DNA of 64,000 nt from Rapana venosa (Eukaryota; Mollusca; Gastropoda; Neogastropoda; Muricidae), in assembly GCA_028751875.1 (NCBI GenBank), contig CM054167.1, positions 21,392,556-21,456,555 on the forward strand, read 5' to 3'. Every line of letters begins with the position of its first letter. Position 1 is the stretch's first letter. The position numbers and the translations under genes are program-made. The notes beneath the pieces were generated by a model. The model was given only the letters and a program-made list of their open reading frames with translations. It searched no databases and was not told the DNA's origin. This document shows positions 1 to 64,000 of the stretch, in pieces.

Positions 1-505
1 CAACACGCACACATACACAAATCTGAATAATACAAACTGATAAAAAATGGTGTGGACAGGTATTAAGCTGCTTTACTGAAAGACAATAATAAAACCACTG
101 TACGTGGCGAAAGCAGCACCTACTGATTAAAACATTCGTTTCGTGCAACATCCATGATTAAATCCAACCCATAGACAGGTAAACACAATAACCACACTCC
201 TATTACAACTACTACTTTACAAAAAGAAAAGTCACACACAATCAAAATGCGTAGTATAGTGATGACGGTCTTTTATAAAAGAACCTGGCTTCAAAATAAC
301 CAGAAGATATTTTGAATAAATACATAAGAGCCTCATACCGCAAGAACGTATCAACTAGCTGAAAATTGTAGAGCTAATCCAATACTTACCCCATACATCA
401 TGTAATAAATTGTTCAAAAAAACAAACAAACCCCGAACAAGTTTTCTTGGTGTGATACTGTTACACAATACTGCAAAATGTCCATCTAAGCCAAAAGCAC
501 CACAT
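1..505. other. Unassigned AT-rich sequence
   Basis: No gene, SINE or tandem repeat is recognised here apart from short A-rich runs. Confidence 0.5.
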
Positions 506-2396
506 CTGCATTAACAGGCTAACCTGCATTAACAGGCTAATCTGCATTAACAGGCTAATCTGCATTAACAGGCTAACCTGCATTAACAGGCTAACCTGCA
601 TTAACAGGCTAACCTGCATTAACAGGCTAACCTGCATTAACAGGCTAATCTGCATTAACAGGCTAATCTGCATTAACAGGCCAACCTGCATTAACAGGCT
701 AATCTGCATTAACAGGCTAATCTGTATTAATTAACAGGCTAATAATAATTAACAGGATAATCTGTATTAATAGGCTGACCTGTATTAACAGGATAATCTG
801 CATAAACAGACTAATCTGCATTAATTAATAGGCTATTCTGTGTTAACAGGTTAACCTGCATTAACAGGCTGACCTGCATTAACAGGCTAATCTGCACTAA
901 CAGGCTAACCTGCATTAACAGGCTAACCTGCATTAACAGGCTAACCTGCATTAACAGGCTAACCTGCATTAACAGGCTAATCTGCAGGCTAACCTGCATT
1001 AACAGGCTAATCTGCATTAACAGGCTAATCTGCATTAACAGGCTAACCTGCATTAACAGGCTAACCTGCATTAACAGGCTAATCTGCAGGCTAACCTGCA
1101 TTAACAGGCTAATCTGCATTAACAGGCTAACCTGCATTAACAGGCCAACCTGCATTAACAGGCTAATCTGCATTAACAGGCTAACCTGCATTAACAGGCC
1201 AACCTGCATTAACAGGCTAATCTGCATTAACAGGCTAATCTGTATTAATTAACAGGCTAATAATAATTAACAGGATAATCTGTATTAATAGGCTGACCTG
1301 TATTAACAGGATAATCTGCATAAACAGACTAATCTGCATTAATTAATAGGCTATTCTGTGTTAACAGGTTAACCTGCATTAACAGGCTGACCTGCATTAA
1401 CAGGCTAATCTGCACTAACAGGCTAACCTGCATTAACAGGCTAACCTGCATTAACAGGCTAACCTGCATTAACAGGCTAATCTGCATTAACAGGCTGATC
1501 TGCATTAACAGGCTAACAGGCTAATCTGCACTAACAGGCTAACCTGCATTAACAGGCTAATCTGCATTAACAGGCTAACAGGCTAATCTGCACTAACAGG
1601 CTAACCTGCATTAACAGGCTAACCTGCATTAACAGGCTAATCTGCATTAACAGGCTAATCTGCATTAACAGGCCAATCTGCACTAACAGGCTAACCTGCA
1701 CTAACCTGTATTAACAGGCTAATCTGCATTAACAGGCTAACCTGCACTAACAGGCTAACCTGCATTAACAGGCTAATCTGCACTAACAGGCTAACCTGCA
1801 CTAACCTGTATTAACAGGCTAACCTGCACTAACAGGCTAACCTGCATTCACAGGCTCATCTGCATTCACAAGCTCATCTACACTAACAGGCTAACCTGCA
1901 CTAACAGGCTAACCTGCACTAACAGGCTAATCTGCATCAACAGGCTAATCTGCACTAACAGGCTAACCTGCACTAACAGGCTAACCTGCACTAACAGGCT
2001 GATCTGCATTAACAGGATGACCTGCATTAACAGGCTAATCTGCATTAACAGGCTAATCTGCATTAACAGGCTAACCTGCATTAACAGGCTAACCTGCATT
2101 AACAGGCTAACCTGCATTAACAGGCTGACCTGCATTAACAGGCTGACCTGCATTAACAGGCTGACCTGCATTAACAGGCTAACCTGCGTTAACAGGCTGA
2201 CCTGCATTAACAGGATGACCTGCATTAACAGGCTAACCTGCGTTAACAGGCTGACCTGCATTAACAGGATGACCTGCATTAACAGGCTGACCTGCATTAA
2301 CAGGATGACCTGCATTAACAGGCTGACCTGCACTAACAGGCTAACCTGCATTAACAGGCTGATCTGCATTAACAGGCTAATCTGCATTAACAGGCT
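506..2396. repeat. 18-bp satellite array, about 100 units
   Basis: Units read CTGCATTAACAGGCTAAC with C/T, A/G and T/C variants; some are 12-bp truncations. Because 18 is a multiple of three, several frames stay open, which explains the low-complexity frames seen there. A block at 721-938 recurs without seen differences at 1239-1456. Confidence 0.97.
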
Positions 2397-3440
2397 TTTC
2401 ACTCCAAAGAGTATCCTCAACCTTACCACACCAAAACACATATTCATTCACATCAAAACCTTCTCTCTCTTACCCTGGGGTGAAATTTTGCATGACTTCT
2501 AACTTGACTTCTTTGAAACTCCCTGAGGAGTCTTAGGTAAACTTTGCCCTGAATTTTTCTAAACAGCGTCTGGAGGCAAGCAAGACCTGGTGGAGCTTAT
2601 ACCTCTCCAGTTTGCAGGGTGCATGCTGGGTAGATCTGTGCCATACCTTCCAATGGTCATTGCTGGCCTACTCTTATAAAAAGGGGGTTAGGATTTTTTA
2701 ACGCATGCGTGTAGACGTTCTGCCTGTGTCCACACACAGGACACTGATTTATAGTCTTTGTTTAGTTTTGGTTGTCTTTTTGATAGATTTCTAAAATAAT
2801 TAACAGATGGTAAACATCTTTAAACAAACAAACAAACAAACAAAAAACCACAAACAAGACAAACCAAGAATGGGTGGTTACAGATTACTGTATATTACTT
2901 TAAGGATTATCATCATCATGTTAGTCATCATCAATAATCAATGCTGTTGTTTGTTTGGTTTTTTTGGTGGCCAGCTGACCTGTCACAGGGTCATACGCAA
3001 AGGGTAAAAACCGATTTTTGTGCTTTCTTTAGAGGCAGTAAGTCGATCCAGTCTTCAAGCAGAAACGTATCACAAAGAAAAACCGCTACACTTCTATATC
3101 ACACACACACACACACACTTGATGACTATGACACAGTGATCATTATTTTCTGGTTCATTGGGAAGTAAGCTCTGCTTACAAATGGAGAGTACAGTGAAAA
3201 CAAACTGAAGCGAAACAAACAAAACATACAGGCTTTTTTCCCCAAAAAAAACAAGAACCACCCCAACAAAAAAACAACAACCACCCAACAACAACAAAAC
3301 AAACAGCTCCCCCCGCCCCCACCCCCCCCCCGTTACAAAAACAGCCAGAAAAGCACAGCTTAATACATAAAGCGAATTACAAATTAATGGAATACAGCCA
3401 CGGTCAGGGGAACGAATGGCCAAATTTATCATTCCCTACA
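2397..3440. other. Unassigned 3' flank
   Basis: No gene or dispersed repeat family is recognised. A short CA run lies at 3100-3118 and a C run near 3308-3332. Confidence 0.5.
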
Positions 3441-3855
3441 AGGTGGCAGGACGGTTAAACGTTCACCTGCCTAACAAGTAAACCGTGAAGGTTCTGGGTT
3501 CCATTCCCGGCCTTGCCCTCCTCTTCCCAGTTTGACCAAAAAAATCAAATTGAATGTCAGAGTGCTTTGGATGAGACTATATACCAAGGCCCAGTGTGAG
3601 AATATGCATAGAGCGTGTCTTGTGCACACATTTAAAAACCCATTCCGCATTTTGGAAGAGTAGGCCATTTCATACTGGTAGGAAAATATGACAACATTTT
3701 AAAAAATAGGCATGCACACAGACGTCGTCATATTGAGACATCATCCTGAAGTCAGAATGCTGCTACCTAAATGGTGTAGTGGGGGGGGGGGGGGGGAACA
3801 CCAAAATATTACCATCGCTGAAACTTGGGAGCTCCATCCAAGGAATGGAGAAAAA
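3441..3855 (+). mobile_element. tRNA-headed SINE, G-head family
   Basis: The head GTGGCAGGACGGTTAA and a B-box-like GGTTCCATTCCC are followed by the shared body (GATGAGACTATA, CAGAGCGTGTCTTG-type segment, GAGTAGGCCATT) and the second body ending in GAGCTCCATCCAAGGAA. A G run at 3780-3796 interrupts it. Confidence 0.75.
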
Positions 3856-3912
3856 AAAAAAAGCCAACCTCCAAAGTCACTCACTTCATGTGTCACAGAG
3901 TGGACAAAGATT

Positions 3913-4215
3913 CTAAATAATAATAATAAATACTAATAAATGGAACTTGTATAGCGCTATATCGTGCAAAGACAAATCAAATTCTCTCCCCTATCTGCCA
4001 CAAACTGCGAAGCGCCACCAGAACGGTGCCGAATGTGGACAAAGGCTGTAAACATTCCACCATTCATGAAGGTAGCCGCATTCTGACTGTGGGGATGTAT
4101 GCTGGGTATGTCCGTTGTTTCCGTAACCCACTGAATGCTGACATGAAACAAATGTGTCCATGGATATTTTGTCCACAGGCGCTCAAAGCTGCCATGTGTG
4201 GGACAGTCACAACAG
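3913..4215 (-). mobile_element. SINE with AGCGCTATA tail
   Basis: The low-coordinate end is a (TAA)n run and TATAGCGCTATATCGTG, the reversed SINE tail. Further right are the GTAGCCGCATTCTGACT and GTGCTGGGTATGT-type body segments shared with other copies. Confidence 0.6.
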
Positions 4216-4344
4216 ATGTAACATACACAACTAACTGAATGAGTAAAAAAGACATGATAGAAAAACGAATGAAAAAAAAAAAAAATGTCCTTGCTTTTTA
4301 AACAGTCCAAAAGATGTCTCTTTCAGACAAACTGGCCCTCATGA

Positions 4345-4420
4345 ATAATAATAATAATAATAATAATAAATGGAATTTATATAGCGCTATATCTTTCAAA
4401 AACAGATCAAAGCGCTTGAA
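4345..4420 (-). mobile_element. SINE tail fragment
   Basis: An (AAT)n run followed by GGAATTTATATAGCGCTATA and CAAAGCGCTT, the common 3' tail in reverse orientation. Confidence 0.65.
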
Positions 4421-5478
4421 AAATAATGAATAAAACAAACTAAAATAGGTTTCGAGACTTTGCTTGTAAAAATGAAAGGGTTAAGTACAGCAAAAGCACG
4501 CACAAAAAAAGAATGTGTGTGTATGTGTGTGTGTTTGTGGGTGGGTGAGAGAGAGAAAGTCATATATATATAGAGAGATACAAAAAAAAGAAAATTTCTA
4601 AGTGTAAGTTCCCATTCAAAGTTTCCACTCTCCACAAAAGGGACATTTTGCAGGTTTGCAGGTAAGATATTTGGACAATGTAAAATTTTATAGACTATAT
4701 CAATATCAATCCCCCCCCCCCCCCCCCCTGCCCTACAAATGTTTACGGTAGATATCACGTGGCTTTTCCGACGAAAATCTCAATTTATGCGGTTGTGAGT
4801 AAGTAACACAGAGAGTAAGTTCAAAGTTGTATCACAGCCAAGAACATAGGCCACGTACGGTCATGTTTTCAAATTGCTTTTACCCCTTTCCATCCTTATA
4901 AATAAATTAAACAAAACAATGGCAAACAAACAAAAAAAGAAAACCCAAACCTAAAAAAACCAACCAAACAAAAAAACCCCAAAAAGGAAACAAAGACTGT
5001 ACACAAACTCACACAAAGCTTAACCAAACACAAAACTTTACCATCACAAAGGAAAGCATTCAAAACAAAACTAGTCAAACTTTTCCCCTCCCAAACCACC
5101 ACCACCACAGTCACAAACACACACTATTTATGGCAACCAGTCCATCAGACAGTGTAGTTCTGATATTTGCTCCGCAACAGCAAAAATTGACACCAGCATG
5201 ATAAAAGCCTCTCGTTATCCCTGAAGCAAACATAAGCACAATAAAAGCTTCTAGTGGGTTTTTATCCTTGAAGAGCCCTTTCTGCTAGCTCATTCACATA
5301 ACACACTCATATATATATGTGTGATATACTGCCATGACATAGCAGTGTTACTGCCAAAAAAAACCCAACCCTTATTAAACAGACTGGCCAGGAGAAAACT
5401 TGTCAACTGACGCATCCCTCGTGTCACCCCTACTCCCCCCTCCCCCACCCCACTACTCCTATGATCACCTTAGACAAG
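4421..5478. other. Unassigned 3' flank
   Basis: AC- and A-rich sequence with a C run near 4712-4729. No gene is supported. Confidence 0.4.
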
Positions 5479-5880
5479 GGACTGATGATGATGATGATGA
5501 TGGTAGTGATGATAGAGATGATGATAGTGATGATGTTGATAGAGATGGTGATGATAGTGATTATGATGATGGTGATGAAGAAGATGATGATAGTGATGTT
5601 GATAGAGATGACAGTGATTAAGATGATGGTGATAGAGATTATGAAGATGATAGAGATGATGATGACGACAGTGATTAGGATGATGGTGAAAGAGATGATA
5701 ATGATAGTGATGAAAAAGATCCTCTCATCACATACCATAGTGATGATGATGGTGATGACACATATCCTCTCATCACATACCATAGTGATGATGATGGTGA
5801 TGACACATATCCTCTCATCACATACCATAGTGATGATGATGATGATAGTATTGACACATATCCCCTCATCACATACCAGC
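5479..5880. repeat. GAT-rich microsatellite with a 45-bp higher-order unit
   Basis: Imperfect GAT/GATA repeats run from 5479. From about 5720 a unit of GATGATGATGGTGATGACAC plus CATATCCTCTCATCACATAC recurs three to four times. Confidence 0.9.
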
Positions 5881-7143
5881 TCAAAGAAAAAGCAAGCGAA
5901 TGGATATAAGAGACAGAAGAAAAAAAAAGAGAAAAACCTTTGACAAGAAACTATGACACCAAAAACCCACCGATTTGTAATCCCAAGCTTGACAAAGTCC
6001 CCGTACTCACAGAGACAGGAGCGCTATCTATCGTCGGGTTTCCAACCTTTAACCACCTAAAGGGTCACTCACCCACAGCCTGCACTCTGTCCGTCTCCCT
6101 CATCACATCCCAGAATCCGTGCCAGACCACAACCACACACCCAGTGAGAAGTCTGCCAGTATGACCATTTTCAAGAACCTTGCCATTTAGGCAGCCATAC
6201 TCTGCCTTCAGAGGAGGAGTGGCGTTTGAATTTCCCGGTAAGTCTGCCGGGTCATGCTGGACATCGATTCAATACTGGCACGAAAATGGACGACGAATCT
6301 GAACAACGACAACAACATGGGAGCCTTGCAGGGACGGGTTTACACAAATGGTGTGTATCTGCTTCCTTCAGTGTCTACTAACCTACAGGTCTAGCTAACT
6401 CCTAGATCTCTCTTTCTCTACTTGTTTCATCTCTATCTGTCCATCAAATCAAACAAGAAATTTAGCTGACATAAAACGCAAGCTAGTTATTTCCAGGTAT
6501 TCACATTTCGATACAGAACCAATCAAACACACAAAATCAATTTTGCTGCGAACATAGTAGCTCCAAACGTATGGCTTGATCAAGTCACCCACTTGATCCA
6601 TTTTGATTTCTCAAACAAACAAACAAAAAATTTTTTTGAGCAAGAAGCTGAGCATTATTGCCATTCAAATGAGTCGTCATGGCAACAATCCACATATAGG
6701 ATCACAAATACTTGCTGTGTGTGGTGCATTCTTTGTGGCCGTGCTATATCTCCTATCATTACTACCGAATTCATCGACTGACTGACGTAGAATACTTCAC
6801 AACATATCAAACTTGACACAGAATTTGCAGACAAATAATGGAAAGATCATCCATGTTGCTAAATCTAAGCCAGATCATCATCAGCAATCCTAACCAAACA
6901 ACTTCTACATACCGATCCACACAACACTGGCAGCAGCTAACATTACATCAATGTCTTATTCACTCTATGTACCAGGTCAACCCAGGACACACTACATGTT
7001 TTACAATCCACATAACGATCCATAGTTTCATACTACCAAAAACAAAAAAGTAGTGCAAAAATGTTTATAAAACTGTTCTGAAGCAATCAAATTCAAAATT
7101 TGAACGTAGCTATTCAAATTTTTATTTTAAGTACAGGGGAGGG
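5881..7143. other. Unassigned 3' flank
   Basis: No supported gene, RNA or repeat family. Short open frames here have no domain signal. Confidence 0.4.
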
Positions 7144-7147
7144 GCGG

Positions 7148-7600
7148 GCTGGACAGCATAGTGGTTACAGCATTCAGCTCGTGGCCTGACAGCCTGGATT
7201 TTTGAGCCACCACTGACGACGCAACCTGTCATCATTAACCATTACACCCAGTGGTGTGTAGGGCAGCAACAAAGCGCTTCCACTCTTGTCTATCCTGGGC
7301 TAACCTAGTCACTGATCCCCAAGAGTGCTGCTGCATGGCCTTCATCTCACTTTCTACAGTCCTCCTCCACGTTGTTTTTTGACCCCCAACCTGTACAAGG
7401 GGATTTTTTTCCCCCCTGGAGTTAACATCGCTGTTAAGTCCACACCGGGGTCCCATGTATGAACACAGCGGAACATCTTGCAGGCACTTTAAAAACTGGT
7501 TGGACCTTCCAGAACAGTAGGCCATTACATGCTGGCAGGAATGGATGGCAACATTTTAAAAAATGCATGCACAGTGGTGTTGTAGTTAAGACCACATTTT
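7148..7600 (+). mobile_element. tRNA-headed SINE split by a retrotransposon tail
   Basis: The head (GCATAGTGGTTACAGCATTC) is separated from its body (GGAGTTAACATC, GAACATCTTGC) by the 7230-7386 insertion, flanked by CAACCTGT on both sides. Confidence 0.7.
7230..7386 (-). mobile_element. Non-LTR retrotransposon C-terminal tail fragment
   Basis: In reverse, the translation includes WRRTVESEMKAMQQHSWG, then VTRLAQDRQEWKRFVAALHT and a stop, the usual end of a non-LTR retrotransposon ORF2. It is flanked by 8-bp duplications at 7222-7229 and 7387-7394. Confidence 0.75.
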
Positions 7601-7960
7601 AAAAAGTTTATTTTATCTTATTCTTTTACATTGAGGGTAATGGAATAAGCACTTATGTGCTTTTTTTACATCCAGTCCTCGTGTGTGTGCAGTTTTGTAA
7701 ATTCTGGCATCCGTTCCCGTCGGCACACAATGGCCTTACTCTTATGAAAAGCTGAACAGGATTTAACGTGTGTGCAAGGTGTTCTGCGTGCATTCGCACA
7801 CAGGGGCCTCAGTTTATAGTCTCATCTGAAAGACTCATCCAAGAGTGAGAATACAGCTCCCTTAACCACAGCCAAAAATGGTCACATACACACACTTTCA
7901 CCATGGGTGACCCTCAGAGCTGTAGCCAAGAAGCAAAAACCCAAAAAGAAAAAAGTATCT
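7601..7960 (-). mobile_element. SINE body copy
   Basis: It contains the reversed body AATGGAATAAGCACTTATGTG, TTTACATCCAGTCCTCGTGT and TATAGTCTCATCTGAAAGAC. The head is missing. Confidence 0.6.
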
Positions 7961-9400
7961 TCAACACAACAGAGGCAGAAAGATTCTAGCCACTCTACTT
8001 TAAACACAAAGTGCAAGTTCTATAAACTGGCAAAAAACCCCACAAGACACACACATAAACAACTGTTTCCCACACAATGTCTTTGATTTGTGTAGATTTC
8101 CACTGGCAAATAAGCTACACACTGACTCACATTATAAATAACTTGCCGATGGGATTCAAAACAGCTTTCTTGCTTTGGTTCCAAAAACAAAACAAAACCC
8201 AACATAACGTTTGGAAGGAAACTGAACTTCTGTAACTAAAAAAATAACTTTTAATGTAAATTTTTTCAAATAAACAGATAATAACTACATCACAATAGCA
8301 GTCCATAACATTAGAAACAACATTCAACATTCGTAAAGTCAAAGTCTACCAATCAAAGATGTAGGCCATAAAAGCAGACTGCAATCTCGGGTATAAGAAT
8401 GTATGTATTAAAGAATGCAGATAAGACTGCCAACATAACAAAAAAACCCAAAACCCCTCAAACAAAAACAAACAAACAAAGACTGCAAACATCAGAGACA
8501 CAATCTTCAACAACGAATGGAACATTTTAGCAAAAAGACCTGAAAGAAATGGTAAAAAAAAAAACACCCAACCAGAACTGAAAAATGCAAAACAAATAAA
8601 ACAGAAAATGTTGGACATTCCAGCAAAGCTGTGAGGCTAAGTTACAAAAAAGTTTTTTTTATATAAAAACTTCCCTCTGTACACTCGTAAAGAACAAACG
8701 TCACATCAATACGGTTATTTCCAATAAAAGACAAGGCATTTTCCAAAATGCAGGGCTCAAACCAACCAAGTTTATTCTAATCCATTTTTCTCTGTTTTTA
8801 GGCACAACATGGGTGTCTACTTAAAAAGAAAAAAAAATCACAAGAAGAGTGCGAAGTCAAATGGACAAAACAATTTAAGTCATCGTTTCAACCTTGGTGT
8901 TTCTACATAACATGATACTCTCTGAAAAAAAAAAAAAACCCAACTAAAAATGTACAGAATATAAGCATCACATTTCATACCATCAGTAATTTTCCGCATG
9001 GTTTCAATCCACAGGTGCGCCTTCATCAAAATAACACAATCCAGCGCTCGCACTTATCAAATATAAACATACACAGATTGATTGATTGATACAAATAAAT
9101 GACTTTATATAAAACACAGGATAATTTCTATACCGATCTAATCACAGAAATGGAAATCTAAGACAGAAGAAAAAGTCCGTAAGATAAAAAGCATGCACAA
9201 ACTGTTACGCATTTGCGAAGTACAAAAAGTAGGCAAGCGAAAAAAAGTTATGAATAATACTCCGCAGACAAGCTTGACAAACACGCTGAAAATGTACAGC
9301 GTGTGGCACAATCATGAGACAGCGTATATATCACCAGCTAAAAAGAGTACAGCTCTATACCAAACAAAGCGCGACGTTAAAAAGACACATGCATATGTAG
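7961..9400. other. Unassigned 3' flank
   Basis: AT-rich sequence with no recognised gene or repeat family. Confidence 0.4.
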
Positions 9401-9419
9401 CATGGAACATGGGTGCACC

Positions 9420-9665
9420 TAACTATGCACACACACACACACACACACACACAGAACCAACTTCCATGTCTTCCTCTGTCACTCACACACACGCACACAA
9501 CCATAATCAAATATGCCCCTCTCTTTCTGCTCACCTCCCCACCCATCCATGCACCCCCCCCCCCCCCCCTCCTCTCACATATCTATCTTCTATGTTTTCC
9601 TCTCTGTGCCTCCTCCTACCTCCTTCTCTCTCTCTCTCTCTCTGCCTCACTCACTCACTCACCCA
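9420..9665. repeat. CA and CT microsatellites with a C run
   Basis: CA repeats at 9426-9453, a C run near 9555-9570 and CT repeats near 9624-9645. Confidence 0.85.
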
Positions 9666-9704
9666 CATCCCAAATCTTGCTGGAGTTGTCTCCTCTCTGT
9701 GTTT

Positions 9705-9990
9705 AATAATAATAATGTATGGAATTTATATAGCGCTGAATCTTGTAAAGCAACAAATCAAAGCGCTTTTTTTTTCCCCCGAGGATAATGGAATAAGCAC
9801 TCATGTGCTTTTTTACATCCAGTCCCCGTGTGTATGCGGTTTTGTAAATTTTGTCATCTGTTCCCACCGGCACACAATGGCCTACTCTTTTGAAAAGCGG
9901 AACAGGATTTAACATGTGCGCAAGATGTTCTGCATGCGTTCGCACACGGGGCCTCGGTTTATAGTCTCATCCAAAGGATGCCTTTCCCTC
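9705..9990 (-). mobile_element. SINE, 5'-truncated
   Basis: A reversed tail (AATAATAATGTATGGAATTT, AGCGCTGAATCTTG) leads into the common body with TTTTTACATCCAGTCCCCGT, CACACAATGGCCTACTC and TATAGTCTCATCC. No tRNA head follows. Confidence 0.8.
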
Positions 9991-10667
9991 TCCTCTATCT
10001 TTCCCCTTGCCATCCCCATTGTTTAGAGTCTTGTACTGGGCGGTAGACCAGTTTAAGCCACGGCTGATTTTTCTGCATGGAATTCAGGCTGCTACTCCTA
10101 AAGAGAGACTGCAACACTACAAAAGCAGAGCCACCTTTTCTTTTCTATTCCTGTCTGCACATGTCTTTGTTTCCCTGTAGGGGGGGGGGCTCTTGTCAAC
10201 AGAAGTCTATGTTTTTGTTTTTTTATTTTGGGTTGTTTTTTAATTGTCAACAGAAGTATCTGCCAGGGCACAACTCTCTTTAAGTGTTGCCATGGGCTCT
10301 CTTACTGAATGCCTGCTATGCTACGCCCAAGATCTCAGTTGATCATCTTCACCAAAAGACAAGCACCCAGGCCACCCACCATTCACGGTGAAGTGGACGG
10401 AGGTAAAAGTTCAGGTTTAGATGGGGATTGAACCTGAAACTGTTTTGCTTTTGAGATGGGGTGTGTTAGCTGTAGACCACCAATCCACCGCCGGTATACA
10501 TGCAGGCTCGCACACGTTTTTTTCTTTTCTTTCTTTTTGCCCCCCCTGCTTAAAACTACATGGACAACCATGCTAACAAACAACTGTGTTTTTCTGGCTT
10601 CACTCTTCTCTTGCAAACACATCCATTATCATTTTTGTGTATGCCCCCCCCCCTCATTCACGCACAA

Positions 10668-10995
10668 GGGAACGGGATAGCCTAGTGGTTAGAACATCGC
10701 GCTCGCAATTTGACGACCCGGGTTCGATTCCCGTTCAAGGGGATATTTTCCTCTGGAGTTAACATCAGTGCAGACTCAACTCTCCCCAAAAGTCCTTCGG
10801 ATGAGACTATAAACCGAGGTCCAATGTGCAAATGCACACAGAACATCTTGCGCACACGTTAAATCCTGTTCCGCTTTTCGTTAAGAGCAGGCCATTGTGT
10901 GCAGGTGGGAACAGATGACAGAATTTACAAAACCGCATACACACGGGGACTGGATGTAAAAAAGCATGTGAGTGCTTATTCCATCATCCTTGATA
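10668..10995 (+). mobile_element. tRNA-headed SINE, A-head family
   Basis: A-box-like GGATAGCCTAGTGGTTAG and B-box GGGTTCGATTCCC, then CTGGAGTTAACATCAGTG and the common body. It ends in CTTATTCCATCATCCTTG without the ATT tail. Confidence 0.85.
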
Positions 10996-10999
10996 TAAA

Positions 11000-12690
11000 A
11001 CAAACAAACAAAAAACCAACCACACCTGCACTCTCTCTCTCTCTATTTCTCTCTCTCATCTCAATGCTTCTGTTAAGTTTCTTCCCCTTCTCTCTCTCAC
11101 ACATGCACACAGTTTTCAAAGCAAACTTTCTGGCCAGTGACAGTTCAGATCCACCTGACGAAATCGGACCGACGTGAAGGCCAAAGTGATGCGACGATCT
11201 TCCACAAAATAAAATAGCAAGCGACCAAAGACAGTGAAAAACGTGGATCGTCTGCCCACATCCCAACTAAACTGGCGACAGCAGTAAATATCCAGTCTAC
11301 AAGTGCAAAATCCTTCAGTGCCCAATGAAAAGTGTCGTCATCGTCATCGTCAGAAGAGTGTAACAGACTAAAACAAAGGCTTTCATTGATTTTTCTCATC
11401 ATATAAAAATTTAAACAATAAGTTCTTCTACCAGCATTCAAACATAATTTCTTCTACAAGTATATGTAAGCACACACACACATGCAAAACATACCACACG
11501 TACAAGCGCGTGCACACGCACATTTACACGCTGAGACTCGGACAGCTTGTCAGTATAATTTCTGTAAATATAGAAAAAAAAGAAAAGAAAAAAAAGCCCT
11601 TGGTGAAATTGCTGATTTTGTACAACGTGGATATGTTTTTGACAACAACATCAACGGTCAATTTCTCTTCCATGAAAGCAACCGGAATGTTCCAAAAATG
11701 GAATTTTCTGAAGTTTGCACTATCCCTCCTCTGGTTCGATTGTGTTAACAATTTTAGGTTTTGACATATATATATATATATACTTTTTTGTTAAAAGCCT
11801 ATTTTCAGTTTTGGCTAGGCTTTCCATCAATCGCGTCTGTATAAAATTTCAATATAGCAATGGATATGTCGTCACAACCCTGTATAAAGCCATTTTCCTT
11901 TTCGTAAATAGTGAACACTTAAAAAAAAAAATTCAATTTTTCGATCCATCATTAAACTTTTTTTTTCTGACTGACATTATTCACACACACACAGTCAAAG
12001 GAGAGAGTATTATGATTTGTTTTTGGATACCACATATTGAAAATATGTAGTCAAGTAAGAATAACAATAACAGCAGCAGCAGCAGTAGTAGTAACAGATA
12101 ACGTAACAGTACCATCCCACGTTGTGGAGATTCACCAAAGTCAGAACTGTCTTCAGGCAGACTGTACAATGCATCGAACAGGAATTTCTGAGCACCGGGG
12201 TGTATGGCCGTTACCATCATAAACATCCAAACCTAACACCATCACATACAAGCTCCGGGGCCCAAGTTTTCTACACCCACAGTCACATTCTTTCAAAAAG
12301 GGCTAAAGTTTTCTATAGCTAAAGTCACAAAACAAGCCTTTCTCCCCAAAACCACTGAAAGTTTTCATGTGCTGAAACTAACGGCCTAAACTTTCTGAAA
12401 AAACCCACAAAAAAACAATAGTAGGCCCATACTATCTTGCATTCAATGACCTCTTAATTAGCAAAACCCAACCTTGAACCGCTGCTTATAATATGTGAGC
12501 GAAACGTGTTTGTTAGTAACATTATTCTGTTTATCAGTTCACGCACTTATATCATCACGCACAGGAATGAAGATTTTTCTGTGAAAATCTATTGTGTACT
12601 TCAAGCATTTGCAGGAAATATTTTTTATGAAGCCAAATACATGGAATGGTAATTGATACGTCACAAGTCTTCTGCTACTAACCCGTGGCT
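11000..12690. other. Unassigned 3' flank
   Basis: No gene is supported. It contains CT and CA runs (11036-11060, 11470-11485), TA repeats near 11766-11782 and a CAG run near 12070-12085. Confidence 0.4.
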
Positions 12691-12769
12691 ACATTTTTTT
12701 TAACCTTGGCTATTTTATACCTTGGCTATTTTTTTAAACCCTTGGCTTTTTTTTTAAACCCTTGGCTAT

Positions 12770-13393
12770 TTTATTAAACCCTTAGCTATTTTATCCTAAG
12801 TGCGTGGCTGCAAAAACTAATTTTAAACTGTCACAATGGTGAAATCTTCCATCCACTTATCTTTATCATTACAAAATAAAACTGAATGTCGCCAAACTCT
12901 TTAAAAAAAAAAAAAATTTAAGTAATCTTTTCTTTCAGATTCATTGCAGAAATCTGCTTTCACTTCTCTTTCTTTTCGATGAAAAGATATACTTGATTAA
13001 TGGCAAAATATTTAGCTTCTTTTTGCTCTTTTCTATCCACCACCCCCTCCCCCCAAAAAAACAAACCAAACCCAAAACTAACACACCTTCCCCACCCCCC
13101 CCAACCAAACCTGATTTATACCAAATCCTACTTCCCTTTTTTGCTATATTTCTGTTTAAAAAAAAAAAGTAAGACTCAAGTTAAAGTTCTGCTGCTAGGT
13201 TTTCTTTTAAAATTAAAGATGTATCTGAAAACTAACAAAAATCCTGTTTGAATTTTTCTTTTCCAACCAAAAAACATATATCCAATTTTGATACAGTTTT
13301 TAAAAAAAACAACCAAAAGCAATCATCCATGCATACATGCGATTTGTCTGCGTGTGTGAGGGTACCCCTGACAAAAACCCGCCTGCTCAGAAA
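12770..13393 (-). other. Probable 3' UTR
   Basis: Sequence after the stop codon to the first canonical AATAAA in gene sense, read as TTTATT at 12770-12775. The true polyadenylation site is not shown and may be further left. A 22-24 bp AT-rich motif containing CTTGGCTATT recurs about five times at 12690-12790. Confidence 0.3.
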
Positions 13394-13564
13394 TCACAAC
13401 ACTGTTCGATGCTTGAAAACCACCTCCGAGTCCACGTTGGAGAATTCGTTGGACAGCAGAAACTGAGTGTCGTCTGCGGAACTGGGCGTGCTCCGCATCA
13501 CGGCAATGGCCGCCGCACTCTCGCTGCGCATGCGCCCCTTCTTCCGATTCAGTGTGGAGGATCT
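13394..13564 (-). CDS. Exon 22: last coding exon with stop
   Basis: Acceptor TTTGGCAG, phase 0. It codes 56 residues beginning RSSTLNRKKGRMRSES and ending FSNVDSEVVFKHRTVL, then TGA. The basic cluster may be membrane-proximal or a trafficking signal. The last four residues RTVL fit the class I PDZ ligand pattern (Thr at -2, hydrophobic at 0). Phase agrees with exon 21. Confidence 0.85.
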   Translation of the reverse strand, partial: RSSTLNRKKGRMRSESAAAIAVMRSTPSSADDTQFLLSNEFSNVDSEVVFKHRTVL

Positions 13565-16500
13565 CTGCCAAACAAAATAACGTGACAAAGGACAACATGA
13601 CAAAAGGTACAGGTCAAACAAAGGACAATATGACAAAGGCCAACATGACAAACGCACAGGCCAGATGAAGGACGTGACAAAGGTACAGGTCAGATGAAGG
13701 ACAACATGACAAAGGTACAGGTCAGATGAAGGACAACATGACAAAGGTACAGGTCAGATGAAGAACAACATGACAAAGGTACAGGTCAGATGAAAGACAA
13801 CATGACAAAGATGAAGGACAACATGACAAAGGCACAGGTAAGATGAAAGACAACATGACAAAGGTACAGGTCAGATGAAGGACAACATGACAAAGGTACA
13901 GGTCAGATGAAGGACAACATGACAAAGGTACAGGTCAGACGAAGGACAACATGACAAAGGTACAGGTCAGATGAAAGACAACATGACAAAGATGAAGGAC
14001 AACATGACAAAGGTACAGGTCAGATGAAGGACAACATGACAAAGGTACAGGTAAGATGAAGGACAACACGACAAAGGTACAGGTCAGATGAAGGACAACA
14101 TGACAAAGGTACAGGTCAGACGAAGGACAACATGACAAAGGCACAGGCCAAACAAAGGACAACACGACAAAGGTACAAATCAGATGAAGGACAACTTCCC
14201 CGAGGGGATGCCGGGGGCCTATCAGTATAAATAGCATCCCCACATTCTGGAAATTCTGTGCTAGAAATTTCCTCTTTTCTATCACTCTCTTTGTTTCTGC
14301 CTTGTTCCTTTTCTTCCTGTCACGTCCTTCTTGTCTATTTTCTGCATTCTTGGTCCATTCTCCTGCCTTTTTTCCCAGAAAGAACTTAAAAGGTAACTAT
14401 TCTCTCTTGCGCCGAAGTCGGATACGCTGGGCCTGACTTGTCAGGCGATTAATGGCAGCGTGACACATTTTCGCTCATATAACAGACAACAATAGTTGCT
14501 GTCTGAGCGTTCGACGAAGAAGAAGAAGAAGATGAAGGACAACATGACAAAGGTACAAATCAGATGAAGGACAACACGACAAAGATGAAGGACAACACGA
14601 CAAAGGTACAGGTCAGATGAAGGACAACACGACAAAGGTACAGGTCAGATGAAGGACAACATGACAATGGTACAGGTCAGATGAAGGACAACACGACAAA
14701 GGTACAGGTCAGATGAAGGACAACATGACAATGGTACAGGTCAGATGAAGGACAACATGACAAAGGTACAGGTCAGATGAAGGACAACACGACAAAGGTA
14801 CAGGTCAGATGAAGGACAACATGACAAAGATGAAGGACAACACGACAAAGGTACAGGTCAGATGAAGGACAACACGACAAAGGTACAGGTCAGATGAAGG
14901 ACAACACGACAAAGATGAAGGACAACACGACAAAGGTACAGGTCAGATGAAGGACAACATGACAAAGGTACAGGTCAGATGAAGGACAACATGACAATGG
15001 TACAGGTCAGATGAAGGACAACATGACAAAGGTACAGGTCAGATGAAGGACAACACGACAAAGGTACAGGTCAGATGAAGGACAACACGACAAAGATGAA
15101 GGACAACACGACAAAGGTACAGGTCAGATGAAGGACAACACGACAAAGGTACAGGTCAGATGAAGGACAACACGACAAAGATGAAGGACAACACGACAAA
15201 GGTACAGGTCAGATGAAGGACAACACGACAAAGGTACAGGTCAGATGAAGGACAACATGACAAAGGACAACGTGACAAAGGTACAGGTCAGATGAAGAAC
15301 AACATGACAAAGGTACAGGTCAGATGAAGGACAACACGACAAAGGTACAGGTCAGATGAAGGACAACACGACAAAGGTAGAGGTCAGATGAAAGACAACA
15401 TGACAAAGGTACAGGTCAGATGAAAGACAACATGACAAAGGTACAGGCCAGATGAAGGACAACATGACAAAGGTACAGGTCAGATGAAGGACAACATGAC
15501 AAAGGTACAGGTCAGGTGAAGGACAACATGACAAAGGTACAGGCCAGATGAAGAACAACATGACAAAGGTACAGGTCAGATGAAAGACAACGTGACAAAG
15601 GTACAGGTCAGATGAAAGACAACGTGACAAAGGTACAGGTCAGATGAAGGACAACGTGACAAAGGTACAGGTCAGATGAAAGACAACGCGACAAAGGTAC
15701 AGGTCAGATGAAGGACAACATGGCAAAGGTACAGGTCAGATAAAAGACAACGTGACAAAGGTACAGGTCAGATAAAAGACAACGTGACAAAGGTACAGGT
15801 CAGATGAAGGACAACATGACAAAGGTACAGGTCAGATGAAGGACAACATGACAAAGGTACAGGTCAGATGAAGGACAACATGACAAAGGTACAGGTCAGA
15901 TGAAAGACAACGTGACAAAGGTACAGGTCAGATGAAAGACAACATGACAAAGGTACAGGTCAGATGAAGGACAACATGACAAAGGTACAGGTCAGATGAA
16001 GGACAACATGACAAAGGTACAGGTCAGATGAAGGACAACATGACAAAGGTACAGGTCAGATGAAGAATATCCCCTGTGGGGATGCCAGGGTCCTGTCAGC
16101 ACACACAGCATCCCCACTTTCTGGAAACTGCGCAAGAAATTCCCTCTTTTCTATCCCTCTTTGTTTCTGCCTTGTTCCTTTTCTTCCTGTCACATCCTTC
16201 TTGTCTATTTTCTGCCTTCTGGGTCCATTCTCCTGTCGTTTTTTTCCCCATAAAAAACTTGAAAGATAACAATTCTTTCCCCATGCCAAAGTCAGATGCA
16301 CTGCGCCTGACTTGTCAGACGCTTAACAGCAGCGCAATGCATTTTCACTTTTTATATGACGGACCAAAATAGTTACTGTCTGAGCGTTCAAAGAAGAAGG
16401 AGGAACGAGCTGCTCTGAAGTGGGAATGTGTGGGCTGCGGCCAGCAGGCAGACCTCCTGTAAAGTCACAAGCACAGGAGAAGAAGACCAGGTACTACGCA

Positions 16501-19200
16501 CCCCACCCAGTTAGAAAACGCAAAGAGAGATAGATATGAACTGTTATTTTGGAAAAAGTACTTTTTTTGAAAAGCTTACTTTAAAAAAAAAATTGCTTTA
16601 CTCAGCTTAAGTGATGAAACTTTGCACAAACTGATTATGAACTAGCAATGTGAAAACACATAACCTGCCTGTATTGCAGATGTAAGGTAATGGCAAAGGT
16701 GTCCCATAACCTATAAGGTCGTAGGGGAGCGAGGCGTCAGAGACCTCACTTCTCTAGGGCCAGCATATTGAGGGCGGCGCCCATCTCCTCTCCCTCGCTG
16801 CTTTACCTTCCCTGACCCTAAAGAGGACAGGTACCCATTTACAGCTGGGTGAACTGGGGGAACTGTACTGAAGCCAAGGCGGGCAAATGGTCACCCATCC
16901 AACTGGTAACCACGCTCGACGCTGCTTAACTTGGCTGGGGGAAAGTGAGTGCTCCGACCACTGAGCTATCCCGTCCCTTGCAGATGATCTTAGAGAAAGG
17001 GGCAGCATAAATAAGGAGGAAGCTCAAAACAGAGAGAGAGATGGAGAAAGAAGGCTCATCAATGTCAAACCTCCCCTGGGAGAAACATGACCAAAAAAAA
17101 AGGAAGAAGAAGAAGAAGAAGAATGTGAAAAAACACAGGCGCAGAAAGATGCCAGCACACAAGCAGCTCCACACACACACAAACCCAGACAGGGCCCCCC
17201 CTCTCCCCCCAAACAAAACAACCCAACTGTATACATGCATCGTTCTTATCGAGTCTCTCACCAACTGTGCTCCCTCCTCCCCGGCAGTGACAGAGGCTCC
17301 GTCAGGTGACGGCACCTCGGCGCTGGGTGAGAGACCAGGCAGGAGGAGCCGGTCATCGCTGAAGCCTGCATTGGTTATGCCTGACGACAAGACACAGAGA
17401 AAACGTGCGAGCCCTGTCAATACACTCCTTCTCTCGTCTGCTTTTTTACACCCGTCAGATGTGTTTTTTGGGAAAAAAATAATGGCATGTCCTCCTTTCC
17501 AGCTCCTCTCGTGAGCCGTGCAGCTTGCTTGGTTCGCTGGGTTACCTCCGCGTCAAAAAAAAACTGACGGGAGATGTAGTGCGGTGTACAGCAGTGACTG
17601 ACCCTTTCTTGATGTTGTATTCATCACTTGTGTTTCGCCTTGGCATCCCACAAAAGCAGTGTTAACACTGCTCTCCCTGGCACATAGTATGATCTTCAGA
17701 GATACGGCACATAAATTTCTTTATTTGTTTCTCATCTTTTTTTTTTAATGGAGGAAGGTGGCAGGACGGTTAATACGTTCGCCTGCCTAACAAGTAAACC
17801 GTGAGGTTCTGGGTTCAATTCCCGGCCTTGGCTTGCCCTTTTTTCCCTCCCCTAACCGCTGGTGAAGTCAGTGGGACACCACGCTCAAACCTCCACACAG
17901 ACAGCATCCTCCGTCCATCCTGTCCAGCCCACCCTCCTCCCTGACGCAGATGGCATGACTGAGTCATCCCCACATCAGGCCACACCTGACCTGCTTTTCT
18001 GTGAAAGGTGGATGGCTTGATCTATCTTATGCATTCTTTCACATCCAGGATTGCCCCAAAAGTCGGAATGCGGGCTACCTTCATGGTGGGTAAAAACGGT
18101 CGCATACGCAAAATCTTGTCGTTAGTGAACCTGGGAGTTCTAGCCCAGGAAAGGAGGAAAATATCGAGGATGATGGACTACGCACTCGCGCGCTTTTTCA
18201 CATCCAGTCCCCATGTGCATGTAGTTTTTGTCAACTTTGTCAACTGTTCCCACCAGCACACAATAGCCTACTCTTCTGAAAAGTGAAACAGGTTTTAACA
18301 TGTGCACAAGATGTTCTGTGCATATGTTCACCTCAGTTTACAGTCTCATCCAAAAGACTTTTTTTTGCAGGGGATGGGGGGGAGGGGGGGATTCATCTGG
18401 ACAACGACAACTAAAAACAAACATTTCCACAATTTCATCCTTTCAGACACAACTCAGTGTAGACTCATGTCTTTACTAATAATGAAGAATTTTAAAAAAC
18501 AACACCTTCAAAACAAAATCTACTTCCAAGGCTGTGTTTGGCATGTTTCGAACCCAACAACAAAAGCCATTGTAAGAAAGGTGAAAGGCAGCAGGGCATG
18601 TGGGACACAGTGATCCACTGTGGCACGCTGCCAGTACCGGAGACAGCAGGAACCCAGTGTGAACTGACAGAAGGGAGAGACGGGAAGGATTGGACTACAT
18701 CAGAAGATAGGCCCAGAATATTTATTTTATTTTATTCTTTTTATATCGAGGATAATGGAACAAGCACTTACGTGCTTTTTTACATCCAGTCCCCGTGTGT
18801 ATGCGGTTTTGTGAATTCTGTCATCCGTTCCCACCGGCACACAATGGCCTACTCTTGCGAAAAGCGGAACAGGATTTAACGTGTGCGCAAGATGTTCTGC
18901 GTGCGTTCGCACACGGGGGCCTCGGTTTATAGTCTCATCCGAAGAACTTTCGGGGAGAGTGGAGTCTGCACTGATGTTAACTCCAGGGGGAAAATATCCC
19001 CTTGAACGGGAATCGAACCCGGGTCGTCAGATTGCCAGCGCAATGTTCTAACCACTAGGCTATCCCGTCCCGCCTAGTGGTGAAGAGTGGTGAGCTGGTG
19101 AGCGGGTTCCAGTCACCACTGAGGCGTCAGTTCAAGGGGATTTTTCCCCCTGGAGTTACTATCAATACTGACTCCCCCTCCAACCTCCCCCCCCTCAACC

Positions 19201-19234
<34 letters not shown>

Positions 19235-19653
19235 CCTCCCCTGTTCTTCCCCGAGAGTCCTTCGGATGAGACTATAAAGCTAGGTGCCAAGTGCAAAGGT
19301 ACGCAGAGCATCTTGCATTAAAACCTGTTCCGCCTTTTGGAAATAACAGACTACTGCGTGCCGGTAACAACAGCTCACAAAAATAAAATGAGAAATGAAA
19401 AACTCTGCACGAACACTGGTATCCGCAGTTGGTTTGTGGCTACTGTGATGGTGGGTTAAAAATATGGCCACACGCAAAAATCTCGTGAACCTCAAAGCTC
19501 TAGCAAAAAACAAAAACCAACTAACTCCCCTCCCCCCCCTTAAAATAAGAAGATACAGGTGTGTGTGTTTTTTTGTGCATGTGTGTGTATGTGTGAATGT
19601 GTGTGTGTGTGTGTGTGTATGTGTGTGTGTGTGTGAATGTGTGTGTGTATGTT

Positions 19654-19684
<31 letters not shown>

Positions 19685-22600
19685 ATTGTGTGTGTGTGTA
19701 TGTGTGGAATAATGGTGTGTAGGTGGTGTGTGGGGCAGGGGTAGAAAGAGGTGGATGAAGCGGGTGGGGTGGGTGAAAGCGTCTGAGAAACACGGACAAT
19801 TCACATCACGTGCAAGATACAGCGCTATATAAATTCCATTTATTGTTATATTATTATTATTATTAGTGTGACGGGTTGTGCCAGAAGTCCCACCCTGAAG
19901 ATTCCTCTTGTGTCTGGACAGAAACTGATGAACTGTGACAGTGCATTCTGTGCGTCTTATGTCAGGTGTGTGAACATACAAGGTGAGGAGCTGTGTGTTT
20001 TGGTGTGGTGTGGTGCATTGTGTTGTGGTGTGTTGTGTTGTGTTGTGTAGTGTTGTGAAGTGTATGTGTTAGTGTAGTGTAGTGTAGTGTAGTGTAGTGT
20101 AGTGTAGTGTATAGTGAAGTGTAGTGTAGGGGTTTAGTGTAGTGTAGTGTAGTGTAGTGTAGTGTAGTGTAGTGTAGTGTAGTGTAGTGTAGTGTAGTGA
20201 GCGAGTTGTGTGTGTGTGTGTGTATAAGCGCAGTGCAGTGTAGTGTAGTGAGTGAGTGTGTGTGTGTATAGAGCAGTGCAGTGCAGTGTAGTGTAGCGAG
20301 TGTGTGTGTGTGTATAGTGCAGTGTAGTCAGTGAGTGAATGAGTGTGTATATGTGTGTGTGTGTAAATGCATGCATGCGTGAGTGCATGCATGTGTGCGT
20401 GAGTGTGTGTTAGGGAAAGTCTGTAATCTTAATCTCTCTGCTGCAAACGTTTGCTTACAGTTGTGAATGATGGTAAGCAGTGTTAAAAGTCATGAGTGTT
20501 CCATTAGATGTCAGGTATTTCCATTCTTCATGCACACACGCAGACAGAAAAAAAGGCAGTTTCTCCCCCCCCCCCCCCCCCCCCTAAAAAGTCTCCTGCC
20601 TTTTTTCCCCCCCCAAGAAAGACCTAAAAGATTATCAATTCTCTCCCATGCGGGAAGTCGGATGTGCTGGGCCTGACTTGTCAGGTGCTTAACGGCAGTG
20701 TAAAGCATTTTCACTCGTACCAAAGACAACAATAGTTGCTGTCTTGAGGGTCTGATGAAGAAACAGCAAGAAAATGATGTACACCATTGTCACTCGCTAC
20801 TGGACGATCTGCAGACACGTTTCTGCCTCTAAAAAAAAAAAGAAAAAAAAAAAAAAAAAAAAAAAGAAGGGTGGCGCTGCTCTTGTGGCGATGTGCTCTC
20901 CCCGGGGAGAGCAGCCCGAATTTCACGCAGAGAAATCTTGTGACTTAAAGTGGTATAAATGAAATAAATAAATAAATGACCATCGCTTCACAATACTGAG
21001 ATACCCTTTCCTGTCACGACCTGCCTGTTTGCACAGGTCTGTAAATGAATTACTAGTGTCCGTTAAAATGCAGAAGGGTACGTCAACAGTCTTCAAAGAG
21101 CATGTTAAAACGTGCAAAGAACATCATCATCAGAGCTACATCCACACACACATCAGAGTTAAGAATACTTTTCAGAGAATGTAACCGACCCCCCCCCCCC
21201 CCCCCTCTCCAAACAAACCATCCACATAATCTAGCTGCAGGAAAGACATGCTATCCTTTTTTTTTTGTTATTAACCTGAGTGCATCAATGTATGTTCTGG
21301 CTCGGTATAAGCTGATTTTATCCCATAAAATGGAAACCCCCCCCCCCCCCCCCCCCCCCACCAAAAAAAAAAAGACATGCAGTGCACAAACCCAGCTTAA
21401 CTCAGTCAAGGGCCCAAGGGCCAGTGCCAAAAATTAGTGTGCCCTCTCCTTTTCTTCACCCTCCTCTACGTGTGCTCTCAGTTCCTGCTATAATCAGCAC
21501 CAGCTGGGCTGGGATGGAATGGAATGGACAGCAGCTGAGAGTGGGAAAAAATGACAGCTGTGCCCCCCCACATGTCTTCAAGTGATGAGGTAGGTGAAAG
21601 TTTACTGTGTGAGGTGCTCCTGAGGCAGAGTGAAAGACTTCTGAACAGTTACTACTCACTCTCCTCCCCTTCCTCCTCCTCCTCCTCCTCCAGACCTAGA
21701 TATGACAAAGACGTGGATGAAAACCCGGCACATGGCGACATCCACACGTCAGTGGCTTGGTCAACATCCATGCATTGATCCCCAAACTCGTAAATGAATG
21801 AAGGACGCTACAGCCGAGAGGTTCAGACTGTTTTGACTTCAATGGCATGGGTCCATGAAGTCGTGGGTTCGAATCTCACTTGTGAGCATCTGGTGAATTA
21901 AGGGTGAGGGATTTTTATGATCTTCCAAGGTAGCACAGGCCTGTCAGTACCTTCATTCCTTTCATGTATGTATATATATATATACACACGCAGAAGATCA
22001 AATATGCATGTTAAAGATCCCATAATCCATGTCAGCATTCAGTGGGTTACGGAGTCATGAACACGCCTGGCATATGTCCCCAAAGTTGGAATGTGGCTAC
22101 CTTCACGGTAGGCAAAAACGGTCACATACGCAAAAATCTCAACATTAGTGAACCTTGGAGCTCTAGCTGAAGAACATGAAAAAAACAACAATCACTGAAC
22201 ACTGATTTCATATTTTCTTCTTTAAAAAAAAAAAATTGGCTAGAACTTTTGAGGTCACCATCAAGCCAGATTTTTCCTGTATTTTTTTTCCTTTTGGCGC
22301 TGCCTCATCATCTGTGACTATCTGCCCTGCTGTTCCCACACCGCTCATCTCAATCTCTCCCCACCCCAGCCATACACCCAGGCACACAACTTGCCACATC
22401 CTCAGAGCTCCACAAAGAGCTTATCAAAGTTAGGCTGCCGTGAGGCCACCAACCAGATGGGGCCCTGCACTGCAGCTGGGTCACTTCAGCGGTGCCTGTT
22501 CTGCGCTAACGCCACCTACCAAGCCCTTTACTGACTGACAACAACAACGATAACAGCTTAGTGGCCGAGCCAGACTTGACCCACCACGTACCGGTAGGAA

Positions 22601-22876
22601 TGAATGACAAAATCAAAAATAAAAATGCGTGCGCACTGGTGTCGTGTTTAGACATCATCCAATAAAATCAGAATGTGGCTATCTTTAATCTTTCTCTATT
22701 TCTGGTCCATCCATATGGAACAACCTTCCTCTCTCTCTTCGAAAGAGGCCTACATATGACACATATAAATCCAGCCTCAAGACATATTTGTTTCAAACCT
22801 AACTTTTTCCCTTTTTCATCTCAAAACTGCCCCTGCCTTCAACAGCCCAAATCCCATTACCCTGCCAAAGCCTACA

Positions 22877-22924
<48 letters not shown>

Positions 22925-25900
22925 ATTTGAATTTTGTTTAAGCTTTTGATAGTTATTGGCTGCATGACTCTGTAAGAATATGTTGAATGCAAGCGCTCTG
23001 ATTTGTCTTTGCAAGATAAAGCGCTATATAAATTTCATTTATTATTATTATTTAATGGGTGGGGGGGTAAAAACAGTCGCATGTATACACAAAATCTCGC
23101 CATGGGTGAACCTCAAGAGCTCTAGCCAAGAAACAACCCCCACCCAACATCCCCCCCCCCCCCCCCCCCCCCCCTCAAAAAAAAACCAACAGCCAAAAAA
23201 CTACCAAAAAAAAAAAAATCCATGACAGGAAAATTTACGTGACCACCAAGACACCCACCTTGTACGAAGAAGACATCGCGGTCTGTGGAAGGAGGCACGA
23301 CCAAGACTTGGGGGACAGTTTCGCCGACACCTCCCCCCACGGGCAGATACACAGGGGGGCCCTGAGAGAAAACACACACAACACACACACACACGCGTGT
23401 GCACACACACACACGCACACAAACAACACACACACACACACAACACACACACAAATAATAATAATAATATATGGAATTTATATAGCGCTGAATCTTGTAA
23501 AGCAACAAATCAAAGCGCTCAGATGGCATTTTTATTTTATTTTTATTATTTTTATTTATGCGTGTGTATGCGTTTTTTTAAATTTTGTCATCTGTTCCCA
23601 CCGGCACACAATGGCCTACTCTTTCGAAAAGCGGAACAGGATTTAATGTGTGCGCAAGATGTTCTGCATGCGTTCGCACACGGGGCCTCGGCTTGTAGTC
23701 TCATCCGAAGGACTTTAACATTCAATTCGAATTTTTTGTCAAACTGGGAGGAAAGGGAGAGGCTGGGAAGTGAACCCAGAACCTCACGGTTTACTTGTTG
23801 GCAGGCAAACGTCTTAACCATCCTGCCACCTTCCTTCACACAACACACACACAAGGAGTCACTGTTAGTTTCCTGTTTAGTCAGCCACACCAGCTGGGTG
23901 GGCAGGACATCAGGGTGGGTGGATGGTCTAACGGAAACGAACCTGTCTAAGAATGCAACAGGTTTTGAGTTCAATCCCCATCTGAACCTGAATATCCCTC
24001 AGTCGGAATGCGGCTACCTGCATGGTGAGCAAAAACGGTCGCATACGCAAAATCTCAACTTTGGCGAACCTTGGAGCTCTAGCCAAGGAACAAATAAATG
24101 CTAAACAAAAAAACAAAAAACCCAACACCTGAACATTTTCCCCATTCACTAAGACCTTGAGTGGCGGTGTAGTGCTTGTTTTTTGGGCTGAGAAGATAGA
24201 TATACCTGTGTCCTGTGTTCAACATACCTTTGGCACACATAAACTAACCCATTGTCAACATTACATAGGAGTTGGCCCTGACAAAACAAGTCTGTGGAAA
24301 AACAGCCTCACACTCACAGGGGAAGACATAAACACACACAAGCAGACTGGAGGACCTGCTCTAGTGGTGACACGCTCAGTGGGTTTCAGGTGAACCATTT
24401 CAGGTGAACCGTTTCAGGTGAACCGTTTCAGGTAAACCATTTCAGGTGAACCGTTTCAGGTAAACTGTTTCAGGTGAACCGTTTCAGGTAAACTGTTTCA
24501 GGTGAACCGTTTCAGGTAAACTGTTTCAGGTAAACTGTTTGAGGTGAACTGTTTCCTACACTTACAGAGTATTCCTATATCAGTGAGATCCATCCATGTA
24601 TGAGAGCACAGAAGTAGACAAGCACTGGCGCATTGTGCACACGCATGACACACACATACATACACACACACACACACACCACAAACGCTCACACACACAC
24701 ACTCTCACCAAAACACACACACCACAAACACACACACACTCTCACCAAAACACAACACACCACAAACACAACACACACGTGCACTCACCACAAACACACA
24801 CTCACTCACCCCACCCACACCCCTTCCCCCCCACACCCCCTCCCCCACACACATATACACACACTCACAAACTCAACAATAATCATCCTCACTCATCCAT
24901 CACCATCCTCCTCCTCCCCTCATCATCATCATCACATCATCACCATCATATCATCCCTCATCATCATCACTGCAGTCATCTCATTACCTCCCCCCTTGCA
25001 TCCAGTTTCTGGGCCTGCTGACTCAGCCAGGTGGGGTCTGCCAGTTGTTGTGGCGTTCCGCTTTTTGCTGCCTGCTGCTGCTGCTGCTGCTGTTGCTGCT
25101 GTTGCTGCTGTTGCTGCTGCTGCTGTAGTGGTGGTGGTGGTGGTGATGATGATGACGATGGAAGGACGGATGCTGATGAATCAGAGTGTTCTGACGATGA
25201 AGATCGTTGTGGGTTGCTGGTGATGAAGTCATTGGCCTCGTCCATGTGTCTGTAACCAAAAGCAACGTGGAGAAGAACTGTAGAAAGTGAGATGAAGGCC
25301 ATGCAGCACTCTTGGGGATCAGTGACTAGGTTGGCCCAGAATAAGCAGGAGTGGAAGCGCTTTGTTGCTGCCCTACACACCGCTGGGTGTAATGGCTAAT
25401 GATGATGATGATGATGATGTGTCTGTAAAAGATGGCGTCATCAATGCGCAAGTCTCTCCTCTGATGTCAGAGTATGGCTGCCTATATGCCGAGGTGCTAA
25501 AAAACCTGTCACAACACAAGCAAACTTCTCATCCAGCGTGCAATTTCCAATCTTAAATTGATTCCCGTGTACGATGAGTGAGTCAGAGTGCACAGACCAA
25601 GGAGTCTCAATTTCAAGCACAGACCAAGAAGTCTCAATTTCAAGCACAGACCAAGAAGTCTCAATATCAAGCACAGACCTAGGAGTCTCAATATCAAGCA
25701 CAGACCAAGAAGTCTCAATTTCAAGCACAGACCAAGGAGTCTCAATATCAAGCACAGACCAAGGAGTCTCAATATCAAGCACAGACCAAGGAGTCTCAAT
25801 ATCAAGCACAGACCAAGGAGTCTCATTTCAAGCACAGACCAAGGAGTCTCAATATCAAGCACAGACCAAGGAGTCTCAATATCAAGCACAGACCAAGAAG

Positions 25901-27886
25901 TCTCAATTTCAAGCACAGACCAAGGAGTCTCAATATCAAGCACAGACCAAGAAGTCTCAATATCAAGCACAGACCAAGAAGTCTCAATATCAAGCACAGA
26001 CCAAGAAGTCTCAATATCAAGCACAGACCAAGGAGTCTCAATATCAAGCACAGACCAAGACGTCTGATTTTCAAGCGGAGAGACTGGTCATGGCAAGAAC
26101 TATACAGAACCAACACTATACAAGTGAAAAAAAAAAAGGTGTAAAAATGCACACAGTACTTACAGCAAGGTCTCGGACACTTCACTCCCCAATGACAACA
26201 CAGGTTATGGAAGCACCGTTGTCTTTTTTTCTACTTTTACTTATTTGGAACTGGATGACCTGGTCGTTAGAACATTGCACTCGCAATCTGACGGCCTGGG
26301 TTTGAACCGCCACATAGACACTTGTTCGAGGGGATTTTTCTCCCTAGAGTTAACATTAGTACCAACTACACTCTCCCCAAAGTCCTTCGGATGAGACCAT
26401 ACACAGACATCCTGTGTGCGAATGTATGCAGAACATCTTGTGCACACATCAAAACCTATTCCACCTTTCCAAAGACTAGGCCACTGTGTGTGTGTTGATG
26501 GGAACAGATTGAAATTTTTTTTACGAAAACCGCACGCACACTGGTACCATGCTTGGACATCATCCTGAAGTTGAAATGCGGCTACCTTAACTAGCTTGAG
26601 CGTTTCTACGTACGAGTGTCCATATGCGGATGAAAACATGTTAAGGTGTGGGAAATGGCTGCCCGGGTCTGTGATCTTGATTTGTACCATTCTGTGTTTA
26701 CTTTGTTGTTGACTGTTTTTTTTAGCTGTGCCTGCTCGTAACCCACATGAATTTCTCATGCTTCTGAGATGTTATTAAAGAACAGGTATTTCTTTTCGTT
26801 ACTGTCACGTACACAAAATCTCATCATTGGTAAACCTCGGAGCATTAACCCAGGAACCAAAACACAAAAAAACTTCTTTTTTTTAAAACTCTAACATTTA
26901 GTGCAGACAGAACAAACAAACAGAAAGAGGACCAAGAAACCAAGCAAGGCAGAAGGGGAGCAATCAATTAATCAATAAAACAAAGCAAGCAAGACAGCAA
27001 GCAAGGCAGCAAGCAAGGCAGCAAGCAAGTAAGCAAGGCATCAATGGAAGAATCACGACACACCCGATACCTCACTCACCTGTACTGGGTGTCTGAGCCA
27101 AAGCCTTGAAGACTGCTGTCCTGTATCACTGTCATCACAGGCATCAACACAGCGCATTAGTCCACAACATCCCTGACTTCTTTCAAACACTCAGTAGTAT
27201 TCAACTGTTATCTTACAGAGACTGAGAGAGAGACAAGATAAGACACAGGGAGGTGAAGGAAGAAAAGATGATAATTATCAGAGTTCTAGAACTAAGATGA
27301 ACATTTCCTAAACATCTTAGAATTATTATGAGAAAGATTAAAAAATAAAAGTTAGCTCATTAAGGCAGGAATTAGGAAAGAAAGAAAAGAATAAAAACGG
27401 AAAGAACTGGATGAAAAAGTGAAAGAAAGGAAAGACAGAAATAGGAAAGAAGGAAGGAAGGGAAGAAGGAAGGAAGAAAGAAGGAAGGTATGATGAAAAA
27501 ACACAACACACAGCACAGCTTTAATTCAGTAATCACACAAAGAGATGATTCAAAACTTTGTTATCTCATCAATTCTACTTTCAAATGCAAATGAGGATGA
27601 AATTAACACCAATAAAGATAACAAAAAGAAGACCAAATAAAAAATGTCTCGCATATAATTATCATATACATGTTGCACAAGTGAAGCCAGATTTCCCAAG
27701 TCATTTTGGTTACAGCATGACAACAAAGATAAGGCAAGAAGTTATATGATTAAGAAAAACAGCCATTTACGAACACACAAGGGAGTGAACTAGCACAAAT
27801 GCCTTTACAAGCAGATCCATGTGGAGTACTCAGTTAGTAGCCATTGAAAGTACTCTGCTGGTGCTAAAAAATGATAAAATTCACAT

Positions 27887-27926
<40 letters not shown>

Positions 27927-29770
27927 TGAGTGTGTGTGTGTGTCTGCACGTGATTGTGTGATTGTGTGTGTTGTGTGTGTTATGTGTGCATGTGTGTGTG
28001 TGTGTTGTGTGTGTGTTGTGTGCATGTGTGTGTGAGTGCAACAGATGTATATTCCCTTGGACCACACCACATATCATTCTTTCCCTTTTTTAACATTTCT
28101 GCAGTGAGATAAGACATTCTGAATATTCTTGTTAATCATTATGATCATTTAAAGAGGCAAAACTAAGATCTTAGCCAAAAACTTAAATTGGGTTTATAAA
28201 GTAATGAAGTTTTCAGTAATTAAAAGATGGTCAAAATCATACACTCTATACAAAATCAGCACAAAGCACTTATGGTTATCAAACTAAAAGAAAAAAAACC
28301 CCACTTTATCAACAGAAATGGAGAAATTCCCCTGGAGTTAACATCAGTGTAGACTCCACTATCCCCAAAAGTCCTTCGGATGAGACTATAAACCGAGGCC
28401 CTGTGTACAAACGCACGCAGAACATCTTGTGCACATGTTAAATCCTGTTCCGCTTTTCAGAAGAGTAGGCCATTGCATGCCAGTGGGAACAGATAACAAA
28501 ATTTACAAAACTGCATACACATGGGGACTGGATGTAAAAAAGCACATAAGTGCTTATTCCATTATCCTCGATATAAAAGAATAAAATAAAAAAATAAAAA
28601 ATAAAAATGTAACATGTTTTCCCTCTGCAGAAAATTTCAGGGATTTAATAAACAATTTTTTTTTTCTTTTTCCGCTGACAACACTCATTTCCTGAATTTT
28701 ACCATACAATAAGCACGTGATGACATTTCCACATTTGATCAAGCCACCAACACCATATGAACTGCACACCTACCTACCAATCTCTCTCTATTTATCTATC
28801 TCTATTTATCTCTATGTACCTCTGTGTGTGCGTGAGTGTGTGTTCTTTTCTTTTTTTTATATAGTTTTAAACAAATTCTTTTATTTTGAGGACAATAAGC
28901 ACCCATGTGGCCTTTTAATTTTTTTTTTTTTTACAACCAGTCATGATGCGCATACATTTGGTAAATTTTGCCATCTGTTCCCACTGCCACACAATGGCCT
29001 ACTCTTTTGAAAGGTGGAACAGGTTTTAACTGCTTGACTGCCCAACCCCGGAAATTTTCTGTGACTAAATGTGCACTCTATACGCCAACAACCTAGAAAA
29101 TTTCCGGGGTTTCAGACTGAAGTAAACAAGTCAGCTTCCTTGACTACCGTTAAAGGGAAAGAACTCCAAAATTAGTGGAGATCACTCTCCTGTTGCTTGG
29201 CAACATCCAGCTGCAAAAACTTGGCGAAAACGAAAGGTTTTTAAGCTCGTATTTTGTGTTATTTAACATGACTGCTTGAACTGTTCTTGTTCAAAATGGC
29301 TGACTCTTCTCGTTGAACATATCAATGACTTTAAACATCTGAAGAAGTTGCAAATAAAAGGTTTAGATCATCCTGACAGTGGTGAAAACAATTGTGTATG
29401 ATTCAGGAGATAGTGCAGATTAAAAAAAATATGACTGAGATTTTGCCTCCACTTATGTTTGACATTATTGAGATGGGGGGTACTCAGAATAACAGTGGTG
29501 ATGAAGAAAGTGTATTGTCATCTATTTTTAACATTTTAATATACATTTTTGTAGTGAAATATCATGCTGACTAATTTGAGCTTGCCTGAAAGCAATCTAG
29601 GATATATATATATACTGTCACTGGACAAAATATCAGGATTATTCATTTAGTAATTTCTGATTAACAGGGACATGAACATAGCAAGGGGTACATAAGAATT
29701 TTATTCCCCGGCATATAGGGCGCACTTGCACTCGGCAGTTAAGAGGTTAATGTGTGCGTAAGATGTTCCC

Positions 29771-29804
<34 letters not shown>

Positions 29805-32800
29805 CCCGCGCATCTGATCTTTGCTTGCTGTGGGTATGTTCTCCTCTTACTTCAGGCCCAAAAGTTGCTTGTTTTTAAAGGTGGTTTTTTTGTGTTTTGT
29901 TTTGTTTGGGGTTTTTTAAACAAAAGAACACATTAAAGAATGAGAGATTTTCTTCCTGTCAGTGACATTTAAAAGACTTGAAAATTTTTTTCTTTAGGCA
30001 TACTGTAATCTTAATACAGTGATGAATAATGATTAAAAAAACCCCCAAAAAACAAATACAAAATGTTATTGTCTGTATAGTAATAGTTGTCAATCAGCTG
30101 AAATAATTCAGTATTAATCCAAGGAACAATTCCCACACACAAAATCTTATCTGCCTTCACATCAATAATAATGAATATGATATGAATGAGAATCTACAAC
30201 TACAATTCTCCCAGAGACAAATCAAAATCTGGTTGCATATAACACATTATACTGCCAATAAAAGCTCTTCACATTGCCTAAAGTTACATATAAACAATTG
30301 TATATTTTAAAAAAATCATCATAACAACTGAAATCAGCCAAAACCCTGAATTTTTTTTTTAAGATAAAAAGAAAAAACCAAAATAAATAAAAAAGCTGAG
30401 AACAAGATGAGACAGTGTCAACCGCAACAAAAATACCAGACTAAACAAGTTTCATGACAATCCGCCTGCAACCATAAAAGCAAATATAACCGTGATGGGC
30501 CACATAAACAACCAAAAACAAAAAAAAAGCCCCCTGCTCCCCCCCCCCCCCCCTTAAAAAAAAACAAAAGAGAAAGACACTAGCCAAAAATATATATAAA
30601 TAAAAAAAGTGGCTTGTTTATAATTTCAACATAAACCAATACGACCAACACAAGACCCAAACCACACATAACATACTTTTCAGGCCAAAAACGCCGCAAA
30701 TCAAAGATCTAGTGCTGACAGACAATAAGAACACACACACACACACACAAAAATCCAAATAAACAACCCTCCCCCCCCCCCAAATACCTGGGTGCTAAAA
30801 CTGACACACATCTTGTGCTAAAAAAAACCAACCCACCACAACCAAATAGCACATCCCTTCCCAAAAAATGATCCATACATCTTGCTAAAAAAAAAAAAAA
30901 AAAAAGAAAAAGTGCTTAAAAAAAACAAAACCAATCAGATGAAATGATATCCCCAGTGCTAAAAATAAAACAGTCTCCCACAATGCTCCTGGGTCTGTCC
31001 AGAGGTAACAGAAGAGACTGGCCGTTTACCCAGCAGAATGTGTATATGACCCGGCAGAATTTGTACATGACCCAGCAGAATTTGTACATGACCCGGCAGA
31101 ATTTGTACATGACCCAGCAGAATTTGTACATGACCCAGCAGAATTTGTACATGACCCGGCAGAGACTTTGTACATGACCCCCACAGAATTTGTATATGAC
31201 CCGGCAGAATTTGTATATTACCCGGCAGATTTTGTACATGACCCGGCAGAATGTACATTAACCAGGTAGACTTTGTACATTACCCCACAGAATTTGTACA
31301 TGACCCGGCAGATTTTGTACATGACCCGGCAGATTTTGTACATGAGCCAGCAGAACTTGTACATGACCCAGCAGAATGTACATTAACCAGGTAGACTTTG
31401 TACATTACCCCACAAAATTTCTATATATATTACACGGCAGAATTTGTTCATTACCCGGCAGAATTTGTACATTACCCAGCAGAATGTACATTAACCAGGT
31501 AGACTTTGTACATTACCCCCACAGAATTTGTATATCACCCAGCAGAATTTGTATATTACCCAGCAGAATTTGCACATTATCCAGCAGAATTTTACATAAA
31601 CTGACGGATTTTGTACATTACCCAACATAATTTGTACGTTACCCAGCAGAATTTGTGCATTTCCTGGAAGAGTTTGTACATCACCCAGTTAAAAATCTGC
31701 ACAATATTCAGCGACTGTGAACCTTTTTCAGCTGCCCACTCTTGTCGCTTTAAATCTTGCACTTTAACTCTCTCTCTCTTTTTCCTGTCTCCTGTGGACA
31801 GACCCAGCAAGCCGTTCCTATCTGCAGCACGGCTCATGGCTAAATCCGCTTACGTTACAAAAGGAATTGTGCACACTACAACAAGGCAGGTACCTCAATG
31901 GTGTTACCGTATCCTCTATTAAAGTAAGCATGATAGGCTGAAAGAGAGCGGTCACAAGCATGAGAATGAGACAGACCACAACACACAACTGCTACATTTC
32001 ATTTTTTTTCCTTCTTTTTTTTTCTTTCCGCATGGCATAAATTGGTTAGCGACACACAGACTATAAGAGCGAACATGAAAATTAGGGATGACGTTGTTAA
32101 TCATCATTGTACACAAATTTGTAAACGCTGTTACAAGAACACAATGTGGTAAAGACAGACAGGCATGCAAAATGAATCACGATGAACAGACACAGTTGTT
32201 TGTTTGTTTGTTTAGTTGTTGTTTTTACAGATTCTGAAGGTTAAGACCAGAAAAGCTGTTATCGCACTATCTGACTGAAGTCACAAGTCACATCTTTGAC
32301 TAAAGGCTAAGCTACTCTTCTTCAAACGATACTTTGTTGCAGAAAGACAGACAGATGTGCACAAAGCACGCAACCACACACACACACACGCACACACCCA
32401 TGCATGCATGCATGCGTGCGTGCACACACACACACACACACACACACTGCTGTTACTGATAGAGGCTATGGGCAGGAAAAATATATGACTGACATACATT
32501 ATCCAATTAACCCCCACAGTGAGAGACCGTGTTAGTGACTCCAGAAATGAACATTACTAGGATTAAACCTCATTAAGAAAAAAGTTATTTCTAAAATAAA
32601 GAAACCATTAGTTATCTTCTACCATTAGTATCGATGAATTATCACACACACACACACAAACACACACACGCCACACACACACACATGCCCAAACACACAC
32701 ACAAACACACACACACACGTACACACACGCACACAAACACACACATGCACCCACACACACGCCCAAACAAAAAAATACACACACACAATTTCATCTCCAA

Positions 32801-35685
32801 AAAAACCACCCCCAACATCACTAATAAAACACCCAAACCACACACACACACATACATGCCCACAAAAACACATACACACACATACATACCCAAACACAAA
32901 AACACACACAATTTCATCTCCACAAAAAAACCACACACCCAACATCACTAATAAAACACCCAAACCACACACACACACTACACCCACAAATACACATAAC
33001 ACACGCACACAAAAACACCACACACACAATTTCATCTCCACAAAAAAACCACACACCCCCAACATCACTAATAAAACACCCAAACACCACACACACACAT
33101 ACATGCCCACAAATACACATACACACAACAAACAAACACACACAATTTCATCTCCCAAAAAACACCACACCCCCAACATCACTAATAAAACACCCAAACC
33201 ACACACACACACACACATACATACCCAAAACACACCCAACACAAACAAAAAACACCACACACATTTCATCTCCCACAAAAAAACACCACACACACCCCAA
33301 CATCACTAATAAAACACCCAAACCACACAACACACACACATACATACCCACAAATACACCAACACACAAAAAACACACACACACAATTTCATCTCCACAA
33401 AAAAACAACCCCAACATCACTAATAAAACACCCAAACCACACACACACACATACATGCCCAAAACACAACACACCACACAAACACACAATTTCATCTCCA
33501 CAAAAAACCACACACACCCCCAACATCACTAATAAAACACCAACCCAACACACACACACACATACCCAAACACCAAACAAACAACACACACTTTCATCTC
33601 CACAAAAAAAACCCACACACCCCAACATCACTAATAAAACACCCAAACCACACACACACACAACATACATACCCAAACACACAAAAAACACACAATTTCA
33701 TCTCCACAAAAAAAACCACACACACCCCAACATCACTAATAAAACACCCAAACCACCACACACACACATACATCCCCACACACCAAACACACAAACACAC
33801 ACACTTTCATCTCCACAAAAAACCACCCCCAATCACAAAAACCCCAAACCAAACACACACTACATACAAACCCAACACCACACCCAACACACAAACACAC
33901 ACACAATTTCATCTCCACAAAAAAAAACCACACACACCCCACATCACTAAAAACACCCAACCCACACACCCTCACACCCCCCCCCCCCCCCCCTCTGCCG
34001 CCAAAACACTTACAATACTTGGCGCGGGTCTGTCGCCGCGCCCTGTAGCAGCGCCAGAGGAGGAAGAAGAGGAGGAGGAGGAGGAAGGCGGCCCCCGTCA
34101 GGGAGCCGGCCACAATGGCGGGCAGCTGGTGGGAGGCACCGGAGGAGGTCTGGTTGCCGCCGCCGCCCGTCATGGTCGTCATCTCCTGCACGCTCTCGTA
34201 GATCCCCTTCCCCTCCTCCTGCTGCTGCTGCTGGGTGGTGAAGAAGAAGGGTGGAGGGGGCGGCGGCGGAGGCTCTGGGGACCAGAATTGTGTTACATAG
34301 ATATAGATCGCTTTCCCCCAGCCAAGTTAAGCAGCGTCCAGCGTGGTTACCAGTTGCATGGGTGACCGTTTGCGCCACGCCTTGGCTTCAGTACAGTTCC
34401 CCAGTTCACCCAGCTGTAAATGGGTACTACCTGCCCTCTTTAGGGTCAGGGAAGGTAAAGCAGCGAGGGAGAGGAGATGGGCGCCGCCGCCCTCAATATG
34501 CTGGCCCCTAGAGAAGTGAGGTCTCTGACGCCTCGCTCCCCTACGACCTTATAGGTTATGGGACACCTTTACCTTTATATATATAATACATACACAATTT
34601 TTGTTTTCCTCCGCTCTGAGGTTCACCAATGGTATGATATTTGCAACAGTTCCCCCCTCCCTCAAATAAGGTAGCTGCATTTTCACTGACTTTGGGGAGA
34701 CACAGTTGGGAATAAAACCTACCAATTCTGCCAGGACAGTCGGGAGGTACCTCCCCGCTCTCTCTGATTTTCAAATGTTGTGATGGGTTTTTTTGGGGAC
34801 ATGCACAAGTCCGTAAGCACACGCATCCGACTGGTTTAGAGTCTCCTCTGAAAGACTTTGACATTCAGTTAGGTTTTCCTGTCAAACTGGGAAGACTGGG
34901 CGAGGCTGGGAATCGAACCCAGAACCTCACCGTTTACTTGTTGGGCAAGTGAACATCCACACCATCCTGCCACATTAGAATTTATATGAATGACGCAAAA
35001 TCTATAAATATGATAGATACAAAGGCGGCCCTAACAAACCTGCCCCTTCCTGATTTTCATACCACCCTGCCACCTTAGAATTTATATGAATTACGGTTGA
35101 GAGAATTAAAGAATGCAGTTTATGTAAGTGACCCCAGACTTACAAGGCGAAGTGAAATAATACAAACAAACAAAAAAGAAAAAAAAAAGGAAGAAAATCT
35201 AACACCACCACCAACAGTGGGAATGGGAGTGAGGACACAAGCAGGGAAGGAAGGTTACACAGTGAGGTTGCTCTGAATACCAGATCTTTCTTGGCCCAGG
35301 CGAACAGTTTGCCACTTATATTTTATGTCAGGGGGCCTACATTAAAATGCTGTTTTGCTGTAACATGTTCAGATTGTCTTCAGCTATCTTCAGCCATGGG
35401 AAGAGACCAAAGGAAAGACCTAGCAAAACCTGGGCTGCCTGTATTGCAGATGATCTTAGAGAAAGGGGCATAGATAAGGAGGAAGCTCAAAACAGAGAGA
35501 GATGGAGAAGGCTCATCAATGTCAGACCTCCCTTGGAAGAAACATGACAAAAAATCGGTGGTCTAGAGGTAACGCGCCTGTCTAGAATGCGAAAAGTCCG
35601 GGTCGGGTGTGTGCGTGGTTCGTACCCTGTTTGGGCCCGAAATTTTTCCCCATCCATTAGACCATGAGTGGTGGTCTGGGCGCTA

Positions 35686-35716
<31 letters not shown>

Positions 35717-38700
35717 CGTGTGTTACACAAAATTTTCAGCGCACGTAAAAGAACCCACGGCAACAAGGGAGTTGTCCCTGGCAAAATTCTTAGAAAAAAG
35801 CCACTCTGATAGGAAAACAAATACAGTTGCAGACAAAAAAACAAACAAAACAAAAAAAAAAAGAAAAAAAAAAAAAGAAAGGGTGGCACTGCTCTTGTGG
35901 CGACGCGCTCTCCCCGGGGAGAGCAGCCCGAATTTCACGCAGAGAAATCTCGTGACTTAAAGTGGTATAAAATAAAAATAAAAATAAAAAAATAAAAAAG
36001 GAAGAAGAAAAAGAAGTATCTTCAGCCATAGCAAGTCCTTAGCATAAGAACCTGTACTCAAAACCTTAGCGTAACTCATTGAGGTTGTGCCGAAGCTTAA
36101 GCTTCGGCACTCCTCTCCTTTACTGTGACGTGCCGAAGCTTAAGAATCGGCAGAATTACGAATTTTTTAAAAAAACACAAAGTGATGGTTAACTCAAGGG
36201 AAAGTACTCTGGCCTGTAGGGCAATCATTTTTCTAAACACAGTTGCTTTCCTTGACCATAAGCTTGCCTTGTTTTTGTCTGTTGGCCAATTTTGTTTAAC
36301 ATGTCAACAAGTGATATCTTTGGGATTTCAGGCACTCCAGTGTTATGAGTCTTTAAAAAAAATAATCTGTTGTACAAAAAGTGACATCACATGGATTCAG
36401 CCAGCTTCAGGGAACTTTACTTTGGTGAAAAACCATCCCATTGTTTCAAGGGGACTAGTTGATGAATAGTTCAAGCCATTTAAGATACCAGCCCTAATTT
36501 TTAAAACTTTTTATTTTTCAGCATTCAGTGACATATTTTGAAAATTTGTAAAAAATAAATACAGTCATCTATTAAAAAACTGTGAAACAATCTCAAAAGA
36601 AGACATGATAAACTTTTCAATGATGTATAATGTGTATGTCATTATTATGTTGGGTAAGTATACTGAATTTTTAAAATATAGCCAAAATCACGCGTCACCA
36701 CAAAATGGCGGGATCCATTTCACTGCGACTCCAATGAGTTAAGAACAAATCCTGTAAAGTTGACGTATGGCTGCCTATATGTGGCAAAGAAAAAGTCACG
36801 CACAAAACTCCTCAACCAGTATGCGCTTTCAATCTCGCAGTAATTCCCACAAACAGGGCAAGTGAGAGAACAACACCATAACAGCAATCTCCCACACTGC
36901 ATGCACAGGGACAATGGACAACAATTATAAAAAACAAACAAACAAAATAACCCATACACTCCCCTCCCATCTCAGCAATCCTTCTGGTTAGTTTTTTTTT
37001 TTTCCCCATTCCTCAGCTAGAGCTCCGAGGTTCACCTATGGTGAGATTTTCGTGTATGCGGCCATTTTCCCCCAACAATTTAGGTAGCCACATTCCGACT
37101 TCAGCCATGGTGTCTACACACGACACTGGTCTGCATGCTTTTTTGAAATTCTGTCATCTATTCCTACCAAGCACACAATAGCCTACTCTTCCGAAAGGTG
37201 GAACAGGTTTTAAAAATGTGCGCAAGATGTTCTGCATGTGTCCGCACACTAAGAGTCTCGGTTTCTAGTCTCCGCCGAAAGACTCTGACTGACATCCAGT
37301 TTGATTGTTTTCCGTCAAACTGGGGAAGAAAGGGCAAGGCTGGGAATCACATCCACAACTCACTCACGGTTCACTTGTCAGGCAGACGAAGGTCTTCACT
37401 GTCCTGCCATCTTCCTTCTTGTTGGTTATTTATGAGACTATAAACCGAGGCCCCGCGTGCAAACGCACGCAGAACATCTTGCACACACGTTAAATCCTGT
37501 TCCGCTTTTCGAAAGAGTAGGCCATTGTGTGCCGGTGGGAACATGACACAATTGACAAAAAACCGCATACACACGGGGACTGGATGTAAAAAAAAGCACA
37601 TGAGTACTTATTCCATTATCCTTGGGGGAAAAAAATGTCATCTGAGCGCTTTGATTTGTCGCTTTACAAGATTCAGCGCTATATAAGTTCCATACATTAT
37701 TATTATTATTATTATTAAAAAAAAACAAACCCCGAGGGAATGCCGGGGGCCTATTAGTATAAACAGCATCCCCACACTCTGGAAATTCTGTGCTAGAAAT
37801 TTCCTCTTTTCTATCACTCTCTTTGTTTCTGCCTTGTTCCTTTTCTTCCTGTCACCTCCTTCATGTCTATTTTCTGCCTTCTTGGTCCATTCTCCTGCCT
37901 TTTTTTTCCAGAAAGAACTTAAAAGGTAACTATTCTCTCTTGTGCCAAAGTCGGATGCGCTGGGCCTGACTTGTTGTCAGGTGCTTAACGGCAGCGTGAC
38001 GCATTTTCGCTCATATAACAGACAACAATAGTTGCTGTCTGAGCGTTCGACGAGGAAAAAGAAGAAGAAAAAAACCAAAGCGTGGCATGGAATGGTGTTG
38101 CAGCCAGCCTTTACCGGTGCGCAGTTTGATGAAGGTGACGTTGCCCCTGCCTGCAGTGTTCAGGGCGCTGACGGAGATGTTGTACAGCACTCCTGGCTCC
38201 AGCTCCCTCAGCACCACCCGAGGCTTGTGCACCACCAACACCTTGTGCTCCAACGCTGTCACACACACACACAACAATAATATAAAGGTAAAAAGGTAAA
38301 CGTGTCCCATAACCTATAAGGTCGTAGGGGAGCGAGGCGTCAGAGACCTCACTTCTCTAGGGCCAGCATATTGAGGGCAGTGGCGCCCATCTCCTCCTCT
38401 CCCTCGCTGCTTTACCTTCCCTGACCCTAAAGAGGACAGGTACCCATTTACAGCTGGGTGAACTGGGGGAACTGTACTGAAGCCAAGGCATGGCGCAAAC
38501 GGTCACCCATCCAACTGGTAACCACGCTCGACGCTGCTTAACTTGGCTGGGGGAAAGCGAGCGCTCTGACCACTGAGCTATCCCATCCCCCAACAATAAT
38601 ATAAAATAACAATATAACCCCTTGAGAGGTTTTCATGTTTTCATGTTTCTGATGAGCCAGCTGGTGCAACGTTCGTCACTGCAGTGCCCCCTACGACCCC

Positions 38701-41700
38701 GGAGGGGGTTGGTTGGTTATGGGAGCAGATGAGATGAGATGATGATGAATTATCCAAATTATTATTAACAGCTATTGTCCTGGGAAAAACGCTATGTATG
38801 TCAGTCTTCTTTTTCTTTTGTCAAACGCTCAGACAGCAACTGTTGTTGTCTGTCATATGAGCGAGAACACATTGTGCTGCCGTTAAGGGGCCTGAGAAGT
38901 CAGGCCCAGTACATCCAACTTCGGTGCGGAAGAAAACTGATTTTTTTTTTAAAAAGCTTTCTGGGGGGGGGGGGGGGAGGGGGGGGGAAGGCAGGAGAAT
39001 GGACCAAGAAGGCAGAAAACAGACAAGGATGAGGTGACAGGAAGAAAAGAAACAAGGCAGAAACAAAGAGAGAGAGAGAGAAGAGAGGGAATTCCTAGTG
39101 CAGAATTTCCAGAAGGTGGGGATACTACCTATACTGACTGGCCCACAGCATTTCCATGGAGGAAGCTGTGTCAGTTACTTATGTAAGCAAAGTGCTAAGG
39201 CCTACATTAAAATGTTGTTATGCTTTCCAATGTTGTCATGAGACTACTCAAGTCATGACAAGTTCAAAGCATAACAACCCACACTCTCCTTTAAAGGAGA
39301 TTTTTTTTTAAAAACATCCACTGATTGAAGTTGGAGTATGGCTGCCTATATGGTGAGAAATGTAAAAACAGCCGTACATGTGAACTTCTTATCCAGAGTG
39401 TACTTAGTCTCACAGTGGCTACCAGGTGTGATGAGTGAGACAGAGTGCATATTCTGGGTATATTGTGCGCACAATCATACCCTGAGTATTCAATCACACA
39501 CACACATTAGTGTGTCCAATATCACTTAATGTGAAAAGACTTTATATCAAAATCACACACACAACAATAAAACAAATAACAAAAAGTAGTGAGGACATCA
39601 AAACAGCAACAACAAAATTTAAATATATGTAAAAGATACACCTACCTGAAAAAGGAACAGGATGGTAATCTACCCGGTACCCTTTCAACACCCCATTGAG
39701 CTCCACAGGGGGTGCCCAGGACAGGGAGATAGAAGTGGAGGAGATGTTGAACGCCACCTGACGCACTGGACCAGCAGCTGTCAAAGCACACAAAACCACA
39801 GTCACCTGGATTTCCAGCCAAGATAAAAACAAAGGTAAAGGTGTCACATTTATAACCTATGCGGTCGTTCAGCAGCGAGGTATCAAAGACCTCAAGCTTC
39901 TCCAGGGGCCAGCATGTTGAAGGCAGCGACCATCTCCTCTCCCTCGCTGCTTTACCTTCTCACACCCTAAATTAAGAGGGCAAGGTACCCATTTACAGCT
40001 GGCGGACTGTGCTGAAGCCAAGGCGCGCAAACAGTCGCCCATCTACTTGGTAACAACGCTCGATGCTGCTTAACCTTAGCTTGGGGAGAGAGAGAGTGCT
40101 CTGACCACTGATCTATCCCTTCCCACTAGCCAAAACTAATGAAGAAAAAAACACACCAGTAAACAAACTATAAAAAAAAATAAATAAATAAAAAGACCCC
40201 ACAAGAACATCCCCTTCCACCACCTTTTCAGAAGAGTAGGCTATTGCATGGTGGTAAGAATGGATGACATTTACCACACAAAAAAAACCAACAACAACAA
40301 ACTGCATACACACTGGTCTCGTGTTAAGACATCATTCCTGAAGTTGGAATGTGGCTACCTTAATGGTGAACAAACGGTTGTCTATGATGATGAACCTCAG
40401 AGCTTTAGCTAAGGAACAAGGGAGAAAAAAAAAAGAAACAAGAATCCCTGAAACGAGAGTTGCCTGATTTTTTCCTCCCTTTCCTTGGCTAAAGCTCGGA
40501 AATTCACCAATGGTGAGACTTTAGAGTATGCGACCGTTTTCACCCACCACGAAGGTAGCCGCATTCCGACTTCGGGGATGTGTGCTGGGTATGTTAATGC
40601 TTCCGTAACCTACCAAACGCTGACATGAATTACGGGATCTTAAACGTGCATATCTGATCTTCAGCATGTGTATATACACGGAAGGAATTAAAGCACTGGC
40701 AGGTTTGCACTTAAAAGTTGGACCTGGGAGACGGCAAGAATCCCCACCCTTAATTCACCACATGCTGTCAAGATGGCAAGAATCCCCACCCTTAATTCAC
40801 CACATGCTGTCAAGATGGCAAGAATCCCCACCCTTAATTCACCACATGCTGTCAAGATGGCAAGAATCCCCACCCTTAATTCACCACATGCTGTCAAGAT
40901 GGCAAAAATCCCCACCATTAATTCACCACATGCTGCCGAGATTTGAACCCACGATTTCATGGACCCATGGGATTCAAGTTGAACGGTCTTAACCACTCAA
41001 GCCATATCATCTGTCGGTGTCTGCTAGAGAAAAGTAATAATAATAATAATTATGATAATGTATGAAATTTATATAGCACTGAATCTTGTAAAGCGCTCAG
41101 ATGACTTAAAAATTTTTTGTTATCGAGGATAATGGAATAAGCACTCATGTGCTTTTTTTTTACATCCAGTCCCCGTGTGTATACCGTTTTGTCAATTTTG
41201 TCATCTGTTCCCACCGGCGCACAATGGCCTACTCTTTCGAAAAGCGGAACAGGATTTAACGTGTGCGCAAGATGTTCTGCGTGCGTTCGCACACGGGGGG
41301 GGGGCCTCGGTTTATATAGTCTCATCCGAAGGACTTTGACATTCAGTTCGATTTTTTGGGGAGTCAAACTGGGAGGAAGAAAGGGCGAGGAGGCTGGGAA
41401 TCGAACCCAGAACCTCACGGTAGACTTGTTGGCAGGCGAACGTCTTAACCGTCCTGCCACCCTTCCTGTGGTACTGACCTGTCTGCAGGGTGTGTGCCTG
41501 CACCACTGCCGTGAAGGGCCCTGTTCCTGGAAACACCTGCCTGGTCTCTGCCGCCACGCGCACATCGTACCACGACCACGCCGCCACGCCACTGAAACCA
41601 AAAGAGATGGTTTGGGTTTGTTGTTGTTGTTGTTGCATGTTTCCAACACAACTCGTATATCTGGCGACAGACTAGCGTCCTGTCACAGGGGTGGTGAAAA

Positions 41701-44010
41701 ACCATCAGTTCGCTTAACGCTACAGAAACCGGGATAAGCTCCGGCTCTATGGTCCTTCTGGATCGAAAGAACATACTTCGTATATCATACCACGATCGCC
41801 ACGCCACTGGAACCTAAGAGATGGTTTGGGTTTGTTGTTAGTGTTGTTTGCTGTTTGTTATTGTTGCATGTTTCCAACACAACTCGTATATCATACCACG
41901 ACCGCCACGCCACTGGAACCAAAGAGATGGTTTGGGTTTGTTGTTGTTGTTGTTGCATGTTTCCAACACAACTCGTATATCATACCACAACCGCCACGCC
42001 ACTGCAACCAAAGAGATGGTTTGGGTTTGTTGTTGCTGTTGTTTGCTGTTGTTATTGTTGCGTGTTTCCACCACAACTCGTATATCATACCATGACCGCC
42101 ACGCCACTGGAACCAAAGAGATGGTTTGGGTTTGTTGTTGTTGTTTGCTGTTGCTGTTTGTTATTGTGCATGTTTCCAACACAACTCGTATATCATACCA
42201 CGACCACACCACTGAAACCAAAGAGATGGTTTGGGTTTGTTGCTGTTGTTTGTTGTTGTTATTGTTGCATGTTTCCAACACAACTCGTATATCATACCAC
42301 GACCACACCACTGAAACCAAAGAGATGGTTTGGGTTTGTTGCTGTTGTTTGTTGTTGTTATTGTTGCATGTTTCCACCACAACTCGTATATCATACCACG
42401 ACCGCCACGCCACTAGAACCAAAGAGATGGTTTGTTGTTGCTGTTTGTTATTGTTGCATGTTTCCAACACAACTCGTATATCATACCACGACCGACATGC
42501 CACTGGAACCAAAGAGATGGTTTGGGTTTGTTGTTGTTTGTTGTTATTGTTGCATGTTTCCAACACAACTCGTATATCATACCACGACCGCCACGCCACT
42601 GGAACCAAAGAGATGGTTTGGGTTTGTTGTTGTTGTTTGCTGTTGTTATTGTTGCATGTTTCCACCACAACTCGTATATCATACCACGCTGACACGCCAC
42701 TGAAACTAAAGAGATGGTTTGTTGTTGTTGTTTGCTGTTGTTATTGTTGCATGTTTCCACCACAACTCGTATATCATACCACGCTGACACGCCACTGAAA
42801 CTAAAGAGATTGTTTGTTGTTGCTGTTTGTTATTGTTGCATGTTTCCAACACAACTCGTATATCATACCACGCCCACGCCACTGAAACCAAAGAGATGGT
42901 TTGGGTTTGTTGTTGTTGTTTGCTGTTGTTATTGTTGCATGTTTCCAACACAACTCGTATATCATACCACGACCGACACGCCACTGGAACCAAAGAGATG
43001 GTTTATTGGCCCAGGCCAAAAGCTGTGGTCAGTTATTGATGTCCGCTAACTGCCAAGGCCTACAAAAAAAAATGTTGTTATGTTGTAAAATGTTGTGTTG
43101 TTGAGATTGCCTTCTTCAGCCATGACAAGCTCAACCTGCAATCTCCTTTGTTAAAGGAGAAAAATCCTCTGAAGTCGGAGTATGGCTGCCTATATGGTGA
43201 GGTACTTGAAAAGAGTCATACACGCAAACTTTTCATTCGGTGTACTTCCTATCTCACAGTGATTCCCAGGTGGGATGATGAGTGAATCAAAGTGTGGCAT
43301 GTTCTGGGTGACCCCCAGGGTGTAAAGCTGGGGAACGCACAACAACAACAACAAAAAGGTTGTTTGGGTTTGTTGTTGTTGTTGTTGTTGCATGTTCCCC
43401 AGCTTAACACCCTGTGGTTCACCAAGAAAAGACAGTTATTATGGTAGTGGTTTCTGCATTCAATGAAATCAGCCACACATGCTCTTCTTCTTGTCGTTGG
43501 GCATTCCTCAGCTTAACATCCTGGGGGGGGGGGGTCACCCAGAATGCACGCTACTGTGACTCACTCATCATCCCACCTGGGAATCATCATGAGACCAAAA
43601 GTACACACTGGGTGAGACGTTTAGGTCTCTGACTGTTTTGAAGTAATTTGCTGCACAGGCAGCCTTCTTCCATCTTCAGAGGATTTTTTTTCCTTCTATG
43701 AAGAAGTAAAGGTTGTTATGCTAAGAAGTTTAACACATTGTTTTTTGTCTTTTTGTTTTTGGCTTTGTTATGCTAAGAGTTTGTTGTATATAGCTGAAGA
43801 CAATCTCAATACAATATTTCAAAGCATCAAGACACTTTGACGCAGGACTTGGCACTTCAATCAGTAACCGATAAGTTTTTGACCTAGGCCAATGATTTCG
43901 TTCACTTTCCTTCATCTTTTGAATTGAAGGAATATTGGAATGAATGAAATGAAGTGGTCAGAAGAAAACGAACAAAATTAAGGTAGCTGTTTGAGAGACT
44001 GGTGTAATGT

Positions 44011-44063
<53 letters not shown>

Positions 44064-44297
44064 TTGAGTGAGTGTGTATGTGTGAGTGAGAAATTATGTA
44101 TGTATGTGTGTTTGTGTGCGTGCACATGTGTGCGGTTGCATGTGAGCGTGAGTGCACATGTGTGTGTGTGTGCATACACACATGCCATGCATGTGTGCGG
44201 TGCATGAGTCTGTAAAAATCTTGAGCAAGCATTCATTGACTATGTGCCTATTCACATTCGTTGAGTATGTAAAAGTATGTGAGTATGAACCCGCTAT

Positions 44298-44350
<53 letters not shown>

Positions 44351-45609
44351 ACACACACACGGACATGTTAATGCTATGACCTTACCTGATGGACACACTA
44401 AGGGTGTGGTTATCCAGAGTGGTTAACTCTTTCCATGCAGGGCTCGTGGCCAGGCGGTACTGCACCACGTAAGCAGCCAGCTCACAGTTGCGGTTCTTGG
44501 CGGGCACGGGCTGGAAAGAGTTAAATGTGATATAAATGTTACATCAAGACTGAACTGACAATGAAAAGGCTTGGGGGGGAGGGGGGTTGAAGTTATTTGG
44601 GGGTAAGGGGGAAAAACAGTGACATCAAAGTAATTTTGAATCAAATCATGCATATCTGAAATTTTAAGAAAAACCAGATATGCAAACAAACAAATGAAGC
44701 ATTGCCTGAATTCAACCTCTTTGTCCTTGCAAACTAAACTACAAACCTTTCTTGAACTAATGAAAACAAAACAAAAAAACCAACATATCAAGCTTAACAT
44801 GGTAAATTTTTTTTAAAAACAACAGAAAACAAACAAAAAAATCGCTAGAATTAATCTTCTTTGTACTTGCAAACATAAAACCAAATACCTTTCCTGAAAC
44901 TGAAAAAAAAAATTCATTATAAAAAAAATCCAAAGCATGGCAGTTTTCTAGTTTAAAAACCAAAACCCCAAACCAAACCCACCGACATTATACACAAGAA
45001 TAAAAGGAAGGAGAGGAGGGTGGAAGAGGGTAACATCATCTGCACCCCCTCCCCCCCCCCAAAAAAAAAATCAGTCAGTGTGTGCCCTTTACCTGCCAGG
45101 AGATGTGTAGAGTGTTTCCCGGAAGAGCAGACACTTCTAGATTCTGAGGAGGACTGCCAGGCACTGAAACATGCAGTGACAGAGGTTTTATAGTGGTAGA
45201 AGTAGAATTCATAGTAGTAGTAGTAGGAGGAAGAGGAGGAAGAGGAGGAAGAGGAAGAGTAGTAGGACTAGAAGTAGGAGTAGGAGCAGGAGTAGAAGTA
45301 GTAGTAGTGGTTGGCATAGTAGTAGGAGGAGTAGGAGTAGTCTACTACAACTCCTCCTAGTAGGAATAGTAGAAGTAGTCATAGGTGGAGGAGGAAGAGG
45401 AGGCGTACTAGTAGTAGTAGTAGTAGTAGTAGCAGTAGTAGTAGTAGCAGCAGCGGCGGCGGCAGTGGTAGTAGTAGTAGGAGCAGGAGGTGTAGGAGTA
45501 GTAGTAGTAGAAGTAGTAGGAGGAGGAGGAAGAGGCAGCTGCTGCAGCAGCAGTAGTAGTCTCATAAAAGAAGTAAAAGCAGTAGAGTAGTAGTAGTAGT
45601 AGTAGAAGA

Positions 45610-45641
<32 letters not shown>

Positions 45642-48600
45642 AAGTAGTAGTAGTAGTAGTAGCAGCAGTAACAGTAGCAGCAGCAGCAATAGCAGTAGTA
45701 GTAGTAATAAACCAAGCCTTTCCCTTTCTTCCCAGGTTGACGAAAAAAAATGAACTGAAAGTTAAAGTCCTTCAGATGAGACTATTAACCAAGGCCCCGA
45801 ATGCACGCAGAACATCTTGCGCACGCTTTAAAAACCCCATTCCGCCTTTTGGAAGAGTAGGCCATTACGTGCAAGTAGGAAGGGATGACAATTTTTTTTT
45901 TTTTTAATGCAAGCACACATGTGTCATGTCTAGACACCATCCCTGAAGTTGGAATGCGGCTACCTAAATGATGGGGGTGAAGGGAGTAGAGGGAATGATT
46001 GCATATGCACAAATTTCACCATTGGCAAACCTCTAGTAGCTCTAGTCAAGGGACAAATAAAACAAAGAGCATGTGCAAAATGTTTCCTGCACTTTTGGGT
46101 ACTGGAAAAAACTTCACGTTACTCTCGTATCTACCTCCCCCACCTCCCCAACCACCACCCCTGCACGCTAATGGAGTAAGAACTAAATGTTTACTTCAGG
46201 AGGAAAGACTCGAACCTGTGACCTCAGGCCGCCATTACATTATCTTCTTCTTCTTCGTCTTCTTCATCGAACACTCAGAGAGCAAGTACTGTTGTCTGTT
46301 ATATGAGTGAAAATGCATTGCACTGCCGTTAAGTGCCTGACAAGTCAGGCCCAGCGCACTCAGCTTCAGTGTGCCATTACATAGTGAGTTCTAACAGTCT
46401 TCTTCTTCTTCTTTGTTGAATGCTCAGACAGCCACTATTGCTGTCTGCTATAAGAGCAAAAATGCGTCACGCTGCCGTTAAGCGCCTGACACATTCAGGC
46501 CCAGCGCATCCGACTTAGGCATAAGAGAGAACTGTTATCTTTTAAGTCTTTCTGGGGAAAAAAAAAAAGCAAGAGAACGGACCAAGAAGGCAGAAAACAG
46601 ACAAGAAGGAGGTGACAGGAAGAAAAGGGAACAAGGCAGAAACAAAGAGGGGGATAGAAAAGAGGGAATTCCTAGTACAGAATTTCCAGAAGGTGGGGAT
46701 GCTGTTTATACTTAAAGACCCCCCTCCCCCCCAGCATCCCCACAGGGGAGTCCTGACAGTCTAACTCATACAATATTCCACATCTTTCACTCCAAGATTG
46801 TGTCAGAAGTGAAAGTCTGAACCATATGCTAGAGATTCTTTTCTAAGACCAGAGGCCCATCCCTCCCTAAACTGTCTTTTTAAAACAGTAGAAAATAATT
46901 GATATATACCTCTATCCAATTTTTTTTTGTGGGGGGGGGGTCTTGGAACAACGAATCTCACCAGTAGGGTCCGTTCTGATGCCGATGACCTCGCTTTTGG
47001 GGCTGACGCCTTTCGCGTTCTCGGCCTCCACGGTAAAAGAGTACCTTGTCCAGGGAGATAAATCTCTGATCACAACAGTCTGCTGGGAACTGTCGGTAAA
47101 AACGGAGCCCAGCGTTGGAGTTCTGTTCTCCAGCCGGTAGGTGACTTTGTATCGGAGGATGGGTCCATTTTGCTGCCCTGGGGGTACAGGCTGAAAAACA
47201 ATATAAATTAATTAGTTAGATAAATATATATATGTATGTATATGTGTGTGTGTTATACAATGGATGGGTCCATTTTGCTCTCGTGGGGTTAAAGGGAGGA
47301 AAAAAAACAAAAACAGTATTCTAAATAAAATATAAAAGCAAAAAAGTTGAACCTCGTCCCCCCCAAAAAAAAAATTAAAAACAAGAGTTAAGGGGGAAGA
47401 AGGGGTGGGGTGGGGGGTGGGGGGGGGGGTTAAATCCCTTTTTCACAAGTGCGACATTAAGATTCAAGATTTCATTCTTTTTCCACCCCTTTTGGGGTAT
47501 GGAGGATTACAAACGAATTCAACAGGAAAAGAAAACCTAATAGAAATACTTCCCAAAATAAAACCAACACAACCAGGAACTGAAAAGCAAGAGTTCATCG
47601 CAAAATGATAAACAAACAGTAGTAAAGACTCAAGACATTTCAGCGCTATATAAATTCCATACATTGTTATTATTACATCAATTTCTTTAAAAGACACAAT
47701 CTACACCGATAAACAAACAGTAGTAAAGACTCAAGACATTTCTTTTATGTAAAGTGTATCAATTTCTTTAAAAGACACTAAAAGACACAATCTACACTTG
47801 CGAAAGACAGAAAAGGAATAAGGCCGAAACAAAGAGGGATAGGGAAAAAAAAAGAAAAAGAATTCCTAGCACAGAATATCCAGACAGTGGGGATGCTATT
47901 TATACTGACAGGCCCCCCTGGCATCCCCACAGTGGGGGGAGGGTGGGGATGGGGGAGATGGGGAGTCTCTCAGATCGAAATTTATCCACAGTTACGACAC
48001 GAACACCTACCTGCCAGTTGACCTGTACAGAGAAAGGACCCAGCACAGACACCTCCACGCTTCTTGGGGGGCTGGACGGAGCTGATAGAGTAAACACACA
48101 CACCATTAGTGATACTTACACACACTTCTCTGTGTATATATATTGTGTGTGTATGTGTTATATATACATATTGTGAAAAATCATGATCACATACAACACA
48201 CATGTATCTCAACACTCCTTCGGATGAGACTATAAACCGAGGCCCCGTGTGCAAACGCATGCAGAACATCTTGCGCACACGTTAAATCCTGTTCCGCTAT
48301 TCGGAAGAGTAGGCCATTGTGTGCCAGTGGAAACAGATGACAAAATTTACAAAAACGCATACACACGGGGACTGGATGTAAAAAAGCACATGAGTGCTTA
48401 TTCCATTATCCTCGATATAAAAGAATAAATAAAATAAAAAATAAAAACACAAAATCAAACAAAAAAAACCCAACACACATCCCTTCACCTTCACCTAACC
48501 CTTAGTCTTCTTGTAGACCGTTGGGGTACCACTGAAGATTTTGCAACCAGCTTCCTCCATAATTTTCTGCGTGTATAAAATCCATACATGCATGTGTGAA

Positions 48601-50106
48601 TGTAGGCACGAAGGCCTGTCACCCTTCTGAAGACTTTATTTAGTTTACCAATTTGTAAAAGAAAAATAAATCAGAAAAATGAAAAGGGCTGCTACTACTG
48701 ACATTACGTCAACTAATTTTCCATTTATTACTATCATAACTACATACCTTTACTGGTAATGGTGCAAACATTTCTACTTTTCCACAGACGCACATAGACA
48801 TAGGCAAAGACACAACACACACACACAGAGGCACACACACAACACACATAGAGGCACAGACACACACGCTCTCTCTCTCTCTCTCACACACACACACGGC
48901 AACCCCCCTTCATGTATGGGCCAATGACGTTTTTGTGAATAAATCTTTCGTGTTCGAGTTCTCTCACACACACACTCTCTCTCTCACTCACTTACACACT
49001 CACACACACACACTACACTACACACCACCCTCACTCTTTCACACATAAAACACACATTCTCCTTCTCACCCCTACCACCCTCACTTTCCCACCCACCACA
49101 ACTCACCTCCCACCCCCACCCCCCCCTCCCCACCCCCTCTCCACCCACTCTCACCAAACATACTAACTCCCCCCCCCCCCCCCCCCCCCCACCCCCCCCC
49201 CCCCCCCCCACTCCATCACTACAAAACTCCTCACACCTGATTGGTTGGTTCGCAGGGTGACGGCGGGGGAGGACATCAGCCCCCACAGCGTGTTCCCCTG
49301 CCACAGGTTGGCGCCCCGCACACGCACACTGTACTCCGTGTTGGGCGTCAGCTTGTCCAGCACCACTCGCTGACTCGGAGACGACGACGAGCTGCTTACG
49401 CTCAGGACGGAATATTCTGAAAGGAACAGTCATCATCATCATCATCATCATCATCATCGTTAACCATGACACCCAGTGGTGTGGTGTAGGGCAGCAACAA
49501 AAGCGCTTCCACTCCTGCCGATCCCTGGGCCAACAACCTAGTCACTGATCCCCAAGAGTGGCTGCTGCATGGCCTTCATCTCCCTCTCGGCTTTGGCCAT
49601 CAGCATTCATACGAGTCTCACTGGACCCGGGAGGTCCTTCGCAGGCAAAAAGTAGAAGTTTTCTGTGGTGTTGCTGTTTCCGTAACTTTTCTTTTTTACG
49701 GGACAGGGTTGTTAGCCCTGTGCCCAACCCCCAACCTGGAGGAAGGCTTCCACCTTAGTCACCTTTTACGACATGCCTGGTTGGAGGGCAGGGATCCTAT
49801 TCTTGCAATGCTCGTTTTGCAAGCATACCCCGGGAGTCCCACGGGGGGGAAAGGAATAGTGGGTTTGTTTTATTTTTTATTTCGAAGATACTTATCAACT
49901 GTCACAGCTGACAGATTTCCACCCACACACTTTCAGTGACTCTAGCAGCTGCTATTCATTCCATTCCATCCCAGCCCAGCTGGTGCTAAAATTACAGGAG
50001 GAACTGATCGCACTTGGACTGGGTAAAAGGACGGGGCGTGCTAATTGTAGCACTCTTGACTGAGTGATGTTGGATTTGCATGCTGTGCTGCATTTCAATT
50101 GTGACT

Positions 50107-50137
<31 letters not shown>

Positions 50138-51110
50138 GGCAGATTGGTGGTTAGAACATTGCACTCATGATCTGACAGCCTGGGATCGAGCCACCATGGA
50201 AGCGCCACTTTTAGGAAATTTTACCCTGGAGTTAGCATTAGTATGGACTCCACTCTCCCATAATTTCTTCGAATGGGACGATAAACTGAAGCCCCATGAG
50301 TGAATGCATACAAAACATCTTGCGCATACGTTAAAAACCCGTTCCACCTATTGGTAGGAAGGGATGACAAAATCTTTTTAAAACAACACTGGTGCTGTGT
50401 TTAGATACCATCCCTGAAGTCAGAATGCAGCTACCTTAACGGTGGGTAAAAACGGCTGCATACGCAAAAGTCTAACCATCGGTGAACCTTGGAGCTCTAG
50501 CCAAGGAATGAAAAAAAAAAGAAGTTAAAAAAAGAAAATCTAAATTCAGAGTGGAGGACAGACAGCAGAAGACTGACCAGTTTCGTTGTGTGGTTTAAAC
50601 TGCAGCTGATAGTGCTCGATGTTGCCGTTGGGTTGGTCCGGAATTTCCCAGTAAACGGTGGCTGTGGTGGCGGTGGTGGAGATCACTCGTACGTTTCTTG
50701 GGGCGGACGGGCCTGCACACATTTCAAAATTATTATAAAAAATTCCTCTGGAGTTGGAGTATGGCTGCCTGTATGGCAAGGTACTTGAAAAATGATAATA
50801 ATAATAATGATAATAATAATAATAATGTATGGGATTATTTACAGCGCTGAATCTTGTAAAGGAACAAATCAGTCATTTGTACAGACTTTTCATCCAGTGT
50901 GTAGGTACAGTCTCACACTGATTCCCAGGTGGGATGAGTGAGACAAGAGTGCATGTTCTGGGAGACCCCCAGAGTTGGAAGCTGGGGAATATGCAACAAT
51001 AATAACAACAACCAACCGACCAACCAACAACAAAAAAAAGTTTCTTCTTTAAACATGGAAAAGGAAAACGGCAATTATCCTGCATTCAAGTTTCGTAGTC
51101 AATAAACAAT

Positions 51111-51160
<50 letters not shown>

Positions 51161-51253
51161 AGAGAGAGTGAGAGAGAGAGAAAAGAGAGAGAGAGAGTGA
51201 GAGAGAGAGAGAGAGGGGGGGGGGGAGGGAGGGGGAGAGGGACAGAGGGAGGG

Positions 51254-51306
<53 letters not shown>

Positions 51307-54300
51307 AGAGAGAGAGCGAGCGACAGACAGACAGACAGAGAAAACGCACACAAAGCAAAATGAAGAAACTTCTCTCACCTGACTGGAACGTAGTAGCAGT
51401 CAGAGAGTTGCTGTGGACTCCTTCACCTGCAGAGTTTTCTGCAGAGACGGCAAAGACGTACTCCGTTCCTGCCTCGAGGCCTTCCACTTCCTTTTCCGTC
51501 ACCAGGGGGGACAACTTGGGAGAGCGGACCGTCGTCATGCCAACCCTGCTCGGGATGAGACAAGAAAAGTTAAAGGCTTCAGAGATGTGTCTTTTGTTCG
51601 GCAACAACAAAAACAATAAATGACGCAACAACAAATACATAAAGATACCTTTTTTTGTAATAATAATACATGAAATTTATATAGCGCTATATCTTGCAAA
51701 AAAACAAATCAAAGCGCTTTCATTCATCCTGCTCATTCACATGCAGCCAGTTACAATTAATAGGGGTTTTTTGGGTTGTTTTTTTTTAACGTTTTAAAAT
51801 GTAAAGATACCTGACATTACCATTTTTGTCCTTCTTCGTTCCTCAACTAGAGCTCCGAGGTTCACCAATGGTGAGATTTTGCATATGCAACCCTCCCTCT
51901 CTCCCCACACCATTTAGGTAGCTGTATTCTGACTTCAGGGATGGTGTCTAAACACGACACCTGTATGCATGCATGATTTTTTGTTGTGGATCTCATCCAT
52001 TCCTACTGGCTCACAATGGCCCACTCTTGTGAAAGGCGGAACAGGTTTTTTAACTTGTGAGCAAGATGTTCTGGGTGCATTTTGCGCACAGGGCCTCTGT
52101 TTATAGTCTCAACTGAAGGACTTTGACTTTCAGTTCGATTATTTTGTCAAATGGGGAAGAAAGGGCAAGGATGGGAATCGAACCCAAAACCTCACGATTT
52201 AATTGTTGGGCAGGTGAATGTCTTAGCTGTCCTGCTACCTTTGTTCTGAGCTAATGAAATAAGAAAAAGAAACTTAAAAATGAAGAAAGAAAAACTGTCT
52301 AAAAAGAAAAAGTCATACAACGGAATGAAAGGGAAAGTGCATCAGGTTACAAGTTCTTAACACCTGTTCTTCCTCAGTCATGCACTAATACAAATACCTA
52401 TAATTTTTTTCCCTACTTGTTTAACATCTATTCACTACTAGGTGATCTTCTTCTTCTTCTTCTTCTTCGAGCGCTCAGACAGCAACTATTGTTGCCTGTT
52501 ATACAAGCGAAAAAGCGTTGCGCTGCCATTAAACGCCTTACATGTCAGGCCCAGCGCATCCGACTTTAGCATAAGAGAGAATTGTTATCCTTTAAGTCTT
52601 TCTGGAATAAAGGCAGGAGAACGGACCAAGAAGGCAGAAAATAGACAAGAAGGAGGTGAGCAGAAGAAAAGGAATAAGAAAGAAACAAAGAGAGTAACAG
52701 AAAAGAGGAAATTTCTAGCACAGAATTTCCAGAAGGTGGGGATGCTATTTATACTGACAGGGTGCCGGCATCCACATGGGGGACTAGGTGATCTAGACAG
52801 GCAAACTTTTGTAGCAAAACTATGGATGAAAGAAGAGGGGAGTGTGCAGGATCCTAAGACAGACTGCAGCAACATTCCCACTGTTGAATAATATGTAACT
52901 TCAGCAACTGATGTACTATATTGTAAGAATCATGCCAAACACCCTACATGTCCTCACGTTTTGCACTCAAAACACCTACATGATATCATAACAAGTACTA
53001 ATTACCATAAGCAATGACAATAGTGTCAAGAATGACACCCCTTCTCTCCCATCCACACACACACACACACAATTACACATACATGCATATTCCCATCCAC
53101 ACACACACACACACACAGACCCCCCCACCACACACGCATACTCGTATGCCACATTACCTTTTCCTGTAGTGGATGATGAAGGCAGTCACACGGGTGTTGG
53201 GCGGCTGAAAGACATGCTGCCACCTCAGCAGGACAGAGTTCACTGACTGTGCCGTAGCCTCCAGCAACTGCGGGGGTCTGGGAGGCTCTGAAACAACAAC
53301 AACGAGACAGAAGGCTAGATGACACGCTTCATCACAGATGGTTAAAAAGTCTGCTTGTTTAACCGATTAGTGACAGCCACTACAGCTGAGCGATTAAGGA
53401 CCAGTCCAACTTCAATCTCTTGGATCCATGAAGCTGTGGGTTTCAATCTCTACGGCGTCTGGTGAATTCAGGATTTTTACCATCTCCCAGGTCTACTTCC
53501 AAGTGCAGACCTGCCAGTGCCTTCATTCCCTTTGAGTACATACACACGCAGAAGATCAAATATGTACACACAAAAAAAGATCCCGTAGTTCATGTCAGTG
53601 AGTCCAGTGGGTTACAGAAACATGAACATATACAGCATACATCCCTGAAGTTGGAACGCCGCTACCTACATGGTGGGGAAAAAATGGTCGCATACGCAAA
53701 ATCTCACCATTGGATGAACCTCACAGTTCTAACCGAGGAACAAAGCAACAACAACAAAAAAGTGACTTAGTAAAAAAACCAAAAATCATTTAAAAAAATA
53801 TTTTCAAACCCACTAATGACAATGACGAGCATGTTTCTATTCAGTTTCATACGATTTCCTAACAACTCAAACAGGGTTCTTGCAAGCTCAATACACTTCT
53901 TACAAGCTCAACAGGCTTCTTACAAACTTCTTACAAGCTCAACAGGCTTCTTACAAGCTCAACAGGCTTCTTACAAGCCCAACAGGCTTCTTACAAGCCC
54001 AACAGGCTTCTTACAAGCCCAACAGGGTTCTTACAAGCCCAACAGGGTTCTTACAAGCCCAATAGGGTTCTTACAAGCCCAACAGGGTTCTTACAAGCTC
54101 AACAGGGTTCTTACAAGCCCGGCAGGGTTCTTACAAGCTCAACGGGGTTCTTACAAGTTCAGCAGGGTTCTTACAAGCTCAACCAACAAACAAAATTCCG
54201 GACTTTTTCAGACCCTCTCAAATATTTTCCCAGATCCGTACTTGGAACTCCTGGCCTGTGCCATCAAAAGAAAGCGTTGTTCAAGAAAGGAAGATGACGT

Positions 54301-54658
54301 GCACAGTAGTGCACAAAGTGAAGAAGAGAGATAGCTTTGCTCAGCTTTTTAAAATTTTATTTGGTTAACCTTCTAGTTCTTGAAGGTTGCTTTTTTTTTG
54401 TTCTTGAAGGGTTTTTTTTCTTCTCAGTTTTTACTTGTTATGACGCCTCTGCTATTTCCCTTCCAAAGAAAACTGCATCCCTTGAACTGTGAGTAAAGTT
54501 GAAATACACGACTTACCTACGATGACAACGCTGACGGACAGACTGCTGTTCCCAATAGGACTACTGGCCATGCAGCTGTACTGACCTGTACACACATGTA
54601 CAACCACACACATAATCACACAATCAATCACATACATACACAGAATGCGGTTTCACAT

Positions 54659-54721
<63 letters not shown>

Positions 54722-57700
54722 ACTGTAAAACCGCATTCTGTGTATGTTATATATTTAGAGACACACATAAGTTATACACACACTCACACACAACACACAC
54801 GTCATTTCAAATCAACATCTGAACACAGAAACTACAAAATACTAACAGAGAAATTAAACATCTGTGTACTCCATAAACTAACGATTACAGCAGACACAGC
54901 TGTTTTCACAACATTCATATTGCGGGTTCACACTTTCCTGTATACAAGTCTCATAAAGCTCTAAAAGAAGTGGTGATGATTTCTGCCACTTGGCACTGAA
55001 AGTTCTCTACAGGGTCAACAACCATCTAAACATTGCACTGCATGCATGCATGCACTCCCAGGGGAGAGGGGAGAGGAGGATCTTGATATCTCATCTCATC
55101 TCATCTCATCTGCTCCCGTAACCCCCCCCTCTGGGGTCATAGGGGCACTGCAGTGACGAACGTTGTAAAACAATGCTTTAGCAAAAAGAATCCCTAACAA
55201 ACATTTGCCAACAAACTTTAACGAGTAGATTTTTTCCTTTCCTAATTATAAGAGAAACTGTGTTCTTGACGTGTATGGGTCACAAAGGGACCAGATATGT
55301 GGTGCAAACAAACAATAACCTGCAACCACATCATTGAATAACTGGGCCTATTTATCTTGGTGATGTCACTGAAGATTTTTTTTAGCCAATACCTTGAACT
55401 CTTTTTTTTTTCCAAAAATTTCTTCTTTTTTTTTTTTTCTTAAACAAAAAAATACTGGAAATTCAGCTTTTATGGCAATACCATGAAATGAACTGAAACA
55501 TGATGTAAAGGTAAAGGTAAAGGTGTCCCATAACCTATAAGGTCGTAGGGGAGCGAGGCGTCAGAGACCTCACTTCTCTAGGGCCAGCATATTGAGGGCG
55601 GCGCCCATCTCCTCTCCCTCGCTGCTTTACCTTCCCTGACCCTAAAGAGGGCAGGTACCCATTTACAGCTGGGTGAACTGGGGGAACTGTACTGAAGCCA
55701 AGGCGCGCAAACGGTCACCCATCCAACTGGTAACCACGCTCGACGCTGCTTAACTTGGCTAGGGGAAAGCGAGTGCTCCGACCACTGACCTATCCCGTCC
55801 CCATGTAGCAAGTACAAAAAAAGAAATGACACAGAAACAAGTGACATGTTTACTTTTTCGACACATGGGAGGAACAAATCTGTCCACTTCAACGTTGAAT
55901 ACAATACAGGACTGAACCAGCCACCTTGGCACAGTGGTTAGTGCCTTGGGTTAAGGACTGAAAGGTTACAGGTTCAAATCCCATAAGAGTCATAGGGATT
56001 TTTCGGACTCCGGCCGGCTCCTACCCAGAGTGAGTGTGCTATGGGCTCAGCGGGAAGACTGGGACCACACAGTTGAGCTTCATCCATTTTACGGATATGC
56101 TATTTTGAGAGTGTTGCTCAAATTACCTGACCAACACTGCAGGTGTCTGTATCTCTCAGGCCCTGTTGATACTGGGATATATTATGATAGGAAGTGTAGA
56201 ATACAGTCCTGTCATGTAGTCTCAAAGCAGATGCCCTTCTATAGCAGCAGCACTGTTATATCATACTCATCGTCACTCATCATCATGCAATAAAAGAAAA
56301 CTGTCTCTGGTTCAGTGGCTCACAGTAGAGCAGCAGCAAATAAATGAAACACAACAACAACAAAAAGAGAAAACAATACAGGACTAGCTAACTGATGACC
56401 ACAGGGCTCTGCTGGACACTGGTTTTTTTTGCTTTTTTTGTGGGGGTTTTTTTTTTTAACACTACACAGGCTTTATTCACCTCTGTCCTCTCTAGTGACC
56501 AGCTTGACAAGGATGGTACGAAGATCAGGAAACCCCACTCGGCCATCCAGGGTGGGCTGGATTATCTTCCCTTCATGCAGCCAGGTGATCTCCGGGGATG
56601 GTCTCCCTTCCACCTGACACGTCAACTGCAGAGTGCGGCCGATGTCCACATCCGTTTCACCTTTGACCTTCAGCACTTGGGGCTTGACTGGAGACAGAAG
56701 TATGATGCATGTTATCAAATATTAACAGTTTTGTTGTGGCAGGAAAAAAAGTCGTCAAAGGTGTCTGCATTGTGATCATCATCCTCATCATCCTCATCAT
56801 CTGCCTGCAATCCACCATTTAAGTTTCTCTGGCTAACAAAAATGTTCATCACTCCCTGCCTAACAAAGAATTTTTTTTTTTCTGTCCTTTGATATTTTGT
56901 GGATTAATTTGATCTTCTTTTTTTTTTTTTAAAGCTGGAATAAAAAAGTTAATAAAAACTTCAAAATCTGGTATGAAGTGTTACTGTAACATGATAAAAT
57001 TAACAAGACCACTGAAAAAGAAAAGAATATGAAGAAAACAAAAGAATTCAAAGGAAAACAAAAGGAATAGAAGGATATTAAATTAATGTAAAAAAACAAC
57101 AACAAAAAAGGGTTGAAAAAATCTTTAGAGGGGAAATGTAATCAAGAAATGGATAAAAATCTGAAAAATAACTGAAGAAAACAAAGATTCTGAAAAAAAA
57201 CCCTAGCCAATCTGAAGACAAATCTGAAAAAGAAAGAACAAAGATTTTGAAGGCTTAAAAACCTTTAAGATAGGTTCAATTAAAAAAAAAATCTGGAGCG
57301 AAAAAAGACTTTAAAAACAAAACAAAAATCTGAAGAGACAAAAAAAAAAGTTTGAATGGGAAAAAAAATCTGAAAAGAAGAAAAATGAAAAAAAAAAAAG
57401 GTGGGGGATGGGGGGGAAGAGACTCCTTCCGTTCTTTGTAAAGCAGACTGACAGCTGTCAGTTTCCCCTACTCTCAGCTGCTATCCATTCCATCCCAGCT
57501 GGTGCTAATTATAAAAGAGACTAACCACACTTGGACTTGGGTAAAAGGAAGGGACAGGCTATTTTTAGCACTGGGCCCTGGACCCTTGACTGAGTTATTC
57601 TTCTTCTTTGTCGAACGCTCAGACAGCAACTATTGTTGTCTGTTATATGAGCGAAAATGCGTCACGTTGCCGTTAAGCGCCTGACAAGTCAGGCCCAGTG

Positions 57701-60050
57701 CATCCGACTTCGGCACAAAGAGAGAACAGTTACCTTTTAAGTTCTTTCTGGAAAAAAGGCAGGAGAATGGACCAAGAAGGCAGAAAATAGACAAGAAGGA
57801 GGTGACAGGAAGAAAAGGAACAAGGCAGAAACAAAGAGAGTGATAGAAAAGAGGACATTTCTAGCACAGAATTTCCAGAATGTGGGGATGCTATTTATAC
57901 TGATAGGCCCCCGGCATCCCCTCGGGGGAGACTGAGTTATGCTGGATTTGTGTGCTGTGGACTCACCCTGTGTGTGGACAGTGACGGAGTCCATGGCCGT
58001 GTCCTCCACGTTCGCGGCCACACAGGTGTACTGGCCTGACCACGCCCAGGTGAAGACAGGTAGGGTCATGGTCGTGTTGTCCCCACCCAGCCACCCATCA
58101 TCCACCCTTCTGCTGCCCTGCAGTGCAAGACAGTGAAGGTAGCAGGCTGCAGATGGTAATGTGGTACTTTGAGTTTTAGAGCGCAACTTACTGTTTCAAG
58201 TGTATGGCCCACGAGAGGAGCTGGAAAGGACATGCCAGTATTTTTTCCTAGACTGACAGTGTAAAGCGAAAGAGAGAAGAAGACTTTTAAGCTCTTGATA
58301 GTGTGCACTTTTTTAAAGCTTCATTTGAAGAGATATATGGATACATAAAAGTAAAGGTAAAGGTGCCCCATAACCTAAGTGGTCATAGGGGAGTGAGGCA
58401 TCAGAGACCTCAACTTTCAAGGGGCCAGCATATTGAGGGCGGTGCCCATCTCCTCTCCCTCGCTGCTTTACCTTCCCTGACCCTAAAGAGGCAGGTACCC
58501 ATTTACAGCTGGGTGAACTGGGGGACTGTACTGAAGCCAAGGTGCGCAAACGGTCACCCATCCAAGTGGTAATCATGCTTAACCCTAGCTGGGGGAAAGC
58601 GAGTGCTCTGACCACTGAGCTATCCTGTCCTCTTTAATAGATATATAAAATACAGAAATACATACGCATGTATATACATGTTTTCATACACACATACGAC
58701 GAATGCCAAAGCCGAGTGGTTAGGACCGTTTGACTTCAATCCCAGGGGTCCATGAAGTCGTGGGTTTGAATCTCAGGTGGTGGCATCTGGTGAATTAAGG
58801 GTGGGGATTTTTACGATCTCCCAGGTCAACTTCAAGTGCAGGCTTATCAGTGCCTTAATTCCCTTCGTACATAATACACATGCAGATCAAACATGCATGT
58901 TAAAGATCCCGTAATTCATGTCAGTGCATGGTGGGTTGCGGAAACACAAATATACCCAGCATACATCCCTGAAGTCGAAATGCGCTGACCTTCATGGTGA
59001 GTAAAAACAGTTGCATACACAAAATCTCACCATTGGAAACCTTGGAGTTCTAACTGTGAAAAGAGACCCCACCCACTCCCCCTCCAAAAAAAACCAACCC
59101 TATATTTCATCTCAGGTTTAAAATTTAGAAAAAACATCAGTAACAGCAGTTTGCAATATACGAACACACAAGTACTATTTTTTTTAAATGGATATCTTGA
59201 TAGTAATGGCTTCAAATCTTGTTCTACAACACACTGACAAATCACCTAGGCATAAGCTGCTTACATTGTGCAACCAAGAGACGGAAGGTGCTGGATGGCC
59301 TTGAACTTGACATCTCAAGGTCAGAGGCTCACCCACAATGGCTGTGACCTCCTTGCTCCCAATGTCGGCAGTAGGTGGCACTGCAACACACAACATTTTC
59401 GGACTTACCCCTTTTGTGTGTTATCTTTCTGTCTGTCTGGATGTCTTGTTTCTTTCTCTGTGTGTGTGTGTGTGTGTTGTGTGTGTGTCGTGCGTGCTAT
59501 GAGGTGGGTGCATGAGTGTGTGTGGTGCCAGTGTGGTGTGGTGTGGTGTGGTGTGGTTGTGTATGGTGTGCATGTGTGCGTGTGTGTGCGTATGTGTGTG
59601 TGTATGCGCGTGCGCGCGCGTATGCATGCGTTTGTGTGTGTGTACATAAACAAACAAAACATACACAAACACACACACAGACAGACAGACAAGACATAAG
59701 AAAACCCCACGTGGCTCACCGGTTACGTCCAAAGTTCCATTACTCCAAGCAGTGCCTCCAGAATTGCTGCCCTTGCAAGCATAGTGGCCCCTGTCTTCCA
59801 CGGAGGCAGGGTCAATGTACAGGCCTGTGGGTAACAGTCGGTGTCGGTCATCGTCCCTCACCAGGACCCCATCTGAAACAACGTCCAGTTTTCCTGGGAG
59901 GTACTGTACCGGTGGATCGGTGGTCTAGAGGTAACGCGCCTGTCTAGAAAACGAAAAAGTCCCGGTCGGAAGTGCGCGGTGGTTCGAATCCCATTTGGAC
60001 CCGAAACTTTTCTCCCATCCACTAGACCATGAGTGGTGGTCTGGGCGCTA

Positions 60051-60081
<31 letters not shown>

Positions 60082-61875
60082 CGTGTGTTACACAAAAATT
60101 ATTTAGCGCACGTAAAAGAACCCACGGCAACAAGAGAGATGTCCCTGGCAAAATTCTGTAGAAAAAAGCCACTCTGATAGGGAAACAAATGCAGTTGTAG
60201 ACTGAAAAAAATAAGAAAAAAATGGGTGGCACTGCTCTTGTGGCGACGGTCTCTCCCCGGGGAAAGCAGCCCGAATTTCACGCAGAGAAATCTGACGTGA
60301 CTTAAAGTGATATAAATAAATTACAAAATAAATAAATAAATAAAAGTATATCAGGGGGCAGGATAGCTCAGTGGTCGGAGCACTAGCTTTCCCTCAGCCA
60401 AGTTAAGCAGCATCGAGCGTGGGTTACCAGTTGGATGGGTGACTGTTTGCGCACCTTGGCTTCAGTATAGTCCCCCAGTTCACCTAGCTGTAAATGGCTA
60501 CCCGCTTCTTTAGGGTCAGGGAAGGTAAAGCAGCGAGGGAGAGGAGATGGGCGCCGCCCTCAATATGCTGGCTCCTAGAGAGGTGAGGTCTCTGATGCCT
60601 CGCTCCCCTATGACCTTACAGGTTATGGGACAACCTTTAAAAAATTTTTGGGTTTTGTTTTACTGTATTGTTCAGTATTAAACAGTGGGTCGAGGGAGGG
60701 GGCAGTACTGCAGGATAGCCTAGTGGTTTGAGCATCCAGCTTGTGCTCTGACAGCGGTAGTTGAGTCACAACTGTGACACTTTTTCGAGAGGATTTTTCC
60801 CACAGAATCAACATCCGTGCTAAATCTACCTCCCTTGAACAGTCCTTCAGATGCAAGTCGTCTACTCTTCCAAAAGGTAGGGCAGGTTTTAAAGCGTTCA
60901 TCACTCAAGGGACCTTGTCACTGGGTGAAGTGGTTGACACTGAACTTGTTGTACCTAAAAGGTGAGACATGGGGACCTCAGTTTACAGTCTCATCTGAAA
61001 GGACTTCTGGCGGAGTGGAGTCAGCACTGATGTTAACTCCAGGGGAAAAATTCGCTCCAATGGGCGGTTCGAACCCCCACTGTCAGATCACAAGCTCCAT
61101 GTTCTAGTCACCAGGCTATCCCCACCTTCCCCCACCTGATAAACTGTGCTTGTTTATTTTACTTTACAATACCTGCAAGTAATGGTAATCATGGTGTATA
61201 TATACTGTGCACCAGCTACAGAAGAAGACAAGGTTTCAAACAATCAACACCACGAAAGAGGATAGGGTATATGATTGACAGAAATTATGCTTTATAAAGT
61301 GTATAAAAAAACCCTTCTCACCCAAAGGTAAGATTGCAGTGGCTGTAACTGAAGAAACTTGAAAAGGTGGGTGGGATGGGGAGAGAGGGCAGAGAAAAAT
61401 GATACGAGGTACAAACACCCAAGCAGAAGTGCACAAACACACACACAGCTCACACACAGAGTATACACACACACACACAGAGTATACACACACACACACA
61501 CACAGTATACACACACACAGAGCACACACTCTCACACACACACACATAGTACACACACACACACACACACACACAGCTCACACACACTGTATACACACAC
61601 ACGCAGCACATACTCACACATGGCACACACACAGTATACATACACACAGCACACATTCACACACAGCACACACACTACACACACACACACACACAAACAC
61701 AGCACACCCACACACACAGCACCCACACAAACAGAAGAGAAAAGCCACACTGGTTACCTACCGTGAAACCACAGGAAGGCAGGCGTGGGGTCTCCGTAGA
61801 TGTAGCAGGGCAGCAGAACGGCGTAGTCCACAGTCACCGTCCTGGAGCCCAGATCCCTCAAAGCCACTGGAGGCA
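13394..61875 (-). CDS. Ig/FN3 receptor gene, IGDCC/protogenin-like, 22 exons, 5' end outside window
   Basis: This is a single-pass cell-surface receptor of the DCC/neogenin/protogenin style, probably acting in cell adhesion or guidance; the function is inferred from architecture. Joining 22 exons gives one open frame of 1057 residues with every intron phase matching. Domains by residue of the partial protein: Ig 1-88, 89-177 and 178-269, each with the Cys, Trp, Cys pattern; FN3 270-368, 369-473, 474-573, 574-676 and 677-767; stalk plus transmembrane helix 768-854 (helix about 818-841); tail 855-1057. About ten N-glycosylation sequons lie in the ectodomain (NGT, NTT, NSS, NET, NRT, NHT, NIS twice, NVT, NQT). 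The tail has basic clusters, Q18 and a terminal RTVL. Protogenin and IGDCC4 have four Ig and five FN3 domains, so one more Ig upstream would fit. L1/neuroglian (six Ig, five FN3) is an alternative, but no FIGQY motif is seen. The start codon and signal peptide are missing. Confidence 0.88.
13571..16062. repeat. 32-bp minisatellite in the last intron
   Basis: Units read GGACAACATGACAAAGGTAC plus AGGTCAGATGAA; a 21-bp short variant lacks GGTACAGGTCA. Roughly 70 units, interrupted by a SINE at 14192-14533. In gene sense the units are pyrimidine-rich and begin about 8 bp from the exon 22 acceptor. Confidence 0.96.
14192..14533 (+). mobile_element. GAA-tailed SINE-like element (B family)
   Basis: It starts CCCCGAGGGGATGCCGGGG and contains AGCATCCCCACATTCTGGAA, TTCTTCCTGTCACGTCCTTC, GGGCCTGACTTGTCAGGCG and GTTGCTGTCTGAGCGTTCG, ending in GAA repeats. 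Placed inside the 32-bp array. Confidence 0.8.
16063..16400 (+). mobile_element. GAA-tailed SINE-like element (B family)
   Basis: Same order as the copy at 14192: CCCTGTGGGGATGCCAGGG start, CTGACTTGTCAGACGCTTAA middle and TCTGAGCGTTCAAAGAAGAA end. It closes the right side of the 32-bp array. Confidence 0.78.
16640..17095 (+). mobile_element. Non-LTR retrotransposon tail split by a SINE
   Basis: CCTGTATTGCAGATG at the left continues at 16978 as TTGCAGATGATCTTAGAGAA, matching the tail at 35347-35547. The SINE at 16683-16977 separates the halves. Confidence 0.65.
16683..16977 (-). mobile_element. tRNA/5S-like SINE (C family) with 9-bp target duplication
   Basis: In reverse it starts GGGACGGGATAGCTCAGTGG, then AAGTTAAGCAGCGTCGAGCG and TTGGATGGGTGACC, which match the 5S rRNA internal promoter. 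TTGCAGATG is duplicated at 16674-16682 and 16978-16986. Confidence 0.88.
17757..18360 (+). mobile_element. SINE cluster, G head and body pieces
   Basis: GGTGGCAGGACGGTTAATAC and GGTTCTGGGTTCAATTCCC mark a tRNA-like head at 17757-17840. A body piece with GGTAAAAACGGTCGCATACG lies at 18060-18170, and a reversed common body follows at 18170-18360. Confidence 0.65.
18720..19075 (-). mobile_element. tRNA-headed SINE, A-head family
   Basis: In reverse: GGATAGCCTAGTGGTTAG, GGGTTCGATTCCCG, GGAGTTAACATCAGTGCAG and the full common body, stopping short of the ATT tail. Confidence 0.85.
19085..19400 (+). mobile_element. SINE body with a 30-bp C run
   Basis: CTGGAGTTACTATCAATACT, a C run at about 19201-19232, then CCTTCGGATGAGACTATAAA and CAGAGCATCTTGC. 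Confidence 0.6.
19555..19720. repeat. TG microsatellite
   Basis: Imperfect GTGTGT repeats with ATGTGT interruptions. Confidence 0.9.
20000..20415. repeat. TAGTG pentamer and TG repeats
   Basis: TAGTG units fill 20070-20205 and recur to about 20330 between TG runs. Confidence 0.93.
20595..20770 (+). mobile_element. B-family element, 5'-truncated
   Basis: GGGCCTGACTTGTCAGGTGC and AACAATAGTTGCTGTC match the second half of the B family. Confidence 0.7.
20868..20975 (+). mobile_element. D-family SINE 3' piece
   Basis: GGTGGCGCTGCTCTTGTGGC and CCCGAATTTCACGCAGAGAA match the 3' part of 35556-35978. Confidence 0.7.
21800..22190 (+). mobile_element. tRNA-headed SINE, E family
   Basis: Head GCCGAGAGGTTCAG and GTGGGTTCGAATCTC, then ATGTTAAAGATCCCATAATC and GGTCACATACGCAAAAATCT, ending GAGCTCTAGCTGAAGAAC. 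Confidence 0.75.
22880..22922. repeat. TG microsatellite
   Basis: About 21 uninterrupted TG units. Confidence 0.95.
22975..23060 (+). mobile_element. SINE 3' tail
   Basis: AAAGCGCTATATAAATTTCA followed by TTATTATTATT, the shared 3' tail in forward orientation. Confidence 0.65.
23455..23835 (-). mobile_element. Near full-length tRNA-headed SINE, G-head family
   Basis: Reversed tail with AATAATAATAATATATGGAA, common body, CAAACTGGGAGGAAAGGGAG and a head read in reverse as GGTGGCAGGATGGTTAAGAC. Confidence 0.83.
24382..24557. repeat. 14-bp minisatellite
   Basis: About 12 units of GTTTCAGGTGAACC and GTTTCAGGTAAACT. Confidence 0.93.
24640..24985. repeat. CA-rich and CAT-rich low-complexity block
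   Basis: CA and CACCA runs to about 24890, then ATC-rich sequence up to the exon 21 donor. Confidence 0.85.
24988..25249 (-). CDS. Exon 21: serine-, proline- and polyglutamine-rich cytoplasmic exon
   Basis: Acceptor GGTTACAG, donor GTAATG, phase 2 to phase 0. It codes HMDEANDFITSNPQRSSSSE, a Ser-rich stretch, five prolines, Q18 (mostly CAG with three CAA interruptions) and PTWLSQQAQKLDARGE. The acceptor is duplicated by a retrotransposon target-site duplication (25244-25255 and 25417-25428). A second frame giving polyHis/polySer is also open but stops before the donor. Confidence 0.8.
25256..25416 (+). mobile_element. Non-LTR retrotransposon tail on the exon 21 acceptor
   Basis: It translates as MKAMQHSWGSVTRLAQNKQE, then WKRFVAALHTAGCNG and a stop, followed by a GAT repeat tail. 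The 12-bp ATGTGTCTGTAA at 25244-25255 recurs at 25417-25428, a target-site duplication that includes the splice acceptor. The same 5' cut point is seen in the copy at 7230-7386. Confidence 0.87.
25420..25590 (+). mobile_element. H-family dispersed repeat
   Basis: GAGTATGGCTGCCTATATGC, then CAAACTTCTCATCCAG and GATGAGTGAGTCAGAGTGCA, shared with 39185, 43030 and 50735. Confidence 0.7.
25588..26066. repeat. 27-bp minisatellite
   Basis: About 17 units of CAAGGAGTCTCAATATCAAG plus CACAGAC. The unit length keeps frames open on both strands (VLDIETPWS on minus, STDQGVSIS on plus), but it lies within an intron. Confidence 0.96.
26250..26865 (+). mobile_element. A-head SINE with an unrelated internal segment
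   Basis: Head-like GGATGACCTGGTCGTTAGAA and the common body run to about 26590; the closing part resumes at about 26805 (ACACAAAATCTCATCATTGG). Between them is non-SINE sequence. Confidence 0.6.
27080..27120 (-). CDS. Exon 20: 41-nt cytoplasmic microexon
   Basis: Acceptor GATACAG, donor GTGAGT, phase 0 to phase 2. It codes DSSLQGFGSDTQY and joins to exon 21 as Y-R-H-M-D-E. Its short length makes it hard to call alone, but both splice sites are strong and phases match on both sides. Confidence 0.68.
27121..27880. other. Intron, nothing recognised
   Basis: Purine-rich with GGAA/GAAA repeats near 27420-27490; no gene or dispersed element seen. Confidence 0.5.
27886..28040. repeat. TG microsatellite
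   Basis: TG repeats with GTTGTG and GCATGTG interruptions. Confidence 0.92.
28325..28580 (+). mobile_element. SINE body, 5'-truncated
   Basis: CTGGAGTTAACATCAGTGTA, CCTTCGGATGAGACTATAAA and CTTATTCCATTATCCTCG. Confidence 0.75.
28870..29795 (-). mobile_element. SINE body interrupted by a TTAA element
   Basis: The reversed body reaches GGTGGAACAGGTTTTAA at 29029 and resumes as TGTGTGCGTAAGATGTTCC at 29751. Intact copies elsewhere read GGTTTTAATGTG-like sequence straight through. Confidence 0.75.
29026..29750. mobile_element. TTAA-flanked non-autonomous DNA element (piggyBac-like)
   Basis: About 725 bp bounded by TTAA. The left end reads CTGCTTGACTGCCC and the right end, reversed, CCTCTTAACTGCCG; these are imperfect terminal inverted repeats. 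Subterminal CCGGAAATTTTC motifs follow. A short frame inside includes MFDIIEMGGTQNNSGDEESV. Closely related to 62343-63020. Confidence 0.78.
29951..30915. other. Intron, nothing recognised
   Basis: A-rich sequence with short CA and C runs; no exon or dispersed family seen. Confidence 0.5.
31020..31690. repeat. 21-bp minisatellite starting at the exon 19 donor
   Basis: About 30 units of TGTACATGACCCGGCAGAAT plus T, with CAGCAG and ATTACC variants. In gene sense each unit carries CTGGGTCATG or CGGGTCATG, resembling the native exon 19 boundary CTGGGTGATG. Confidence 0.95.
31685..31821 (-). CDS. Exon 19: juxtamembrane cytoplasmic exon
   Basis: Acceptor GCTGCAG; phase 1 start completes a Tyr codon with exon 18. 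It codes GDRKKRERVKVQDLKRQEW, then ends QIFNW before GTGATG in phase 0. A shorter option ends at 31723 before GTTCAC, but its phase does not fit exon 20. The 21-bp tandem repeat starts right at this donor. The call rests on phase and open frame; no family motif is recognised. Confidence 0.6.
31822..32640. other. Intron, nothing recognised
   Basis: Only CA runs near 32380-32448. No coding exon is supported. Confidence 0.5.
32642..33975. repeat. Minisatellite of about 100 bp next to the transmembrane exon
   Basis: About 12 units of AATTTCATCTCCACAAAAAA, CACCCCAACATCACTAATAA, AACACCCAAACC and a CA run. Frames stay open on the minus strand but codon content is repeat-driven. Confidence 0.95.
34014..34274 (-). 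CDS. Exon 18: stalk, transmembrane helix and juxtamembrane stretch
   Basis: Acceptor CCCCAG, donor GTAAGT, phase 1 at both ends. It begins with eight prolines, FFFTT and five glutamines, an unusual low-complexity stalk, then an NQT sequon. The helix LPAIVAGSLTGAAFLLLLLF is followed by FLLW and the basic stop-transfer RCYRARRQTRAK, so the C-terminus is cytoplasmic. Confidence 0.92.
34054..34125 (-). other. Transmembrane helix coding segment
   Basis: About 24 hydrophobic residues, rich in Leu and Phe, are flanked on the C-terminal side by five Arg within eight residues. This fixes a type I topology with the Ig and FN3 domains outside. Confidence 0.9.
34300..34575 (+). mobile_element. tRNA/5S-like SINE (C family), head truncated
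   Basis: GCCAAGTTAAGCAGCGTCCA and GGGTGACCGTTTGCG open the copy and GGTTATGGGACACCTTTACC closes it. It begins about 30 bp from the transmembrane exon acceptor. Confidence 0.83.
34615..34975 (-). mobile_element. tRNA-headed SINE, G-head family
   Basis: The reversed head reads GGGTTCGATTCCC upstream of CAAACTGGGAAGACTGGGCG; body segments lie at 34615-34860. Confidence 0.7.
35347..35547 (+). pseudogene. Non-LTR retrotransposon reverse transcriptase C-terminal remnant
   Basis: It codes KRPKERPSKTWAACIADDLR, then ERGIDKEEAQNRERWRRLIN. This is the degenerate RGRP...W...DL...G...A.DR..WR signature at the end of many non-LTR ORF2 proteins. Confidence 0.72.
35556..35978 (+). mobile_element. tRNA-headed SINE, D family
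   Basis: Head GGTCTAGAGGTAACGCGCCT, core CGTAAAAGAACCCACGGCAA and 3' end CCCGAATTTCACGCAGAGAA. Its partner is at 59922-60340. Confidence 0.82.
35979..36729. other. Intron, nothing recognised
   Basis: It contains two GTGCCGAAGCTTAAG motifs near 36090-36140. No exon or dispersed family seen. Confidence 0.5.
36730..36870 (+). mobile_element. H-family dispersed repeat
   Basis: GTATGGCTGCCTATATGTGG and the following segments match the H family. Confidence 0.6.
37015..37418 (-). mobile_element. tRNA-headed SINE, G-head family
   Basis: A reversed element from GCTAGAGCTCCGAGGTTCAC to a degenerate GGCAGGACAG head at the right. Confidence 0.72.
37428..37718 (+). mobile_element. SINE, 5'-truncated with full ATT tail
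   Basis: GAGACTATAAACCGAGGCCC to CAGCGCTATATAAGTTCCAT and eight ATT units. Confidence 0.85.
37733..38066 (+). mobile_element. GAA-tailed SINE-like element (B family)
   Basis: CCCGAGGGAATGCCGGGG to GTTCGACGAGGAAAAAGAAG. It ends about 48 bp from the exon 17 donor. Confidence 0.82.
38115..38255 (-). CDS. Exon 17: second half of FN3 domain 5
   Basis: Acceptor GTGACAG, donor GTAAAG, phase 1 at both ends. It codes LEPGVLYNISVSALNTAGRG, the tyrosine corner and FG loop, with NIS and NVT sequons. The 5S-like SINE at 38284 begins about 30 bp upstream of the acceptor. Confidence 0.92.
38284..38590 (-). mobile_element. tRNA/5S-like SINE (C family)
   Basis: A full copy in reverse with the tRNA-like head, the 5S-like AAGTTAAGCAGCGTCGAGCG and an ACCTTT tail, close to the exon 17 acceptor. 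Confidence 0.87.
38630..38760 (+). mobile_element. Dispersed 3' tail with GAGAT repeats
   Basis: CGTTCGTCACTGCAGTGCCC then GAGATGAGATGATGATGAAT. A reversed relative lies at 55085-55170. Confidence 0.5.
38803..39165 (-). mobile_element. GAA-tailed SINE-like element (B family)
   Basis: Reversed order of the B family: CAAACGCTCAGACAGCAACT, GGCAGAAAACAGACAAGGAT, CCAGAAGGTGGGGATACTAC. A G run lies at 38964-38988. Confidence 0.78.
39185..39480 (+). mobile_element. H-family dispersed repeat
   Basis: GGCCTACATTAAAATGTTGT, GAGTATGGCTGCCTATATGG and GATGAGTGAGACAGAGTGCA. Confidence 0.7.
39646..39777 (-). CDS. Exon 16: first half of FN3 domain 5
   Basis: Acceptor TGACAG, donor GTAGGT, phase 1 at both ends. 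It codes AAGPVRQVAFNISSTSISL, then LSWAPPVELNGVLKGYRVDY, the FN3 core Trp and NG turn, with an NIS sequon. Confidence 0.93.
39830..40125 (-). mobile_element. tRNA/5S-like SINE (C family), diverged
   Basis: GTAAAGGTGTCACATTTATA to CTCTGACCACTGATCTATCC, about 55 bp from the exon 16 acceptor. Confidence 0.8.
40470..40700 (-). mobile_element. E-family SINE body
   Basis: Reversed GAGACTTTAGAGTATGCGAC, GTAGCCGCATTCCGACTTCG and GGGATCTTAAACGTGCATAT. Confidence 0.65.
40733..40945. repeat. 42-bp tandem repeat, five units
   Basis: Units of GATGGCAAGAATCCCCACCC plus TTAATTCACCACATGCTGTC and AA. They lie within the body of an E-family SINE, next to its head-like GATTTGAACCCACGATTTCA. Confidence 0.95.
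41036..41466 (-). mobile_element. Full-length tRNA-headed SINE, G-head family
   Basis: Reversed AATAATAATAATTATGATAA tail, AGCACTGAATCTTG, full body and head (GGGTTCGATTCCCAG, GGTGGCAGGACGGTTAAGAC in reverse). Its head ends about 13 bp from the exon 15 donor. Confidence 0.87.
41479..41591 (-). CDS. Exon 15: end of FN3 domain 4
   Basis: Acceptor GGTTTCAG, donor GTCAGT, phase 2 to phase 1. It codes SGVAAWSWYDVRVAAET and the G strand ending AHTLQT. Its acceptor and first about 45 nt are the founder of the tandem array at 41592-43012. A full-length SINE ends about 13 bp beyond its donor. Confidence 0.93.
41592..43012 (-). repeat. Exon-derived minisatellite carrying copies of a splice acceptor
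   Basis: Founder plus about 13 units of 90-105 bp. In gene sense each has CATCTCTTTGGTTCCAG (an acceptor-like end), then TGGCGTGGCGGTCGTGG, TATGATATACGAGTTGTG, GAAACATGCAACAA and AAC/AGC repeats. The part after the AG is homologous to the start of exon 15. A 120-bp foreign segment at about 41655-41775 splits the first unit. Confidence 0.93.
43030..43345 (+). mobile_element. H-family dispersed repeat
   Basis: GGAGTATGGCTGCCTATATG, CAAACTTTTCATTCGGTG and GTGACCCCCAGGGTGTAAAG, ending in AAC repeats. Confidence 0.72.
43370..43640 (-). mobile_element. H-family dispersed repeat, reverse
   Basis: TTG repeats, GCATGTTCCCCAGCTTAACA, then a second start at 43500 (GCATTCCTCAGCTTAACATC) to ACTCACTCATCATCCCACCT. 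Confidence 0.6.
43641..44010. other. Intron, nothing recognised
   Basis: No exon or dispersed family recognised. Confidence 0.45.
44011..44360. repeat. TG and CA microsatellites
   Basis: TG repeats at 44013-44056 and CA repeats at 44302-44360, in opposite sense to one another, so the two could pair as a hairpin. Confidence 0.9.
44386..44510 (-). CDS. Exon 14: middle of FN3 domain 4
   Basis: Acceptor TTTCCAG, donor GTAAGG, phase 0 to phase 2. It codes PVPAKNRNCELAAYVVQYRL and an NHT sequon, the C to E strands of FN3. Unlike FN3-3, this domain has a second internal intron. Confidence 0.9.
44511..45092. other. Intron, nothing recognised
   Basis: A-rich sequence; no exon or repeat family seen. 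Confidence 0.5.
45093..45163 (-). CDS. Exon 13: start of FN3 domain 4
   Basis: A 71-nt exon, acceptor GTTTCAG, donor GTAAAG, phase 1 to phase 0. It codes VPGSPPQNLEVSALPGNTL and ends HISWQ. It parallels exon 11 in length, phase and residue split. The intron upstream is a 500-bp triplet microsatellite. Confidence 0.92.
45190..45708. repeat. TAG/GGA triplet microsatellite
   Basis: About 520 bp of TAG and GGA triplets. An imperfect hairpin (TAGTAGGAGGAGT and ACTCCTCCTAGTA) is centred near 45342. It ends about 30 bp from the exon 13 acceptor. Confidence 0.95.
45715..46065 (+). mobile_element. SINE, head truncated
   Basis: CAGATGAGACTATTAACCAA, CAGAACATCTTGCGCACGC and GGAATGCGGCTACCTAAATG, ending GCTCTAGTCAAGG. 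Confidence 0.72.
46235..46375 (-). mobile_element. B-family element, partial
   Basis: CTTCTTCTTCGTCTTCTTC and CTGACAAGTCAGGCCCAGCG at the left edge of a second B-family copy. Confidence 0.72.
46398..46750 (-). mobile_element. GAA-tailed SINE-like element (B family)
   Basis: CTTCTTCTTCTTTGTTGAAT, GCAGAAAACAGACAAGAAGG and AGCATCCCCACAGGGGAG end. Confidence 0.82.
46962..47190 (-). CDS. Exon 12: rest of FN3 domain 3
   Basis: Acceptor TTTTCAG, donor GTGAGA, phase 0 to phase 1. It codes PVPPGQQNGPILRYKVTYRL, an NRT sequon and LSPWTRYSFTVEAENAKGVS, the tyrosine corner of FN3. Confidence 0.93.
47195..47795. other. Intron with a short SINE tail
   Basis: A SINE tail (AGCGCTATATAAATTCCATA) at 47642-47670 sits between two copies of an approximately 40-bp AACAAACAGTAGTAAAGACT segment (47611 and 47713). 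A G run is at 47412-47430. No exon seen. Confidence 0.5.
47800..47940 (-). mobile_element. B-family element, 5' part
   Basis: GGCCGAAACAAAGAGGGATA, GGGGATGCTATTTATACTGA and the CCCCTGGCATCCCCACAG terminus. Confidence 0.7.
48011..48081 (-). CDS. Exon 11: start of FN3 domain 3
   Basis: A 71-nt exon, acceptor CTATCAG, donor GTAGGT, phase 1 to phase 0. It codes APSSPPRSVEVSVLGPFSV and ends at VNWQ on the core Trp. It has the same length and split point as exon 13, suggesting duplication of a two-exon FN3 module. Confidence 0.92.
48205..48430 (+). mobile_element. SINE body, 5'-truncated
   Basis: CCTTCGGATGAGACTATAAA to CTTATTCCATTATCCTCGAT. Confidence 0.8.
48431..49236. other. Intron, low complexity to the right
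   Basis: CA/CT runs from 48790 and two long C runs at 49168-49209 just before the exon 10 donor. Nothing else recognised. Confidence 0.55.
49237..49416 (-). CDS. Exon 10: second half of FN3 domain 2
   Basis: Acceptor CTTTCAG, donor GTGTGA, phase 1 at both ends. A serine run follows the acceptor, then LDKLTPNTEYSVRVRGANLW and the G strand. The non-LTR element tail at 49430-49605 lies about 14 bp from the acceptor. Confidence 0.92.
49430..49605 (-). mobile_element. Non-LTR retrotransposon tail at the exon 10 acceptor
   Basis: CAT repeats and CACCCAGTGGTGTGGTGTAG match the reversed tail of the copies at 7230 and 25256. Unrelated repeat sequence follows to about 49870. Confidence 0.68.
50105..50515 (+). 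mobile_element. tRNA-headed SINE with a G run at its 5' end
   Basis: A G run at 50107-50134, head (TTGGTGGTTAGAACATTGC), GGAGTTAGCATTAGTATGG and the closing GAGCTCTAGCCAAGGAATG. Confidence 0.72.
50578..50712 (-). CDS. Exon 9: first half of FN3 domain 2
   Basis: Acceptor TGTGCAG, donor GTCAGT, phase 1 at both ends. It codes GPSAPRNVRVISTTATTATV, then VYWEIPDQPNGNIEHYQLQF, the FN3 core Trp and NG turn, with an NET sequon at the end. Confidence 0.93.
50735..50995 (+). mobile_element. H-family dispersed repeat with a SINE tail inserted
   Basis: GAGTATGGCTGCCTGTATGG, an AATAATAAT block with CAGCGCTGAATCTTG, then GGTGGGATGAGTGAGACAAG and GGGAGACCCCCAGAGTTG. Confidence 0.65.
51116..51320. repeat. 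GA microsatellite
   Basis: GAGA repeats of about 200 bp with G-rich interruptions at 51214-51256. Confidence 0.95.
51379..51545 (-). CDS. Exon 8: second half of FN3 domain 1
   Basis: Acceptor GAGCAG, donor GTGAGA; phase 2 to phase 1. It contains LEAGTEYVFAVSAENSAGEG, a textbook FN3 tyrosine corner and FG loop, followed by the G strand. Confidence 0.93.
51655..51725 (-). mobile_element. SINE tail fragment
   Basis: TAATAATAATACATGAAATT, TATAGCGCTATATCTTGC and CAAAGCGCTT. Confidence 0.65.
51840..52245 (-). mobile_element. tRNA-headed SINE, G-head family
   Basis: Reversed from CTAGAGCTCCGAGGTTCACC to a diverged head with GGGTTCGATTCCCATCC in reverse. Confidence 0.72.
52447..52790 (-). mobile_element. 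GAA-tailed SINE-like element (B family)
   Basis: CTTCTTCTTCTTCTTCTTC, CAGACAGCAACTATTGTTGC and GGGGATGCTATTTATACTGA. Confidence 0.82.
53158..53287 (-). CDS. Exon 7: first half of FN3 domain 1
   Basis: Acceptor TTTCAG, donor GTAATG; phase 1 to phase 2. It begins EPPRPPQLLEATAQSV and has the core Trp in VLLRWQHV, then the C strand TAFIIHYRK. No long open frame marks it; it was found by splice sites and phase. Confidence 0.88.
53395..53745 (+). mobile_element. tRNA-headed SINE, E family
   Basis: GCTGAGCGATTAAGGACC, GGATCCATGAAGCTGTGGGT and GGTCGCATACGCAAAATCTC. Confidence 0.75.
53872..54185. repeat. 20-bp minisatellite
   Basis: About 15 units of ACAAGCCCAACAGGGTTCTT and ACAAGCTCAACAGGCTTCTT. 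Open frames here are repeat artefacts. Confidence 0.95.
54517..54585 (-). CDS. Exon 6: end of Ig domain 3
   Basis: A 69-nt exon between TGTACAG and GTAAGT, phase 1 at both ends. It codes GQYSCMASSPIGNSSLSVSV, giving the second Cys and G strand of Ig 3 and an NSS sequon. Joining to exon 5 restores the DRGQYSC motif. A 20-bp perfect inverted repeat sits 49 bp upstream of its acceptor. Confidence 0.9.
   Translation of the reverse strand, partial: VSTAAWPVVLLGTAVCPSALSS
54634..54747. repeat. Perfect 20-bp inverted repeat around TA and GA repeats
   Basis: ACATACACAGAATGCGGTTT at 54634-54653 and its exact reverse complement at 54728-54747 flank a TA run and a GA run. Confidence 0.95.
54760..55505. 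other. Intron, little recognised
   Basis: Only a reversed GAGAT-tailed dispersed fragment at 55085-55170 (CATCTCATCTCATCTGCTCC, CACTGCAGTGACGAACGTTG) is recognised. Confidence 0.5.
55506..55801 (-). mobile_element. tRNA/5S-like SINE (C family), near consensus
   Basis: An ACCTTT-type tail (GTAAAGGTAAAGGTAAAGGT in reverse sense), the complete body, 5S-like segment and GGGATAGGTCAGTGGTCGG head in reverse. Confidence 0.9.
55915..56295 (+). mobile_element. tRNA-headed SINE, separate family
   Basis: TTGGCACAGTGGTTAGTGCC and GGTTACAGGTTCAAATCCC are A- and B-box-like. The body (GTGCTATGGGCTCAGCGGGA, CCCTTCTATAGCAGCAGCAC) matches no other copy here. Confidence 0.65.
56481..56687 (-). CDS. Exon 5: most of Ig domain 3
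   Basis: Acceptor TCTCCAG, donor GTGAAT, phase 1 at both ends. It codes VKPQVLKVKG, then LTCQVEGRPSPEITWLHEGK, and ends in LVTREDRG just before the second Cys. The split is later in the domain than in Ig 1 and 2. Confidence 0.92.
56700..57440. other. Intron, A-rich, nothing recognised
   Basis: Repeated AAAATCTGAAAA-like words at 57100-57400; no exon or dispersed family. Confidence 0.5.
57598..57930 (-). mobile_element. GAA-tailed SINE-like element (B family)
   Basis: CTTCTTCTTTGTCGAACGCT to GGCCCCCGGCATCCCCTCGG. It ends about 36 bp from the exon 4 donor. Confidence 0.85.
57967..58117 (-). CDS. Exon 4: second half of Ig domain 2
   Basis: Acceptor CTGCAG, donor GTGAGT; phase 0 to phase 1. 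It carries SGQYTCVAAN, the second Ig cysteine with its tyrosine corner, and an NTT sequon. A (GAA)-tailed SINE lies about 36 bp beyond the donor. Confidence 0.92.
58350..58632 (-). mobile_element. tRNA/5S-like SINE (C family)
   Basis: GTAAAGGTAAAGGTGCCCCA tail side, degenerate 5S-like middle and GATAGCTCAGTGGTCAGAGC head in reverse. Confidence 0.83.
58692..59065 (+). mobile_element. tRNA-headed SINE, E family
   Basis: GCCAAAGCCGAGTGGTTAGG and GTGGGTTTGAATCTCAGG head; ATGTTAAAGATCCCGTAATT and ACAAAATCTCACCATTGG body. Confidence 0.78.
59265..59380 (-). CDS. Exon 3: first half of Ig domain 2
   Basis: Acceptor TTGCAG, donor GTAAGC; starts in phase 1 and ends in phase 0. It begins PPTADIGSKEV and contains LRCQVQGHPAPSVSWLHN, an I-set B to C strand with Cys and Trp. 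The intron falls in the middle of the domain. Confidence 0.92.
59455..59690. repeat. TG and CA microsatellites
   Basis: TG runs with GTGTGG units at 59525-59560, then CA/CAGA repeats near 59670. Confidence 0.88.
59720..59872 (-). CDS. Exon 2: second half of Ig domain 1
   Basis: Acceptor TTTCAG, donor GTGAGC, phase 1 at both ends. It supplies the D to G strands with the typical DRGHYACKG tyrosine-corner and second Cys, and an NGT sequon near the end. Joined to exon 1 through CAC G/AT, it reads H-D-G-V. Confidence 0.92.
59922..60340 (+). mobile_element. tRNA-headed SINE, D family
   Basis: GGTCTAGAGGTAACGCGCCT, GGTTCGAATCCCATTTGG, CGTAAAAGAACCCACGGCAA and CCCGAATTTCACGCAGAGAA, then AAATAAATAAAT. 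Confidence 0.87.
60355..60640 (+). mobile_element. tRNA/5S-like SINE (C family)
   Basis: Forward copy: GGATAGCTCAGTGGTCGGAG, AAGTTAAGCAGCATCGAGCG, TTGGATGGGTGACTG and a GGTTATGGGACAACCTTT end. Confidence 0.88.
60700..61125. mobile_element. Two SINE pieces head to head
   Basis: A forward head (GGATAGCCTAGTGGTTTGAG) with a short body to about 60960, then a reversed body and head (GGAGTTAACATCAGTG in reverse) to 61125. Confidence 0.6.
61436..61735. repeat. CA-rich microsatellite
   Basis: CACACA with AGTATA and AGCACA interruptions up to about 27 bp from the exon 1 donor. Confidence 0.92.
61762..61875 (-). CDS. Exon 1 in window: first half of Ig domain 1
   Basis: It starts in phase 1 after a CCAG acceptor and ends before GTAGGT in phase 1. 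It codes for the A to C strands of an Ig domain, with the first Cys in LLPCYIYGDP and the core Trp in FLWFH. The preceding exon was not identified with confidence, so the gene continues to the right. Confidence 0.88.
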
Positions 61876-61889
61876 CTGGTGACATGACG

Positions 61890-62280
61890 GATCACCACAC
61901 ACAATCAAGACTCTTCACAAAGTAAACCCTGAGGTTCTGCGTTCCATTCCCAGCCTCGCCCTTTCTTCCCAGTTTGATGGGAAAATCAAACTGAATGTCA
62001 AAAAGTCCTCCTGGATGAGACTATAAACTGACGGGCCCTGTGTGCGAACGCATACAGAACATCTTGCACACTTGTTCAAAACCTGTTCCGCCATTTTGTG
62101 CCAGTAGGAACGGATGGAAAAAAAACAAAAAACCCCAAAACAACCCGCATGCACACAGGTGTCATGTTTAGACACCATCCTGGAAGTCAGAATGCAGCTA
62201 CCTAAATGGTGGCGGAAAAATGGTTGCATGCGCAGAAATCTCACCATTGGTGAACCTCAGAGCTCTAGCTGAGGAAAAAA
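61890..62280 (+). mobile_element. SINE, head truncated
   Basis: GTAAACCCTGAGGTTCTGCG, GATGAGACTATAAACTGACG and a closing GAGCTCTAGCTGAGGAA. Confidence 0.75.
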
Positions 62281-62342
62281 CCCACACCAAACAAACACAA
62301 AAAAAAGAAGAAAAGCTACATAAAGTTTCAGCCCAAGGAACC

Positions 62343-63020
62343 TTAACCACTAGACTGCCCCACCCCAGAAATTTTCCAGGGCTAAACGTGCACCCTATAT
62401 GCCTATAACCCGGAAAATTTCCGGGGTGTCAAACCGAAGTAAACAAGCCAGCTTCCTTGACTACAGTTAAAGGGAAAGAACTCCAAAATTAGTGGAGATC
62501 ACTCTCCTGTTTCTTGGCAACATCTAGCTGCAAAATTCGTGGCAAAAATGAGCTCGTATTTTGTGTTTTTATGCATGACTGCTTAGGCAGTTCTTGTTCA
62601 AAATGGCTGACACTTATTGTTGAAGGTATCAATAACTTTACACAGTGGAAAAAGTGGCAAATAAAACTTTAGATTTACCTGACAGTGATGAAAACGATTG
62701 TGTATGATTCAGGAGATTGTGCATTAAAAAAAAAAAGAATGAGATTTGGCCTGGACTAATGTTTGACGTTATTGAGATGGAGGGTACTCAGAATGAAAGT
62801 GGTGATGAGGAAAGTGTATTTTTTGTCAATTTTTTACATTTAAAATATATTTTTGCATTTAAATATCACGCTACAATATATATACTGTCATTGGGTAGAC
62901 TATCACGATTATTCATGTAGTAATTTCTGAGTAAGAGGAATATGAACATAGCAAGTGGTACATACGAATTTTATTCCCCGGCATATAGGGTGCACTTGCA
63001 CTGGGCAGTTAAGAGGTTAA
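62343..63020. mobile_element. TTAA-flanked non-autonomous DNA element (piggyBac-like)
   Basis: About 678 bp bounded by TTAA. Ends: CCACTAGACTGCCC, and in reverse CCTCTTAACTGCCC. It shares the GAAAGAACTCCAAAATTAGT, AGTGGAGATCACTCTCCTGT and CCGGCATATAGGG blocks with 29026-29750. Confidence 0.8.
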
Positions 63021-63271
63021 AGCCAACACAATAATCACACAGTAACAAACAAAACAACAATTAACTGAATAATGAAAAAAAACCAAACAAACCCAAACTC
63101 TAGATAAGTTGGACTGCAGAAGGTTTTCAGAGATGAGCCCCCTTGTAGCAATAGTTTTGGTCTTTAACTACTTACACTCCAGAAAAATGTTCATATATTC
63201 CACATCAATTTGATACACACAGTCGTAGCGAAAATCACACACAGATGTATCTAACCATCCAAAATAAAAGG

Positions 63272-63594
63272 CGATGGGGATGCTGGGGGGTCTGTTGGTA
63301 TAAATAGCATCCCCACCTTCTGGAAATTCTGTGCTAGGAATTCCCTCTTTTCTATCCCTCTCTTTGTTTCTGCCTTGTTCCTTGTCTTCCAATCACACCC
63401 TTGTTAGCTATTTTCTGTCTTCTTGGTCCATTCTCCTGCCTTTATTTCCAGAAGGACTTAACAGATAAAAATTCTCATCCATGCTGAAGTCAGATGCGAT
63501 GGGCCTGACAGGTCAAGTGCTTAAATGGTAGTGCAATGCATTTTTGCTCATATGACAGACTACAACAGTTGCTGTCTGAGCGTTCAATGAAGAA
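63272..63594 (+). mobile_element. GAA-tailed SINE-like element (B family)
   Basis: GCGATGGGGATGCTGGGGGG to GTTGCTGTCTGAGCGTTCAA and GAAGAAGAAA. Confidence 0.8.
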
Positions 63595-63599
63595 GAAAT

Positions 63600-64000
63600 A
63601 AAATTAAAGCTAACTACCAAAGGTACAATGAAGTGACACCTAACCATCAAAAAAAAAAAAGGGAACCTCTACCACCACAGGTACAATGAAGTGAGATTTA
63701 GCCATTCTTAAATAAATGAATAAAAACTTCAACCATCATGAGAAGAATGAAGAGAGATTTAACCGTCCTAAAATACAGAAAACTTCAACATCATGGGTAC
63801 ATTGAAGTGATATCTAACCATCCTTAAATAAATTTTAAAAACTCAACCATCATGGGTACAATGAAGTGAGATTTAACCATCCTTAAATAAATAAAAAAAA
63901 CCCTCAACCATCATGGGTACAATGAAGTGATATCTAACCATCCTTAAATAAATTTTAAAACCTCAACCATCATGAGTACAATGAAGTGAGATTTAACTGT
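63600..64000. repeat. About 60-bp tandem repeat running off the window
   Basis: About six units of CAACCATCATGGGTACAATG, AAGTGAGATTTAACCATCCT and TAAATAAAT. A related TCTAACCATCCAAAATAAAA lies on the other side of the B element at 63250, so that element may sit inside the array. Confidence 0.9.

What the first reader, a model, noticed from the sequence alone, without database searches (positions are those of the whole stretch)
41592..43012. Tandem array built from a splice acceptor and the start of an FN3 exon
Seen: about 13 units upstream of exon 15 each keep an AG acceptor with its pyrimidine stretch (CTCTTTGGTTCCAG or variants) and then a diverged copy of the exon start. The exon reads TGGTACGATGTGCGCGTG (WYDVRV); the units read TGGTATGATATACGAGTT (WYDIRV), so four of the five changed codons are silent or conservative, and the similarity extends to the next ET codons. 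Two units at about 42694-42786 keep the correct phase (SGVSAWYDIRVVVET); most others lost 5 nt and hit TGA at once. Inference: an old duplicated exon was caught in a minisatellite and amplified into a ladder of decoy or alternative 3' splice sites. The protein fold and regulatory use are unknown.
Basis: partly seen in the sequence, partly recalled or inferred. Interest (0 to 1): 0.78.

Follow-up and report, generated by a model that had tools for sequence, protein, structure and literature searches.

The report
Splice-acceptor minisatellite in a snail gene
In a sea-snail cell-adhesion gene, the start of one exon and its splice signal were copied into a row of about 13 look-alike repeats just upstream of the real exon; this type of repeat is already known from amphioxus, and here it looks like harmless debris rather than a working splicing switch.

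Summary
On the minus strand, in an intron of a gastropod Ig/FN3 adhesion-receptor gene, 13 tandem units (87-106 bp; one carries an insertion) each hold a pyrimidine tract, AG and a diverged copy of about the first 40 nt of the next exon. The exon's own acceptor is the array's last unit: its intron flank matches the unit consensus at 68 of 69 aligned bases, but exon +25 to +40 at only 10 of 16. So an old copy of the exon start was probably amplified and homogenised by unequal exchange. This is the plan of 'mirage' minisatellites, described in amphioxus. Corrections: the ET similarity is better explained by a repeat-derived spacer; the two in-phase units regained phase and are two codons short; the silent-change bias is not significant. 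Eleven of 13 acceptors lead to a stop after 6-7 codons, and units hold only weak 5' splice sites. A second, degenerate acceptor-boundary copy lies 105 nt upstream of another exon of the gene. Function: most likely none, at most leaky decoys; splicing could not be observed. New member of a known kind.

The parts
41609..43004 (-). Mirage-type minisatellite: 13 tandem units of 87-106 bp (one longer, with an insertion), each = pyrimidine tract + AG + diverged copy of about the first 40 nt of exon FN4c + CAA-rich spacer
41479..41591 (-). Authentic exon FN4c (SGVAAWSWYDVRVAAETRQVFPGTGPFTAVVQAHTLQT), second half of the fourth FN3 domain counted here; donor GTCAGT
   Evidence: in-frame join of 11 exons; identical start in Nucella
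41592..41661 (-). Authentic acceptor and its 70-nt intron flank; 68 of 69 aligned bases equal the array consensus (spacer length gaps not counted), i.e. it is the array's last unit
44386..44510 (-). Upstream exon FN4b, ending in phase 2 (AG|), which would be spliced to any of these acceptors
42699..42794 (-). First exonic-like bases (42794 and 42699) of the two units that read in phase (SGVSAWYDIRVVVET); 6 nt shorter than the exon
41653..41777 (-). 125-bp insertion (counting one copy of the 9-bp target duplication GATATACGA) inside the unit nearest the exon; absent from the 12 other units
43367..43394 (-). Copy of the unit's spacer (CATGC, CAA repeats, AAACCCAAAC) at the end of a dispersed repeat in the same intron; related tail near 50988-51010 (+)
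47262..47306 (-). Second, degenerate duplicate of an acceptor boundary: copy of the start of exon FN3b about 105 nt upstream of it, acceptor AG lost
   Evidence: 80% over 45 nt, E 7.8e-6; 18 nt exact; no shuffle of 60 reaches its score
46962..47190 (-). Exon FN3b, source of the second duplicate

Best explanation
This is a 'mirage'-type minisatellite: a tandem array whose unit spans an intron-exon boundary. Step 1 (inferred): the acceptor and about the first 40 nt of exon FN4c were copied upstream in the intron, next to the CAA-rich tail of a dispersed repeat. Step 2 (inferred from the divergence): the copy drifted and lost 5 nt and its frame, while the real exon stayed under protein-level selection. 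Step 3 (inferred): unequal crossing-over between the near-identical acceptor regions amplified the segment to 13 units and kept it homogeneous. The real exon's acceptor takes part, because it is the array's last unit (shown), so the homology breaks inside the exon at about +24 rather than at the splice site. In the transcript the 13 extra acceptors most likely stay silent: they resemble the real one in strength, but only the last is followed by a complete 113-nt exon with a good 5' splice site, so exon definition picks it (inferred). Any leak to the others would mostly give an early stop and RNA decay (inferred).
For: Same acceptor tract in 13 of 13 units and the exon. Intron flank of the real exon 68 of 69 aligned bases to the array consensus, exon +25..+40 10 of 16, Fisher p 1e-4. 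Unit pairwise identity mean 0.961 over 12 clean units. Core similarity 18/24 against a best of 16/24 elsewhere. The exon start is identical in Nucella and has the same length in Batillaria, P0054 and Gigantopelta, so the unit deletions are derived. Best GT in any of 13 units scores 4.5, below 12 of 13 own donors; no sign of selection on AG. Stop after 6-7 codons for 11 of 13 acceptors. Published amphioxus cases have the same plan and are reported not to disturb splicing (PMC3087553, passages; PMC3902484, one passage). Another boundary copy lies in the same gene.
Against: Unit acceptors score about as well as the real one on a small gene-trained matrix (1.2-7.3 against 7.0), so leak splicing is plausible. 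The best GT of the units (4.5) exceeds the gene's weakest donor in leave-one-out (3.3, FN1a), so a donor in the units is unlikely but not excluded. The codon-position signal is not significant. The gapped shuffle test of the core is modest (13 of 2000), and two of three homolog queries hit no unit. No DNA from a related species and no RNA data could be examined, so the order of events rests on one sequence. The exchange mechanism is inferred.
Confidence: 0.78

Rival explanations
1. The array is a functional ladder of decoy or alternative 3' splice sites that tunes output of the gene by sending part of the transcripts to early stops. (Rivals here are not all mutually exclusive: this one concerns use, the next one origin.)
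For: All 13 AG sites are kept and most score close to the real one; two units read in phase. An association between an intronic minisatellite and alternative splicing regions is reported in C. elegans (PMC4039745, abstract).
Against: AG retention is expected without selection (P 0.46); only weak 5' splice sites in units; in-phase units are derived and short. Of eight homologous proteins looked at, four show this junction and none of these carries array sequence, but they are from other species, so this is weak evidence.
Confidence: 0.1
2. A recent, simple tandem duplication of the boundary: the unit holds only the first ~24 nt of the exon, and the following 'WYDIRV'-like bases are native intron sequence that resembles the exon by chance.
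For: Identity falls sharply after +24; codon-position test not significant; gapped shuffle test modest (13 of 2000); amphioxus mirages are described as boundary duplications of this simple kind.
Against: 18/24 in register against a best of 16/24 in 124,770 positions, and 12/18 without the shared prefix (25 of about 124,800); the Nucella protein hits a unit on its own.
Confidence: 0.13
3. A dispersed element carrying its own splice acceptor inserted and was amplified, donating the exon's acceptor.
For: The spacer's CAA tail resembles the end of a dispersed repeat.
Against: The exon start is conserved in gastropod homologs, and the acceptor tract (up to 2 mismatches) and the WYD segment (up to 5) are not found elsewhere in the window. 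The rest of the genome could not be searched.
Confidence: 0.04
4. Assembly artefact of a repeat-rich intron.
For: None seen; neither reads nor the whole genome could be examined.
Against: Units differ individually (pairwise identity 0.909-1.000 over 12 units) and one carries an insertion with a target duplication.
Confidence: 0.02

Closest known systems
'Mirage' minisatellites of amphioxus (globin BflGb6; Adh3; troponin C; PGBD5 repeats)
   Same: Tandem, minisatellite-like repeats spanning an intron-exon boundary; BflGb6 repeats hold the 3' end of an intron plus the 5' part of the next exon, many but not all keep AG/GT signals, units 81-100% identical, regular splicing reported undisturbed (PMC3087553 passages; PMC3902484 one passage)
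   Different: Gastropod, not lancelet; 13 units of about 100 bp (BflGb6: 6 and 3 units of 150-160 bp in two haplotypes); exon part diverged from the exon while intron flank and acceptor are not; spacer with a dispersed-repeat tail; the cluster edge (the real acceptor) is homogenised with the array, whereas the BflGb6 cluster edges are described as excluded
Tandem repeats at exon-intron boundaries of human genes in segmental duplications
   Same: Minisatellite copy-number change at exon-intron boundaries (PMC2812944, passages)
   Different: Those repeats create novel introns and alternative transcripts with transcript support; here there is no transcript evidence
Arrays of alternative exons of arthropod Dscam (recalled, from no call)
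   Same: Ig/FN3 adhesion receptor with tandem copies of exon sequence
   Different: Dscam copies are complete exons with both splice sites; here only the exon start is copied, mostly out of frame, with at best weak donors

Membership tests
Mirage minisatellite | Tandem repeats that span an intron-exon boundary of the host gene | tested here: met
   Units contain acceptor plus exon start; the last unit is the real boundary
Mirage minisatellite | Splice signal kept in many units | tested here: met
   AG kept in 13 of 13
Mirage minisatellite | Concerted evolution between units | tested here: met
   Mean pairwise identity 0.961 in 12 units; 68 of 69 aligned bases for the exon's own flank
Mirage minisatellite | Copy-number instability between haplotypes or cells | not testable with these tools
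   One sequence only
Mirage minisatellite | No interference with normal splicing | not testable with these tools
   No RNA data; only that the coding exons join in frame
Alternative-exon array (Dscam type; features recalled) | Each copy is a complete exon with both splice sites and a frame compatible with its neighbours | tested here: not met
   Only about 40 of 113 nt of the exon are represented; 11 of 13 frames stop after 6-7 codons; best GT 4.5, below 12 of 13 own donors

The most novel reading that the evidence does not exclude
Copying of exon acceptor boundaries about 100 nt upstream is a recurrent mutational process in gastropod genomes (2 of 14 exon starts tested in this one gene, this array included), producing mirages outside the chordates; their copy number changes which acceptors compete and so supplies raw material for new introns or tunable splicing.
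Probability: 0.15. Interest if true: 0.62.

Novelty: new member of a known kind. Interest (0 to 1): 0.37.

Why it matters
In my searches, boundary-spanning minisatellites called mirages appeared only in amphioxus (with related boundary repeats in human segmental duplications); in amphioxus they were proposed as seeds of new introns. A mollusc case, with a second degenerate copy in the same gene, would mean the process is not a lancelet oddity. It also offers a natural test of how the spliceosome picks one acceptor out of 14 near-identical ones, and shows a splice site evolving in concert with a minisatellite.

Tried and rejected
Dscam-like alternative exons: rejected; incomplete exon copies, mostly broken frames, weak donors. 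Whole duplicated exon: only about the first 40 nt are represented; beyond that the unit matches a dispersed-repeat tail better, with the switch point uncertain by a few bases. Coding selection on the unit copy: codon-position test not significant. Selection on AG: not needed. Long open frame through the array (300 aa): frames of 318 and 321 aa are open on the other strand as well, so it is a property of the repeat. Structured RNA: no Rfam match at gathering threshold in 38000-48500. First donor test: one search scored one unit and scored own donors on a matrix that contained them; one search repeated it for all 13 units with leave-one-out, which weakened the contrast (own 3.3-11.7, units at most 4.5). 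The 13 donors exclude Ig58.1 (my exon end was one base short) and Ig59.38 (end not at a donor). Boundary copies at other exons: 14 exons, both ends, 60 shuffles each; only the FN3b and FN4c starts beat every shuffle; the next best, the FN3a start, was reached by 3 of 60. In that scan the Ig59.38 end was an arbitrary cut, the Ig58.1 end one base short, and exon Ig59.85 was left out. The BLAST scan of 15 exons with 25-nt flanks gave, besides these two, one weak distant hit each for FN2a (E 0.009) and FN5b (E 0.003). Ig exon borders were not checked by a frame join. Literature: searches; the terms tandem repeat, splice acceptor, gastropod, intron and exon together gave no paper. Only open-licence papers are held; the founding amphioxus paper (PMC117041) is not. 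Papers seen only in search listings were not used as evidence.

Full report
What was checked. The finding lies on the minus strand, in the intron between two exons of an Ig/FN3 adhesion-receptor gene. I rebuilt the gene locally: eleven FN3 exons (53287 down to 38115) join with GT and AG signals into one frame without a stop. Homologous proteins come from Nucella lapillus (70% identity), Littorina saxatilis (61%) and Batillaria attramentaria (42%), and more distantly from Gigantopelta (named DSCAM homolog) and Patella (named DSCAML1). The window is therefore from a gastropod, most likely a caenogastropod (inference). By tblastn the gene runs from at least 61891 to its end near 13397. The exon of the finding, called FN4c here, is 41479-41591. 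FN4b (44386-44510) ends in phase 2, so AG|T gives Ser, followed by GVAAWSWYDVRVAAET. Nucella has the identical 17 residues SGVAAWSWYDVRVAAET.

The array. Thirteen units precede the exon, each starting with ATCTCTT and a kept AG. They differ mainly in a short GTGG-rich linker and in the CAA-rich spacer. Twelve clean units have a mean pairwise identity of 0.961 (range 0.909-1.000, aligned bases only). The thirteenth, next to the exon, holds a 125-bp insertion (counting one 9-bp target duplication, GATATACGA) that the other twelve lack, so it probably came after the last amplification.

Is the exon similarity real? In fixed register the 24-nt core matches the exon at 18/24. Outside the array and exon, 124,770 ungapped positions of the window reach at most 16/24. 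Without the shared TCGTGG the score is 12/18, reached at 25 of about 124,800 positions. Among 11 FN exons, the best match of the core to any exon other than FN4c is 13/24. A gapped test against 2000 shuffled exons was weaker, with 13 reaching the real score. Used as tblastn queries, the Nucella protein hit one array unit at 42206-42159 (16 residues, E 0.008), whereas the Batillaria and Littorina proteins hit none; the Littorina protein ends before this exon. So the similarity is real, but short.

Corrections. (1) Four of six mismatches fall on third positions, which is not significant (Fisher p 0.13); the silent-change argument is suggestive only. (2) The ET similarity is better explained by the spacer. 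A chimera that switches from exon to the dispersed-repeat tail after 21 nt of the WYDIRV block matches 28/36, against 21/36 for the exon alone and 18/36 for the repeat alone, using the copy at 43394; the copy at 50989 gives 27, 21 and 16. Switch points from 19 to 26 nt score only one match less, so the border is soft. (3) Homologs fix the ancestral length: SGVAAWSWYDVRV (Nucella), SDVKPWSWYEVRV (Batillaria), SNVDPWSYYELRV (P0054), SDLDYWTEYEIEV (Gigantopelta); these are the four of eight homologs looked at in which the stretch was found. The units' losses of 5 nt (8 units), 8 nt (3) and 6 nt (2) are thus derived, and the two in-phase units regained phase and lack two residues.

Anatomy that reveals the history. 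The 70-nt intron flank of the real exon matches the array consensus at 68 of 69 aligned bases (length gaps in the CAA spacer not counted), and exon +1 to +24 at 19/19 around a 5-nt gap, but exon +25 to +40 only at 10/16 (Fisher p 1e-4 for flank against +25..+40). The real acceptor is therefore the last unit of the array, and the break lies inside the exon. If the array were a fresh copy of the boundary, the exon part should be as similar as the intron part. The simplest order is an old exon-start copy that diverged, followed by amplification with unequal exchange in which the real acceptor took part. The exchange itself is inferred.

What would splicing do? Reading from FN4b, 11 of 13 array acceptors reach a stop after 6-7 codons; the two in-phase ones read 127 and 287 residues, with Asn/Gln-rich stretches, before a stop. 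On a small matrix trained on 13 other acceptors of this gene, unit acceptors score 1.2-7.3, the real one 7.0, and the other exons -1.6 to 12.4 in leave-one-out; 2.3% of 261 background AGs reach the real site's score. Acceptor strength alone thus does not single out the real site. Of 126 GTs in the 13 units the best scores 4.5; the gene's own 13 donors score 3.3-11.7 in leave-one-out, 12 of them above 4.5. Units therefore hold at best weak donors, and exon definition is the likely reason for choosing the last acceptor (inference). Keeping AG in 13 units is expected by chance with P 0.46 at the observed change rate. The four homologous proteins that show the junction contain no array sequence, and the Littorina model ends at this junction with RQDFLS, which is not array-like. 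These are other species, so they say little about this array.

A second case. A scan of 14 exons for copies of their starts upstream and of their ends downstream found one more: the start of FN3b (47190) has a copy at 47262-47306, about 105 nt upstream, 80% over 45 nt (E 7.8e-6), with 18 identical bases in a row and the AG lost. FN3b and FN4c starts are the only ones of 28 tests that beat all 60 shuffles (the limits of that scan are in Tried and rejected).

Known kind. [quoted passage not shown] Similar cases are cited for Adh and troponin C, and PGBD5 has imperfect ones (PMC3902484, one passage). The present array meets the structural features tested; instability and splicing could not be tested. 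My searches showed no mollusc case in the titles and abstracts listed, but only open-licence papers are held and most listed papers were not opened.

Limits.

Noticed in passing
window 47262-47306 (-): Degenerate copy of the start of exon FN3b about 105 nt upstream of that exon, acceptor AG lost: a second acceptor-boundary duplication in the same gene.
   Followed up: yes
window 13636-16065: A 2.4-kb array of 32-bp units ends some 70 nt before the last coding exon; unit-like TTTGTCATGTTGTCCTT sequence runs almost up to its acceptor.
   Followed up: partly
window 25066-25125 (-): Trinucleotide repeat encoding about 18 Gln in the cytoplasmic part of the same gene; the Batillaria homolog has a shorter Gln stretch in its cytoplasmic part.
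   Followed up: no
window 41653-41777: 125-bp insertion (with one 9-bp target duplication) in one unit; a BLAST of 41668-41790 found no other copy in the window.
   Followed up: partly
window 43160-43690, also 39163-39459, 50882-50989, 25457-25590, 6137-6215: Dispersed repeat family, partly inverted, two copies of which have a CAA-rich end that resembles the array's spacer.
   Followed up: partly
window 41000-41470: Abundant dispersed repeat: 27 further matches in the window, of differing length, about 71-90% identical.
   Followed up: no
Littorina saxatilis protein P0002, C-terminus: The public gene model ends at the FN4b junction (SITIRQDFLS), as if the predictor failed to find the next exon at the intron that carries the array here.
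   Followed up: no
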